From: Blepharisma japonicum
Taxonomy: Eukaryota; Ciliophora; Heterotrichea; Heterotrichida; Blepharismidae
Reading direction: 5' to 3'
Length of the DNA: 64,000 nucleotides
NCBI GenBank assembly: GCA_949751835.1
Contig: CATKHK010000005.1
Coordinates: 310,001-374,000, forward strand
The position numbers were made by a program, and so were the translations under genes. Within the stretch, counting starts at the first letter, position 1; each line of letters starts with the position of its first letter. Under the pieces are notes generated by a model. The model was not told the DNA's origin. It saw only the letters and a list, made by a program, of their open reading frames with translations, and ran no database searches. Positions 1 to 64,000 of this stretch are shown piece after piece.

Positions 1-1280
1 CTTAGTCAATATCGTTTGATTAGAAGCAAGGATATTGTAATGAAGCTTACATCGAGAAAATTTAACCGAATTTTCCAACAGAAAAGTAAACATTTCTAAA
101 TTATTTTCTTGGAGTGCTGCACAAATTGTATTACAGTTCCCTGAAAAAAAGTTTTGAGTGTGCAAGCCTTTATCTATAAACAATTTGAAGATTTCAAGGC
201 TATTTTTACTTTTAATAGCTTCCAATAGAGCAGGAGTTTCTTCTATATTGCTATATTTAATCGGCCATATATCTGCTCCACAATTTAAAAACAATTTGAT
301 CAAAATACTAAAACTCTTCTTTATAGCTGCATTCAAAAGAGTTGTATGATCAAAATATAAATGATTGGATAAATCTATTCCATACATTATCATCAACTTA
401 AAAGCTTCTACTAATTTTGCCTCATCTTCTGACTCATTTATCACCTGAAATTGAGGATATTTCCATTCTTTCCATTTATTGGAAACAATATTCGGATCTC
501 CTCCAATTCTTAGCCACTCTTTAAGTTCTGCTGTATCTTCAAGCTTACATAAAATATCATACAAATTCAAATGAACAACATCTATATCATGATTTCTCAA
601 TATATCAGCAATTCCAAAGGAATCCTGTTCAATAAAAATTCTTTTCAGGTGCGACCATGTAAGGACCTTTTCGAACTCTTTTATTTTTATTATAGATTTT
701 TTGTTATAAAGTTTTGACATCATCACATCAAGAATTTCTAATTGATTCAGTTTGTCAATTATTATTACTAAGTCTGAAAAATTTGCTTTAGTATTACCTA
801 AATAAAGTTTCTTTAATCTAGGGAAAAATTCACAAATTTTTTGAGCGCCGAGGCTAGGGCTTTGATTGTTTGTAAGTTTTAGCTCTTCTAAATTGAAATA
901 TTTGGTATCTTCTTGAATGTTCTTATCAATTGCAGTTCATAAAATGTCTAATCTTATCTGACTGTTTGAAATGTCGAGTTTTAATAGCAAAGGATTCGAA
1001 AAAATAACTTTAGCGAGTGTTTCTTCTGAAATGCGTACATTTTTCAAATTAATAGAGAAAAGTTGATATTTCTTGATATGATTTGTAAACATAGTGTCCA
1101 TATCAAGATTGCCAGGTAATAGCCTATATATAAGAGATCCCTCAAATGATAGGTAGTGATAAGCTCTTTCAATCACAAATTTTCATTTCTTACATATAAT
1201 TTGCAAACCTACAATCTCATTAAATGGCCCAACTATTGTAAGAATGCTTGCTAAAATTGAATTAGGAATTTTATCCATTG
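1..1280 (-). CDS. F-box / LRR / ankyrin-like protein, copy 1 (3' end outside window)
   Basis: The reading frame starts at an ATG at 1280 (protein begins MDKIPNSILASILTIVGPF) and is still open at base 1, so the C-terminus is missing. An F-box-like segment lies at residues ~2-45 (IPNSIL, then VGLQIICKKWK with W encoded by TGA). Leucine-rich segments follow (LKLDISNSQ, LKKLYLGNTK, LEILDVMMS, about residues 95-215), then an ankyrin-like helical part from ~residue 270 (LLNAAIKKSF, CGADIWP, GNCNTICAAL). F-box proteins usually bring substrates to SKP1-cullin-F-box ubiquitin ligases; that role is inferred from the family. The start matches three paralogues at 1335, 3942 and 11177, which all begin M-x-K-[IL]-P. 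No intron was seen in this part. Confidence 0.85.
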
Positions 1281-1334
1281 CAAATTAAAGCTCCATACTT
1301 AAGTTAATGTTATTAAAATTATAAAAATTATTTA

Positions 1335-3182
1335 TTAGAAAAATGAATATGGATCTCTATCATCTGGCTCAGTCTTCACATGCACTCCATTAACAGCTCC
1401 TAAATTTTTTAAAACCGAAACAGAGTTTCCTATTGATAAGTCTAAAGGTGTGAATCCATCGTTAGATATTGAATTAATTACTGCCCCAGATTTTACTAAT
1501 TCTTTTATCGCATCTACCTGATTACTTTTCGCAGCGTGATGAAGCGCAGTCTTTCCAGAAAAATCTTTTTGATTTACAACTGCCCCACATAAGCAAAGAA
1601 AATTAATGATATCAGTATAGCCTTTTATAGAAGCTGACATAAGAGCAGTAATTCCATTATTATCTCCCAAGCTAACATCGAAGCCTTTTTCAGTCAATTT
1701 GTATAGAACCCTTAAAGCTCGAGTTTCAGCTGCAATCACTATAAGTGGTAGTTTAGCATCTTTTGCAATACTAATACGTGATAAATTTTCTAGAATGCTA
1801 TTCTCTCTTACATGCCCAAGCTGAGCAGCTATTGTTTCAATAAGCATTAATGCTCTTGCTATATTCAAGTGCCTAACATAATTTTGAGTTGCTTCATATA
1901 GCATTTCTAAAGTAAATAGATAGCAATATGAGTTTATTAAAGTATCAAAAAATTCGCTATTCGTTAAAAGTATGTTCTTATCATCTGGGCATCTAAAATA
2001 TGGTACAGAATTGTTCGCTAAATATTCAAACATTTTTCAATTTTCTTCAGAAGCAGTTGAGCAGATTGGGTTGCAGGTTTTACCATGATAATTGTCTTGT
2101 TTTTGATAATTATAGTCAATAAATAATTGAAACATTGATGGATCGTTTGATTTTGTAGCTAAAATCATAGGATGCTCATGATAGGAAGAATAGTGAGGCC
2201 AAATATCAGCACCACACCTCAAAAATATCTCTAAGAGCTTTTTCAGTCGCTTGCGTATGGATAAATATACATATGTGCTATTATTTTGATATAGATCAAG
2301 GTTATACCTAATCATTATTTGAAAAGCTTCGCATAAGAGCTCTTCATCGGAACATCTCATGATAAAGTCTTTCTGATGTGTGCTCAATAAATTAACGTCT
2401 CCTCCATTTTTAAGGAAATTTACTAGTATTTCCAAGCCGGATATTGATTTTATTTCATAAAGCAAGGGTCAAATATTGCTATTAATAATTTCAATATGCT
2501 TTCTTTTAAATACATTAAATAATTCGTTATCACATGCATCTAGGAAAACAGTTTGCAAAGATGTTCTGCTTAATAATTCTTCTAATTCTTTTAAATTCAA
2601 TTCATCTATACTAAAACAATAAGAAATATCAAGAATTTGCAATTTTTGTAAGGAGCATATTAAAATATTTATATATTTTCAAGAAGTAGAGGTGTTGCCG
2701 ATATATAGCTTTATTAAATTTGGGAAACAAATTGCCAACGTTTCTCTAATAGGCTCTGATCCTTTGAAATTTGTTAATCTAAGCTCCTCTAGTTTATGGT
2801 TTCTTTGGGTTGAGATTTCCATTTCTTTTAAAGTTTCCTCTCAGAGACTTACTAAATCACAAAAAGAATTTGATAAATCAAGCTTCAGCAATTCAGGATG
2901 AGAGGCGATAATTTTTGCAAGATTTCCTACACTAAAACTAACATTTCTCAGGTCTAAAGAAGCCAATCTTCAGCCTTCTTTAAACTTGCGAAGGCTTGTA
3001 TCAATAATTATTTCGTATGGTGTTAGTTGGAAACTCCTTGCCCCTTGGAACGTTACATAATGATAAGCGCCTTCAATTATTGATTTTCATTTTTTGCAAA
3101 CAAGAAGCAGCCTTAAAACCTCAGGGAAAGATCCTACAATTGTTAAAATATTTGCTAAAACAGGTCAAGGAATTTTTTCCAT
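1335..3182 (-). CDS. F-box / LRR / ankyrin-repeat protein, copy 2
   Basis: 615 aa in one frame once TGA is read as Trp. The N-terminal F-box-like segment (MEKIPWPVLANILTIVG, then LLLVCKKWKSIIEGAYHYV) spans residues 1-45. LRR-like strands follow (LASLDLRNVSF, LLKLDLSNSF, LIKLYIGNTS, LQILDISYC). The C-terminal half carries ankyrin repeats, clearest at ~500-590 (NGITALMSASIKGYTDIINFL, SGKTALHHAAKSNQVDAIKELV, DGFTPLDLSIG). It lies 54 bp downstream of copy 1's start region and 34 bp from the RING-CH gene, all on the minus strand. The predicted role is a substrate receptor of an SCF-type ubiquitin ligase (family knowledge); the target is unknown. Confidence 0.9.
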
Positions 3183-3216
3183 TGTTTTATCTAATTACGT
3201 ATAAATTAAAATCACA

Positions 3217-3738
3217 TTACTCTAAAGGCTGAATTATAAGTATCCCTAATCCCCAGCGCACTAAAGCTGTATATGCTGCTAGCATTATAACAATTAGACA
3301 TAATAATCCTCTAAAAAGCACTTGTAGGGCACCTTTAAAGTTCATCTGAGTAATATCATCTGCTGAAGCAACCACAATTCCTCCGTAAACTGTTAAAGTA
3401 ACGAGCAAAATTAATGCGACTTTTCATAAAGGGACTTGATCATTGCCATTGGCAGCTTCTTGCCCAGGTTGCTGTGTATTTTCATTTCTTATTAAATTAT
3501 GCTCATAAGCCCAGATAGACCAGCGTGATTTATACATGCTATGACAGATTTCACACTCGACTGACCCTGATTCTTTAATTCATTCTTTTAAACAGTCAGG
3601 ATGGATATATCGAATAGAACCCAAACAATTGCAAGGGATGCATAAATAAGTTTCTGGGTCTCCTCGTTCTAGACAAATGCGGCAAGATGTATTTTCATCA
3701 ATGTCTTTGATTTTAACCATGTCTGGCTCATCTTCCAT
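3217..3738 (-). CDS. RING-CH (MARCH-type) membrane E3 ubiquitin ligase
   Basis: 173 aa, starting MEDEPDMVKIKDIDEN. A RINGv/RING-CH zinc finger occupies residues ~17-67: CRIC, then CIPC-x-C, then YIHPDCLKEW, then CEIC. This is the C4HC3 order of MARCH proteins, with H in the fourth-to-fifth ligand position and W (TGA) after the LKE. Two hydrophobic helices follow at ~105-128 (VALILLVTLTVYGGIVVA) and ~140-165 (VLFRGLLCLIVIMLAAYTAL), so the finger is probably cytosolic on a two-pass membrane protein. MARCH proteins ubiquitinate membrane proteins and drive their endocytosis or turnover. It is only 34 bp upstream of F-box copy 2. Confidence 0.9.
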
Positions 3739-3941
3739 TTGAATTAAGTTAGTAAATTATAAAATAAAGAAATAGAAAAGGATTTTAAGAGCATGATATA
3801 AAGTACTTGTATGAATATTTATCATATTATATGACTGCTTATAAATATTGAAATGTTTTTAGTAAAGTAAGTTAAATTGAGGATAATTTATGGTGTAAAT
3901 TATTAAAATATCCATAGCGGATGATTTAAATCTTTTTTATG

Positions 3942-5804
3942 TTAAGCACTATTAAAATTTACAAAGGTTCCTTTAGCACCTAAGCTTTCCAGTATCATGG
4001 CGATTTGATTTTTCATTTTTCATCTTGCATAATCTAACGGAGTCAATTTCTTATTGCAAGATGCTGATATATCAGCATTTTGTTCAATTAATTCTAAAAC
4101 AGCCTCTTTTTGGCCATTTATTACAGCGAAATGAAGAGCAGTCTTGCCAGTGAAATCTTTTTCATCAATTAGTGCCCCTTTGTCACACAAGTATTTAATA
4201 ATATCAGTATATCCTCGGGACGCAGCAGCTATTAAAGGAGTCCACCCATATTGATTCTTAATATCTAAATCAAAGCCAGCTTCTTCTAAAATTTCAACAA
4301 TTTTATCTTGCTTTCTCTGGACAGCCAAAAGCAGAAGGGGCTCAAGGATCATGTGATCATAATTCCCAGTCTTTTGAAGAATACTTTTATAAGTCTCTTC
4401 TAAATACTTTATATCTTTTGTTACCAAATATTTTATTATTTCAATAGAAATTTTGCTATGATTCTCACATATATTATATACTGCTGCTTCGTAAACAATA
4501 TCCAAGGGAAATAATTCAAATTCCGATTCAAGTGCATAATTAAGGATACTCGAATTACAAATTAAAATATTTTGGTGGCTTGGGCATCTGAAATATGGAA
4601 ATTTATTTTTTATCAAAAAATTATACAAGTCTTTGTTTAATCTCTCATCTTCCACTCCAATACAATAAGGATTGCAAAATCTTTTCAAAAAATAATCACC
4701 AGTATGAAGTTTTAAATTCACAAAGGTGTGGAGAAATGAAGGGTCCTTATTTCATAATTCTGCAGCCAAAAGAATTGGGGGTCTTTCTTCTCTTGTAAGC
4801 TTTTTGGGTCATATATCGCATCCATTTCTCAATAAAAAGTCAGCAAGTTTATAAAAACCAAGCCTTAAGGCTTTGCTAAAAAGAAATTCACTGTGATTAA
4901 TATGAGTTGAAATATCAAGACCAAATCTTGACATTAGCTTAAAGGCCTCATATAAGAATTCATCATCATTTTTTGGATCATCTGAATACTTTTTGATAAA
5001 ATCAAGCTGAGGCTTCGGATTTTCTAAAAAATTAGGATCCCCACCTACTAATAGCCAATTTTCTAACAGACCTAAATCATAGTTCTCTAAAATATTCTCC
5101 AGAGTTTGCCCTACTACTCTTATATTTGGATTTCTTACACATAATAACTCTGCATCACATAGAGCCGGGTTAACAAACACAACTTTTAAGGATGACTCTG
5201 CGAGAAGTTCAGTTAAATTTAGAGGAGGTTTTTCCAGAGAACTATTTATTGAAATATCTAAAATCTCTAACTTTCGAAGCTTTATCAAAATTTCAATTAA
5301 ATCCTTAATTGGGATTTTGGTATTTCTAACATAAAGCTTTTTTAAGTTTGGGCATAGCTGAGAGATATCAGCCCCAAAATTATCTCCAAGATAGCTTTTG
5401 TAAATTCTCAAAACTTCCAAGCTCTTAAAAATTTTATTTTCTTTAAATTTTCCATTATTTGATCTTAATAAGCTTTGCCAAACAGCACGCAAATTTTCAC
5501 CGAAATCTGAAATGTTTAGACTTACTAAATTTGGGTTCCTTGTTAAGATATGTATTAAATTTTGCGAAGAATAAGAAAGCCCTCGCAAATCCAAATGCAA
5601 AATCTTTCATCTCATCAGAGTGTTGATTGCTATCTTAGATGGTAAGAGATTATATTTTTGGTTTCCAATAAAAGTTACATAGTGATGAGCATTTCTTATA
5701 ATTTCTTTTCACCTCTTGCATACAAGTGATAAAGATACGATTTGGCTAAATGGGCCGACAATTCTTAAGATTTCAGATAAGATTGGGTTGGGTATTTTCT
5801 GCAT
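3942..5804 (-). CDS. F-box / LRR / ankyrin-repeat protein, copy 3
   Basis: 620 aa. The N-terminus (MQKIPNPILSEILRIVGPF, then LSLVCKRWKEII) aligns with copies 1, 2 and 4, so I chose 5804. An in-frame ATG eight codons upstream, at 5828, is possible. LRR-like strands occur at residues ~65-190 (ILHLDLRGLSY, LVSLNISDFG, LKKLYVRNTK, LEILDISINS). Ankyrin repeats are clear at ~510-600 (YGWTPLIAAASRGYTDIIKYL, then TGKTALHFAVINGQKEAVLEL, then LTPLDYARW). The frame runs through a TGA near 4017 and ends at TAA 3942-3944, 25 residues past where a standard-code reading would stop. Confidence 0.9.
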
Positions 5805-5983
5805 ATTTATTAAATTGTCAATAGACATTTCTTTGTATCAACTTTATTGATTTTCACAATATATATGCTTTCTATTTTTATTATTATAACATATTAATTA
5901 TTGTCTTAAGTGTAAAATACTCATTATGAAGCATTAAAAAAATAGTATTTTTTATTTAAATTTTCATACAAAAATATATAATA

Positions 5984-7462
5984 TTAAGAGCAATAATCTT
6001 TGAATCCAAGCTGAAAATTTCCTTTATCATTTTGATCTATAATATTCATGATTCCATACGTAGGAATCAGAACCAATGAAATTAAAAGTACAGCTGCAAG
6101 AATCAGCACAAGTATAGACGCTCTCTTCCTTCTAATAACTATTTTCCTTATAAGTAAAATGCCAATTGCAGCTCCTAAGAAAGCAACTCCTCCAAACCAT
6201 AAAGCATAATAAATGTCGACTAAATTTGCCATAATATAGAGTATCATTGATATGCTTGACGTTAAAAATATCACAATAGATGAGTTTGCTGCTGACACTT
6301 CAGGTCTGATTCCAAAAGAAAGCATCACAGGCCCAACAATCAACCCTGATCCAATACCTAGCAATCCAGCAAGAAAACCAGAAATAATTGCAATTACTGA
6401 AAATTTTATTGCTTTCTTAGCGTCTCATTTCATATCAAATTCATCAAAATCGTAATTGAGTCTGGCAAGTTTTTGATATCTTTTTACAAGATAAATTCCA
6501 GTGAGAGTATTAATGATTATCATTGATAAAAAATACCCTGCAATAATAAATCCTCAATAACTATCTGAGCACATGGAAAATCCTACTATTGACTTGACAT
6601 TTTTGTCACCTTTTATAAATGAAGCCAGCACAACTCAACCAAAAATAGCTACTAATGCGGCTAGAGGTCCTCATAAAACAATTCCTTTTTCTCTATCTAT
6701 TATTTTTTGTAGCTCTGCACTTATTTCTTGGACTTTAGCTTGTTCTTGAGCTGCACATATAATATAATTTGACTCCTCTGCATTTTCATTATCATTTTTC
6801 ATAGGATCCATATCTTCAATCATATGATTACTACCGCTAGCATAAATCCCAGCACTTTGAAAATCTTGAGTTGCAGATTCCACCTTATTCCGATTCACAA
6901 CTTTTTTAAGCTGAGATTCCTTTTTATAAGCCTCAATACCTTTTTTCAGAACTTTAGCTGTAAGATAAACAACTGCTATTGTAAGTAATGCCAAAATTAA
7001 TCAATCCGGGAATACTGTATTAGCCATTACTCCTATAGAAGTCCCAAGTAATAAAAGACTGGCAATATGCATAACTAAATCCCACGAAATTAAAGGACGA
7101 TTCCTCGTAGGATGCCGATTCGGGATTCTTAAAGCAATAGAAATAATAGCTCCTCCCCAAATAATAGCCTGGGCAAGAGGAATTGCAGAATGGGTATCAA
7201 AATTAAAAATAAGCAATAAAAGAGCTATCATAATTGTACTGCCTCCAACTCCTCCAGCATTAGATAGCAGAGCTAAGATTAAAATAAGAAAACTTCCACC
7301 GATTTCTTGGCCATCAAGAGGAATGAGGCCATTGTGAATACAATGACCATCCTTACAAGATGTATATTTTTTGCAGTCGCTTTCGGTATCACATTTTGGT
7401 GCATATTTGTTGTTTGCAGATGCTACCACAAGAATACAGAAAAATACCAATAAGTATCTCAT
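5984..7462 (-). CDS. TauE/SafE-like polytopic membrane protein, copy 1
   Basis: 492 aa. A signal peptide (MRYLLVFFCILVVASA) is followed by a short Cys-rich lumenal stretch (residues ~24-42, with CDTESDCKKYTSCKDGHC). Two blocks of four membrane helices surround a charged, variable cytosolic loop at ~190-270. Each block starts with the TauE/SafE-type pattern: LLSNAGGVGGSTIMIALLL and GFLAGLLGIGSGLIVGPVML. The family exports sulfite, sulfoacetate or related organosulfur anions in bacteria; in eukaryotes the substrate is mostly unknown, so transport of a small anion is inference. It has a tandem paralogue at 7729. Three or more conserved Trp positions are TGA. Confidence 0.88.
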
Positions 7463-7728
7463 TATTAAATTAGGTGCTGGAAATTTAGTTATATTTTAAA
7501 TCAGTAGTGCCATTTACTGCATATATTAAATCATGAAAATAGGTCAGAAAATATATCCATTCTGAGAAATAATCAACATTTATAGAATTTTAAATAATTT
7601 TGGAGTGTTTATTTTGGATTTTATTATTTTGCCAATAGGTTTCTCTCTACGTTAATATGTCTTCTTTAAGTGATAAATTGTTAATCATTTATAAATAAGT
7701 AAATTAAGTTTAGAAAAAACTTCTCTAT

Positions 7729-9204
7729 TTAACTGCAATAATCTTTAAATCCTAATTGGAAATCTCCTTTATTATTTTGATCTACAATATTAAGCGCACC
7801 ATAAGTAGGTATCATAATACATGAAATCAAAAGAATTGTACCAAGGATTATGATTAATATTGAAGCTCGTTTCTTTTTGACGACAATTTTCCTTATCACT
7901 AGTAAGCCTACAGCTGCTCCTACAAAAACAAAGGCTAAAAACCAGCCTGCATATGAGAGCTCAACCATATCTGCCATAAGATAAAGAATCATTGAAATAC
8001 TTGAAGACACTACAATTACTGTGGAGGAGTTTGCCGCTGATACTTCAGGCCTGATTCCAAACGAAAGCATTACAGGCCCGACAATTAATCCAGATCCTAC
8101 TCCTAGCAAGCCTGCAAGAAAACCTGAAAATAAAGATATCACTGAAAATTTGACTATTTTGTGGAGATCCCATCGTAGATCAAATTCATCAAAGTTATAT
8201 TTCAGCTTTTCAAGTTTTTTATTTCTCTTTAATAGATATATTCCTGTTAATGCATTAATTCCCAGTAGTGAAATATAAAAGAAAACGAGAAATCCCCAAT
8301 ATCCACTAGAACAATAGCTTAAGCCAACTAAGGAATGAACATTTTTATCACCTTTTATAAATGAAGCAAGTACAACCCAGCAAAATATGAGGATAGTTAT
8401 GGTTACTGGGCCTCATAAGACAATATTCTTTTCGCTTTTGATTATGGCTTTGAGCTCTTCACTTACTTCACGATTAGTCGGCTCCTCATTAATCTCGCAG
8501 ATTACATATTTGGAGTCATTATGGGATTCATGAGCTTTATTGTCATTTGTGTCTTCTATGAGATCTTTGCTATCGTTCACATACATCTCAATAGTTTCAA
8601 TTTCCACAGTATCAGTATCCGCTGGCGCAGGGTGTACAGAAATTTTCTTCATCAATGTTTCCCGTTTATAGGTAGCAACACCTCTCTTCAATATTTTATA
8701 AGACAGGTAGATGACGAGCAAAGTCAGTAAAGCCAGAATTAGCCACTCAGGAAACATAACATTCAGCATGACCCCAACAGACGTTCCTAATAAGAGCAGA
8801 CTTGAGAGGTGCATGACAAGATCCCAAGAAATCAATGGTCGATCTCTTGTAGGATGCCGATTTGGAATCCTTAAGACAATTGAAATTAATGCACCAGCCC
8901 AAACTATAGCTTGGGCTAATGGAATCGCAGAGTGGGTTTCAAAATGATAGACAAGCAGGAGGAGAGCAATCATAATTGTGCTACCTCCAATCCCTGCAGC
9001 ATTAGATAAAAGAGCTAAGACAAAGATGCAGAGAGTTCCACCAACTTCTTGGCCATCTAGAGGAATAAGGCTTTTATGTATGCAATGCTTGTCCTCACAA
9101 CTTGTGTATTTTTTGCAATCACTATCAGTGGTGCATTTCGGTGCGTATTTGTTGCTCGCGCTAGTTAAGACAATGAGACAGAGACATATTAAAAGGCATT
9201 TCAT
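7729..9204 (-). CDS. TauE/SafE-like polytopic membrane protein, copy 2
   Basis: 491 aa, clearly a tandem duplicate of the gene at 5984, with the same signal peptide plus Cys-rich lumenal head (SNKYAPKCTTDSDCKKYTSC). The two glycine-rich helix hairpins are SNAAGIGGSTIMIALLLL and GLLGVGSGLIVGPVMLSF, and both copies end GDFQLGFKDYCS or very similar. The cytosolic loop between the repeats (residues ~200-265) is the main region of divergence. It differs from bacterial relatives by its signal peptide and the cysteine cluster before the first helix. Its substrate cannot be read from the sequence. Confidence 0.88.
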
Positions 9205-9610
9205 GGTTTATACTTGATGCATATTTAGTTTTACCATGTTAGACATAAAACAGACGAATTTTTTAAGTTGAAGAAAATAAAAATAATCACTGTGGTGAAA
9301 TTTGGGGTAAAAATCTCGTAAGTTATGAGATTGTAGGGCTTTTAAAAAAAGTTGGATATAAATATTTGATTTTTGCTGTTTAAGTGTGACCAGTATGGCT
9401 TAATTCGAATTTTAAAGGGGAAAGATGATTTATTTCAAAAACCATATAAGAGATTAGATATAGAATTGACTTAAAAGAATTATATGAAATTACTCAAAGA
9501 TTTCTTTAGTTTACTTTATAATGAATTTATCATATTGAAAATCAATTTTTAAAGTTTTATCTTTATTGGCATATTAGAGCTAACTTATATAAATAATTAA
9601 CTATTTAAGT
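9205..9610. other. Intergenic spacer
   Basis: AT-rich 406-bp spacer between the start of the second TauE-like gene and the end of the MORN gene. I see no open frame, RNA gene or repeat in it. It must hold the promoter of the TauE-like gene on its left side. Confidence 0.6.
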
Positions 9611-10771
9611 TTAATTTAATAAGGATTTTTCAGAATCAATCATCTTATCATCATTCCATATTCCTTCAGCTATTCTTCCATCAATAAAGACGCTCTTTCC
9701 TTTACCATTTCTCTTCCCTTTGTTCCAATTTCCCTCATATACGTCACCACTTGGATATTTTCTAACTCCGAATCCATCGAATACTCCGTTTTTGAAATTT
9801 CCTTCATAAGTATCATTATCAGCCCATATCATTTTCCCTTTACCATTTCTTCAGTTATTTTTAAACTCTCCTTCATAAATAAATCCTGAAGAAAAATAAT
9901 AAATCCCAAATCCATTCTTTGCATCATCAAAAAAATCACCTTCATAACAGTCTCCATGATATAGGCTGCCATCTGCCCAATTAAATTTTCCTTTGCCATT
10001 CTTTTTGCCCAATTTATATTCTCCTTCATATATGTTTCCATTTGCAAAATATGTGATACCTTTTCCATCTCTTAGGTCATTTTCCCATTCTCCTTCATAT
10101 CAGCTTCCATTATTTCAAATGAATTTTCCAAATCCATGTCTTTTCCCATTCTTCATTTCTCCTTTATATTCTCCCTCCTCATAACTCTTTACTTCGATTT
10201 TCGGTGATTTTTTATTTAATTTTGCAGGACTATTTTCTGGCTGTCCTATAAAATCTTCAATTTCCTTCAAAAAGTTTTTCAAGATCCAGCTGTCAAATGG
10301 TGTCATTAAAACTTTTGGTAAACAAGCTTCAAAATACTTGCTTGGAATATCAATATTTTGGAAGTTTACTTCATTCATAGAAATATCTATCAAACTTTCA
10401 TCTAATTTGTTTTGATTTTGTGTTTGGATATCCTCTGTGCTAATTATTTTTTTAATCAAGTCATCGTATCTCTTGTTTATGGCTCTAAATGAGAAAAGAG
10501 TTGACTTTAGGGTACTTTCGATGTGTTTTATTGCTAAATTTGCTTCATATATGATTGACTCTTGGAACTTGGAAACTTTTTGCTTTTTATAAAGAATGTG
10601 TTCTATGACTTTTTGCTTGTCTTCTTTTGGAAAAGCAACGAAAAGAGGTGTTAGTTGATGAGGGGGTGTAAGATGGTTATGAATGTGGTCACTACAGAAA
10701 TATGCAGTTGTGAAACAATTGCATAAATATTTGACAGGCTTATGGCACTTTGAAATTGTGCATCCTATCAT
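9611..10771 (-). CDS. Zinc-finger (B-box-like) protein with C-terminal MORN repeats
   Basis: 386 aa. The N-terminus carries a Cys/His cluster at residues 4-33 with spacing C-x4-C-x7-C-x-C-x6-C-x2-H-x3-H, resembling a B-box or related zinc finger. A helical, partly coiled-coil region spans ~50-190. Then come about seven MORN repeats (YEGEWENDLRDGKG, YEGEYKLGKKNGKG, YEGDFFDDAKNGFG, YEGNWNKGKRNGKG and others) to near the end. MORN repeats often bind phospholipid or scaffold cortical and ciliary structures. Four conserved Trp in the repeats are TGA. The same finger occurs in the small protein at 55507. Confidence 0.88.
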
Positions 10772-11176
10772 TTTAACTCTATAAATGGAAATATATAGTA
10801 TTACTTTAAAAGGTATTTTCTCTTAATAACTTCAGCGGACTTATAGAAATTTTTCATTATTACTTATAAAAAATCGAAATTGTGACCGCTGTAGTTGTGC
10901 TTTAAACGATTATTTGGTATATATTCTTTTGTATATTGCACTTATAGGTTGCTTTTCTTTATTGGACCATTAAAGTCAATTGATTAGTTTAAATCACCAA
11001 TTTTGAACTATTTTTGGATCTCATATTCGTGAAAGTTAAAATCCTATAATATCTAAAATTTATTTTTAATAAATGATTAATGGATAGCACTGTTGCAGGG
11101 CTAATTAAATAGAACCTAAAATCTTTAATAGAAGCATAAAGCTTAAAATTAGAGAAAGAATATTGGATTATTTGTA
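10772..11176. other. Intergenic spacer
   Basis: 405 bp of AT-rich DNA between the start of the MORN gene and the end of F-box copy 4 (both minus strand). No coding frame, RNA gene or repeat was recognised; the left edge presumably holds the MORN gene promoter. Confidence 0.55.
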
Positions 11177-13177
11177 TTAAAATATATTGCAGTTCCTAGT
11201 TTCTGTTTTCCAAGACCCCATTCCGTGCTTTTTCAAAATTTGGTATATTTCGTCCTTGTAATTCTTTTCAGCGTAATCAAGTGCTGTGTAATTCTCAATA
11301 GTCTTATTGTTTATATTTACTCCCATTAGCAGTAGTTCCTCTATAATTTCTTTTTTTCCACTTTGTACAGCTAAGTGTAACACTGTCTCTAATTTCTTAT
11401 TCACAGTATTTATATCCGCACCTTTTCCTTTTAAATTCTTTATCATTTCAAGGTTCCCGTTTTCAGCAGCATTCATAAATGCTGTCGAGCCATTATGATC
11501 TTTGATATCAATGTCAAATTTGTGATTTAAAAGTCATAGTAATATTGCTTCTCTTTGAAATTCTGAAGCTAAAATCACAAGAGGCTTATAATATAGGTCA
11601 ACAGCAGAAACTCTGCTTTGTGAATAAAGAATTGAACTCTCATTAAAATTAGGCTCAATTTCTAAAAGAATCTCAAGCATTTGTATTGCCAAATCTTCTG
11701 GCCCTTTATATGTATAAAATCTTGCTGCTTCATATAAAATATCAAACGGGAATTTTGTTTTTTTGAGATATGTGATGTCTAAGAAAAAGTTAACCATTTC
11801 ATGGTTCGAAATCAAAAAATTTTTGAAATGTGAGCACTTAAAATAAGAAAATGAATTATGAATTAAATACATCAATAATTCTTCATTTCCTGATTTTATA
11901 GCTGTGCATATAGGATTACAGTATTTAGAATCAAAAAAGTCAAAATTTTGCAAGTTTGCGTCAACGAATAGATTAAGGATTGAAATATCATTTTTTAGTG
12001 CAGCATTTGTTATGGCTGGCAGTTCACCTGGGTCTGAAATTTTAATCCAGGTTCAATAATCCCTGCCATTAAGATCTTTTTTAAGAACAGTGTTATTTGG
12101 GAATGGAACTGGGCATATATCGGCATTATTTTTCATAAAAAACGAAACTAAGTTTTTATATCCCAAACTAATAGCAGCGTTGACTAATGTTTTTTCAGAG
12201 ATATTTGAATGAAAGCTTAAGTCCAACCCATTTCATATCAAAATTCTAAAAACTTGTATTAGCAAATTTTCTTCAAGGTTTGCCCCTATGATCTCTAATT
12301 GGGGATAGGTTCATACTTCTCCTTCTTCATCATCTTCATGAAAGCACATTAAATTGATATCTCCTCCTAAGCCAATTCATTCTGTGAGGTTGTCTAATTC
12401 ACTTCAAGATTTCATTTCAAACAAAATATCTCCGATATTTCTAGTAATTACTTGGACTCCAAAGGATATTAGTAATTCAATTGCATTTGGGGTTTCATAA
12501 TCAGAGAGGAAAAGAGTTTTTAGTCTAGTTTTTGTATGCTTGAAATACTTATCATTTGCGATCTCATCAAGACTTTTTAGCCCTTTGCAGTTGCTCAAAT
12601 CAAGCAGCTCAAGCTTTCACAAACTTTTTATAATTAGCTTAAAATCCCAAACAGTAATATTAGTATTTCCTGCATAAAGCTTCTTTATATTTGGGAAATT
12701 TTTGACTAAAAAATTAAATTTCATTGCTTTACTTTCATTATTTGTAATTCTTAATTCTTCTAAGTTGTGCTCAAATTTGGCTACTCCTGGCTTTCTTGGG
12801 TTTTTTTCAGTAACTATTTTATCAATTGAAGACCAAAGAATCCCTAAATCAATCTTATTATTTGTTAGATCCAATTTCTTGAGTCAAGGTTGTGAAATGA
12901 TTAAATTGGCTAAAAATTGCTCTTCTATTATATAAACATTGCGTAGATTGAGAGAAAGCATTTTTCAGCCATCTAAAAACCTTGAAAGAGGAGCTCTAAT
13001 GTCAATACTTCCTGAGTAAAATTTCGGATTCTTGGCTCCCTCAAATGAGATGTAATGCTGAGCATTTTGCAGAATTTGACTTCACTTTTTACACACTAAT
13101 AGAAGATTTGCAATTTGACTTCATGGGCCGACTATAGTTAAAATATAAGAAAGAACAGGAGCAGGAAGTTTATTCAT
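11177..13177 (-). CDS. F-box / LRR / ankyrin-repeat protein, copy 4
   Basis: 666 aa. It starts MNKLPAPVLSYILTIVGPW, then LLLVCKKWSQILQNAQHYI, matching the F-box-like start of copies 1-3. LRR-like strands follow (LSLNLRNVYI, LKKLDLTNNK, LEELRITNNE, IKKLYAGNTN, LELLDLSNC). Ankyrin repeats occupy the last ~150 residues (GSTAFMNAAENGNLEMIKNL, then LETVLHLAVQSGKKEIIEEL, then YTALDYAEKNY). This copy has extra sequence in the middle (~300-400) compared with the others, and is separated from them by the TauE-like and MORN genes. It lies at the far right of the family cluster and is divergently arranged with the membrane protein gene at 13638. Confidence 0.9.
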
Positions 13178-13637
13178 TATCAAATTATTAATTTCAGAAA
13201 CCATTATCATCTTATAACTCATTTTATTTTATACATTTATTTGTACCTTTGGAAAATTAAGCGAATTTTAAGCTTTTGAAAGTTAAATCCACTCATAAAC
13301 GCATAATAAAATGCCACTAATTTTCTAGTGAGTAAGAAAGGAAAATAATTAAAAATAAAGGCTATTTTAAAGCTATATGGTGAAATATCATAATTAACTT
13401 ATTTTTGAATTTTATAATATTTAATCAATAATAAATGAATATCTTAAAGAACCATAAATGAAATAATTATGGGTGGTTGCATCTCTTCACACAAATATCT
13501 CCTTTACCATATTAATTTATAGATCTTGTTGCAAAAATTTAAATTATCTAGATTTTATCTTAATGCACCTGTTTAGCATCTAATGTATTTATATTATAAT
13601 TATTTCACCAAATTACCATAATCCTATATAAATAATA
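13178..13637. other. Intergenic spacer, divergent promoters
   Basis: 460 bp between two divergently transcribed genes (F-box copy 4 and the five-pass membrane protein). It is strongly AT-rich with no open frame or structural RNA. It must contain both promoters, but I could not identify specific elements. Confidence 0.55.
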
Positions 13638-15858
13638 ATGGCAGAAAATTATACTTCACTTAGCTACTGCAAAGGAATAAGCTTTACTACTTTTGACAAC
13701 GTTCCATCTGAGAAGCAATCAAATGATTTTTTTGACGACTTAGGTGGAAATAAAGTAAATTCTAACTCAGGATAATTTAAACCGTGTCATGAGAGGTGAT
13801 AACTCTTACAGTTGGACTGACTATGGCCAAGACGTGCTGAAAATTATGTACCCATGGATTGCATGTATTGCTGGAGCTTTCATTATTTTTATTTTGGCTA
13901 TTCTTTACCGATGCATCAAAAAGATGTGCTGCAAAAATAAAATTAAGGCTTCAAATAAATATCTCAGAAGGACATGCATTCTTGGAACGGTTGTATTTAC
14001 TGGCTTAGCTATTGCCAGTGTCTCAATTCTTCTTTGATACACAGATTATGTATATCAAGGAATCCAACAAACTCGCTGCGCTTCAGGCAGAATTCCACAT
14101 GAAATCTTATATGGAAGCAAAAGTGAAAGTTGGGTAGGCCTTGATCAAGGAATAGCAGACACTGACGAAGTTATTGAACAGCTAACTTATAACTTCCCTA
14201 CTGATACTCAGGAAACATGGGCCGGCTCTGACTGAATGAATAATGCTGATGATAACATTGAGACGCTAATTAACGCTTACTATGACAAGTATAATGGAAA
14301 GTAATAAATATTTAGACAAGTCGCAAATCCAAATCCACTAGCAGCACAGGGATCAACAGTTGTGACAAACTATACAAACCATTTAGGTCCAACTGATGAT
14401 GAAGAAACCTTTGCCGGGATCATTATGTATGAGTCTAACGCCAAGTTGATAGAAGTCATTGATGTCATGATTGAAATAAAGAATACAACTCTAGATTCAC
14501 TTAGCCAAATGGAAGAAATCACTAATGAACTAGAAGAGTCTAAGACCAGCTTAGTTCAGTTCAAAAATGGAACTGAAGAAGTAAATGACCACATCAAAGA
14601 CTGAATATTGGACCAAAATGAATGGGTAAAAGGCTCATGAAATGTGATGTATTCTTCTGAAATGGTTATTGGATATATCATTCTCAGTAGCACAATTTTA
14701 ACATTAACTATAGTTTTGCTTGGACTTTATAGGCATGCGAAATTCTTGCACTGCTGCTGGATTTTCTTTGGGTTACTAGGAGTGCTTGGATTCATAGCAA
14801 CTACTTTAATAGTGGGAGCGAGCGTCGGTCTTCATGATTCGTGCCGTTTTGCTAAAGATGCAATAACTACTAAAGGTCTACATGAATATACAGTTCTTTT
14901 CCCTGAAGATACTGCAGATTATTTAAATGTCTGCTTCAATGAAGATGGAGACTTAGCAAAATATCTAAATTTGACTGAAGAGCTTTCCTATGCCTACACG
15001 ATTCTTAATATGTCCTCAGAATTTCAGCATTATGATATCAATGCAACATACCTGACTACCTTTGAATCAATCAAAATTAATGAAAAAGCTGTAAGCATTA
15101 TTTAGGCTTCATTTTATAAAACTAATTATCTCTATACAGTAGATCCATCTGTTAGCGAGGAAGACCAGCCAGTAACTATTTTAGCGATTTTGAATAGCTG
15201 GAGCAATTATGATTTCGAAAACTCATTACAGAAATCTGAAGGAAAATGCACAAGTTTTAGTTTGGATGAGTGGGTGATTGAAGAAAGCCAATGCGAAGAT
15301 AATTATACCTACTTGAATAATTCAGATCCAAGTGAAAATGTTGGAAAGCCCTCTTGTCTTGTTTTAACTGAATGGACTTCAGAGAACATTACAAGCAGAT
15401 ATTCAGGATATTTACAATGCTCAGCTGTAAATCCATTTAATACAGTTGAAAATACAATTCTTCAGTATCATAACCAATTTGTGGTATACATGGAAAGTGT
15501 TGACGCTTTATTCACTCAGATAAGCGGGGATTTAGTGACACTAAATACAGCTCTCGTAGGCTATGGAGATAAAACAGCCAAGCAGGCAGACAAAGCTGAA
15601 TATTACTTCAATGTTGATTTAGCTGACCTCATGAACGCTTTGTTTGGGCAGGGAACTGGGCTTCTTTCAGAATTAAATTGTGGTTTTATTAAGTCTATCT
15701 ATGATGACTTAAACACTTCAGTATGTAAAAATGTTGTTCCCAGTATGCTTTTTTTGTTTACTTTTGGAACAATTCTTAGTATCTCAGCTTTACTCTTAAT
15801 GTTCACGAATCTCTATTTATCTCGTAGATTGAGAAAGCCTAATTTACTAAGATTTTAA
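13638..15858 (+). CDS. Five-pass membrane protein, prominin/Tweety-like topology
   Basis: 724 aa after removing three mini-introns (13755-13770, 14301-14315, 15091-15105). Five hydrophobic segments are visible: YPWIACIAGAFIIFILAILY (~66-86), CILGTVVFTGLAIASVSILL (~107-127), MVIGYIILSSTILTLTIVLL, CCWIFFGLLGVLGFIATTLI, and near the C-terminus VPSMLFLFTFGTILSISALL. Two large hydrophilic loops, rich in N-glycosylation motifs and cysteines, sit between helices 2-3 and 4-5. A Cys-rich short loop (RCIKKMCCKNK) follows helix 1. That layout matches prominins and Tweety-type proteins, but I cannot confirm homology from sequence motifs alone. The C-terminus is short and basic. Function in the cell membrane is inferred only from topology. 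Confidence 0.85.
13755..13770 (+). other. 16-nt intron
   Basis: GTAAATTCTAACTCAG. Without removal the frame stops at a TAA just after it; removal joins GGNK to DNLNRVMRG. This is the only 16-nt intron found here; the others are 15 nt. Confidence 0.85.
14301..14315 (+). other. 15-nt intron
   Basis: GTAATAAATATTTAG. It contains in-frame TAA and TAG stops and its length is a multiple of three. Removal joins YNGK to QVANPNP. Confidence 0.9.
15091..15105 (+). other. 15-nt intron
   Basis: GTAAGCATTATTTAG, ending in an in-frame TAG. Removal joins KINEKA to ASFYKTNYL in the same frame. Confidence 0.9.
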
Positions 15859-16121
15859 TTTGATGGCTTAATTGCTTACTTATAATTAATTCTTTATATT
15901 TTATTACATGAACTCCCTTAAGAAGGAATCTGATTTCCTCTAAATTTTATCAGCAATTTTTTACTTTTAAATAGAAGAAACAAATACAATTAATGTCCTT
16001 TTAATAGCTTAAATCAATAAAAAGCCACTGCAAGTTCCCAACACTCACTCTAATATATGTAATATTAATGCCCCAGTGATCCCAAATTTGGCGCAAATTA
16101 TAGGATTGTAATTGATTTTAA

Positions 16122-16760
16122 ATGTCGCTTAAGTTGAGAAGGCTTCATAAACTGTCAGAACTATTTGCTAGGCAGCAACCACTTCAAGTCGATCAGAGAT
16201 GTCTCATTTGTATGGAACCACCCAGTAATTCCCCTTTCGGCCTATTAGACTGCGGACACAATCAATTTTGCTTTACTTGCATTGAGACTTGGTCTCAAAT
16301 CACTAACAAATGTCCTTTATGCAATCTAAGGTTCTACAGTATCAAAAATCTCCACACTCACGAAAAATCAGTAATCTCAGATAAAGATCAAGTGTTCTCG
16401 TACGAAGATCATTACAGAGAAATCAGATGTAGAGTGTGCCATTCATTAGAACAAGAAGAAATCATGCTTTTGTGTGACAATTGCGATGCAGGCTATCATA
16501 CTACTTGCATTGGATTAATAGCGATTCCGAATCTAGATGAATGGTTTTGCGAAGATTGCTTGAGAAGAAAATCAGTTGAAAAGAGGGTAAAACAAATTAA
16601 AGAGATGGAAAAATGCAAAAAAGCGGAGGAAGAAGATAAAGAAACACCTGAGCCAGCAAAAAAACGAAAATTAAGAAGCTGTAGAGAAATGCGGATTCCT
16701 GCGGAAAAACCAAGAAGATCGCAAAGAGTGAAAAAATCTGTTTATCAAACTGAGGAGTAG
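16122..16760 (+). CDS. RING finger plus PHD finger protein
   Basis: 212 aa. A RING finger lies at residues ~27-67 (CLICMEPP, LDCGHNQFCFTCIETW, CPLC). A PHD finger lies at ~103-149 (CRVCHSLEQ, LLCDNCDAGYHTTCIGL, WFCEDCL). The remaining C-terminus is lysine/arginine-rich and looks nuclear. The RING-then-PHD order is that of PHRF1-type proteins, which couple histone reading to ubiquitination, but this protein is much shorter. No TGA or intron is needed. It precedes a palindrome and a tRNA gene. Confidence 0.9.
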   Translation: MSLKLRRLHKLSELFARQQPLQVDQRCLICMEPPSNSPFGLLDCGHNQFCFTCIETWSQITNKCPLCNLRFYSIKNLHTHEKSVISDKDQVFSYEDHYREIRCRVCHSLEQEEIMLLCDNCDAGYHTTCIGLIAIPNLDEWFCEDCLRRKSVEKRVKQIKEMEKCKKAEEEDKETPEPAKKRKLRSCREMRIPAEKPRRSQRVKKSVYQTEE

Positions 16761-16862
16761 AGTAATAAACTTTAAATAAATTGCTAGATTTAGAGAAAAA
16801 CTAAGAGAAAGAAAAGTCATATTTAAGAAAATTTTAAAAGAACATAGCGTTTGAGGATACTC

Positions 16863-16886
16863 AGGTCTTCTATTAATAGAAGACCT
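16863..16886. repeat. Perfect 24-bp palindrome
   Basis: Arms AGGTCTTCTATT and AATAGAAGACCT are exact reverse complements with no spacer. It lies 102 bp after the RING-PHD stop codon and 15 bp before the tRNA-Glu gene. It could be a dimeric protein binding site or an RNA hairpin at the 3' end of the RING-PHD transcript. Confidence 0.8.
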
Positions 16887-16901
16887 TGAACTCATCTTTA
16901 C

Positions 16902-16974
16902 TCCGCATTTGTCTAGCTGGTTAGGATATCAGGCCTTCACCCTGAAGACCCGGGTTCGAGTCCCGGATGCGGAA
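16902..16974 (+). tRNA. tRNA-Glu (UUC)
   Basis: 73-nt cloverleaf. The acceptor TCCGCAT pairs with ATGCGGA. The anticodon stem TCAGG/CCTGA encloses the loop CCTTCAC (anticodon TTC). The T arm CCGGG-TTCGAGT-CCCGG contains the B-box GGTTCGAGTCC. The discriminator is A, and a TTTTT run (16976-16980) follows as a Pol III terminator. No intron. Position 33 is C instead of the nearly invariant T. Sequence and identity match eukaryotic tRNA-Glu. Confidence 0.95.
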
Positions 16975-17278
16975 CTTTTTATTTTTGCATTTTATTTAAT
17001 ATTCCTTAAAATTTTCAATGCCGTTCAGGAAGCTAATTTCCATTTATCTTAAAAACATCAATAATTTCCAACCCCAAAGATAAAGAAAGGATAAAGTAAA
17101 TAGGTTCAACTATAGATAAATTTATTTATTACCCAAATTCATCATAAAATATTCCCGATATAAGTAAAATCAAGTAATGTGAGTATTTAAATATTTTTTA
17201 TCTTCCTTGATATAAATTATTTAAATTGAGACTTAATAATTGAGAACGAATAATTAATTTATAAAAAATATTAAATAG
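16975..17278. other. Intergenic spacer
   Basis: 304 bp after the tRNA, including the short T-run terminator at its left edge. Otherwise AT-rich with nothing recognised; the right edge holds the promoter of the next gene. Confidence 0.5.
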
Positions 17279-18277
17279 ATGGGTAATAGCTGTCTGAAGC
17301 TAAAACGCGAGAACTATCCAAAAAAAATCGAAATAATTGCTAGGGAGAGGACCTTCTTGCTGCGCTCAGCCCCAGACTCATTCTTAGCGCTCGATTCGAT
17401 GATAAATTGCTCGGCGAAAAAATATTGCCCCAATTCTGATCCTTTGGTTTATTACTTAATCACGTACACAAATAAGAATGCAGGCTTTCACCTAAAGATT
17501 TTAGATGACAAGTCATATAGAGCTGCTTTGAGATCTTCTAAAGGAGAAATCCTAACTTTAAATATTGAGCCTCAAAGCTATCGCAACATGGTTTGCTTTT
17601 CTATCAAGAAAACAGGGATTCTCAGTTTTGATTCTCTATTATCAGGCATTTTGCCTAGAGTATCAGAACTTGAAGAAAACGTTGCATCACTACTGCAGGC
17701 GTATGATGCAATTTTGAAATTTTCACAGTGCTTTTCTATGAAGTGTAGCTGTCCATCTTTTCAAATGGCAGTAACTAGTCTTTTACTGGCTATTTTAAGC
17801 GACTGCAAAAGTAAGGGCTGCATTTATAGCTTTTTACCGCGATTTCCTTTCATTGAATTCAATACGGATAATTTAGGATCTGAAGGGAAGGAAGCTTCAA
17901 AGTACTGAACAGATTTAGTTTTTTATTTAGAAAAAGTTCTTCCTATTATTAACGAGGTTTGTGGAGTATTTCAAAGAATGCATCAAATTATTCAATTCGA
18001 AGTGAATCATTTTGAAAAAAGTAAGGAAATTGACTTGAATGTTTTGCTAGAAAATTCAAAAAGCATGGCACACTGCAAGCTTATAGGAGTTCCATTAGAA
18101 GCAAAAATCAAAAATATTTATAAAAATATAGAAGAAGCAGCTTCAAGTCTTAATAAGCCCCAAAATCAAAAGTTTCTTAAAGAAGTACATGAAATGATAA
18201 AACTTTCAAGAGCATCTGACGCAGATGCCGCAATAGGATTATTTGGGCTAAAGAGTAATCTAAAACTAAGTGTATAA
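17279..18277 (+). CDS. Hypothetical protein with N-terminal myristoylation motif
   Basis: 332 aa. It starts MGNSCLKL, a classic N-myristoylation (G2) plus palmitoylation (C5) signal, so membrane anchoring is likely. Residues ~18-95 (KKIEIIARERTFLLRSAPDSF, then YYLITYTNKNAGFHLKILDD, then KSYRAAL) have the look of a small beta-grasp/PB1-like fold, but the match is weak. The rest is helical with scattered cysteines. One TGA (Trp) joins two halves near 17906. I do not recognise the family. Confidence 0.8.
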
Positions 18278-18344
18278 ACAAATTTCATAAGAATTTGATT
18301 TAGCATTTATTTCTGAAACGTTTGTATTAAAAGTAAAAAGGAAA

Positions 18345-19487
18345 TTAAACAGTTCCATATTGAGTATGGACATTAAATCCTACTTTCCCATCATCTCCTT
18401 CATAAGAGCCAAGTTCTTTATCTGATGCAGGCTTCTTTAATATTGACGTTTGTGGTTTTTTACTTTTCAGCCAGCTCCAAATTCCTGAAATTGCATCTCC
18501 ACATGAGTCTTCACAAACTTTTTCCCCATTAACTCTTTTATTATACATGTATCACAGAAGCCACATTCCTCCTCCACCAGCTAAAATCAATAGTACAACT
18601 CCCCAGCTAATTTTGCTTTTGCTTTTTCTTATGCTTCCACATTTTTTAAAGAAATGCAACTCTATATCATGAAAATATGGGATTTCGATGACTAAAACTA
18701 ATTCTTCTTTAATACCATCATCAACTAGGCAATTAAAATTTATCTGTAGTTCTCTTCTTTCACTATCAAGCCATCCTCCAGTCATTGCACTCCCATTAAG
18801 TGTAGGATACATAACTTCATGATCTGTAATGATATAAGGACTCTTCAGAAAAGTTTTGGTAATTTCATCAGTCATATAAATATACACCAAAATATCGTCT
18901 AAATCACTAGAAACTGTATATGAGTCATCTTTTGTGTTTCCGTCAAATAGTAAAGTAGGGACTCCATCATAAGCAAGTTCTGCTGAATTTATGCCAAACC
19001 CAACTGATAACCCTGACCTCGTTGTAGTTGGCTGGCCACATATTTTTAGCCAATTTACTGTGATTGGATCACACCCAGATGCTCCAAATGTTACATTCAT
19101 ATGCAGAGTAGTCCCACCTTCTCTATTTAAACACTCTTGCTCTACTTTATATACTGTGTATTCACTGAATAAGCCAGAAATTTTTTCATCTTTTGTCACA
19201 TTCATCCAAACCCACTTGTGGTCATCTGGTTTTGTTTCGTCCTCATGATGGAATTCAATTGATTCAAAATCAGGGCCTATAAGTTCAAGTCCGCGAATAT
19301 AAAAATAAAGAATTGCTTCACTGGGTGGAGATTTATAAGCTGCATTTTGAAAAGTCCAGCCAGGCTGAATAACTCCTGATGACACAATGTCACCGATTTT
19401 TCCATTGTCAGATCCAATATCGATTTGTGAGCAGAATAAAGCTGTAGCATATGCAATGATGAAAGCGAAAATTAGTCGTTTTCCCAT
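18345..19487 (-). CDS. Hypothetical type I membrane glycoprotein
   Basis: 380 aa. A signal peptide (MGKRLIFAFIIAYATALFCS) is followed by a ~290-residue extracellular or lumenal part rich in beta-type sequence, with several cysteines (CLNREGG, GASGCDP, LKICGQP, INFNCLV) and N-glycosylation sites. One transmembrane helix (WGVVLLILAGGGGMWLLWYMY, with an internal TGA Trp) and a ~65-residue cytosolic tail follow. No family was recognised. It is convergent with the myristoylated-protein gene 67 bp away. Confidence 0.82.
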
Positions 19488-19744
19488 TTTTATTAATTTG
19501 AAAAGTTCTTTATTCGTGCATGAGACTTATTATGAGCATGCATGTAGAAAAATGTTAAATGAAATAGCTTTGAGTTTTAAATTTAGCATATATAAAAGCC
19601 TATCATTTTATAGTTTTTTTAAATGAATTTAAATACTAAATAAATATATAATTAGTTATTAATATTCATCGAGTAAAATTATGAGTTATTTAAATAATAC
19701 TACTGAATGTAAAAATGGAACAAAATTTTTAGAAATTAGATTTT

Positions 19745-21205
19745 ATGGAAAGAACTTGCTTATGCTGGGAAGAAATTTCAAAAGTCGATGACAGCATAAA
19801 CATAACAGCTTTCTATGCAGATGAAACTTATATTATAATTGGAAAAAATAATGGTATGCATTGGCTATTTAGAAAATCATTCGAAGATTATTCTTTTTCA
19901 TTTGACTCATCAAAAGTGCTTTGAGTTGAAAAATTGAATCATAGTTTCTGTTCTAGCTGCGAATCAAGGAATATTTACATATACAAGCTTGATGATACTT
20001 ATGATTTAATTAAGACAATTGCATTTGACAATCATATCTCACAAATGATCCCTTTTCAATCAAGTTTAGCATTGGCAACTAATGCTTGCACAATCTATTT
20101 ACTATCATCAAATTTTGAATTGAGCAAATTTTACGAGCCATTAAACCCTAATAATGAGCTCGTACAATTAAACTCCTGCAATGGCATAGTAATTGTATCA
20201 AGCATGACAAGAAGTATTATTATTTCATCTGGTCAGGCTTTTCCAATAGGCAAAAAAGAAAGAAATGCCCCATATAGTGCTTGCATAGTAGATGAAGATA
20301 TTATTTTTGCATCAAGCCCTACTGGTGATTTGTGAGAAGCTAACAGGCAAGGTGTTGTTTTGAAAAATCGAAGCTATAAGAGCAAAACAGGCCAAAAAGT
20401 AAAATTTACACTATGATTTCCAGTTGATAACAAGTTTGTTTTATCTTTAGATGGGGATGAAAAATCATTAATTTTATTAGGTATTGATCAGAAAAATATA
20501 GTCTGCAAAGAAATTTCAGCTGGAAGACTTTGATTTAACTGGCAAGAAAAAAAATTATTTCAGCTAAATGAAGATAATATACAAACTTTAAAAATATACA
20601 CAAATATAGAGTACTTGCAAAGGCTTATATTATTAAAAGATGCAGAAAATTCTATTAAATTGCTTATGAAAGATAATTCTATGCACAAACTTGAAAATCT
20701 AGAAGGTCTTTGCAAGCTTGTATTCATCGAAAGAGTTCCAGTAGGCCAAGAATTTCTTGATTATTTTACATCATTAATTGGGCAACTTGAAGATGAAAAT
20801 TTTGTTTTAAAAATTGATCAAAAATTAGAAGAAAATTATGATGAAAATATCAATGAATTTGAGGAACTCTCTAAAGATATAAAAATACCTAAAGAAACTA
20901 TAGTTGAATTAAGGCCAAAAAGAAAAGGAAGAAATATATGAAGTTTATTATGAGATGCGTTTGTTGCTTGGAAACCTTTAGAAGAAAAGAGCCGGATTAG
21001 AGTGATCAAGTTTTTGAGTGTAAAAATATATATTCCAATGATTGTAAAAAATGACTTATTGATTGTAATTTCAAAAAGATATGACGGACTTGAAAAGATT
21101 AGACGGATGAAATCTATAGCATATGAGTCATATGATAAAGAAAAATATCATTTGATTTCAATTGAAGAGTATAATTATATTCAAAGGATTTCAAAGATTT
21201 TATAA
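19745..21205 (+). CDS. Hypothetical beta-propeller-like protein
   Basis: 486 aa using the ATG at 19745; an in-frame TAG at 19730-19732 excludes an upstream start unless an unseen intron exists. Residues ~15-260 alternate short beta strands in a WD/propeller style (ITAFYADETYIIIGKNNG, NIYIYKLDDTYDLIKTI, LALATNACTIYLLSSN). The C-terminal part is charged and helical (LEDENFVLKIDQKLEENYDE, then ELRPKRKGRNIW). At least six Trp codons are TGA. The fold is a guess; no specific family was identified. Confidence 0.75.
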
Positions 21206-21537
21206 TTATTTAAAATATATTATTTTCTTGGACAGAGATTAATAGCATTATTGTTAAGTTAGCTTAATACTCATTAATTTCTAAAATTAATAGAGATGCA
21301 AAATGAAAATTTAAATTTTTTATTTTTAGTAATGACTAATCAAATCCTTTACATTTCCTAATTTTTCCTAACAGTTTTCAAGTTATTTAAATTCTAAAAT
21401 ATTTATATTTTTAATTTTAATTTTAATCTCGATTATCGCCTCTTTACACAGGTCAACTTTTTTTAATCTAATTCACTATACAATATTCCTCTTATCTATC
21501 AAATATCTTAGCCAGATAATCCTTTATTAAGCTATCA
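21206..21537. other. AT-rich spacer
   Basis: No Blepharisma-code open frame. The minus-strand frame described for 21538-22096 can be followed a little way into this stretch (to about 21436) before it becomes low-complexity. Confidence 0.4.
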
Positions 21538-22096
21538 ATCTTTCTTATTATAATTTTTACTGATTAAATATTCCAATTTTTCTCCTTGTAGTACACTATC
21601 TAATTATTCGATTGCGTTGTCTTCTCATTTCCCCATTATTTCGCTTAATTTCTATTCTAATTCTTCTAATTTCTTTATATGTTAGACATTTTGCGATCAT
21701 GCACTCTTCATCTTCCTTATCCAAACTCCATGCCTAGCATGCTGTGTCTTATCATCTGGTGCCTGATGAATCTAAACAGGTTGGTTTCGTTTGAGCCTGC
21801 TCTAAGTCCAAATATAAGTTTGATGGTATTCTTCTTATTCAAATTCATCCTCAGAAATAGCGGAAAGCATTTGGATGCTTCCGTTCTTAGCCGCCTGTAT
21901 ATCTCAGTAGTTTGCTGACAGTTTCCCTCAATGATGTGACTTTGCTTGTTGTGCCTCTCCAAATTAGTTCCATCCTTTCTTTTACTTCAGCAAGTCCCCT
22001 AGCATCATGGTTTCACTCATCGCATTCAGGATCTTTGATCCCATATTCATCCATTATTGCTTGACATCTTTTGTTTCATCCAAAATCCAGGTTGCA
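21538..22096 (-). pseudogene. Decayed or alternatively coded protein gene
   Basis: Base composition is much less AT-rich than the flanking spacer. From 22096 to 21890 one minus-strand frame encodes about 69 protein-like codons (IMDEYGIKDPECDEW, then LAEVKERMELIWRG) using two TGA Trp. After a one-base shift at 21889, the frame from 21888 to 21538 reads 117 codons of good protein-like sequence only if six TAA/TAG codons are glutamine (for example KKLEELE*KLSEIMGKW and SAISEDEFE*EEYHQ). Either it is a pseudogene with C-to-T nonsense changes, or a gene from a source with UAR=Gln. Part of it (21717-21962) is also open in a third frame. No family was recognised. Confidence 0.4.
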
Positions 22097-22166
22097 CGTC
22101 TTCCGAAGACGCTAACTGAGAGAATATTTATATTAATTAGTTTCATTTATTTTTAAAATTAATAAA

Positions 22167-22862
22167 ATGCCAGAATTGTTACCAATAATATTCAGTAGCC
22201 TTGGCATAGGAATTTGCTTTTGTCTTAATCTGACACCTATTCCATCATTAATTAAAGCAAGTAAATCGAAAGATCTCACAACTATCTCTCATTTATACTT
22301 GATAGTTTCTGCTTTCAACTATATGTCATGAATTATTTACTCTCTGAAAATGAATTTAATTGGAAACTTAGTAAACAATTGTGTTTGTTATTGCTTAGAC
22401 ATGACATGGGTAATTATGTATCATAGAATCAAAGGTAATTTGCTGAGCTTTTTACCTCTTTTTTTGATTTTAACTTTAAGCATTGAAATTGCAATATATC
22501 TTCTTTGCCCAGGCTATGTCATGGGAATTATTGCACTATCGTTTTCTATTTGTTTATATGCAGCACCTATTGAACAACTAAAATATGTATTCAAGCTAAA
22601 AAGCCATCATTATATTGATATTTATGTGATACCAGCATTAATGCTGAATGCTGCAGCTTGGATATGCTATGGGTTTTCAGTTAGTGATTGATTTGTTATA
22701 TCCCCTAATTTTCCAGGACTTGTTTTTTCACTTTTTCAATTAATTGCTTATTTATGGGCTCGTGGGAATATTCATTGTCCATTGTTTGAATGAATTTACA
22801 CAAAAGCAGGAAAAGAGCATTTAGTGACTGAGGAAGACTCATCAAAAAATTCTCAGATATAG
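22167..22862 (+). CDS. SWEET-family sugar transporter 1
   Basis: 231 aa, seven-helix SWEET/MtN3 protein. The first repeat begins LNLTPIPSLIKASKSKDL with the Pro motif of TM1, then FNYMSWIIYSLKMN. The second repeat has LYAAPIEQLKYVFKLKSHHY, then NAAAWICYGFSVSDW, then ISPNFPGLVFSLFQLIAYLW. SWEETs are facilitators that move sugars across membranes by alternating access. Four Trp are TGA. The start follows the pattern of the paralogues (ATG followed by IFSSLGIG). It is first of a five-gene tandem array. Confidence 0.93.
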
Positions 22863-23081
22863 TAGAAAAATAAAATTATTAAATAGTTTGTTTAGCACAA
22901 TAATATCAATATCATTTCAATATGCTGATTGTAATAATGGTAAAAATACTGAAATTAAATTATTGTATAAATTAATTTATGATTTTTCAATTAAAACTTA
23001 TAAATCTAATTTTTATCTATTTTTAGATATAAAAATTCAAAGTAGACAAATTTTTAGAATATGGTTTAATACAATTATTAT

Positions 23082-23786
23082 ATGTCAGATACTCAAGCTG
23101 CAATTTTTAGCTCCCTAGGAATTGCATTCTGCTTCTGTCTTAACATGACACCTATAAAATCCTTCATTAAAGCTAAGAAAACAAAAGATTTAAAAGAAAT
23201 TTCTCAACTCTATCTTCTTGTATCAGCATTCAACTATGCTTCGTGGTTATCATATGGAATTAAGATGAATCAAACTGGAAACTGGATAAACAATATAATA
23301 TGTTTGACTTTAGACTTATCGTGGGTTATTTTTTATCATATTATAAAAAATGACTGGAAATCATTTGTTCCAATTTTTCTCATCTTGCTTGGGTGCGTAG
23401 AAGTTGCGTTATTTATGCTATTTCCTGCTTATGTTATAGGATTTTTTGGCATTGCATGTGCTGTTTGTTTATACGCAGCACCAATTGAGCAGCTTGGATA
23501 TGTTTTCAGGTTAAAAAACCATAACTATATTGATGTTTTAATTACCTCTGCAATGATAGTAACAGCGGGAGCATGATTGTTGTATGGAGTTTCAGTGAAC
23601 GATTGAATAGTTATAGGTCCAAACATCGCTGGGATAGCTTTTGCAATATTTCAAGAAATAGTTTATTTCTGGGCACGAGGAGTGATTCCTTGTCCCATTT
23701 TTACTTGTCTTCAAAATAAAATGGCAAAGAAGCCACTGATAGCAAGTGAAGAAAACTCAGAAGAAATTCAGAAAGACTTAGTTTAA
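23082..23786 (+). CDS. SWEET-family sugar transporter 2
   Basis: 234 aa. MSDTQAAIFSSLGIAF, then NMTPIKSFIKAKKTKDL, opens repeat 1; LYAAPIEQLGYVFRLKNHNY, then VNDWIVIGPNIAGIAFAIF, forms repeat 2. It shares the C-terminal tail MAKKPLIASEENSEEIQKDL with copy 3, marking them as closest relatives. Two conserved Trp (GAW and NDW) are TGA. Membrane sugar facilitator by family; its substrate is not evident. Confidence 0.93.
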
Positions 23787-23998
23787 GTAAATCATTAACG
23801 TATAAAAATTTATTAAAATACTGAAATATTTTTTTGATGAATATATATAAAAATATTTTTGCTTTCTAGAATATAAAGAAAATCCATAAAAAAATTAAAA
23901 AATTAAAAAGTTTGTTCAATAAATATGATCGTTATTTAATGACTCCCTACCTCCATGAGTGAAGACAAGATTTTGTTCCCTCAAGAGGATTGAAAATA

Positions 23999-24043
23999 AG
24001 AAAGTATCAATTTTTTTTGAGTATGGCATAATGCCACCATTTT
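23999..24043 (+). promoter_or_regulatory. Conserved upstream block of SWEET 3
   Basis: About 45 bp ending at the start codon match 25735-25779 with only a few differences (GAGTATGGCATAATGCCACC against GAGTATGGTATAATGCCACC). Further upstream the similarity is patchy. This is a probable core promoter or 5' UTR retained after duplication. It contains two upstream ATGs not in frame with the gene. Confidence 0.45.
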
Positions 24044-24748
24044 ATGTCAGAAGCACAAGCAGCTATTTTTAGTTCTCTAGGAATTGGTTTGGCCGTTGCC
24101 CTTAACTTGACACCTGTAAAATCTCTCCTTAAAGCAAAGAAAACAAAAGACTTAAAAGAAATTTCTCATCTCTATCTTCTTGCAGTAGCATTCAACTACG
24201 CATCTTGATTTTCATACTCTCTCAAAATGAACCAAACAGGTAGTTGGGTAAACGCTATAGTGTGCTTAATTTTAGATTTATTATGAGTAGTTTTTTATCA
24301 TGCTATTAAAGGAGACTGGAAATCATTTGTTCCGATTTTTTTAATTCTGCTTGGATCGATAGAAGTTGCATTATTTATGCTATTTCCTGCTTACATTATA
24401 GGATTTGTTGCTGTAGCATTTTTGATTAGCCTGTATGTAGCACCGATAGAGCAGCTTGGATATGTTTTCAGGCTAAAAGACCATAATTATATTGATGTCT
24501 CAATTACTTCTGCATTGATTATAACTGCTGTAGTTTGGTTAATGTATGGGGTTGCAGTAAGAGATTGAATGATTATGGGTCCAAATATTGCTGCAATAAC
24601 TTTCTCAATATTTCAAGAACTTGTCTATTTTTGGGCACGTGGGATAATCCCATGCCCTATTTTTACTTGCCTTCAAAGTAGAATGGCAAAGAAGCCATTA
24701 ATAGTAAGTGAAGAAAAATCAGAAGAAATTCAGAAAGATTTAGTTTAA
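24044..24748 (+). CDS. SWEET-family sugar transporter 3
   Basis: 234 aa, very close to copy 4 and close to copy 2. MSEAQAAIFSSLGIGLAVAL starts the first repeat; VAPIEQLGYVFRLKDHNY and VRDWMIMGPNIAAITFSIF mark the second. At least three Trp codons are TGA. About 45 bp immediately upstream, including an out-of-frame upstream ATG, are almost identical to the sequence before copy 4, so the duplicated unit included the promoter. Confidence 0.93.
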
Positions 24749-25009
24749 ATTATTTATTGAATTTTTGAATATTTATTATGATTCTTCAGTATAATTTCGG
24801 GGGCTTTTTTTCTGGCTGAGATGCTTCAGCAATTTTACCTGTACCTACAGATTATAAAAGATATAAAAAATATATAACCCTTTCAGGGGTAAAATTTTTA
24901 TCAAGATTCAAAGGATTCTCCCTTAAACTCTTATCTAATGTCTAAAAACAGCAAGTTTAAGCATTATTTTCTCATATTCATTGATTCATTAATTTATTAA
25001 ATTGATTCT
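24749..25009. other. Spacer, possible transposon end
   Basis: Mostly AT-rich. At 24877-24889 is ACCCTTTCAGGGG, which resembles a PiggyBac-type terminal sequence next to a TTAA-like site (here ATAA). It lies on the expected side of the transposase fragment. No matching opposite end was found before SWEET 4. Confidence 0.3.
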
Positions 25010-25597
25010 TTAATTATTATGGTTATGATAAGGGCCAAAGCAAGCTTTATGCAATGGCATTTTGCAAACAGAATACATATAGATGGTGTTTGAATCTTTA
25101 AAGAGCGAAGAGCATAGTGTAAACCTTTTTTTTCTCCATAAAGACCAATTCATGCTTCTGGTAGGTACACGATCAATTTCCATATCTTCAGCTCTTTGCT
25201 TTTGCTTATTTTCGAATTGTGTGAGGTGATTCACAATTGACAAGTGAAAATCAAGATAGTCTACCTTTCTCTTGGAATGCTTCAATGAGATTTCGTTGAA
25301 AATAACGAATGAATTGTTCAGTGTAATTTCTATCGGCTAGTGAGAAAAAAAAACTAAAGCATTTTTTTTACTTATGTGGATAAAATAATAAGTCAATCAT
25401 TGACCAAATGCGTCTACACCACCCATATGTTTTCTGTAAGCCTCTAAAACATTAGGAATTGATAACTTCTTTCTTTCTCCGCCTTTTTGTATTCTATCTA
25501 CTTGGATAACTTTAGAATTTATGTAATTGGTTAATAAAGTAGCTTTTCATATTGTAAGCATAAGGTTGTCTTTGCTCAAAAAATTGAGTTCTAAGGT
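25010..25597 (-). pseudogene. PiggyBac-type transposase, C-terminal fragment (broken)
   Basis: A 196-codon frame (TGA as Trp) is interrupted by one TAG at 25337-25339. It carries hallmarks of the DDE_Tnp_1_7 C-terminal part. These are NLMLTIWKATLLTNYINSK, then PNVLEAYRKHMGGVDAFGQ (the MGGVDxxDQ motif, with the last D replaced), then NNSFVIFNEISLKHSK, and finally a cysteine-rich end (SVCKMPLHKACFGPYH) like the PiggyBac zinc-binding tail. The N-terminal catalytic half is absent. PiggyBac transposases, in domesticated form, perform programmed DNA elimination in ciliates; this copy looks dead. Confidence 0.8.
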
Positions 25598-25734
25598 TTA
25601 AAATTATTTATTAAAATGCTTAAGATTTTTTTAATACATCTATAAAAAAATTTTGTTGTCTAGGAATTCAAAGAATATCTATAGAAAAATTAAATTTTAA
25701 AAAATTTAATTAAAAAGCATTACGCTATTTCATA

Positions 25735-25779
25735 AGAAGTATCAAATTTTTTTTGAGTATGGTATAATGCCACCATTTT
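25735..25779 (+). promoter_or_regulatory. Conserved upstream block of SWEET 4
   Basis: Near-copy of 23999-24043 directly before the start codon of SWEET 4. Shared parts include the T-run, GAGTATGG, ATAATGCCACCATTTT and the start ATG. Presumably a duplicated core promoter. Confidence 0.45.
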
Positions 25780-26457
25780 ATGTCAGAAACGCAAGCAGCT
25801 ATTTTTAGTTCTCTAGGAACTGGATTGGCCGTTGCCCTTAACTTGACACCTGTAAAATCTCTCCTTAAAGCAAAGAAAGCAAAAGACTTAAAAGAAATTT
25901 CTCATCTCTATCTTCTTGCAGTAGCATTCAACTACGCATCTTGATTTTCATACTCTCTCAAAATGAACCAAACAGGTAGCTGGATAAATTGCATGTTGTG
26001 CTTAATTTTAGATTTATTATGAGTAGTTTTTTATCATGCTATTAAAGGAGACTGGAAATTATTTATTCCGTCTTTTTTAATTCTGCTTGGATCGATAGAA
26101 GTTGCATTATTTATGCTATTTCCTGCTTACATTATAGGATTTGTTGCTGTAACATTTTCGATCAGCCTATATGCAGCACCAATAGAGCAGCTTGGATATG
26201 TTTTCAGGCTAAAAAATCATAACTATATTGATATTTTAATCACTTCTGCATTGATTATAACTGCTGTAGTTTGGTTAATGTATGGGATTACGGTAAGAGA
26301 TTGAATGATTATTGGTCCAAATATTGCTGGATTAGCTTTTTCAATATTTCAAGAAATTGTTTATTTTTGGGCACGTGGAGTGATTCCTTGTCCTATTTTT
26401 ACTCGAATAAACAAAAAATGGCGAAGGAAGCCATTAATAGCAAATGAAGGAAAATAA
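25780..26457 (+). CDS. SWEET-family sugar transporter 4
   Basis: 225 aa. It is nearly identical to copy 3 through both repeats (MSETQAAIFSSLGTGLAVAL; APIEQLGYVFRLKNHNY; VRDWMIIGPNIAGLAFSIF). The tail differs: small insertions and deletions after PCPIFT change the reading to RINKKWRRKPLIANEGK and end it about nine residues early, losing the EEIQKDL terminus of copies 2 and 3. The transporter core is intact. It is separated from copy 3 by the dead PiggyBac fragment. Confidence 0.92.
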
Positions 26458-26550
26458 GAATAAAGACCTAGTTTAAGTGATTTATTAAATTTTTGATATT
26501 ATGAAAATTCTTGGGTATGATTTTAACTGTGCTCTTGTTTTATTAATATT

Positions 26551-27069
26551 TTACTTATTTAAAACCCCTTTCTCTCTTTTGAGCTCTTCAATGGCTTGTC
26601 TCCTTGATTTCAATATTTTTTCTATTTGTTCATTTCTTTCGCGCTTAACTTTGTCAATTTCCCTAATATTTTCACGCTCAAGTTTCTCCTTTGTCCTTGC
26701 TTTATTCACACTTCTGTATACATGAATTGTCCCTAAAATGATTAAAAATCCAATAAATTTCATAATATTCCTAGCCTGCTTAAAGTCATTGTTTTCATGG
26801 AACCTTTCATATTGCGTTTTTCCACCTTCAGGAGTTCCAGCTCGAGGGAGATGCAAATCATATTTTTCATCTGGAGTTTTATAGTCTTGACCAAATTGAT
26901 TTTTCATATCAGCGAAAGTTTCTTTTAAAGAGCTTTTTACTTTCAGTGAAGGGTGGATATAATGCTTGTCAGGATTCTGGTAAAATTGATCTTTTGGTAA
27001 GCTTTGTTGAAGCTTTGCAAGTTCTTCTTCTCGAGTGACAAATCTTCTTAGAGCTCGCCGAATCAACAT
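26551..27069 (-). CDS. Hypothetical small membrane protein, possibly mitochondrial
   Basis: 172 aa. The N-terminus MLIRRALRRFVTREEEL is Arg-rich and lacks acids at first, resembling a mitochondrial targeting peptide. One hydrophobic helix lies at ~107-126 (MKFIGFLIILGTIHVYRSV), followed by a charged coiled-coil (KARTKEKLERENIREIDKVK) to the end. No TGA or intron. It is the only minus-strand gene within the SWEET array. The family was not recognised. Confidence 0.75.
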   Translation of the reverse strand: MLIRRALRRFVTREEELAKLQQSLPKDQFYQNPDKHYIHPSLKVKSSLKETFADMKNQFGQDYKTPDEKYDLHLPRAGTPEGGKTQYERFHENNDFKQARNIMKFIGFLIILGTIHVYRSVNKARTKEKLERENIREIDKVKRERNEQIEKILKSRRQAIEELKREKGVLNK

Positions 27070-27524
27070 TTTATTATGGTTTAATAAATAAAAATATTAA
27101 GACACAGTATATAAAATTAAACAAAATAATGCAGCAAAAGATATATAATGCATTATGAAACTATATTTAATTTAATACTTTAAATATATTTCAATTTAAA
27201 ACTAAAAAACAACTTTCTCACAGAGATGAAAATATGAACAGATTTATTAGGAAAAACTAATTAATAAAATTGAGATAGGTAATAAACATTTAGAAAATTA
27301 AATAAGTGAATATACATAATAATAGCATTTATGATGATTTTATATTTGCGTTTATATTGCTGCTATCAGATATGATATTGTGTCAAATTTACTTATGATA
27401 AATATCTGAAATGTTTTATCAATCTCTTAATTGAAAAATAAATCTACTATGCTCGCTTATTTAATGCTATTATGAATATAATTTCTTTGTCCTTTGAAGT
27501 ATCAATTAATTTAAAATTATAAAA
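27070..27524. other. Intergenic spacer, divergent promoters
   Basis: 455 bp of AT-rich DNA between the divergent hypothetical gene and SWEET 5. Nothing recognisable apart from AT-rich runs. Confidence 0.5.
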
Positions 27525-28226
27525 ATGAATTTTCTTATCACAATTTTTAGCAGCACCGGAATCTTTGTGTGTTTTATCCTCAACTTGACTCCAATTCCTT
27601 CTCTTATAAAAGCAAATAAAACTCGAGACATTTCAGAAATTTCTCATCTATATTTCATAATTGCAAGCATAAATTACCTCAATTGATGCCTTTATGCTAC
27701 CAAAGTAGATTTACTCGGCCCACTAATTAATAACTTATTCGGATTGTGCCTCACAATAGCATATATTATTATTTACCACAAAATAAAAGGGGATGTTTGG
27801 AAATTTAGCTCAATTTATTTTGGAAGCTGTGCATGTATCTCATTAATAATGTTCAAAACATTCCCGAGTGATTTGTTGGGGCTTCTTTCTGTAGGACTCT
27901 CAGCATTACAATACATGGCCCCGATTGAACAATTAAAGCCAGCTTTGCTGAATAAAGATCATAAATATATAGATATTTTTATTATCCCTGCGCTATGGAG
28001 TAATGCTGCTGTTTGGGGAGCTTATGGATTTTTAGTTAATGACTGGTTTATTGTGATACCAAATTTAATGGGCTTATTATTTTCTTTATTTCAGATTTTA
28101 GTATATGCATGGGCTTATGGATTCTTACCCCATCTTACTTTTTCTTGACTTGCAGATAAAATTAGAGAAAAACCAATAAAAATGAATGAAGATGATGCAA
28201 TTGAATTTCATAATAATAATATTTAA
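27525..28226 (+). CDS. SWEET-family sugar transporter 5
   Basis: 233 aa, the most diverged member of the array. MNFLITIFSSTGIFVCF, then LNLTPIPSLIKANKTRDI, starts repeat 1. Repeat 2 contains YMAPIEQLKPALLNKDHKY, then NAAVWGAYGFLVNDWF, then IPNLMGLLFSLFQILVYAW. TGA encodes Trp in YLNW and TFSW. It shares the APIEQL and conserved Pro-Asn motifs with copies 1-4. Confidence 0.92.
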
Positions 28227-28356
28227 CTGAACTTTGAAATATCATAAGAGTGTGGCTATCTCCTAGTTTATATCTTTTATTATTCAATACTCTTAATATT
28301 ATTTCCATTAAATATTTAATAATAAAGACAACAATTATTTCAAGATTCTTATAATA

Positions 28357-29673
28357 TTATACGCGGATTCTTTGATAATGAATATCACCCTCATTAATAT
28401 CAAATTCTTGCCATTTGTAATATAGAATCGACGATCCAATAAATAGTAAAGTTAAAAAGAACATTGGAAGTATTGAGCTTCCAAAGCCGAAATCTGCAGT
28501 AACTACTACAGTAGATTTAGCTGCTAAAGCAAACCCAACTTTACTATTTTCAGCATCATAAATTGAATAGTATTTCCTCAAAAATACATCTCCTAATATT
28601 CAGAAATTCCCTTTTTGTAATGACGTTAACAGTAATTGGCAATAAAGTCCTTCCTTCATAAAATATTCTTCAGGTTTAAGGACAAAAACATGTCCTGACC
28701 CAAGCTCAAACGAAATATCAGGATAATCAGTGATTTTGTGTGAAATTCCACAATCACACACTAAAAATCCAAAGGCAAGGTAGCACTGGCCTTTTTGGTG
28801 AATTCTCATCATAATATCATTTGCTTCATTTTTCGGAGCCATGATAAGACTCGTTCCTGTATCCACAATAGCCAGAAATGATATATAATCAATCAGTGTA
28901 TAATCAACCTTTATATTTGTTAACAAAACAGTTCAGTAGCCTGTTTCTGGGAAGACACTCATCCATATGATATCTGAGTTCTGAGCATATGAAGCCAAAT
29001 CATATCCTCCGAAAATAATTACAGAGTTAGGACTCGTAATTTTACTATCCCCAAATAAATTATCACCAAAATAAACAGAAAAGATTTTGTTTGTAATTAA
29101 TCCTTGCAATTTTAAATTGTCTAATAAAGTGTTATATCCTTTAGAAAGTTTTCTAAAAGCTAAACCTAAAATTCCATCCGCTTGCATTCCTTCGAAGTCT
29201 TTATTTTGATTGACAGAGATAAATGCTTGATTAGACACATTTAAAGGATTCCTGTCACCAATAATAACTCGTTCTTGGCTCAAATCACCTTGTGCAAATC
29301 CCATGCCGTATGATAAAGTGATTTTTTCACCAAGAGATTTATAAGATGAGCTATTAGACGTGTTTAAATAATTAGAGCACGGGTGGCATGCAGTTTTGCA
29401 ATTTGTTGAAGGAACCCAAAGTCAAGCAGAGCCTGTATCAAAAATCACTTTAAATTCTACTGGAGGTGTTCCAAGTTTTATCCTCCCACTGTATTGCATA
29501 TTCATAACATTTTCGAAATAGCTTGATGTATTGAGATCAATGAGGTTGAGAGAAAGCTCTGTTAGTTTGATAGAAGTTATGTCAATCATTTTCATTGGCT
29601 GTGACTTTTCAAGAGGAATTACCACATAGCTGGCCACTGCAAGAGCAAAAATCCAGTATAGTAAAAATCTCAT
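28357..29673 (-). CDS. Pepsin-type (A1) aspartic protease with C-terminal membrane anchor
   Basis: 438 aa. A signal peptide (MRFLLYWIFALAVASY) is followed by a short pro-region. The first active-site motif is FDTGSAWLWVPS (~residue 79; the first W is TGA) and the flap is LSYGMGFAQGDLSQE. The second active-site motif is AIVDTGTSLIMAP. WILGDVFLRKYYSIYD is the conserved end of the fold. A membrane helix (ILPMFFLTLLFIGSSILYY) and a short tail follow. A membrane-anchored A1 protease probably works in the secretory, lysosomal or digestive-vacuole system. It sits directly downstream of three VSR-like receptor genes. Confidence 0.93.
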
Positions 29674-29977
29674 ATTTAATTTGGAGATTTAAGAAAAACT
29701 ATAAATTCTATTCTTAATTATTATAGCTCCTAAGAAAGATTGTAAGGCATATTTTTATAAATAGCTAAAAGAACCATTAAAATTAATGCAAATCAAATAT
29801 GGGACGATGAATTAGCAAATTCATAATAAAGCTCAGTTGGATTTATTTTTTATGTGATAAAATAAATAACGAAAATACTATCGATCATAGATGTTTTGGA
29901 TTTTCATAAATGTTGGAATAAGCAGTAATTAATTATAAAATAAGTCGCTGAAATTTGAATGCTCTCTCTTATAAGCT
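29674..29977. other. Intergenic spacer
   Basis: 304 bp between the protease start and the end of the first receptor gene; AT-rich, nothing recognised. Confidence 0.5.
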
Positions 29978-32131
29978 TTAAGTGATAATTCCATAGCAAT
30001 TAGGGCACAACGAATGCTTTGATCTTTTCTTTTTCCAGTCACCCAAACATTTTTTATGAAATATATGATAGCAAACTGTGATTTCTTTTTTGCTCTCTGT
30101 AACTGCACACAAGCAAATTGTGCATATAGGATCTCCAAAAAATTCATAGCCCTGACCATGCTCAACTACTACTGATTCTTTATCTTTTGAATCCATGCTG
30201 TTAAAAAGCTCAGAGTCATCGTTAATATTTTCATCACTATTGATTATTTCTTGATGCTGATTATTAGTTTCTTGCTGATGATTTATCATTGAAGGTAGAC
30301 GCTGTGCATGCTGCTGATAAGTAGCAGACTGCTGAATCATAGTTTCATTTTGAGTTAATGGATTGCCTCTTGGCCCCTCTGGGAAGTTGGTTTCGCGTGT
30401 GCGATGGCATGCTCTACAATACATAACTACGAGTATAGCAATACCAAGAATACTAAATAGAAATTACCATAGAAAAATAAGTCCTCCAATTATACCAACG
30501 ATTAAGGCAATTTGAGAAGTGGTAATACTTGAATCTTCGTTATCTTTTCCATGAGGGCTATGGTCATGATTTCCAGGACCATTTGGGTTACCTTCACCAT
30601 TTGGACTACCTGAATCATTTGGACTACCTGGACCATTTGGACCGTCAGGGCCATGGCAAGCTCTGTTATCAAAATTGCATTCAGGCTTATTGCATTTCTG
30701 GTCACACTCATTGTTATATAGAAGCTCATCTGAGCATTTGCAATCTTTTGATATATTGCAATCCCCATTATCATAATTACAGATCTCTTTATTGCACTCT
30801 GGATCACATTTACCATTTGTAAGCAAGGATTTATCGCATTTGCAGACACAAGACCATCTATCATAGTCATATTCTGTATAATTGCAGGAAGGATCACAAA
30901 CTGAATTCTTTAGCATCTTTGGGGTGCAAATTAGCGGCGATGAGTTGCCTTTGCAATCCTCAGCGTCATTTGCACACATATCGATGTCGCATTTTTTGTC
31001 ACATTTTCCATTATTTATGTCTGATAAATTACATAGATATGAGCATGTATTAGTGCATGACAAGGGCTGAAAAGATTTGAAACTTCCACAGAATAAATCC
31101 CCGAAATAAGAAATATTTCCTAAAAATGGTACAGAGTTAATACTAATTGATGGTGCAAATTGAAATTTATGGGTATTTGAACCACTCATCTGATTGTCGA
31201 TCATATTATTGCTATGATGGCGGCCTTTTCTTCATGAATCGTCAACAAGAGACTTTACTTCTTCAGCATCAATATCTAGTCATTCCAAAATAGAATAGCT
31301 GCAGCCATCTGAATAATCTGCCTTACAATTGGACGCAATTGCATTTAAATATACAAAAAAGTCCCCCCAATAAGGTTTTTTGTTCAGGACATAATTTAAT
31401 AAAATTAGCTCAAAAATTGTTTGATTAATCATATCTCTCCCTTTGTTTACATGTGTAGAGTCACTTAAACAGAATTTTCCATCTCCATAGCAATTGTCAG
31501 GGCTACAATTTTGGCAGGGAAAATAACTAAAAAATAGTCTTATCTTAGCTTGGTGAATAGGTAAAGGGATCATGTATTTGTAAATTTCAGAGATAAAATG
31601 AGCATCAATGTTATGATCGCCGGTAAGCCTAATATCAATATCTAGCTTTTTTGAAACTGATATCTCTGTGTTAAATTTAACAGTAATTTCAAAATCCTTA
31701 TAGCTTCTTCAAATATTGCCATTAGTATTTGAAATCATTACAGCAAAAATAAAAATATTCTTATCCCACCCGGTGGGCAATGAAATAAATTCATATTCTA
31801 TCTCATTATCGTTTTTATTGCTCTTAAAAATTACTCCTCCAGCGCCAGTTTGTTGGATATTATATGTAACTAATGAGCAGTCACAGTCTGCATTATTTAC
31901 AAACACTACTATGCTCGAGTTAAACCTAGAATTCAAATCAGAGCATGGATTTTCATACTGTGGCAGAAATGCAACGAATCCTTTAAATGTGTCTTTGATA
32001 TGAGGATTCCCAAAATTGGCAGTGACTGCTGGAATTATAATGTCAGGATAATGTTGGAGAAGGCTTTCAGGCCCTATAAGTTCTAACCTACTAGTTGCAA
32101 TTCCTAAAAGTAAAAAGAAAAATTTGTTCAT
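29978..32131 (-). CDS. PA / VSR-like / Notch-LNR / TM / RING-H2 receptor, copy A
   Basis: 712 aa after removal of a 15-nt intron (30453-30467). Order: signal peptide (1-16). PA domain (~30-140; TANFGNPHIKDTFKGFVAFL and QQTGAGGVIFKS). Central domain like plant vacuolar sorting receptors (~200-355; CYGDGKFCLSD, GRDMINQTIFEL, SDGCSYSILEWLDID, then FAPSISINSVPFLG). Four LNR/Notch-type repeats (~360-500; NNGKCDKKCD, NSVCDPSCN, NGKCDPECN, NNECDQKCN). A Gly/Pro/Asn-rich linker. A TM helix (~538-565). A RING-H2 finger near the C-terminus (CTICLCAV, CYHIFHKKC, CPNC). Probably a cargo receptor that is also an E3 ligase in the endolysosomal system (inference). Confidence 0.9.
30453..30467 (-). other. 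15-nt intron in receptor copy A
   Basis: On the minus strand GTAATTTCTATTTAG, inside the transmembrane-helix coding region. Removal joins GGLIFL to CILGIAILVV and connects the extracellular part to the RING part. Confidence 0.92.
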
Positions 32132-32175
32132 ATTTGGAGTTTATAAATTTCCACCAAATTACGATTATTAACTTC

Positions 32176-34263
32176 TTAATCTAATGAATTATCTTCAAAT
32201 AAATGTTTATTGCAATTTGGGCAAATAGGCTCTTTAGCCGCTTTGACTATCCACTCAGACAAGCATTTTTTATGGAAAATATGATGACAATTCGTGATTG
32301 CTTTGTCTTTCTTTATGATTTTGTCAAGGCAAATCGAGCAGACAGGTTCTCCATAAAACGCATAACTTAAATCAGAATTTACTCCTATTTTATTTTCCAT
32401 TCTGCTTTCAGTCTTGGAAAACTCTGCCTCTTCGTTGCTTTCAACTACCTCCTCATCGCTATTTATAATGCATGGTTCTTGGACTACTTGAGGATCTTGA
32501 ACTTTATTCTTCCAATGCTTTCTTGAAGATAGTCTTATCATATGCCGCTCATGGGTAGGTGGAGCTCCATCAGGCTGCTGAATTTCATTGATAGTTAAGG
32601 AGTCAATTTCAGGATCGCTCATTGTTCTTGAATTCTTCTTTCTTCTATACAAAATACAGTAGATGATAATACTAACAATTCTAAGTAAAAATTACAAAAT
32701 AAAAACAACACTGCAGGTGACTTCTGCTATTAAAGCTATTTGCCAAGCCTCAAGATCGTCATCTCCTGAGCTGTTTGTCTTATTTTGGCAAGCGTAGTTG
32801 TCGAAATTGCATTCAGGAGTATTGCAATCTGAGTCGCACACATCATTATATAGCAGATCATCGCCACAGTGGCAAATTATCATTGATGAACAGTCTCCAT
32901 TATCGTATTCGCATATTGCTGAATTGCATTCAGGGTCACATATGTCATTTTCCAATAAAGTTGAATTGCATCTGCAAACGCATGACCAATTATCATAATT
33001 ATATTCAGTCACATTGCAAACTGAATCGCAAACTGAGTTAGATCTCATAGCTTCAGTGCATAGTGTAGACGTGCCTTTGCAGTCTTCAACGTCTTCCGAG
33101 CACTTTTTATTTGCACAATTAATTTCACAGTTTCCATTATTTATTCCAGACAGTTGACAATCATCTGAGCAATACCCATAGCATGAGGAAGGATGATGAA
33201 AAAAACTCTCACAAAATAGCTGATTGAAATAAGAAAGATCTCCAAGATATGTTATTGAATTTACAGTTACTGATGGCGTAAATCATATATTTTTATTTGA
33301 TTTTTCAGTCATTTGAGTATCAATTACTGTATTATCCCATAACTCACCATTGTGATTTTTTCTCCAGGAATACTCTATTGATGTTCGAATATCCTTAATA
33401 TCAGCGTTTAGCCAATGTATGACAGACTCACTGCAAGTATCTGAATAATCATTTTTGCAATTGCTTGTCATAGCGTTCAAATAAGCCAAAAAATCTCCTC
33501 AATAATCATTATTTCTTTGGACGCAATTAAGCAAAATAATTTCATACAATGTTTGATTAATCATGGCTTTTCCTGTGCTAGAATTAATGGAATCTTTTAA
33601 GCAATACTTGCCATCAGCATAACAGTCATTTGCATTGCAATTTTGACATGAAAAATAGTCAAAATATATTTGAATGTTGGCTTCACTAATTTTTAGAGGT
33701 ATCAAAAATTTATAAATTTTTGAAATAAATTGAGCATCTAAAATGTTGTCTCCAGTAAGCCCGATTTCAATGTTTGGAGCATTTGATACTGAGATTACCG
33801 AAAAAAATTGAACCTTAATAGGATTATCCTTGTAGTCTTTCCATATGCCACTGTGGGTGCCGGAAATCATCACAGCAAAAATTGTGATGGATTTATCCCA
33901 GCCATTTGATAGAGAGATTAACTTGGTGGCTACTTCAGTATCATTTAAAGCACTATTAAAGATAACACCTCCAGCTCCTGACTGCTGTATATTGTATGTG
34001 ATTAAAGCATAATCACAGTTTGCTTGATTAATGAAAATTGCTATGTTTGAACTATATTTGGAATTCAAACTGGAGCATGGGTCTTCGCTGTCAGGTAAAA
34101 ATCCAATCGAACCTTCGAAATCTTCTGAGATATAAGGATTGCCAAAATTGGCTATGACTGATGGAACAACGCCATCATCATATTTTTGACGCAACGCTGA
34201 AGGTTCGATAAGAAGGAGCTTACAAAAAGCTCCTCCCCAGAGTAAAAGGTAAAGGTGTTTCAT
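32176..34263 (-). CDS. PA / VSR-like / Notch-LNR / TM / RING-H2 receptor, copy B
   Basis: 690 aa with one intron (32681-32695). It has the same order as copy A: signal peptide (MKHLYLLLWGGAFC); PA domain (VIANFGNPYISEDFEGSIGF, QQSGAGGVIFNS); VSR-like central domain (CYADGKYCLKD, GKAMINQTLYEIILLNCV, WGDFLAYLNAM, FTPSVTVNSITYLG); LNR repeats (NNGNCEINC, NSVCDSVCN, NDICDPECN, NDVCDSDCN); TM; basic cytosolic start (LYRRKKNSR); RING-H2 (CSICLDKI, CHHIFHKKC, CPNC). It lacks the long Gly/Pro linker of copy A. It starts 270 bp from copy C's end and ends 44 bp from copy A's start codon. Confidence 0.9.
32681..32695 (-). other. 15-nt intron in receptor copy B
   Basis: Minus strand GTAATTTTTACTTAG at the same position in the TM-helix codons as in copies A and C, same phase. 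Joins VVFIL to IVSIIIYC. Confidence 0.92.
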
Positions 34264-34534
34264 TTTTAAAAGGATAAAATTTGGATAAAATCATTAAAAG
34301 TTAATTTTTTTAGAGAATGTTTTGGCCAACTAGGCTTAGATTTATAAATACAATGAGATTATTATTTTAATTAAGATAATATGCTTTTATCAATCTAATT
34401 TTATTTAAAACACTCCTTATTACTCTTAATTGCAAGAATTCAGAATTTTCTTAAATGAGTTGTTTAGCAAAATTTTTTCGTTTAAACTTTTTTAAAAAAA
34501 TTATTCCAGCTATCAGCTAGGATTTATAGACAGT

Positions 34535-36619
34535 TTAGCTAAGGTTTTTATTGCAATTTGGACACAAAGATGCTTTACCCTTTTTATTCACCCATTCCTT
34601 TAAGCACTTTTTATGAAATATATGGAGGCATTTTGTTATTTCTTGCTTCCTCTTTGACACTTTCTCTAAGCAGATTGTGCAAATTGGTTCTCCATAAAAT
34701 TTATATCCCAATTCAACTTCTTCTGCTTTTGAGGCCTCTGACTCTTCATTGCTTGCTACCACCTCACTATTCAATATCTCTGGATATTGCATTATTCTTG
34801 GACTGCTATTAACTCCCTGCTGTGAGTTTATCCTTGATGGTAATCTAATTGCATACTGTTGATAAGGGTTCTGTTCTTGATTCTCTGCATTATTACCATT
34901 ATTTCCATTAAATGAGCTATTTCTTGACTCCCCTCCGGAGTCATTATTTCCTGGAGATGATAAATTCCTTGACCTTCTATAGATTATGCATAAAATAATT
35001 GTGCCTAGTACTCTAAATAAAAATTACAATAATAAAAAACTTCCTCCAATAATTCCAGCAATTAAAGCTATTTGTGAAGTTGTTACACTTACATTTTTAT
35101 CTTCATCGTTATCTTTTGTGTTATTTTTGCATTCATAATTATCATAATTGCATTCAGTAGTATTACACTCTTGGTCGCATTTATCATTATACAATAAATC
35201 ATCAGTGCAATTGCACTGTGAAGTGGTCGTGCAATCACCATAATCGTAGCTGCAAATTTCTGTGTTACAGTCTGAGTCGCATTTCCCATTATTTAATAAG
35301 GTGGAATTGCACTTGCAAACACATGCTCAGTTGTCATAGTTGTATTGAGTTGTATTGCACTCTTTATCACAGACTGAATTATACAATAAAGTATTATTAC
35401 ATCCTGAGGTGAAGGATTTACAATCTTCTATGTCTAGTGAACACGCAGATTTAACGCACTGTGGTTCACAAACGCCATTATCTATCATTGATAAACTGCA
35501 GCTGCCTGAGCAATATCCATCAGATGACTCTGGCTCGTCTGTAAAACTATCGCTAAAAAATTGAGGAAAATATTTCATCCCTCCAAGAAACTTCACTTCA
35601 TTTATAGTAATTGATGGTGCGAATCACAAATCATTGTTTTTTCAGTCATTCATCTGACTTTTGAGGATTTGATTATCTGAAAAAGCGTTATTTTTAGTAG
35701 ACCAAGAGGCATTATTCATTAACTCTATATCTTCTGAGTCAAAACCCAGCCACTCTAAGACATAATTGCTGCAGGAATCTGAATAATCAGACTTACAGTA
35801 CTCAGAAATGACTTTTATGTAGGTGAAAAAATCTGCATATGTATCTTTGGCTAAGGTCACATAATTAAGCAGATTGATTTCAAAAAGTGTTTGGTTTATC
35901 ATGCTTTTCCCTGGAGATGCACTCGTAGAGTCATTTAAGCAATATTTCCCATTAGAATAGCAGTCATACGCGCTGCAACTCTTGCAGGTATAATAATTGA
36001 AATAAATTTGTATGTTTGCATCGTCGATTGGCAATGGCATCATATACTTATAGATGTCTGAAATAAATTTCAAGTCAAGGACGTGGTCTCCTGTAAGCTC
36101 AATATAGATGTCAGGGATTTTATTTTGATTAACTGTCGAGCTAAAAGCAAGCTCAATTTTATTGTTGCCGTAGAATTTTCAGGTAAATGTAGAAGTGTAT
36201 GATACCATTACAGCGAAAATCTCAATATCATTACTCCATTCATCTGGCAAGGAAATTACTTTATCTTGCACTTGATCATTGCTGGAGCTGCTATTAAATA
36301 TAACACCTCCACCGCCGCATAGCTGAATTTCATAAACTACTTGAGCATAGCTGCATGCTAAATTTGTGCTAGGTATAAATACTATTGTGTCTAAATCAAA
36401 CTCCAAAGTTAGCTCAGAGCATGGATCTTGACTATCAGGCAAAAAAACAATGAATCCTTTAAAGGGATCATTAAAATAAGGATTCCCAAAATTAGCAGTA
36501 ACAGATGGTACGATGCTATTTTGATAATAATAAGCCAGCAAGCTTGGCTGTTGTATTTGTAAGATGCAAATGACTGCACCAATTAGAAAAATAAAAAATC
36601 GTATCATATTTATATTCAC
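34535..36619 (-). CDS. PA / VSR-like / Notch-LNR / TM / RING-H2 receptor, copy C
   Basis: 689 aa with one intron (35014-35028). The signal peptide includes RFFIFLIGAVICIL; a second in-frame Met at residue 5 is possible. The PA domain is VTANFGNPYFNDPFKGFIVF with a CGGGGVIFNS core. The VSR-like domain carries CYSNGKYCLND, GKSMINQTLFEINLLNYV, SNYVLEWLGFD and FAPSITINEVKFLG. Four LNR-type repeats follow (DNGVCEPQC, NSVCDKECN, NGKCDSDCN, NDKCDQECN), then TM, an Asn/Ser/Gln-rich cytosolic linker, and RING-H2 (CTICLEKV, CLHIFHKKC, CPNC). Several Trp are TGA. Confidence 0.9.
35014..35028 (-). other. 15-nt intron in receptor copy C
   Basis: Minus strand GTAATTTTTATTTAG, same site and phase as the introns of copies A and B. 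Confidence 0.92.
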
Positions 36620-36917
36620 ATACTTGAATTTTTATGGTTTATCATCTAAAGTTACAATTTTTCAAATTAAAATATTAATCTCGATTTTTATGATAATTTT
36701 ATGATATTTTATTTTATGATCGATAGTCTCTTTTATTAATATATTTCCATCCTTTGATATAGAAATTCATGTTTTTCAAAAAATGAAACGAATCATCATG
36801 ACGTCCTTCATTTCTCCAAGGAAATTTGCTCCATTATTTTCCTAAATTTCTATTGGGATTTTTATTTCAATGTTGGAATTGCCATAAAATTCTTTTTTAC
36901 TTCCACAACTTTGAAAA

Positions 36918-37493
36918 ATGAACTCAGAAGAAGAGGATAAAGAAGAGAATGACATTGAAAATGAGGGAAGCTCTGAAATAAGGCAAATTTCATATGTTTT
37001 AGCAAACGGAAATCGTTATGAAGGCGGATTTGTGCATGGAAGCAAGAATGGAAAAGGGAAATATCATTGGAACAACGGCGATTTCTATGAAGGAGATTAC
37101 GAAAATGGGCTTAAGCATGGTTTTGGCATTTTTTCATATGCAGATGGGTCCAGGTATGAAGGAGAATTTTTTAAAGATGATAAGTGTGGGCAAGGAAAAT
37201 CTTATTATAAGAATGGAGATTCTTATGAAGGAGAATTCAAAAACAACTTAAGGGACGGATATGGAGTTTATAGGATGATGTCAGGGAGCATATATATGGG
37301 ACATTATAAAGATGGAATTGCTGAAGGGCAAGGAAAATACATATTCGCTGACGGCACTGCTTTTGAAGGGAGTTATGTAAAAAATGAAAGAGAAGGGAAA
37401 GGAATTCTAACGATGCCAAATGGTAAAAAGTATCAAGGGACTTGGAAAAATGGAAAAAGAATCAGCAAGCTTGTTGCTTTTTCGAATAACTAA
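36918..37493 (+). CDS. MORN-repeat protein
   Basis: 191 aa. An acidic N-terminus (residues 1-25) is followed by seven MORN repeats: YEGGFVHGSKNGKG, YEGDYENGLKHGFG, YEGEFFKDDKCGQG, YEGEFKNNLRDGYG, YMGHYKDGIAEGQG, FEGSYVKNEREGKG and YQGTWKNGKR. MORN proteins commonly scaffold membranes or cortical structures; nothing else is attached here, unlike the zinc-finger MORN protein at 9611. No TGA or intron is needed. Confidence 0.92.
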   Translation: MNSEEEDKEENDIENEGSSEIRQISYVLANGNRYEGGFVHGSKNGKGKYHWNNGDFYEGDYENGLKHGFGIFSYADGSRYEGEFFKDDKCGQGKSYYKNGDSYEGEFKNNLRDGYGVYRMMSGSIYMGHYKDGIAEGQGKYIFADGTAFEGSYVKNEREGKGILTMPNGKKYQGTWKNGKRISKLVAFSNN

Positions 37494-37570
37494 ATAAATA
37501 TGTGTCTAATAAAATATAGGGACTAAAATTATTAAACTTTTAAATATCAATATAAATTATATTTTAGACA

Positions 37571-38680
37571 ATGAGTTCGCAAAGATCCAAGCCGAAAAAT
37601 AAACAGCCTCGTAAAAAGGAAGAGCAGAAGGTCTACAGTTCAAATCAAAGTAATGATGCTTTATTAAATCAAAAAAATATAGAATCATCAAATGGCTTAG
37701 AAGAGGTGTTTTCAACAGGCATAGGCAGCCTCTCAAAGCCTACAAATATGCAAGGCAATGGAGTTAGGAACTTTGTGGCTAATAATGATTTGACCAACTC
37801 TCAACCTCAAGAATTCATTGCAGTTAATAAATCTATTCCCTCTAAGCCTCCAGAATATAAAGATTACATTGTGTTCCCTATTCAGAATTGGGATGATTAT
37901 CCAGAAACAATTAGCAAAAACTGAATTCCGATTGAAAAAATGAAAGAAGTCGCAAAATTTAACCCTAATTTTAGGAAAAATATAGATTTCATTAGATCAA
38001 AAGGTTTTGCTGGCTGGAAAAAGAGCAGAGGTGATGGGAATTGCTATTTTCGTGCAGTTATGGTTAGATTCTTGGAGTTTCTATTCAAAGTTTCAACTCC
38101 ATTGGACTATGCTGTAAGATTCCTTGATACTCTTAAAAGACATACAGAAATATTTCTTAAATCAGCTCAATATAGAAATAAACAATTTATTCAATTTATT
38201 CGTGAAAAAGAAGAACTTGAAAAATGAATGAATTACTATTTAGAGATGAAACAAAAATATCCTGTAAACTCTTTCCTCAATTTTATTTCATACACTCAAT
38301 CAATAGATTTTGATAGAGCTTTTATACACTCTGCAAGACTATTAACAGCATCTTTTCTGCTTTCCAATGATGAAAGAATTTCAATGTTTTTTGACGAATC
38401 TCTGAATAATCAAATCACCAAAATCCTAACTATGGGCGAAGAAGCTGAAGGGCTTGCACTATTAGCACTTCCTTTATCTTTGGGCATTAAGGTTGTACAA
38501 TATAACTTATTTGATACTGCAGTAAACGTTATGGAGTTTCCAGATGATAGCCCAGGAGAGTTCGAAGTTTCAATTATTAGAAGAGGAGGTCACTATGATA
38601 TTTTATATAAGATACAAGAATTAGAAGATGAGCAATATAATTTTGCAACAGGATGCTATCATTTCCCTCTTAATTCTTAA
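37571..38680 (+). CDS. OTU-type deubiquitinase (OTUB1-like, peptidase C65)
   Basis: 369 aa. A disordered Lys/Gln/Ser-rich N-terminus (1-100) is followed by the OTU catalytic core: KSRGDGNCYFRAVMVRFLEF carries the Asp and catalytic Cys, and SIIRRGGHYDILY carries the catalytic His. The layout, including a helical insertion between the two and the ending tract, resembles OTUB1/OTUB2, which cleave polyubiquitin. Two TGA Trp lie in the protein (near 37922 and 38225). Its stop codon overlaps that of the convergent TBC gene. Confidence 0.9.
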
Positions 38681-40524
38681 ATTATTATGCACTTGCACCT
38701 CATATTTCCTTCTCTCTCTTCTCTTTCTTTTCTTGGTTTTTTCATTTTATTGTCGTTTTTTGATAAAATTCTTTTTAGGTCGCCAATTTCTTTTTGGTCA
38801 TCAGATCCTACGTTCTCACAAAATACTGAGCGAAGTAGGGCGTCAGCTTTGATTCCATATACAAAATCATTAAAACTGACAACTCCGTTGCATTTGTCAA
38901 CCAGTCTCATCATTCGGTTCCAGACTTCATCAATCATAGATTTAAGCTCCTGTGAGTCTGTTTTGGCGAGCTCGTTCGCATAAGGTCTCAGAAGATTTTC
39001 AAGCAAACTCTGAACCTCAGGCCTTTGCAAGTAGCCAGAATGGTCAGCATCATAAGCACCAAAACAAACACGAAGTTTGTCTTCAAAATTGCCTTTTGAT
39101 AGAATAGACAAACAAATGGTCAGTTCTCTGAAATCCAAATACCCAGACTTGTCTTCATCGAATTGATCAAACATCACTTCAGCACTGCTCGCAAGCCCTG
39201 GAGACAATTTTTGGATAATTTCTAAAAATTCTGGCTTAGAAAACCCAACTTCCCCTTCTTCTTTGTTTTCTTCAACTTGCTTGCTAATGTTTTGAGGCAA
39301 ATATACAGTTTTTCTTTTGACTAAGCCAGTTGGGGCTGGCTGCTCTTTTGGTCTATTTTTCTTTTTTTCTTGCATAACTCTATTAAACTCCTCTTGAAGC
39401 TGCTTTATTTCCTCTCCTGAAAAATTTGAGCATTTTTCAAGTCTTTTTACTATAAGCTTTTCGCAGGTTTTCCATTGTTGTGCTCTATAGTCTCTAGCTT
39501 CTCCTCTTAGCCTGTTTACTCTTGCTTCTGTGATTTCAACAGAAAATTCTCGATATAAATTAGGGAGTCCTTCTGAAACTACGGAATCAGAAAAATTTTT
39601 TAAAATTTTGATAGGGTGCTCACCACGATTAACTAAGTCGACCGAGAGCCCGACTAAGCATGTTACACCTTTTATTAGGGCTAAAGAGCCTTCTTCTGCC
39701 AGTTTATCTCATAAAAAAATAGTACTGTCTAAGTCAATTGTGTTGACGAAAAGTTGGACAAGGAGTTGTAGGGAAAAAAAATCAGAAAATTCGCTTGATG
39801 TCAAGTTATTGTTTTTCATAGATGGGACCAAATGATCTAAAAGTCCAGCAATTACTGTCGATTCAATATAAAAACCATTTAGTGAGTTACCATGTTTACT
39901 GCCAATATAAAAATCTGGCAAAAGCCACTTTTCTATCAAATAGCAAAGCATTCAAAATGCATTATTGTGATCTAAAAATAACAGAAGCCATGTACATACA
40001 TAATTTAATCCTTGGCAATATCCAATATTTCCATTTCGCCCACAATATGCTCTGAGAACTCTTGACAAATCATTTTTATAGTTTTCCCCAATAACCCGCA
40101 GAAGTGTTTCATGAAGATCAAATATAAATGTTTCAGGATCTGTCCTTCCTGTCATGATATCTTTTCTGATACCTTCTTCATCATCAGGAGAAATTTCCAC
40201 TGATGCATAAGTATCGATATTTCCCTCATGAGAATTCATATAGTCCCAAGCTCCAGAACTTCTCATCCAAGATTCCCCTCTTGAGGTATTATGACACCAC
40301 ATAATTGAATCTCTGCGGATTATTTTCTCTATAGTTGAAATTCTTGTGTAACAATTTTGGCATACTTCATGCTGGCCTCTTCCTTCTTGGCAAGAAAATA
40401 ACTCGATTGTTTGATTCACACAGTTGGAACAATAATTATTCCTGCAGCGTTTGCAGAGAGCTGACGCCTCATTTTGGTTGCATATCGAACAAGGAAGTTC
40501 TTCGTACTCTGAAATTTGTTCCAT
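38677..40524 (-). CDS. Zinc finger / TBC (Rab-GAP) / EF-hand protein with CaaX-like C-terminus
   Basis: 615 aa. A Cys-rich N-terminal finger (residues ~12-60: CSICNQNEASALCKRCRNNY, then CVNQ, CQNC) precedes a TBC domain. The TBC domain shows IRKDIMTGRTDP (R finger region with a two-residue insertion against IxxDxxRT) and the NIGYCQGLNYV Gln-finger motif. Two EF hands follow at ~430-500 (DQFDEDKSGYLDFREL and GAYDADHSGYLQRPEV). The last residues MRCKCIII form a CaaX-type sequence with a nearby Cys. It likely acts as a Ca-regulated, membrane-anchored GAP for a Rab GTPase (inference). Two TGA Trp. Confidence 0.88.
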
Positions 40525-40631
40525 TTATAATTCAACAAATATTAATAAGAATTTCTTGCTTAAAGTTTGCGAAAAATCTGAAAAATTAAAATTTACGAGT
40601 TATCTAGTTTGGCCATTTGGCTTAGCCTAGA

Positions 40632-42215
40632 TTAATTTAGCTCATAATTGAGAATTATGCTTTCAAACTCTAATGGACTAATATCATTAGCCATTGAATA
40701 AAGGATTCTTTCTTCAGGGCTTGAATCTAAAGAAAAGCCTGCCTTGAAAGCATCTTTTTCTATCATACTATCTTCTGACAATTTTTTCTTAAGATTCGTC
40801 CTGCTTAGATTTGATTCAGCTTCTTTTGAACTAAAATTTTTGCAAAATTCTAATTTTATTTCATCCAATATTTTTTCAATTTCGTTTTGTGTACTCTTTA
40901 AAAATACTCTTTGAATCAGCTTAAAATCTTTATTTGTTTTTTCCATAAATTCAGCTGGTTGCAAATTTACCAAGTTTTGATAATATTTTGACGTTTCTAA
41001 AATAATTTTTTCATGCAATATTTCATATAAACCATCAGAGTAAAACTGTGAGTGGTTGATGAAATGGACACTTAATTCATTTATACTCATATCTACTATT
41101 GATTGAACAATATTCACTAGCAAGTACGTAAATTCTTGGCTCAAATCTTTTTTTCTTGATAATTCTATCAAGATTAAGGTCTCTTCGACTAGTCGATCTT
41201 TAAATTGATCAAAAACTTTGTGTTTCCATTGCAAAGCCATAAGTCTCATTATAGAAAATTGAGGACCATTGGGAGATTTTTCTGTTTTTTTCTTAAAAAT
41301 TTGATTAAAAGCGACATTGAAAGGTAAATATTTTGTATTGAGTTCTTTCATAGAAGCACAAAATGCGTTTCACTAGATGTAATTTACCTTAATTACGTAT
41401 TGATTACACTGTTCGAAAAGTTCACAATACTCCAAAATAGATGCCAATGCAATTTGGCAGTATTTTGAAGTTGTACGCTTAATTGCATGATGCAGCTTTA
41501 GGACTATAGGATCTGCGTTTTTTAAGGGAAAAGTGAAATAAACATTCATTAATTCACTTTCTTGTTCAATTGATACGGCTGTAGATTGAGATGACAGAGC
41601 TCCTACACTCATTTTCCTCAAAGCATACTCACTTTTAACCCTCAAATTCCACTTCGCAATAATAAGTTGGCTAATTTCTACTTGAGCAACAAACTAAATT
41701 TCTCTTACCTCTGCCTCTAAGCTCTTAGGATTTTTGAATAATTCAAAAATGATTGATTCCGTTAATGAATTTGTTGATGAACTAAAAGAAGGTCCAGATT
41801 CTTGATATGTCAGCATTTCCTGAAATAAAGTTGAATAGAATTTTTTATCTCTTTTAAGGACTGGAAACGGGATATCTGGCTCTTTTAGGATATTTATAAA
41901 TTCAGAAAACAGGTTTGTTGCATCTATACTTTTACTGGAAAAATCAATGCAGAGTCAGCTTTGTTTTGAATTGAGAAAGTCCATAAGATTTTGCTTTCAA
42001 TCAATGAAACCAATTGAAACATGAGATCTTCTGCCTTTATCTAAAGGTTTTCCATAAAAATTTAAATTGCCAATTGTGATTCTCAGTGCTTCGCGCCTTC
42101 ACAGAGATGAAGCCTTGCTCGCGCGATTGAAAAGTTTATTGACCTTAGCACACATGCTGAGGTCGATATATGATAAATATGAAAAGATCTCAGATAGAAT
42201 GTTCAACGATTTCAT
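40632..42215 (-). CDS. F-box protein, unrelated to the LRR/ankyrin group
   Basis: 517 aa after removal of two 15-nt introns (41373-41387 and 41694-41708). The N-terminus MKSLNILSEIFSYLSYIDLSMCAKVNKLF is a recognisable F-box, extending to LWRREALRI. The rest is helical, with no LRR or ankyrin repeats seen. Two adjacent Trp in the middle are TGA. It probably recruits substrates to an SCF ligase (family inference); the substrate-binding part is not recognised. Confidence 0.85.
41373..41387 (-). other. 15-nt intron
   Basis: Minus strand GTAAATTACATCTAG, containing an in-frame TAG. Removal joins QYVIK to WNAFCASMKEL. Confidence 0.88.
41694..41708 (-). other. 15-nt intron
   Basis: Minus strand GTAAGAGAAATTTAG, containing an in-frame TAG. 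Removal joins SLEAE to FVAQVEISQL. Confidence 0.88.
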
Positions 42216-42501
42216 AAAAAGCGATTTTTTATATTAGTATAGATGAAGCATCATAATATGATCTCTAAAAATGGCGATGAATTAGGGGTTAATAAAAGAA
42301 TATTGATCATTTTCAGCATTTCAGAAAATATAATAATTAGCAATGATTTTCAGATAATAAACTTAGAGGAGATTAATAATTTCGAATAGAAAAAATATAT
42401 GGAAAATATATTAAAATGCGTTAAGTTATTTTAAAATGAAGGTAAGTTGATTTAAAGATGCAAAGGGACCAAATTATATGATTATTGTTGATATAACTTG
42501 T

Positions 42502-43701
42502 TTAAATAGATAATAATGCTTTTCTTGCTGAATTCATGATATAAAAACTTCCACATACTAAGAGAATTTCATTATCTGTCATATCTCTTATGGCTTCACC
42601 CATAACAATATCAATATGTCCTGAAATACTTATTTTATTTCTGTTCAAACCTAAAGCATTGTTTTTTAAAATTTCTGAATCGAATAGTAAAGGATCATCA
42701 TTTGTGACTAGGTGAATTTTATAAGCATATTTGCAAATTACATCTAATATCTTTATTGGATCTCTTGTTTTTCCATAAGCTAAGATCACTCTAATATTTT
42801 TATCTCTGTATATTCTCTGTAAATCATTAAAAAGTCTTTCAAAAGCCATTTGATTGTGTGCAACATCAAACACAATTTTTCGTCCTAAAATCACCTTTTC
42901 TTCCATTCTAAAAGGAGGCCTGGATTTTAACCCATTTTCAATCGCTTGATCAGGAATTGAGATACCTTTATTTTTAAGGGCTTCAATTACTGTCTTTGTA
43001 ATTCTGCTATTTTCTTCAATGGCAGTCTCATAGCTATCTCTTTTATCCACAACAATTAATTCAGATGTTTTTTCCTTTGCAATATTACATAAAAGATCTA
43101 CCGGAGTATTCGGCCCAATAACGCAAGGCTTTCCCGGTTTTATCACCCCTGATTTTTCAATAGCAATATCTTCAATTGTGTTTCCAAAATATTCACAATG
43201 ATCCAGTCCAATTGAAGTAATAACAGATACTTCAGAATCAACAATATTGGTAAAATCGCTAGTACCTCCACTCCCAACTTCTATAACTGCAAATTCAACA
43301 TTACTATCACGAAAATATTTGAATCCTAAGCATGCTACTATAAGTGAATAATTCATCATAAGCTTCTCATCTTCTATGATTGCCTTTATTATTGGTGTGT
43401 TTTCAACTATGTATTCTTTTGGTGCGTTTTCTGCATTTATTTGAAATCTCTCACAAAAATCGAACAAATGAGGAGACATCATAAGTCCAGTTTTATATCC
43501 AGAATGATGCAAAATTGATGCACACTGAGTAGCCACTGTGCCTTTTCCATTTGTGCCTGTTATATGTATAGTTTTATATGCGAGATGCGGATTCTGCAGC
43601 TTTTCACAGACTTTTGTAATATTTTCGATAGGATTTCGACATCTAACTCTTTTCAAACTATAAAGAAAATCTAGCCATTTTTCATAGGTCTGCGCAGACA
43701 T
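42502..43701 (-). CDS. Folylpolyglutamate synthase / dihydrofolate synthase
   Basis: 399 aa. The P-loop ITGTNGKGTVATQCA is at ~47-60, then SPHLFDFCERFQIN, then IEVGSGGTSDFTNI, SVITSIGLDHCEYFG, EKSGVIKPGKP and FDVAHNQMAFE, all standard FolC/Mur-ligase-like motifs. The C-terminal domain has VILAYGKTRDP and LLVCGSFYI. It adds glutamate to folates using ATP. No TGA or intron. Its ATG is only three bases after the stop of the Nudix gene upstream. Confidence 0.95.
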   Translation of the reverse strand: MSAQTYEKWLDFLYSLKRVRCRNPIENITKVCEKLQNPHLAYKTIHITGTNGKGTVATQCASILHHSGYKTGLMMSPHLFDFCERFQINAENAPKEYIVENTPIIKAIIEDEKLMMNYSLIVACLGFKYFRDSNVEFAVIEVGSGGTSDFTNIVDSEVSVITSIGLDHCEYFGNTIEDIAIEKSGVIKPGKPCVIGPNTPVDLLCNIAKEKTSELIVVDKRDSYETAIEENSRITKTVIEALKNKGISIPDQAIENGLKSRPPFRMEEKVILGRKIVFDVAHNQMAFERLFNDLQRIYRDKNIRVILAYGKTRDPIKILDVICKYAYKIHLVTNDDPLLFDSEILKNNALGLNRNKISISGHIDIVMGEAIRDMTDNEILLVCGSFYIMNSARKALLSI

Positions 43702-43704
43702 TAC

Positions 43705-44493
43705 TTAAGATTTATTTAAATTATCTTGAGAATAATAAAAATGTTGAAGTCAAACACGGTTTGGATATACCACATTATAGGGTTGGTATCTCAAGGCAAT
43801 ATTTCTAAAATATTCTTGAGGAGGAGTTTGGCTGTCTTGATACATAAACCTCAATAAATCGCGTGCTATTCCTTGTGCTGTCTCATTTACAAATCTATCA
43901 TAGGTAATCCAACAAGTGTCAACCACTTCAACTTTATCTTCTTTTATCTCGAAATTCAAAGGCTCAAGATATACAAGGAAATAAAGATCAGGTTGGCCAA
44001 ATTGAAACTTCAGCACCTCTCTGAACCCAAGAACGCCAACTGCTTTTGTATCGATTCCTGTTTCTTCTTTAACTTCTCTTACCACCCCTTCCATTATTGT
44101 TTCATTAGCTTCGATCAATCCTCCAGGGACTCTTCATAGTGGTTTTCCAGATTTATCATAAGTATTTTTTAATGCTAGCATCTCATTATGATTTCTGAAA
44201 ATTATTCCGCCTGCTCCGATATAATGACTTGCATATCCAGGCAGATTATTTTCTGAGTCTAACAGCCATTTAGCCATCATAATTCCATTTTCTGATACAT
44301 GATGAGGGTAAAACCCTTTGTCCTTACAAACTTTCACATATTCTAATTGTGAATTCGGGATTTCTATTCATACAGCTTTAGTGTCTTTTTTCCAAATATC
44401 TAAAGAAGCTTCAAGGGCTGCTTGAAAATTTGGAGGTAGCAAAGTTTTGGTGACATGGAAACAGTTGTAAAGGTCTTTTATACCTTGGAGCAT
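43705..44493 (-). CDS. Nudix hydrolase, NUDT6-like, copy 1
   Basis: 262 aa. A pre-Nudix region (YNCFHVTKTLLPPNFQAALE, FYPHHVSENGIMMAKWLL) and PGYASHYIGAGGIIFRN precede the Nudix box PGGLIEANETIMEGVVREVK EETG (G-x5-E-x7-REVxEETG). The C-terminal tail extends past a TGA at 43750 for 14 residues to TAA, ending three bases before the folC-type start codon. NUDT6-like proteins are Nudix proteins whose substrates are poorly known, so the enzymatic role is a family-level inference. Confidence 0.88.
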
Positions 44494-44526
44494 TTTTAAA
44501 AATTATAGATGATTTAAATTGGGAAA

Positions 44527-45318
44527 TTAAGATGAATTAACAGGTAAATGCAAATATATCGTTTTTGTAAAGTTTGGAGTTTCATATTCATAGTTTTGAT
44601 TTCTCAATGCTATTTTTCTAAAAAAGTCTTTAGGGCTTTCTTGGGAATTACCATAAAGCCTTTCTAACATATTTCTGCCTTCTCCAATAGGTGTCACTCT
44701 TAACCATTCTTCAAAAGGCATCCAGCATATCTGAGTTAATTCTTCAGTATCTTGTAAGAGTTCAAAGTTTTCAGCATCTAGTAGAGCAATAAAATATGTG
44801 TCGGGTCTATTGAAGATATAATCTCTGATTTCTCTGAAACATAAAATCCCTACAGGTATTGCATTGATACCTACTTCTTCTCTGACTTCACGGCATGCAG
44901 CTTCTAAAATTATTTCTTCAGGATTAACTAAACCTCCTGGAAGCTTTCATTGGCCGATCCCTGAGTTATCAAATTGCTCCCTCACAAGTAAAATGTTTCC
45001 TTCATTGTTGAAAATTACTGCACCTACACCTATGTAGTGGCTTGAGTAGTTAGGAAGCTTATTTGGAGGATTTGCGAGCCATTTTGCGGTGACAAGACCA
45101 TTTTCAGAGACATGATGCAGGTAAAACCCTTTATTTTTGCAAATCGAGATTAATTCTAATTGAGAATTAGGGATTTCTAATCAGACTCCTTTAATTCCAT
45201 CATTTTGCCATGATATTAGAGAATTCTCTAAAACCGATTCAAAATTAGGAGGTAGCGTAGTATCAGTTATGTGAATGCATCTATACAGATCTCTTTTGCC
45301 CTGCAATAAGTCAGTCAT
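44527..45318 (-). CDS. Nudix hydrolase, NUDT6-like, copy 2
   Basis: 263 aa. MTDLLQGKRDLYRCIHITDT starts the pre-Nudix region; FYLHHVSENGLVTAKWLANP and YSSHYIGVGAVIFNNEGNIL follow. The Nudix box is PGGLVNPEEIILEAACREVR EEVG, in which the usual EE of REUxEExG is retained. The C-terminus YETPNFTKTIYLHLP matches copy 3. Trp at WKLPGG and VWLEIP is TGA. It is 33 bp from copy 1. Confidence 0.9.
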
Positions 45319-45641
45319 TGATTTATTAATTATTCAATATTTCCCATTCTAAAAAAATTATAGCATGTTAAAATTCAATAAATAATTTAGTGATAGAGCA
45401 AAATTGCTATTAATAAACAGCTCTGAGGACTAGCAACAATGAATTATAGTAAATATAAGTGCAGAAATCAGAAACACAGAGAATAACCCGGATATGATTC
45501 TTTCATATGTTGGAGAATGAGAAAAACAATACTTTTAAAATATAAGAGTTTATCGAAAGTACAAAAATCAACCCCTGGAGAAGTTTGGCATAGAAATCTA
45601 ATTTTAAAAATACTATAACTTTAATTCTAATATATTTTAAA
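45319..45641. other. Intergenic spacer
   Basis: 323 bp between Nudix copies 2 and 3. AT-rich; no frame, RNA or repeat recognised. Confidence 0.5.
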
Positions 45642-46427
45642 CTATATAGATGGTAAATGCAAATAATGAGTTTTCGTAAAATTTGGAGTCGCATATTCAT
45701 AGCTTTGATTTTTCAAAGCTATTTTCCTAAAAAATTCCCTAGGATTTTCTTGAGAATCCCCATAAAGTCTAGCCAGCATATTTCGACCCCCTCCATTTGG
45801 TGTATTCCTTAGCCATTCTTGAAAAGACATCCAACACGCATTAGATATTTCATATGTTTCATGGTTTAGTTCAAAATTTTCAGCATTCATCAAAACAATG
45901 AAATATATATCAGGTCTTTTGAAACTAAAGTTTCTAATTTCTCTGAAACATAAAATTCCTATTGGAGTTGCATCTATTCCTGTTTCTTCTTTTACTTCTC
46001 GACATGCAGCTTCTAAAACCAACTCTCCAGGATCTACTAACCCTCCTGGTAGCTTCCACTGATCAATTCCTGTTCTATCAACTCTATCTTTTATGAGTAA
46101 AATCTTTCCTTCATCATTGAAAATGACTCCACCAGCACCTATATAGTGGCTTGAGTATCCTGGGAGTTTATTTGGAGTGTTTAATAATCATTTTGCCATG
46201 ACAAGACCATTTTCAGACACATGATGCATGTAAAATCCTTTATCTCTGCAGATAGGGGCCAGTTCTAATTGTGTATTCGGGATTTCTAGTCACACTCCTC
46301 GGGTTCCATCACTATTCCATAACAATAAAGAATTATCTAAAACTGTCTCAAAATTAGAAGGTAAGGTGGTATCAGTTATATGAACGCATCTGTATAGATC
46401 TCTTCTACCTTGCAGTATTTCAGTCAT
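45642..46427 (-). CDS. Nudix hydrolase, NUDT6-like, copy 3
   Basis: 261 aa and very similar to copy 2 (start MTEILQGRRDLYRCVHITDT; Nudix box PGGLVDPGELVLEAACREVK EETG; tail YATPNFTKTHYLHLPSI, ending TAG). Like its paralogues it keeps FYMHHVSENGLVMAKWLL and YSSHYIGAGGVIFNDEGKIL. The stop is TAG, whereas the other Nudix genes use TAA. Confidence 0.9.
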
Positions 46428-46535
46428 ATTTGTTATATGCAATATAATAGTGATATTAAATAGGTTTCAGATAAAAAATATTGAAATAGAATTATTTGAC
46501 AATAAACATAGTCAGAATTTTAATCTACCAAGAAA

Positions 46536-48083
46536 TTAATTATGACGACCAAGATGCTCTTGTAATACCTCCAAAGCTTCGTTAGCTTTTGAGTTTAGTA
46601 ATCTTTTCTGTTTCAAAAGACCTAGTAGCTCTGTTTCTGGCATTTCAAGAATCATCCCAGTAACCTTACCTGTGAACTCTTTAAACTGTGGCAGAATTTC
46701 TGTGTAAATTGTTTCTCCAAGAATTTGCTTTCTTGTTTGAGCATCTGAAATTTGGTAAAATTCATAATTGAAATTAACAGGCTCACATTCAAGATTTCTT
46801 ATCTGATCACTTTGTGGAGTACCTTGAGGAGGCTTTTGATTGTGATAAATTTGCCTAGGTCTGTTTAACTGTCTATACGAAAATTTAGGCTGAATCCACG
46901 GGTTGATAAACCTCTGCCCATTTTGCTTTAAAAACTGTTGAGAAGGCATCTTTTGAGTATTTTTATGTTTTTTAATTGACTGTATAAGCTCTGATCTAGG
47001 CTTCCACTTGAATACCTTTATGTCTAAATTGTTAATTTTTAAATGTTGCAGCTTGTTTAAAGCTTTTTCTGCTTCTTTTTTGTCTTTGAAACATACTAAA
47101 ACAGTGCCTGTCGGCTTCTTTTCTAATGTAACAATATCATCTACCCTATAGTTATCAATAGTCGCTATTTTCAAAGACTCAATTTCTCCATACTCTCTCA
47201 ACATTTCTTTCAGCTGCTCTTCAGTTAATCCTATTGGTATCCCTTTTAAGCATAAATTTCTCTTTTTCCAATCTTCTCTTTTCTCTGCTAATTCTCTTTT
47301 TATCATGAGGCTTCTTTCAAATTTATTAACAGCTTGACATACAAATCATTCGAACCCCAGCTCATTTGTTTTTCCATGAAGTGCTTGAACAGCTTGCTCA
47401 GCACTTTTTGAGTGCTCGAAGCACACAAATCCAAAACACCTGGAGTTTCCATTAGGGTCTTTGCAAATTATTTTACTAGTGACTTTTCCATATTCTGAGA
47501 AAATTGCTTCTAAGGATTCATCACTAAAATTTTCATTGAAGCCTCTGACATATACATTATTTTTGGATGAGATAGCTCGATCTTGTTTAGGGATAAACCT
47601 TTCTGCTGTGAGTGTTGTGTCTTTTACCATTATCGGAGCTTCGATTGCCTTATCAGCTACTTCTTTTGAAGTGAACTGGATAAATCCGTACCCTAAAGGC
47701 TGCCCATTTGCATTGTAGCATATTTTTGAACTTACAATTTCCCCATATTTAGAAAAGCAGGCTTCAAGGTCTTTTGTCGTGAAGTCTTTTGGAATGTTTT
47801 TAACGAAAATATTAGCTTTTTGAATCTTCTGGAGTACTGCACTATAAGGAATTACTAAAATATGCTTATTTTTGATAATCATTCCATTCAGTTCTAAACG
47901 AGCCATTTTTGCACAATTCTCATCTGAGTAGGTGATTATAGCACTTGATTGGTTTTTCTCTTTTTTACGATTTAGGCTTATTTTTTCTATTCTACCATAG
48001 GCTAGAAAGAGATTGTAGAGTTCCCTTTCAGATATGTCATATGCAAGATCGCTAACCAGCAATTGCCCTAAGATAATGTCCAT
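46536..48083 (-). CDS. PABPC: Poly(A)-binding protein (four RRM plus MLLE)
   Basis: 515 aa. Four RRMs in order: LLVSDLAYDISERELYNLFL (~7), ANIFVKNIPKDFTTKDLEAC (~88), NVYVRGFNENFSDESLEAIF (~172) and NLCLKGIPIGLTEEQLKEML (~275). A Gln/Pro/Asn linker follows, and a C-terminal MLLE domain contains GKVTGMILEMPETELLGLL (the KITGMLLE signature). This is a cytosolic poly(A)-binding protein acting in translation and mRNA stability. A single TGA (Trp) joins RRM3 to the next block. Confidence 0.93.
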
Positions 48084-48447
48084 TTTTGTTTATAATTTCA
48101 AAATATTAAAGCAAAAGAAGTGATTTAGAGGGGTTCTTGGAATTAAATATGTAATAGTTTAATTAAATATGAAATTGATTAACTAATACTTTTAAAAAGA
48201 CTTTTAAAATTAAATATAATTAAGTATATCTTTAATAAAATGTGCAGAGCAGTGCTGAATCTTCATAAATAATTTACATTAAATTATTTTTTTAAGAGTT
48301 ATTAATATCACATAAATTTATAATTTTTTAGAAAAAGTTCCATTTTATTCAAAGAAGCAATATTTCTTGCGAGTTTAGTTAATTAGAATCGTTTTAATAG
48401 ATTTTAATTAATTCTCCTTTCCATTTTCTCACCTCTTATAATAATAA
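48084..48447. other. Intergenic spacer, divergent promoters
   Basis: 364 bp between the divergent PABP and GST 1 genes. The right 30 bp are a conserved GST promoter block; the rest is AT-rich with nothing recognised. Confidence 0.5.
48419..48447 (+). promoter_or_regulatory. Conserved block before GST 1
   Basis: CCATTTTCTCACCTCTTATA followed by the AT-rich start context shares CCATTTTCTC-CCT-TTATA-AAT with the block before GST 2 (49591-49622). TATA-like and directly upstream of the ATG; probable core promoter. Confidence 0.5.
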
Positions 48448-49074
48448 ATGGCTATCAGGTTCCACTATTTTGACGCCTATGGGAGAGGTGAAGTTACCAG
48501 GCTTATTTTGAAGCACTTGGGTCTTGAATTCGAAGATGTAAGACACTCTTACGAAACCTGGGGAAAAGAAAAAGCAACTGGGATCGCTGAATTTGGCCAA
48601 GTTCCTTTGCTCCAAATTGACGGTCACAATCTTGTGCAATCCAGAGCCATCGAAAAGTACTTACTTAGAAGGGCTGGACTGCTTTCACAAGACGTCTATC
48701 AGAACTACCTCTCAGAATCACTTGTCGGATACTTAGACGATATAGGGCAAATTATTGCGAAATTCGTCTATGTCGATAAGGATTTAGAAGGCCTTGCTAA
48801 ATTCAATCAAGAGCAGCTTCCTGAAAAGCTAAGAATTATTGAAAGAAGACTTAACGAAAGCAATACTCATGCTGCTGGAAACTCAATTAGTCATGCTGAT
48901 TTTGTTCTCTTCCAATTTATTCATGATTATTTCTTAAGACCTCTGAAGGCTGAGCAATTGAGACCAATTCTAGAAGCTAACGCTCCAAGACTTATTCAGT
49001 TCGCTGAGAACTTCAAAAATGCAAGCCATAACATTTCTGCTTATCTTGCAACAAGACCAGAGTCTCAGTTTTAA
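48448..49074 (+). CDS. Glutathione S-transferase, sigma-like, copy 1
   Basis: 208 aa. The N-terminal thioredoxin-like half has HYFDAYGRGEVTRLILKHLG (catalytic Tyr near residue 7) and FGQVPLLQIDGHNLVQSRAI (cis-Pro loop and the Gln-Ser glutathione contact). The C-terminal helical half includes NSISHADFVLFQFIHDYFLR and ends ATRPESQF. This order and the NxISxADF motif fit sigma/alpha/mu/pi-type cytosolic GSTs. No TGA or intron. It is followed by a conserved 3' flank also present after GST 2. Confidence 0.95.
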   Translation: MAIRFHYFDAYGRGEVTRLILKHLGLEFEDVRHSYETWGKEKATGIAEFGQVPLLQIDGHNLVQSRAIEKYLLRRAGLLSQDVYQNYLSESLVGYLDDIGQIIAKFVYVDKDLEGLAKFNQEQLPEKLRIIERRLNESNTHAAGNSISHADFVLFQFIHDYFLRPLKAEQLRPILEANAPRLIQFAENFKNASHNISAYLATRPESQF

Positions 49075-49144
49075 CTCTTAAATAAGCTTGAGCTCGATTA
49101 ACAATGCCCAATAAAATTAATAGTAAAATGGCAGGAGGTTATAA
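49072..49144 (+). repeat. Conserved 3' flank of GST 1
   Basis: About 73 bp from the stop codon onward are nearly identical (around 8 differences) to 50250-50322 after GST 2, ending GGCAGGAGGTTATAA against GGTAGGAGGCTATAA. Spacer beyond it is unrelated. It may be a transcript 3' UTR under selection or just recent duplication. Confidence 0.6.
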
Positions 49145-49622
49145 GCAGATGTTTATAAAGAGGGCATTTATCTTGACAAAGCAGATCTAATTAACTAAAT
49201 TTAAGACTTTTTAGCCTAAATAGTCTGTTTTTGGCCTTGAGAATTATTATTCTTTGTTTTGAATTCATAAACAAAAAACTAAATTTGTATATATATAAAA
49301 TATAAATATATAAAATCGATGAATTCTTATATTTTAGCTGCAGTAATCTTAAGATAAATTTAAACTGAATTAATTTTAAGAAGATTTTATTATCAATTTG
49401 TATTTAGTTTCTTACTTTCTTTTAATTTATACTGGTATACTAAAATCGAACTTCTTTTATAAATATAATTTTTACTTTTATAATACGATAGGCATTAAAG
49501 AAATTTTGATGATTTAGATAGTTACAGTCATGATCATATAATTATAAAATATTATCAATAGGTCTTAATTATTCTTAAAACAAGCCAATCTTCTCCATTT
49601 TCTCGCCTTATATAATTAATAA
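49145..49622. other. Intergenic spacer
   Basis: 478 bp between the conserved GST 1 3' flank and GST 2; very AT-rich. Only the last ~30 bp match the GST 1 promoter block (49591-49622). Nothing else recognised. Confidence 0.5.
49591..49622 (+). promoter_or_regulatory. Conserved block before GST 2
   Basis: TTCTCCATTTTCTCGCCTTA then TATAATTAATAA before the ATG matches the block before GST 1. It appears to be the retained core promoter of the duplicated gene. Confidence 0.5.
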
Positions 49623-50252
49623 ATGGCACATACAAGATTTGTCTACTTTGACGGCTACGGAAGAGGTGAGGTCACAAGACTGATCTTAAAACACCTAGGT
49701 CAAGAATTTGAGGATTATAGGCACACTTTTGAGTCTTGGGGAAAAGAAAAAACATCTGGAGTGGCTGAATTCGGTCAGCTTCCGATGCTTCAAATTGACG
49801 GTCATAATCTTGTGCAGTCAAGAGCCATCGAAAAGTACTTACTTAGAAGGGCTGGACTGCTGTCACATGACCTATTTGAGCTTTACCAAGACGAGTCTCT
49901 TGTTGGATATTTAGATGATATTGGGACCGCTATTGCAAAATTCGTTTTTGTTGACAAGGACTTTGAAGGGCTTGCTAAGTACAATCAAGAGCAGCTGCCT
50001 GAAAAGCTTAGAATCCTCGAGAGAAGACTTAATCCAAGTAATACTCATAGCGTTGGGAACTCAATTAGTCATGCTGATTTTGTTCTCTTCCAATTTGTTC
50101 ATGATTATTTCTTAAGACCTCTAAAGGCTGAGACAATGAGGCCACTTCTCGAAGCCAGTGCCCCAAGGCTTATTCAGTTTGTAGAGAATTTCAAAAATGC
50201 AAGCCACAACTTGTCTGCTTACCTTGCAACAAGACCAGAGTCTCAGTTTTAA
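49623..50252 (+). CDS. Glutathione S-transferase, sigma-like, copy 2
   Basis: 209 aa, a clear tandem paralogue of copy 1 with the same motifs (FVYFDGYGRGEVTRLILKHL, FGQLPMLQIDGHNLVQSRAI, NSISHADFVLFQFVHDYFLR, ATRPESQF). It conjugates glutathione or isomerises substrates by family role. No TGA or intron. Confidence 0.95.
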   Translation: MAHTRFVYFDGYGRGEVTRLILKHLGQEFEDYRHTFESWGKEKTSGVAEFGQLPMLQIDGHNLVQSRAIEKYLLRRAGLLSHDLFELYQDESLVGYLDDIGTAIAKFVFVDKDFEGLAKYNQEQLPEKLRILERRLNPSNTHSVGNSISHADFVLFQFVHDYFLRPLKAETMRPLLEASAPRLIQFVENFKNASHNLSAYLATRPESQF

Positions 50253-50322
50253 CTCTTAAATAAACTTGAACTTGATTAATAATGCCCAACAAATTTAATA
50301 GTAAAATGGTAGGAGGCTATAA
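50250..50322 (+). repeat. Conserved 3' flank of GST 2
   Basis: Counterpart of 49072-49144 (see there). It is absent after the broken third copy. Confidence 0.6.
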
Positions 50323-50531
50323 AGAGAAATATAAATCTATTAATTTATTTTTAAAATGATTGATAACTATCTATAGTTAAATTATAAGCAAGTCAAGCAA
50401 CTCTATAACTTATCTTTTTTAATTGCTCCATATAGAACCGATTTATAAAACAGCCACCAATGCCTTATAAAGTTAATTATATTTTATTAAATAAATGAAA
50501 TAATTTTAACTTTGCAATTTCTTAATTTGCG

Positions 50532-51292
50532 ATGACGACTATAAAATTAGTCTATTTTGAGAGATATGGAAGAGCTGAAGTATCGAAAATGATTTTGAAA
50601 CACTTAAGCATAGAATTTGAAGATGTAAAGCATGCGTTTGAATCATGGAGAAAAGAAAAAACTACTGGAACTGCAGAGTTTGGACAATTTTCAATACTTC
50701 AAATAGATGAGCATAATTTCGTGCAGTCTCAGGCTATCGAAAAGTACTTGCTTAGGAGCGCTGGACTGCTTTAAGAAGATTTCTATAAAGATTACCTATC
50801 AGAATTACTTCTGGATATATAGATGACCCTTGGCTTGCTATTGCTATACTTATTTTTGTTGAAGAACTTGCTAAGTTCATTAAAAACAAATTACTTGAAA
50901 AGCTAAGAATTATTGAAAGAAGACTTAATGAAAGAAATACTCATACTGCTGGCAACTCAATCAGCCATGCTGATTTTGTTCTCTTCCAATTTATTCATGA
51001 TTATTTTTTTAATATCTTACCAAAAGCAAATAATGCCTTCCAGCTTTGCTAGTTTTTTAGATTATTGTGTTGTTCAAATAAAAGAGATGATATAGCATGA
51101 ACTAAGATATCATTATTGAAATGCTACATTAATTTTGTATTTATGATACTTTCTGAGACCTTGAAAGGTTTAATCAATGAGATAACTCCTGGAAGCAAAT
51201 GCTCCACGATTTATTCAATACGCTGAAAATTTTAAAAAATACAAGCCATAATTTGAATGCTTATCTTGAAACAAGAGAAGAAAAACAATTTT
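50532..51292 (+). pseudogene. Broken third glutathione S-transferase
   Basis: The first 80 codons are close to copies 1 and 2 (KLVYFERYGRAEVSKMILKH, FGQFSILQIDEHNFVQSQAI). A TAA at 50772-50774 then ends the frame at AGLL. The remainder can still be aligned but with further frameshifts and stops. It includes the ISHADF-type region (50958-50999), a ~146-bp insertion after 50993, and a recognisable 3' end around 51170-51292 (NASHNLxAYL-like). The core active-site Tyr region is preserved, but the protein would be truncated. It lacks the conserved 3' flank. Confidence 0.85.
50993..51138 (+). other. Insertion of about 146 bp in the GST pseudogene
   Basis: Relative to GST copies 1 and 2, extra DNA separates ATTCATGATTATTT at 50993 from ATTTATGATACTTT at 51139, which is the same GST segment repeated imperfectly on both sides. 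The insert is AT-rich and has no coding frame. It could be a small mobile or internally eliminated element, or a local duplication. Confidence 0.5.
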
Positions 51293-51665
51293 AATATCTA
51301 ACCCAACTTTGATTGAAATTATTAAATAATTTAATTTAACAATAATTTGATTATAATTATACATAGATAATTTGAATCCTTTCTGTATTATAAAATCTCA
51401 TATGGCTTGCTAAACGATTCATGCTCACAATTTTATTTATATTACATTCTAAAATAGTTAACCATTCTGCTATGTTTCTATTCTAAATATTATAATTTCC
51501 AATCAAAAATTACATAAAAATTCAAGCAATTGTTTAAGCAAGCAGTTATCATATAAAATTAAAAAAAAACTAATTCAGTATTAAAAAATTGCTCAAAATA
51601 ATAACTGACACACCAAAATCCATTTTTACTTATTTCAAAAAAATGAGAATCAATTATACAATAAA
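51293..51665. other. Intergenic spacer
   Basis: 373 bp, AT-rich, between the GST pseudogene and the kinase gene. It holds the kinase promoter; nothing specific recognised. Confidence 0.5.
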
Positions 51666-52784
51666 ATGAGATCTACTTTACTAGTTGAAGGTCGCAAAAA
51701 AACCACTCCGCTACTCCCACTCGACAGAAACCGCCATATATCTCAGCCTAAACAAGAAAAGCCCAAGCCTTACATTTCAAATGAAGACGAAAAATTATAT
51801 GGCGACCGATTTCCTTCAGGATTTCGAAAAATGAAACTTTTAGGCAAGGGAGGCTGCGCTATGGTATGATTAGGAGAAGATGAACTGACAGGCCAGCAAG
51901 TCGCTGTAAAGCAAGTTAGCCGCAACAACAGTTCTGCAGCAGTTGAAAGCTGCAAAAGAGAAATTCACTTCGGAAAAATACTTAACGAGATTCAACATCC
52001 TGCAACACAAAGCATTGCCCGTTTAATATCGTCCAAATCTGACCGTCAGGATATTTGGGCTATTTTTGAAGTAGGCGGATCAAGCTTAAGCAAAGCGCTT
52101 TTCCAACTGAAAGGAGAATTCGTTAGAGGGGAAAGAATGTATCAAGTCATTCACTGTCAATTGTATGAAGAAATAAAACGAAACCCAGAGATTTTGAAAG
52201 AATTTGTGAAAGAAATGCTCGAGGTTCTACAGCTATTTTCAGAGTTGAATATTGTACATAGCGATTTGAAGCCTGATAATATTTTGGTTAATGAAGAATA
52301 CTATGATGGGGTAAAATTGATAGACCTTGGCTCAGCATTTAGCTGTATTGGGAATGGAACTATAAATACAGCTACTCCTGAGTATATGCCACCTGAAGCT
52401 TTAGAATTAGCACATTCTCCAGGTGACCATATAGCAGAATTGGCTGAAATAAGCAATCCTTGGTCATTTGACATGTGGTCACTAGGGATGATTTTACTTG
52501 AAATCGTTTCTGGAGTGCCATTATGAATGTCACTTAAATCCCGAGTAAATAGATTTGGAAGAATGGTTACATGCAAAGGACTTTTAGCTGCAACAGGAAG
52601 AGATCCAGCTACTATATTAAGACTGCAGCATGAAGTAACCCAGGATCTTGAGCAAACGATAAACAAATATGCAGCTTTTTCAGTGACTCGTGATTTTCTA
52701 GATTTACTAAGCAGAATGCTAACTTGGAATCCTGCTACTCGAATTTCTCCTGAGGACGCCTTGAATCATGAGTATCTAAACTAA
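51666..52784 (+). CDS. Protein kinase (catalytic motifs altered)
   Basis: 372 aa. Gly-rich loop LLGKGGCAMVW (W is TGA), VAVKQ lysine, HSDLKPDNILV catalytic loop (HRD changed to HSD), DLGSA in place of DFG, TPEYMPPEA in place of APE, and WSFDMWSLGMILLEI. The kinase lysine and metal Asp positions are retained, so activity is possible. There is an N-terminal ~50-residue basic extension. The C-lobe has an unusual insertion (SLKSRVNRFGRMVTCKG, then ATGRDPATILRLQHE). I would not assign a subfamily; the HSD suggests it is not controlled by the usual activation-loop arginine contact. Confidence 0.88.
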
Positions 52785-53121
52785 CAGTTTTAGATAATTA
52801 AATAATGTAATTTATTACATTTTATTACATTTTATTACGCTTTAATAATACATCTTAACTAATTAAATACCAATCTCTCAAATATTAATCGATCTTACAT
52901 TCCCTTAACTCAACCATATCATGCAAGAAGATTATACTCTTCAAGAGCCTACCAAATTAATATGAAGCTAAATTAATTATATCAATAAACTTAATTTTTT
53001 TAAAGCTAAATGTGCATAATTAAACTTTTTCTCTTATCTTTAAAAACAATTACTTAAGTAACTAGCCCATATTTTCTAAGCCAATCTTGGTTCAATTATG
53101 TTCAATCTTTGATAATAAAAT
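52785..53121. other. Intergenic spacer with short tandem repeat
   Basis: 337 bp. Near its left end (about 52807-52840) a 10-bp unit, ATTTTATTAC, is repeated roughly three times. The remainder is AT-rich without recognisable features. Confidence 0.5.
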
Positions 53122-54177
53122 ATGTTGAAGAGGTTCTTTAGCAGTTCAGGACTTCGAGGTACCCTTATCAAGTGTACACAGCCAGATATGCCAACAATCA
53201 TCGCTTTCCCTGACTTATTAGAAAATCCTGAAAGTCTTCGCCCATTATTTAACAAAAAGCTTCAAGAAATCAGGAACATTTGGCTTTTGAATTACAGGAA
53301 CTCCTGGCTTGGAGAAAGGTCTGACTCCATGAGCCCGGAAAACCTTGCAGACGACGTCATTCACTTCATGGACAAAAATCACATCACAATGGCATCTTTA
53401 GTAGGCTGTGGATTCGGAGGAAGAGTTGCTAGTATAGCAGGAATCCTCAAATATCACAGAATTACCTCAGTTGTAGGACTTGATTATTCTCCAATGGACA
53501 TAACAAAGCACGCTGCTTATAAAGAGCTCAAAGCAGCAGTTGAATTTTGTGCACAACTGGACTTGGCTGGGAAAAGCAAAAACGAAGTAGAAGCTATCTT
53601 AAAGAAGAATGTGCCAAATCAAAGACTTTTGGTAGGATTGAGAGCAAATTTGACTGAAGGAGATGGAAATAAACTGTTTTGGAAGAGTGGGATGAAAGAG
53701 CTAGCCAAAAATATGAATGCCAAAGACCCTAATCTTAATATTGGAAAATTCCCTATGGTAGGGCTGTTTCCAGGGAGGGCGCTATTTTTATATGCAGAAC
53801 GTTCACAATGGGTTCATCAAGGAAGCAATACGATTCCAATGTATAACATTTTCCCAATCCTAAAAGGATCATATGGCTCATTCATAAACCATATTGACAC
53901 TGACTGCCACCACTTGCATGAGTGCTCAGAAGTCCATTCCATTGCTAGAAAAATTCATGAATTTTATAGGTGGTATGATGGGGTTCATCCTACATTGCTT
54001 AATAGAAGTGAAATCGGAAAAGTCGCTTTGCCGTTGAGAAGCTTTAATACTGTAACTAAGGAAGAGAGAGAGCATCTTATTAATGTAGGAGATCCAACTA
54101 TACCAAAGATGATCCCAGTTCATAGACACCATAATTGGGGGTATGCTCCTGAAGCAAAAAATATTCATTATCCTTAA
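53122..54177 (+). CDS. Alpha/beta-hydrolase-fold protein lacking its nucleophile
   Basis: 351 aa. The N-terminus MLKRFFSSSGLRGTLIK resembles a mitochondrial targeting peptide. The fold's strand-5/nucleophile-elbow segment is SLVGCGFGGRVASIAGI, aligning with the LVGHSMGG pattern but with Gly where the catalytic Ser should be. The His-containing end (HLHECSEVHSIARKIHEFY) is in the usual region. Later sequence (HHNWGYAPEAKNIHYP) has no hydrolase equivalent. It is probably a catalytically dead member, perhaps a mitochondrial complex subunit (inference). No TGA or intron. Confidence 0.8.
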   Translation: MLKRFFSSSGLRGTLIKCTQPDMPTIIAFPDLLENPESLRPLFNKKLQEIRNIWLLNYRNSWLGERSDSMSPENLADDVIHFMDKNHITMASLVGCGFGGRVASIAGILKYHRITSVVGLDYSPMDITKHAAYKELKAAVEFCAQLDLAGKSKNEVEAILKKNVPNQRLLVGLRANLTEGDGNKLFWKSGMKELAKNMNAKDPNLNIGKFPMVGLFPGRALFLYAERSQWVHQGSNTIPMYNIFPILKGSYGSFINHIDTDCHHLHECSEVHSIARKIHEFYRWYDGVHPTLLNRSEIGKVALPLRSFNTVTKEEREHLINVGDPTIPKMIPVHRHHNWGYAPEAKNIHYP

Positions 54178-54436
54178 GCTAATATATTTGGCTATTCTAG
54201 ATATTCATTAGGAAAGGCTTAATTTCTATTCTTTAAATGCACTTTTATGAGTTTAAAATTTGTAAGAAGATTCACATTTTAAGCTTCTCTGCAATTAATA
54301 TTTCCCAATTATTTTATCATTAAAAACCATGATATATGCCAATAATTAATTTTTCTTAAATTTAAACAAATAAAAATTTTTCTTTATCTACAATATATAA
54401 TATTAAAAAGAAATGTGAAAATATAATGAATTTATT

Positions 54437-55273
54437 ATGCTTGCTCAAAATAATGACATTTCTTACAATCAAAAAAAGCAAAAAGAACTATTATTTGTGC
54501 ATTGCAAAGAAATTATCAACTCATATATCATAAAGTATAGGCTTAAATTCAAAAACGGCATCCTTACAAATATTTCATTAAAAGAAGCAAAATTCCTTAA
54601 ATCGACTTTTCTCCCAAAACAAATAGTGTTTTTAGCCCTGCAAGATACTGGAAATTATTTTACATATAAAGAAGCATCTATTTTTGTATGAAAAAACGAA
54701 TTACTTAATAACTACAAATCAAGCTTGATCTATGATAATCTTCAAGTCAGAATGGGCCAAATTACACATAAGTTTATAAAGCTTTTAAGTCAAATAAAAA
54801 GGCTTCTTGATCATAGGATAGATATGAAAAGCAGCAACTCAAATAGCAATAATAACGACTTAGAGATATTAAAATTGCCATCTGTAATGAAAATTGATGC
54901 TAAAAGGTTTCAAGAGCTATTTCATAAAGACCCACCATTGAATTTTATCGAAAATATAGTTTTGGTGAAGCAGAAAGATTCTCATATGTTTACCGTCAAA
55001 TGTTTCTACATTTTTAATGAAATTAGAATGTTTTTTATTGAGATAGGAGATTATAAAAGAATATGCGAGGAAATTAAGGTACATGATATTGGAGAATTTT
55101 ATAATAAACTCTATTTCATGCAACTAAAATTGTGCGTTTTAAATGATTTTGCAAAAGAAGAAGGCCCTGCTAAAGTTCCACTACAGTTCGGCGAAGAATA
55201 TAGCGAAAGATGTTTTGCAGCGATAGATCCAGGGATTTTTGCATTATCAATGAAAGATTTTCAGGAATTATAA
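54437..55273 (+). CDS. Hypothetical protein
   Basis: 278 aa with one TGA Trp near 54689. It has a helical N-terminal half (KEIINSYIIKYRLKFKNGIL), an Asn/Ser run at ~138-145, and a mixed C-terminal half (NIVLVKQKDSHMFTVKCFYI). No signal peptide, membrane helix or known motif. Confidence 0.7.
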
Positions 55274-55506
55274 TCAAAAATTACACAGTTATGTATTTTA
55301 AGTTTTAAGTATATTAAATTCTAATATAATCTTCTTAATTATCACAAAATTTTATATTTTTCATTTACTTCTATTACATCAAATAAATAAAAAGAAGGTA
55401 AATTAAATCTCAATTAATTTATTGTCAAGGCAAGTAAATTTAATTGATTTTAATAAATTGCTGTTATCTACTATTAGTAATATTGATAAATAAAATAAAA
55501 ATAAAG

Positions 55507-55839
55507 ATGAGATGCTATAATGAAGATTGTGATTTGATTCCTGACTTTGTTTGCGCCTGCTCTCTTCCTCCGGTCCGATCCTGCAGTATTCATTTGTCAA
55601 CCCACTTAGAAACTCAATCAAATGATCCTCATTACTTTCAGCCTTTAAGATCCAGAGTAAAGTTAGGGCACATGTCAAAACAGAAAATGATAAGTGGTAT
55701 ATCAAGTAATGCTCAAATTTTGAATATTCCAAACCTAAGCCTTCTTCCCCAGCAAATCGCTCATAAATCAAAAAACCAAAAAAAGATTGAAAAAACATTA
55801 GCTAAATTGAGTATCAGAAATCAAAAAGAAAATGCATAA
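55507..55839 (+). CDS. Small zinc-finger (B-box-like) protein
   Basis: 110 aa starting MRCYNEDCDLIPDF. Residues 3-33 form C-x4-C-x7-C-x-C-x7-C-x2-H-x3-H, almost the same spacing as the N-terminus of the MORN protein at 9611. The remainder is basic and Gln/Lys-rich with no other domain. Upstream in-frame sequence has no ATG, so 55507 is the start. Confidence 0.75.
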   Translation: MRCYNEDCDLIPDFVCACSLPPVRSCSIHLSTHLETQSNDPHYFQPLRSRVKLGHMSKQKMISGISSNAQILNIPNLSLLPQQIAHKSKNQKKIEKTLAKLSIRNQKENA

Positions 55840-56151
55840 TTAATAAAAGCAAGATATTCAGATTTATGTAGATTTTAGAATTATAATTAATTTAAATTAT
55901 ATATAAAATCAATAGGCTGGTGAAAATTTTCTCACGTCACAGTTGCATCAATCATTATTTTAATTTAAATAAGCCTTATCTGATATATAGATTGTTATAT
56001 GCTAATTACCTTCAAATTATAAGCATTAAAACTTTATATATTTTGCCCTGCTAATGAATTATCCCTGGCTTCTTCTAAACTTAAAATATTATCTCTAATA
56101 TTCTTGCATTACTATTGATATTTCCTTCTTTGAATTTATATCTCATACAAT
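55840..56151. other. Intergenic spacer
   Basis: 312 bp before the cullin gene; AT-rich with nothing recognised beyond presumed promoter. Confidence 0.5.
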
Positions 56152-58338
56152 ATGTCTAATCAAGGCAAAAGAGGATTCAATTCCGCCTATATGCGTGCAA
56201 CCCTTCAAATGACCAAAGAGCAAGCTCAAGAGACTTGGCAATCTCTTGAAAAATCAATTTTTTTAATCTTTGATTTCCAAAATTCCAAGCTGAGTTTCGA
56301 AGAGTTATATCGGAAAGCTTACGATCTTGTAATTCAAAAGCATGGAGATTTGCTCTACAAAGGCCTTTCTGAGACAATCCGTCAGCGATGTCTAGTAATT
56401 TCCGCAATGATTTTAGCAGAAGCTCAAACCTCATTATTTCCTGTGCTAAACAAATCATGGACAGATTTTAAATCCGCAATGAATATGATCAAAGATATTT
56501 TGATGTACATGGACCGAAATTATGTAAAAAGCAAAAATACCATCCCTGCATATGAGCTGGGGCTAAACATTTTTAAGCAAGAAATTCTCTATAACTCGAG
56601 CATAAAAGCTAAAATTTCAGAATTACTGATCCAAAGTATCCAAAACGAAAGAAATGGGGAATTTATTGAAAAAGAGCTTATAAGAAGTATCGCATTCATG
56701 TTAGTAGAAGTAGGAATAGGGACAAAAAGCGTGTATATTGAACTCTTTGAAGACTCATTTTTAGATGAAACTCAAAGATTCTATGAAAAAGAAGCTGAAG
56801 ATGCAATTATTAAATTATCTTGCCCAGAATTTTTAGGTCAAGCTGAAAAGAGGCTAAAGGAAGAAAAAGCAAGAGTTGACGGCTATTTAGATCCCTCCAC
56901 AGAAGAAAGGCTACTCCAAATTGTCGATCATTCCTTTATAGAAAAGCATTCAAAGACTCTAATTTATATGGAAAACTCAGGATGCCAAAAAATGATAGAA
57001 CAGATGAAAATTGATGATTTAAAAAGGATGTTTAAGCTCTATTTAAGAGTTCCTTCCTGTCTCCGACATATCTCAGACTGCATGTCTGCTTATATCCAAT
57101 CTGAAGGTTCTCTAATAATCGCCTCTTCAGAATACAAAAAGAATCCAGTCCAGCTTGTAGGAGCTCTTCTAAAACTTCGAGATATGTTCAATACGATCGT
57201 AACCCAAGCTTTTGACAGAGACTCTATGATGGAAACAGTTATGAAAATCAGCTTCGAAAATTGCATCAATGCAAACTCAAGAACTGCCCATGCCCTTGCA
57301 TTATATGTAGATAATTTATTAAGAAAAGATATCAAAGGCATGAGGGAAGAAAACATTGACATTCAATTAGACCAAATTATTATTCTTTTCAGATATATTT
57401 CTGATAAAGATATTTTTGAAAATTTTTATAAGCAGCTGCTTGCGAAAAGACTTTTACAGTCGCGATCTTTGTCAGATGATACAGAGAAATTGTTTATCAC
57501 GAAGCTGAAAACTGAATGCGGGTCTCATTTTACATCAAAAATTGAAGGGATGTTTACAGATATGAGATTTTCCAGTGAGTCAGTAGAAGATTTTCAAATA
57601 AATGGCGATATGGAGATAGAGCCAAGTGTACTTACAGCTGCGTATTGGCCTTCTGACATGATATTGCCTATTAGCTTGCCAAGAGAAGTCATCCATGAAG
57701 CAGAGCGATTCCGAAGATATTATTTGGGAAGACATAGTGGAAGAAGACTCCAATGGAAAACGAATATGGGGACTGCTGAAATCAGGGCTATACTGGGAAT
57801 TAATAGTTCTCGTCATGAATTATTTGTATCTACTTATCAGATGTCAGCGCTGCTTCTTTATAATGACCGTGAATCACTAGTTTATGAAGAAATCACACAA
57901 GTGCTCAACTGCTCAGACCCTGATTTTGAAAAGCATATGCTAGGACTTGTAAAAGCTGGGATTTTAGCTAAGTCTACAGCTGGAAAAGAGGTTTCGATGT
58001 CGACTGAATTCTTTTTAAATCCTGAATTTAAATCCAAACTTTACAGGGTAAAAGTTCCTGTTTTAGCCAAAAAAGATAATGAAGTTTCTTCTCAAAGTGA
58101 GGTTCCAGAGATAGTTGAAGATGATAGGAAACATATGATTGAAGCCTCTATAGTAAAAATTATGAAAACAAGACGTAAAATTGATCATGCAGGGTTGCTT
58201 GGAGAAGTTACCAAATTAATATCATGGAGGTTTGTCCCATCCCCTAAGCAAATCAAGAGTAGAATTGAAAATTTGATTGAAAGAGAATATATCCAAAGAG
58301 ATACAGAAAACCCTAATTTTTATAATTATGTCGCCTAA
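56152..58338 (+). CDS. CUL3: Cullin-3
   Basis: 728 aa, no TGA or intron. The N-terminus TWQSLEKSIFLIFDFQNSKL, then SFEELYRKAYDLVIQKHGDL, is typical of CUL3, not CUL1 or CUL4. The cullin-homology region contains FENFYKQLLAKRLLQSRSLS, then KLKTECGSHFTSKIEGMFTD. The C-terminal winged-helix domain has IEASIVKIMKTRRKIDHAGL with the neddylated Lys, and ends REYIQRDTENPNFYNYVA. It is the scaffold of BTB-CUL3 ubiquitin ligases. It ends 15 bp before the next gene. Confidence 0.95.
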   Translation: MSNQGKRGFNSAYMRATLQMTKEQAQETWQSLEKSIFLIFDFQNSKLSFEELYRKAYDLVIQKHGDLLYKGLSETIRQRCLVISAMILAEAQTSLFPVLNKSWTDFKSAMNMIKDILMYMDRNYVKSKNTIPAYELGLNIFKQEILYNSSIKAKISELLIQSIQNERNGEFIEKELIRSIAFMLVEVGIGTKSVYIELFEDSFLDETQRFYEKEAEDAIIKLSCPEFLGQAEKRLKEEKARVDGYLDPSTEERLLQIVDHSFIEKHSKTLIYMENSGCQKMIEQMKIDDLKRMFKLYLRVPSCLRHISDCMSAYIQSEGSLIIASSEYKKNPVQLVGALLKLRDMFNTIVTQAFDRDSMMETVMKISFENCINANSRTAHALALYVDNLLRKDIKGMREENIDIQLDQIIILFRYISDKDIFENFYKQLLAKRLLQSRSLSDDTEKLFITKLKTECGSHFTSKIEGMFTDMRFSSESVEDFQINGDMEIEPSVLTAAYWPSDMILPISLPREVIHEAERFRRYYLGRHSGRRLQWKTNMGTAEIRAILGINSSRHELFVSTYQMSALLLYNDRESLVYEEITQVLNCSDPDFEKHMLGLVKAGILAKSTAGKEVSMSTEFFLNPEFKSKLYRVKVPVLAKKDNEVSSQSEVPEIVEDDRKHMIEASIVKIMKTRRKIDHAGLLGEVTKLISWRFVPSPKQIKSRIENLIEREYIQRDTENPNFYNYVA

Positions 58339-58353
58339 TGTCTCTTTTTATAA

Positions 58354-61300
58354 ATGTCTAAGTGGAACTATTTAGCTAGTGCTCATAAATCAAGTGCGGT
58401 TGCTGCTTCTTTAGTCTGCAATTTCACTTCACCCGATGATAGAAATCTTCTCGTTGCTAAAGGCAATAGAATAGAAGTCCATACTCTCACCCAAGAAAAC
58501 ATTATCCCAATTCAAGAATTTTCCCTGTTCGGTACTGTTCTGTTTATGGACAAGCTTCATCCGCAAATTGGATCAGATTTTTTATTAATTGCGACAGAAC
58601 CGTTTAATCTCAGTCTGGCAGTGTTTGAAAATGGAAAATTAACATTGAAAGAATCATATCCTCTAAAAGAAAGGCAGGCAATTAAATTGGAGTATTTTCC
58701 ACTTGTAAGCTTAGATCCTTACCAAAGAGCGTATGTTATGCATATATATAAAGGATTGATAAGAGTGATAGGAATTAAGCAGAATTTTACTGTAGGGGTT
58801 TCATTCAATGCAAGGATTGAAGAAAGCCCTGTCATTGATATGAAATTCTTGCAAAATTATCAAGAACTGCAGCTAGGAATAATTTTTAAAAAAGAAAGTA
58901 ATTTTGTGTTTAAAGTGTTCCCAGTCAGCTTGTCAGAGAAAAATTTAGGAGAAGCTGTATGGAATGTAACAATTTTAGAACCTTGCACAAAGTTCTTAAG
59001 CTTAGAACAAGGCGGTATCGGTATTATCGACATGAATTCAATAAAAATCTATAGAGAACACGAGCACATCCCTTCATTATCAACAAATGCAGAGTTTGGA
59101 AAAGTTTGCGTAGTTCATAGCATTGATAACCTAAGGTGGATTGTCGGAAATCAAGGCGGAAATTTGTTTATCATTTTCTTGGGAAGCGAACTTAAAGTTG
59201 AGTGTCTAGGGAGATGCTCAATGGCAAGCAGCATTTCATACTTAGACAATAACTATCTCTTTATTGGATCTGCTTATGGTGATTCAGAGCTAATTAAAGT
59301 GCTGACAGAAAGACAAGAAAATTCTTTTATATCAGTGGAACAAAAATATCAAAATATTGGCCCGATTTTGGATTTTAAAGTGATTGAAGGCGAAAAAAAG
59401 GGTCTCTGTAATATAATTTCCTGCTCAGGTTATAACCTTGATGGCTCTTTGCGTTTGGTTAATAAAGGAATTAGCGTTACAACAGAAATACAAATGGAAA
59501 TCGGCAATGTAATTGGTCTATATACTCTACAAGTAGAAGACACTGATTATACTCATATAATTTTAAGCTTTAGAGATGCTACTAGAATACTGAAAAACCA
59601 GAACGAAGTTTTAAAACCAATTACTTACCCAGATATTGACTCAAAAATATCATCAATTTACATTTCAATGACAAAGTTTGGGATAATCCAAGTAACCCGC
59701 TTTTTTATTCAGCTATTAAATTTCAAATGGCAGAGAGTTTTCATTGTAAATTCTTCAGAAATTCGAGAAAATTCTGAAATCACTCTTGCCACATCATCTG
59801 ATGATAAAGTGTGTATTGTGCTTAATGGGTTGGAACTATATGAATTTTCTATAAGAGAAGAGCATTTAGAAAGAACTATCCAATGAGTTTCTCATAATGA
59901 AATCGCTTGCATAGGAATGTCTAATAACATGATTGCAGTTGGACTATGGATAGAGCTAAACATTATTGTATTTAATGCAAATAGCTTTACTGAGATATGA
60001 AGAGACCATTTAGGAAGCGAAGTACTTCCTCGTTCCCTGATGTTTGCTGAGCTTGAAGATATAGAATACTTATTTGCAGGCTTAGCTGATGGCCATTTAC
60101 TTACATATACTTTACCAAGTTTTATAAAAAGAAGTCAGCTCATTGGGACACATCAAGTTGTCCTCAAGACTTTTAAGTATCAAAATAAGGTTTCTGTATT
60201 TGCGGGGTGCGATCAGCCTAAGATTGTGTATAGCCATCACCATAGACTTATAACGTCTACAGTAAACTCAGACCCTGTACTTTGTGTTTCACCATTTGGG
60301 ACAAGAGATTTTCCGGACTGTCTAGCTCTAATCAGCGGAAGATCACTAATTATGGTTTCTATTGAGGATTTGCAAAATTTCACTATAAGGACTTTCCCTC
60401 AAGGACTTACTATGAGAAGAATTGGTATGATTGATGACAGTTTTGTATGCTTGGGCAGAAATCAGGCTGGAGTTGACAGTCTTTTATTGCTTTCTGGGGG
60501 TTTGACTATTGAGTCTACACACTCATTTGAATATTCTGAGTTAGTGAACACACTTCTAGTGGATAAAAATAGAATATTTGTGGGAACTGGCATAACTGAA
60601 GAAAGGATTGCAGATCCTAAATCAGGGTTTATACGAATATTTGCCATCAGAGATCGGTGTTTCTATGAGGTTTCGCATCTAAATGTACTTGGTGGTGGCG
60701 TTTCTAGCTTAGTTCCTATGAGTAATGACAAGTTTATTGGTGGAGTACATAGCATAATTCATTACTGGAAAATTAACCCTGAAAATCAAATAACTTCAAT
60801 TGATAGCAGCAATAAAATCACTTATGTACTTTGCATGGATACCTATAATAACTTTGTAGCAGTGGCTGATTTAATAAAATCAGTTACGGTCTTCTCTGCA
60901 GATGAAGAAGGACTTACGATTGTTGCTAAAAATTATTCCGCGATGTGGCCAACCTGCATACAATTCATATCTAATACACTAATAGCAGTCGCTGACATGT
61001 TTGGGAATCTTTTACTGTTGGAAATTCAAAACCACATGAAATTGAACCCTATTGGAGGAATCCATATAGGAGAAAATATCAACTGCATGAGAAAAGGGAC
61101 ACTTGTGCAAGTAAGGTCTGATGAATTTCCTGATAATGTAGAAAGCATCCTACTTGCCACGACTAAAGGAACATTAGGTGTTATAGCATCTTTACCTCAA
61201 GATATATACAATATATTGAATCTTGTCCAAGAAGAATTAGGCTTAAGGATACCACAAATAGGAAATATGAGTCTGAAAAGTCATAGAACTCCTGAAATTG

Positions 61301-61476
61301 AGAAACAAAATATTAATTTCGATTTCTTTTTGGATGGAGATTTTATAGAAACCTTTTTAGATATTTCACCTGAAGAACAGTCAACAATTTGTATGGATGT
61401 CGGGATGAAACTTGGAAAAGACTTGAATGTTCAGGATCTTCAAAAGCTGATTCTCTCATTGTCGAAGGTGCATTAA
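58354..61476 (+). CDS. DDB1: DDB1-like protein
   Basis: 1040 aa across two TGA Trp (59884, 59998). The N-terminal propeller starts MSKWNYLASAHKSSAVAASL, aligning with the DDB1 start. NISYLDNNYLFIGSAYGDSE-like and QNIGPILDFKVIEGEKKGLC, then CSGYNLDGSLRLVNKGISV, match the BPA/BPC region. The C-terminal domain includes RKGTLVQVRSDEFP and ends LQKLILSLSKVH. DDB1 is the adaptor of CUL4 ubiquitin ligases and functions in DNA repair and other substrate recognition. Although it lies next to CUL3, its known partner in other eukaryotes is CUL4. Confidence 0.93.
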
Positions 61477-61762
61477 AATTAAGGTAAGAAATTGAATTAA
61501 AAATTATCCTCATCATATAATAAATATCATCAATGTCTTTTTCTAGACCATCAAACTCAAGTGATTTTCTTAAAATTAAATCAGAAATCTTATAATAGCT
61601 TAGCACTAGTAGACATTTATCTTTGTTTAAAATATTAATAAAAATTAGTCTTTGCTATTATTTCAAGCAATTCATTTTACTTACATTCTTTAATAATCTT
61701 CAAGCCGCTCAGTCGTAAGAAATAAAAAGTCCATTTAATATCTAAATATAATAGCCACCAAT

Positions 61763-62320
61763 ATGAGCGCCTCAACCTACCCAGAAAACATTACTCCAGA
61801 GTATGTAAGCCAACTGACTGAAGCAACCTCCACTTTTCTATGTCCCCTTTCCGCTAATGTGTATGGGATCGAGTTTGTCTATTTCAAAGTGAGAGATTTA
61901 GAATCAGGGATGGTTTTATTTGAAGTGCAAAGTGAAGAAGATTCAGTCTCTGAGCCGCCTCAGGATGATTCATTTAGAACAGTTAAATACCAATTAGGCC
62001 CAGATTTCCTCAAACTAAAAGCGTTGGGAAGTACTATTGATTTCCTCGTAGGACCTCGTGAAGTAAGAAATTTCCGCATGATTGAAAGACATTACTTCAG
62101 AAACGTTTTATTGAAAAGTTTTGACTTTAATCTGGACTTTTGTATACCAAACACAAGGAACTCATGGGAAGTGATCTACGAAATCCCAGAACTCCCTGCA
62201 GATCTTGAGCAGCTTATGATTGAAAACCCATGGGAAACAAAATCAGATAGTTTTTATTTTGTGCAGAACCAACTGATAATGCACAACAAAGCTGAGTATA
62301 ATTACTCTGATTTATCTTAA
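61763..62320 (+). CDS. UNC119: UNC119 / PDE6-delta family lipid-binding chaperone
   Basis: 185 aa. ITPEYVSQLTEATSTFLCPL, then FVYFKVRDLESGMVLFEVQS, then RNFRMIERHYFRNVLLKSFD and FCIPNTRNSWEVIYE, through SDSFYFVQNQLIMHNKAEYN, follow animal and ciliate UNC119 closely. UNC119 binds myristoylated proteins and delivers them, notably to cilia. The myristoylated protein at 17279 could be a client (speculative). No TGA or intron. Confidence 0.95.
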   Translation: MSASTYPENITPEYVSQLTEATSTFLCPLSANVYGIEFVYFKVRDLESGMVLFEVQSEEDSVSEPPQDDSFRTVKYQLGPDFLKLKALGSTIDFLVGPREVRNFRMIERHYFRNVLLKSFDFNLDFCIPNTRNSWEVIYEIPELPADLEQLMIENPWETKSDSFYFVQNQLIMHNKAEYNYSDLS

Positions 62321-62427
62321 TTAGTTTGAATTATTTCTTATTTTAATCAGAAAGTAAAAATTTTATCTAATTTCAGAGAACACTTTTTATTACCCTCTTT
62401 TAAGTTATGAAAGAATTTAGCTCTAAC

Positions 62428-62853
62428 TTATGCTGAAAGAATAATTGACCCACCTGCTTTTTTAATTCTCTCTTCAGCCTTTGCTGAGAAAATCCTCGCT
62501 TTAACATTCATTGGCCTTAAAAGGACGCCTCTTCCAAGAACTTTGAAAAATCCATGAGCTCCAGCATCAACAAGTGGCACATCGCTTGAGGCTTTTTGTT
62601 CTTCAGTCAACAAAGTGTTAAGAGTGTCGAGGTTCACAACAGGGCAGAATTCTGTGTTTTTCTTCAAGTGGAAGCGTCTCATACCGACTTTTCCAAAGTA
62701 TCCTGGGTGGAACTTGTCAAATAAGATCCTGAGGTGATGTAAACCACCAGCATTACCGCGGCCGCAAGGATGCTTTCTGTGCTTACCGATACGGCCATGG
62801 CCCATGCTAACGTGTCCTCTCAGCTTCCTGGTATGCTTGAGTCTTGCCACCAT
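62428..62853 (-). CDS. RPL27A: Ribosomal protein L27a (uL15)
   Basis: 141 aa. [20 protein letters not shown], then [20 protein letters not shown], then [20 protein letters not shown], is standard eukaryotic RPL27A. It is a 60S subunit protein. It is intronless and diverges from the next gene with only 54 bp between start codons. Codons are less AT-rich than in neighbours, as expected for a highly expressed gene. Confidence 0.97.
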
Positions 62854-62907
62854 ATTAATGTATTAAAACACCATAGATTAACATCTCTTACATACTTTTA
62901 TCCATTT

Positions 62908-64000
62908 ATGCTAGTGCACAGGATTTTTAGAGCCTTTTCAGTGATAAGAAACCCAAGCATGATACTAAGAACGCTAGATAGGAGCAGGTACACAGGAAAA
63001 GTTTTAGAAATCTTTGAAACACAATTTGAGCATTTTAATTTGGCCACTCATGGCAAACTCCTACTCGATGCACTGTTACGGACTAGCAAAATGGCAAGTT
63101 CAGAGCCAGAAACCGAACAAAATAAGCCACTGGAAAAAATTCTTGAAGATCAGCGCTTTGATAAATTTTTGAAAATGCTCAATGAGGCAGACATTTCTTT
63201 TCAAGTCTTTCTGAATAATTACCTAGCTTTAGCGTGGGTTTACAATGCTGCACATCAGAAATTTGAAGCAGCTACATTAAGAAAGTTTATTGATAGAGTA
63301 AAAGCTCAAAACGAGTTAAATTTATATTGTGTGTCGACTGTCCTCAAAATCATCTCTATCGCTGTAAAACGGGAAAATGATATTATAGAGTTTGCAAACG
63401 AGCTGGCGAGCCGTGCTGCTGATTTAATAGAAAAGGAGACTCCAAATATCCATGATGTCAATAATTTGCTTCTGCTTGCCCTATGAAAAGAGTAAGTTTT
63501 ATGCAGAGAACTGAAAAATGATCATCTTTTGACAGTCCTTGAGCCTTATGTGCTAAAAGTAATATACATTTAGTTCATTAATGATATTTCGCCCAAAAAT
63601 TTAGTAATTATGTTTAGAGCGTATTCTCATAACAGAACTGGTTCAAAAGAATTTATAAAGCAGCTTCTATTTGCAATATGTATGAAATTAAAGGAACTGG
63701 AGGTTCATGAAATATCAAAACTGATATATGATTGTACATATATATGAAATAATATTTTAGATGATGCTGAAAATACTTTAAAGCTACTGTATCAAGAAGT
63801 TATGAAAAAACTAGGATCGCTCGATAAGTTCAGTTTATATTCCATTTTTCCAACATTAAACTATATGAGAATAGGTAATCATCATTATTACGAACTTTTA
63901 GGTGCTCGATGGGTTAAATTTATGAGCGATTATTCAGAAAGAGAAATGTCAAAGCTTACATATCAAGCAGCCGAAGGAAATCTCAGCTCGAATACTTTGA
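62908..64000 (+). CDS. Hypothetical helical protein (3' end outside window)
   Basis: The start ATG at 62908 begins MLVHRIFRAFSVIRNPSMIL, possibly a mitochondrial signal. Two 15-nt introns (63492-63506, 63559-63573) and a TGA Trp are used; the frame is still open at base 64000. The sequence is a run of helices (ATHGKLLLDALLRTSKM, NNYLALAWVYNAAHQKFEAA) in the manner of FASTK/RAP or other helical-repeat organellar RNA-binding proteins, which is only a suggestion. It shares a short divergent promoter with RPL27A. Confidence 0.75.
63492..63506 (+). other. 15-nt intron
   Basis: GTAAGTTTTATGCAG; it ends in CAG (only this and the 16-nt intron lack TAG). Removal joins LALWKE to ELKNDHLL. Confidence 0.85.
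63559..63573 (+). other. 15-nt intron
   Basis: GTAATATACATTTAG; removal joins EPYVLK to FINDISPKNL. Confidence 0.85.

Follow-up and report, generated by a model that had tools for sequence, protein, structure and literature searches.

The question raised by this locus is what three tandem genes of the ciliate Blepharisma japonicum encode. Each combines a vacuolar sorting receptor (VSR) lumen with a stalk of the Notch type and a tail of the ubiquitin-ligase type, which suggests a ubiquitin-steered sorting receptor. The window, i.e. the whole stretch of 64,000 nucleotides that was analyzed, corresponds to forward-strand positions 310,001-374,000 of contig CATKHK010000005.1 (GCA_949751835.1), and all coordinates below are window positions. 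The first-pass annotation had described three tandem receptors with a PA/VSR-like lumen, LNR repeats and a RING-H2 domain at 29978..36619. This architecture was confirmed by Pfam, by PF25011 on the isolated domains, by hhalign and by hydropathy. The array and its end at 29978 stood as described, but gene A starts with the ATG at 36607 and not at 36619, so that the three genes, all on the minus strand, extend from 36607 to 29978:

34535..36607, minus strand: gene A, 685 aa from its ATG; signal peptide, PA-like domain, VSR_TRX, LNR stalk, transmembrane segment (TM), RING-H2
32176..34263, minus strand: gene B, 690 aa; architecture as gene A
29978..32131, minus strand: gene C, 712 aa; architecture as gene A, plus a Pro/Gly/Asn-rich juxtamembrane stretch

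Identity to A was 48% for B and 46% for C, and dN was lower than dS in 12 of 12 comparisons of window segments, which together argue that the array is not a chance arrangement. The framework is conserved along the length of the three copies. The dN/dS of window pairs is unusable as a number, because dS exceeded 1 in all 12 segment comparisons (infinite in 6). In-frame TGA was read as Trp in all three genes, TGA and TGG being swapped at four of six invariant Trp columns. The TM codons of each gene contain an in-frame TAA, which lies inside a 15-nt GTA..TAG intron; on the minus strand between 28000 and 36660, the intron pattern matched only three times, once per gene. Removal of the introns gave the frames of 685, 690 and 712 aa, in which the lumen is joined to the RING, and this supports the prediction that each copy is a single continuous gene comprising both parts. 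The segments and their introns are as follows:

34982..35053, minus strand: TM of A, residues 519-537, interrupted by the intron; hydropathy, mean KD 2.78
32650..32721, minus strand: TM of B, residues 515-533, interrupted by the intron; hydropathy, mean KD 2.93
30422..30493, minus strand: TM of C, residues 547-565, interrupted by the intron; hydropathy, mean KD 3.07
35013..35027, minus strand: intron of A, 15 nt, phase 2, within the TM codons
32681..32695, minus strand: intron of B, 15 nt, phase 2, within the TM codons
30453..30467, minus strand: intron of C, 15 nt, phase 2, within the TM codons

The lumen of these proteins is kin to the VSR family. The assignment of the middle domain to VSRs held up in profile searches: PF25011 (VSR_TRX) exceeded the Pfam cut-off in all three domains, each scanned alone, while a full-length Pfam scan of A, B and C listed it in none. 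Hhalign matched the window TRX profile (three rows) to canonical TRX (eight ciliate rows plus AtVSR1) at 99.3% with an E of 2.6e-20; cross-domain controls gave about 0.1%, and when the columns of the nine-row fused TRX profile were shuffled 20 times, the match reached at most 0.8%. For the PA domain, the comparison of three window rows with canonical VSR PA (eight ciliate rows plus AtVSR1) yielded 97.9%, against a maximum of 1.2% when the nine-row fused profile had its columns shuffled 20 times. The PA-like assignment in A, B and C thus comes from profile-profile comparison, which placed the predicted domain N-terminal to TRX. Furthermore, a profile of the three proteins matched PDB entry 4tjv at an E of 0.0093.

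36143..36550, minus strand: PA-like domain of A, residues 20-155; hhalign, HMM 1.6e-5; none listed by Pfam
33796..34212, minus strand: PA-like domain of B, residues 18-156; hhalign; below the Pfam cut-off (PA 0.0074)
31664..32080, minus strand: PA-like domain of C, residues 18-156; hhalign; below the Pfam cut-off (PA 0.0029)
35522..36130, minus strand: VSR_TRX of A, residues 160-362; PF25011 E 7.9e-10 alone, 1.9e-8 in the genome search
33166..33786, minus strand: VSR_TRX of B, residues 160-366; PF25011 E 1.3e-11 alone, 1.3e-9 in the genome search
31052..31654, minus strand: VSR_TRX of C, residues 160-360; PF25011 E 3e-7 alone, unlisted in the genome search

The same genome carries eight complete canonical VSRs, which have the PA-TRX lumen in common with the window proteins; unlike the window genes, they are intronless (0 of 8 gene models with an intron), have neither LNR nor RING, and all end in a tail with a YxxPhi signal. 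Since VSRs in alveolates are on record (PMC5264500), the presence of canonical VSRs in a ciliate is no novelty. In a TRX tree, in which long branches may distort the topology, ten RING-tailed proteins formed one group (100/99) inside a larger group that adds the nearest canonical VSRs, vC48 and vC63 (99/99).

Plant VSRs are type I proteins with one TM, as the window proteins are predicted to be. The window proteins resemble plant VSR/BP80 (AtVSR1; 8r4y, 9b1r, 4tjv) in having PA followed by TRX in the lumen, the order given for AtVSR1 in PMC11052993. They differ in carrying LNR instead of EGF repeats, in the added RING tail, and in two features read by eye from alignments. The first is the cargo-loop Arg, which in plant VSR1 (Arg95 of RGDCYF, invariant) binds the C-terminal carboxylate of the cargo (PMC12796998). 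It was absent from all three window PA domains and from six of six PA domains of a diverged array, C22, in the same genome, and was kept in five of the eight canonical ciliate VSRs, the others being vC48, vC28 and vC63, of which vC63 has an Arg shifted by one position. Because this Arg is missing, cargo recognition probably differs from that of plant VSRs; binding by the known plant mode appears unlikely, which weakens the earlier suggestion that the proteins recognize vacuolar cargo. The second is the CxxxC found where TRX helix 1 begins in AtVSR1 (PMC11052993): neither the window nor the canonical ciliate proteins had a Cys at the aligned position, so a thiol-disulfide role of the domain is not favored.

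The stalk between this lumen and the TM is of the Notch type. PF00066 was above cut-off in all three full-length proteins, and the top PDB match of the three-protein profile was Notch3 (8.7e-8).

35129..35512, minus strand: LNR repeats of A, residues 366-493; PF00066 2.5e-10, four stretches (E up to 1); Cys pattern
32788..33171, minus strand: LNR repeats of B, residues 365-492; PF00066 3.7e-5, three stretches; Cys pattern
30656..31045, minus strand: LNR repeats of C, residues 363-492; PF00066 1.1e-6, three stretches; Cys pattern

By their cysteines, each protein has three complete six-Cys repeats and a degenerate one, so that the four repeats originally described are four only when the latter is counted. 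The repeats may bind Ca2+. The Notch receptor itself has an EGF array, a NOD/NODP (HD) region and ankyrin repeats, whereas the full-length Pfam scan of A, B and C listed no EGF, heterodimerization (NOD/NODP, HD) or ankyrin family at E up to 1; these absences are not absolute, as the same scan overlooked VSR_TRX. A Pfam scan of two canonical ciliate VSRs listed no EGF family either.

C-terminal to the TM, PF13639 was above cut-off in all three proteins. The zinc ligands are complete, and PA, TM and C3H2C3 RING follow in this order.

34553..34681, minus strand: RING-H2 of A, residues 638-680; PF13639 1.5e-9; ligand pattern
32212..32340, minus strand: RING-H2 of B, residues 637-679; PF13639 8.4e-10; ligand pattern
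29996..30124, minus strand: RING-H2 of C, residues 665-707; PF13639 2e-7; ligand pattern

Each RING retains the C-x-I-C isoleucine, which we take to correspond to the E2-contact Ile234 of AtRMR1. In a PDB search, the RING of the three-protein profile matched ZNRF3 (9.6e-5), RNF13 (4e-4) and AT5G66160, presumably AtRMR1 (0.012). According to PMC12552968, AtRMR RINGs have E3 activity, and mutation of Ile234 in AtRMR1 leads to more Golgi retention. The window RINGs are putative E3 ligases. From the predicted topology, the RING should lie on the cytosolic side, which speaks against the idea that soluble cargo is ubiquitinated; the substrates left would be the receptor itself, membrane partners and cytosolic factors. 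No YxxPhi string follows the TM in B, whereas A has the YxxPhi-like YPEI and C has YEFF, YHIF and YGII (the last two in or at the RING); judged from these strings, only B has clearly lost the tail signal.

With the RMR/PA-TM-RING E3s (AtRMR1, RNF13, GRAIL, Goliath, ZNRF3), the window proteins share a PA-type lumen, one TM and a C-terminal RING-H2. However, their lumen is not PA alone, as VSR_TRX and LNR stand between PA and TM, and neither domain is known from those E3s. The contrast drawn at the outset is supported both for plant VSRs, which have EGF repeats but no RING, and for PA-TM-RING proteins, from which VSR_TRX is not known. RMR receptors, described as PA-TMD-RING proteins in PMC12552968, may by analogy be the closest functional model. 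A genome search with PF02225 found 10 places, all on contigs that carry a canonical VSR or a fragment of one, and thus no ordinary RMR (PA-TM-RING without TRX), although a diverged one could escape a search that also overlooked the window PA domains.

Relatives of the window genes occur in the same genome. C22 is a diverged array of six genes, whose PA domains are weak taken alone (HMM E 0.0098 to 270). Two TRX domains and one full protein of C22 were scanned with Pfam, which listed no VSR_TRX in the former and no LNR in the latter. The 15-nt phase-2 TM intron is present in all five C22 genes with a modeled TM, as in the three window genes (C22b, whose model stops short of the TM, was left out). 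Another gene, C62, encodes VSR_TRX-TM-RING; it has neither an LNR nor a TM intron, and inspection by eye showed no PA upstream. Because it falls in the same TRX group, a single joining event would require later losses. The genome also contains many small TM-RING genes. Six of nine modeled stand-alone RING genes (C128, three on C85, C75 and C12a) have the 15-nt phase-2 TM intron and three lack it; within the best 19-residue TM stretch, its offset is 9 for A, B and C versus 11-15 elsewhere. The small LNR-TM-RING proteins (C128, C85) share with the window proteins the LNR, this intron and a G[EQ]PxC motif before the RING, but have a single LNR, no PA or VSR_TRX, and 185-198 aa (four modeled, on C128 and C85). 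Among the matches listed in a search with C128, 15 of 110 (C128 included) begin at or before residue 27 and extend to at least residue 180; the Pfam test for LNR was applied to C128 alone, and inspection by eye showed no clear LNR in C75. A tree built from the RINGs alone (16 rows, 56 columns), in which C62 fell weakly with the stand-alone genes, had no starred branch and was not used as evidence. Scans of viral and prokaryotic contig records, which say nothing about other ciliates, gave no relatives. Searches of open-licence papers gave no report on a ciliate VSR with RING, a ciliate Notch/LNR protein with RING, or PA, TM, RING and LNR together, which does not imply absence from print.

The window genes have the appearance of a VSR lumen combined with an LNR-TM-RING module. 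We propose that the intronless PA and VSR_TRX half of a ciliate VSR was fused to the LNR-TM-RING module of another local gene family, which would have carried its TM intron into the fusion, the LNR stalk occupying the place of the EGF repeats in plant VSRs. The PA-TRX lumen would bind a partner in the secretory or endosomal system, and the cytosolic RING would ubiquitinate the receptor itself or a membrane partner; ubiquitin, and not a YxxPhi tail signal, would then direct post-Golgi or endosomal sorting, as proposed for plant RMR. By this analogy, the proteins are most likely endomembrane receptors whose own trafficking, or that of a membrane partner, is set by ubiquitin. To the full reading, type I receptors built from a VSR lumen and an LNR-TM-RING module and acting in RMR-like, ubiquitin-directed post-Golgi or endosomal sorting, we assign a probability of about 0.5. 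More tentatively, a ciliate lineage may have rebuilt a VSR with a built-in E3; the receptor itself would then add the ubiquitin signal for its sorting, which would replace the adaptor-binding tail. If true, evolution would have arrived independently at RMR logic, with features of both plant vacuolar receptor classes in one polypeptide. The vacuolar receptors of plant cells fall into two separate types, and PMC12552968 (2025) assigns a RING-H2 domain to RMR alone, none to VSR; a VSR lumen and a RING tail in one gene would show that both designs can merge. The joining should be traceable, since the genome appears to retain relatives of both halves. With the YxxPhi-tailed VSR paralogues of the same genome as controls, such genes would also be a natural experiment on whether an E3 acting in cis can replace a tail sorting signal.

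A rather unlikely alternative is that the proteins are surface or endosomal E3s controlling membrane proteins, like ZNRF3/RNF43 or Goliath/GRAIL, and not cargo-sorting receptors; the VSR-derived lumen would bind a ligand or co-receptor, and the RING would ubiquitinate a membrane partner for removal. The better match of the profile RING to ZNRF3 and RNF13 than to AT5G66160 and the loss of the carboxylate-binding Arg agree with this, as does C128, which lacks VSR parts and implies that the module needs no VSR lumen to function. However, the lumen retains the PA-TRX order of sorting receptors and groups with ciliate VSRs, and no partner is known. Less probable still are diversifying recognition receptors (mating, prey or self) with a borrowed VSR lumen, in which the copies would alter the binding face and the RING would set turnover. 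Arrays of three and six genes would suit such a role, as would the 8-10 N-glycosylation sequons in the first 500 residues of the window proteins (two canonical VSRs counted in the same way have 2 and 4) and the dN/dS of 0.42-0.92 among 10 pairs of C22 lumens, with 0.92 and 0.89 in two pairs of 79 and 81% identity. Yet no pair exceeds 1 (pairwise comparison only), the closest pair (88% identity) has 0.63, and the window copies keep their framework lengthwise. That the lumen and the RING are separate genes, or that the copies are decaying, is very improbable: the raw DNA does have an in-frame TAA between the two parts, and the C22e model stops before its RING match, but the TAA lies in a same-phase 15-nt intron common to the three window, five modeled C22 and six stand-alone genes, and the intact RING ligands of A, B and C and dN < dS in all 12 comparisons of window segments also speak against an artefact. 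Finally, the gene next to the array, put forward as encoding a possible cargo, a proposal weakened by having adjacency as its sole basis, encodes an aspartic protease (PF00026, E 1.8e-71).

On the minus strand, a three-frame view revealed three successive units of hydrophobic N-terminus, lumen, transmembrane segment (TM) and RING, with a single in-frame TAA in each TM. Each TAA sits within a 15-nt GTA..TAG element (35013-35027, 32681-32695 and 30453-30467), and these elements were the only intron-pattern matches on this strand between 28000 and 36660. Their removal yielded the following genes:

Gene A: 36607-34535, minus strand, 685 aa, TAA stop (15-nt element removed)
Gene B: 34263-32176, minus strand, 690 aa, TAA stop (15-nt element removed)
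Gene C: 32131-29978, minus strand, 712 aa, TAA stop (15-nt element removed)

Identity to A is 48% for B and 46% for C. The introns seen in these genes are 15 nt long, and TGA and TGG exchange at four of the six Trp columns invariant across the three proteins; for Blepharisma stoltei, PMC9942806 describes UGA as a Trp codon and introns as mostly 15 and 16 bp long, so both traits fit a Blepharisma-like ciliate. Since the TAA lies within the TM intron, intron retention would give a receptor ending inside the TM, devoid of the RING tail, and is a possible isoform switch.

Full-length Pfam scans placed LNR (PF00066) and RING (PF13639) over the cut-off in all three proteins, with PA below the cut-off in B and C and unlisted for A. 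VSR_TRX (PF25011) was listed for none of them in these scans, so routine annotation could name them by LNR and RING only. Scanned alone, the central domain passed the VSR_TRX cut-off in 3/3 (E = 7.9e-10, 1.3e-11 and 3e-7), the N-terminal piece of A gave no Pfam match, and a PF25011 search of the genome (45,185,585 bases, 224 contigs; the window is 310001-374000 of contig C5) found 13 places, including A and B and not C. Of the four LNR repeats claimed by the first-pass annotation, three are complete six-Cys units and the fourth is degenerate; the RING-H2 tail stands, with all eight zinc ligands present in each protein.

The PA call was based on profile comparison and not on the Pfam cut-off. 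Using hhalign, nine fused rows (three from the window and six from C22a-C22f, a diverged array elsewhere in the genome) were compared with nine canonical rows (eight ciliate VSRs lacking a RING, and AtVSR1), which gave 98.0% for PA (E = 1.9e-13; window rows alone, 97.9%) and 98.9% for TRX (window rows alone, 99.3%). Cross-domain controls gave 0.1%, and 20 column shuffles each reached at most 1.2% (PA) and 0.8% (TRX). An HMM of the canonical rows (database size set to 20,000) matched the window PAs at 2.9e-11 (C), 4.8e-10 (B) and 1.6e-5 (A), the C22 PAs only at 0.0098 to 270, and the best of 90 shuffled sequences at 23. Both the N-terminal PA and the VSR-like middle domain, as read from the sequence at first pass, were thus borne out. 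The joining of VSR-type lumen, LNR and RING in one protein is real at the sequence level and not due to chance. We found no description of it in the open-licence literature and, as far as that literature shows, a VSR lumen on an LNR stalk with an E3-type tail is a new combination relative to known VSRs.

A genome search with B returned at least 86 matches (64 of 213 candidates scored), and those listed include the other two window genes, the six tandem C22 genes, one gene on C62 and the canonical VSRs. Gene models of the latter (contigs C3, C10, C82, C119, C47, C48, C63 and C28) are all complete, lack introns and encode PA-TRX-TM with a short tail; VSR pieces on C33, C53 and C41, broken or at contig ends, were left out of the counts. 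The C22 layout is PA-TRX-one LNR-TM-linker-RING, the single LNR being assigned by cysteine pattern in the four genes checked. All six have a RING match downstream, although the model of C22e stops short of its match, that of C22d enters masked bases and that of C22b extends to the LNR. Pfam did not list VSR_TRX in the two C22 TRX domains scanned, nor LNR in the one full protein scanned. The canonical-VSR HMM scored C22b at 0.006 and the other five C22 TRX domains between 6e-13 and 2e-11 (best of 100 shuffled sequences, 42). The C62 gene encodes TRX-TM-RING (Pfam VSR_TRX, 1.3e-13), and no PA was seen by eye within 1.4 kb upstream. In C22b, the LNR is followed by a long low-complexity region of Ser/Gly/Asn/Asp at about 2650-3300 of the L030 reverse complement, with the RING match further downstream; the cytosolic linker of C22c (L026) carries repeat units of IQNxQEIQQAIxFYNQ type, and the C22c RING shares just 35% identity with the C22a and C22f RINGs.

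The TRX tree was built from 19 rows and 218 columns, and 5 of its 16 inner branches were starred. In it, all ten RING-tailed proteins grouped together (100/99), nested within a larger group that includes the canonical vC48 and vC63 (99/99). Keeping the eight canonical ciliate VSRs together was weakly rejected (p-AU 0.025) and placing C62 with vC48 and vC63 more clearly so (p-AU 0.002), both groups having been named after tree inspection. A long stem (2.05) leads to the RING-tailed group, so there is less certainty about where it sits among VSRs than about the grouping itself. The RING tree had no starred branches; C62 fell with stand-alone RING genes, a placement that neither favours a separate origin of C62 nor rules one out.

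These stand-alone genes may point to a source of the tail. The C128 protein is an LNR-TM-RING of 190 aa (Pfam LNR 2.7e-5, RING 2.9e-12), and a genome search with it (E up to 1e-4) gave at least 110 matches (150 of 258 candidates scored); among those listed, 15, C128 included, begin by residue 27 and extend to residue 180 or further. Six of nine modelled genes (C128, three on C85, C75 and C12a) contain a 15-nt phase-2 TM intron, which is absent from the C132, C24 and C12b models; no RING model was obtained for L086 and L087. Among the six, LNR was found by Pfam in C128 and by eye in the C85 genes and C12a, and was not clearly seen by eye in C75. The same kind of intron occurs in 3/3 window genes and in all five C22 genes with a modelled TM. 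Within the 19-residue stretch that scores best as TM, the intron lies at offset 9 in the window genes vs 11-15 in the others; the intron site is therefore likely shared, though this is not proved at the level of single residues. Most simply, an intronless VSR lumen would have become joined to an LNR-TM-RING gene. Notch-type LNRs show a large expansion in this ciliate genome, with at least 148 PF00066 matches (150 of 501 candidates scored), including contigs C131, C60, C40, C57, C9, C11 and C85.

Judged from substitution patterns, the window and C22 genes look maintained and the C22 copies are evolving fast: dN/dS was 0.42-0.92 for C22 lumens (10 pairs) and 0.31 for the C22a/C22f RING, and dN was below dS in 12/12 window segment comparisons; dS exceeded 1 in each of these and was infinite in 6.

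Plant VSR1-PA binds the C-terminal carboxylate of cargo through the invariant Arg95 of RGDCYF, as described in PMC12796998. In the PA alignment, inspected by eye, RGxC is present in vC3, vC10, vC82, vC119 and vC47 and missing in vC48, vC63 (which has an Arg one residue off) and vC28; unlike plant VSR1, none of the nine fused PAs has it. The two canonical VSRs closest to the fused group thus also lack the cargo-loop Arg. Without this Arg, the fused lumens probably do not recognize ligands as plant VSR1 does, which weakens the proposed recognition of vacuolar cargo by the known route. The absence in vC48 (L015), vC63 (L038) and vC28 (L032) of an Arg that plant VSRs keep invariant suggests a second VSR cargo class in Blepharisma japonicum.

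In each of the eight canonical VSRs the tail contains a YxxPhi motif: YIAL in half of them, and YFAM, YFSL, YFAL and YFMI in the other four. B has none C-terminal to the TM; YxxPhi-like strings occur in A (YPEI) and C (YEFF, YHIF, YGII). From type I topology, the RING should be cytosolic, which rules out soluble lumenal cargo as its substrate and weakens the suggestion that the receptor ubiquitinates such cargo. Arabidopsis RMR RINGs are reported as active E3s, with Golgi retention of an I234Y mutant (PMC12552968), and by analogy we propose that ubiquitin, through the predicted RING tail, would steer trafficking of the window receptors.

Gene prediction gave 40 genes in the window. Ten besides A, B and C were scanned with Pfam (SWEET-type transporter, aspartic protease, MORN repeats, otubain-like C65 peptidase, TBC/EF-hand protein, Mur-ligase-like, two NUDIX, PABP-like RRM/MLLE and DDB1/CPSF-A-like) and none provided functional evidence. 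The gene directly adjoining gene C downstream (28360-29673, minus strand) encodes a pepsin-type aspartic protease (PF00026, E = 1.8e-71) that has a hydrophobic segment close to the C-terminus. The otubain-like deubiquitinase gene (37571-38680, plus strand; Peptidase_C65, E = 3.4e-20) lies near the array of putative ubiquitin ligases, which may be chance adjacency. At 22167-26457 (plus strand) there are four alike tandem genes, the first matching MtN3_slv (SWEET sugar transporters, 2.3e-19) and the other three similar by eye.
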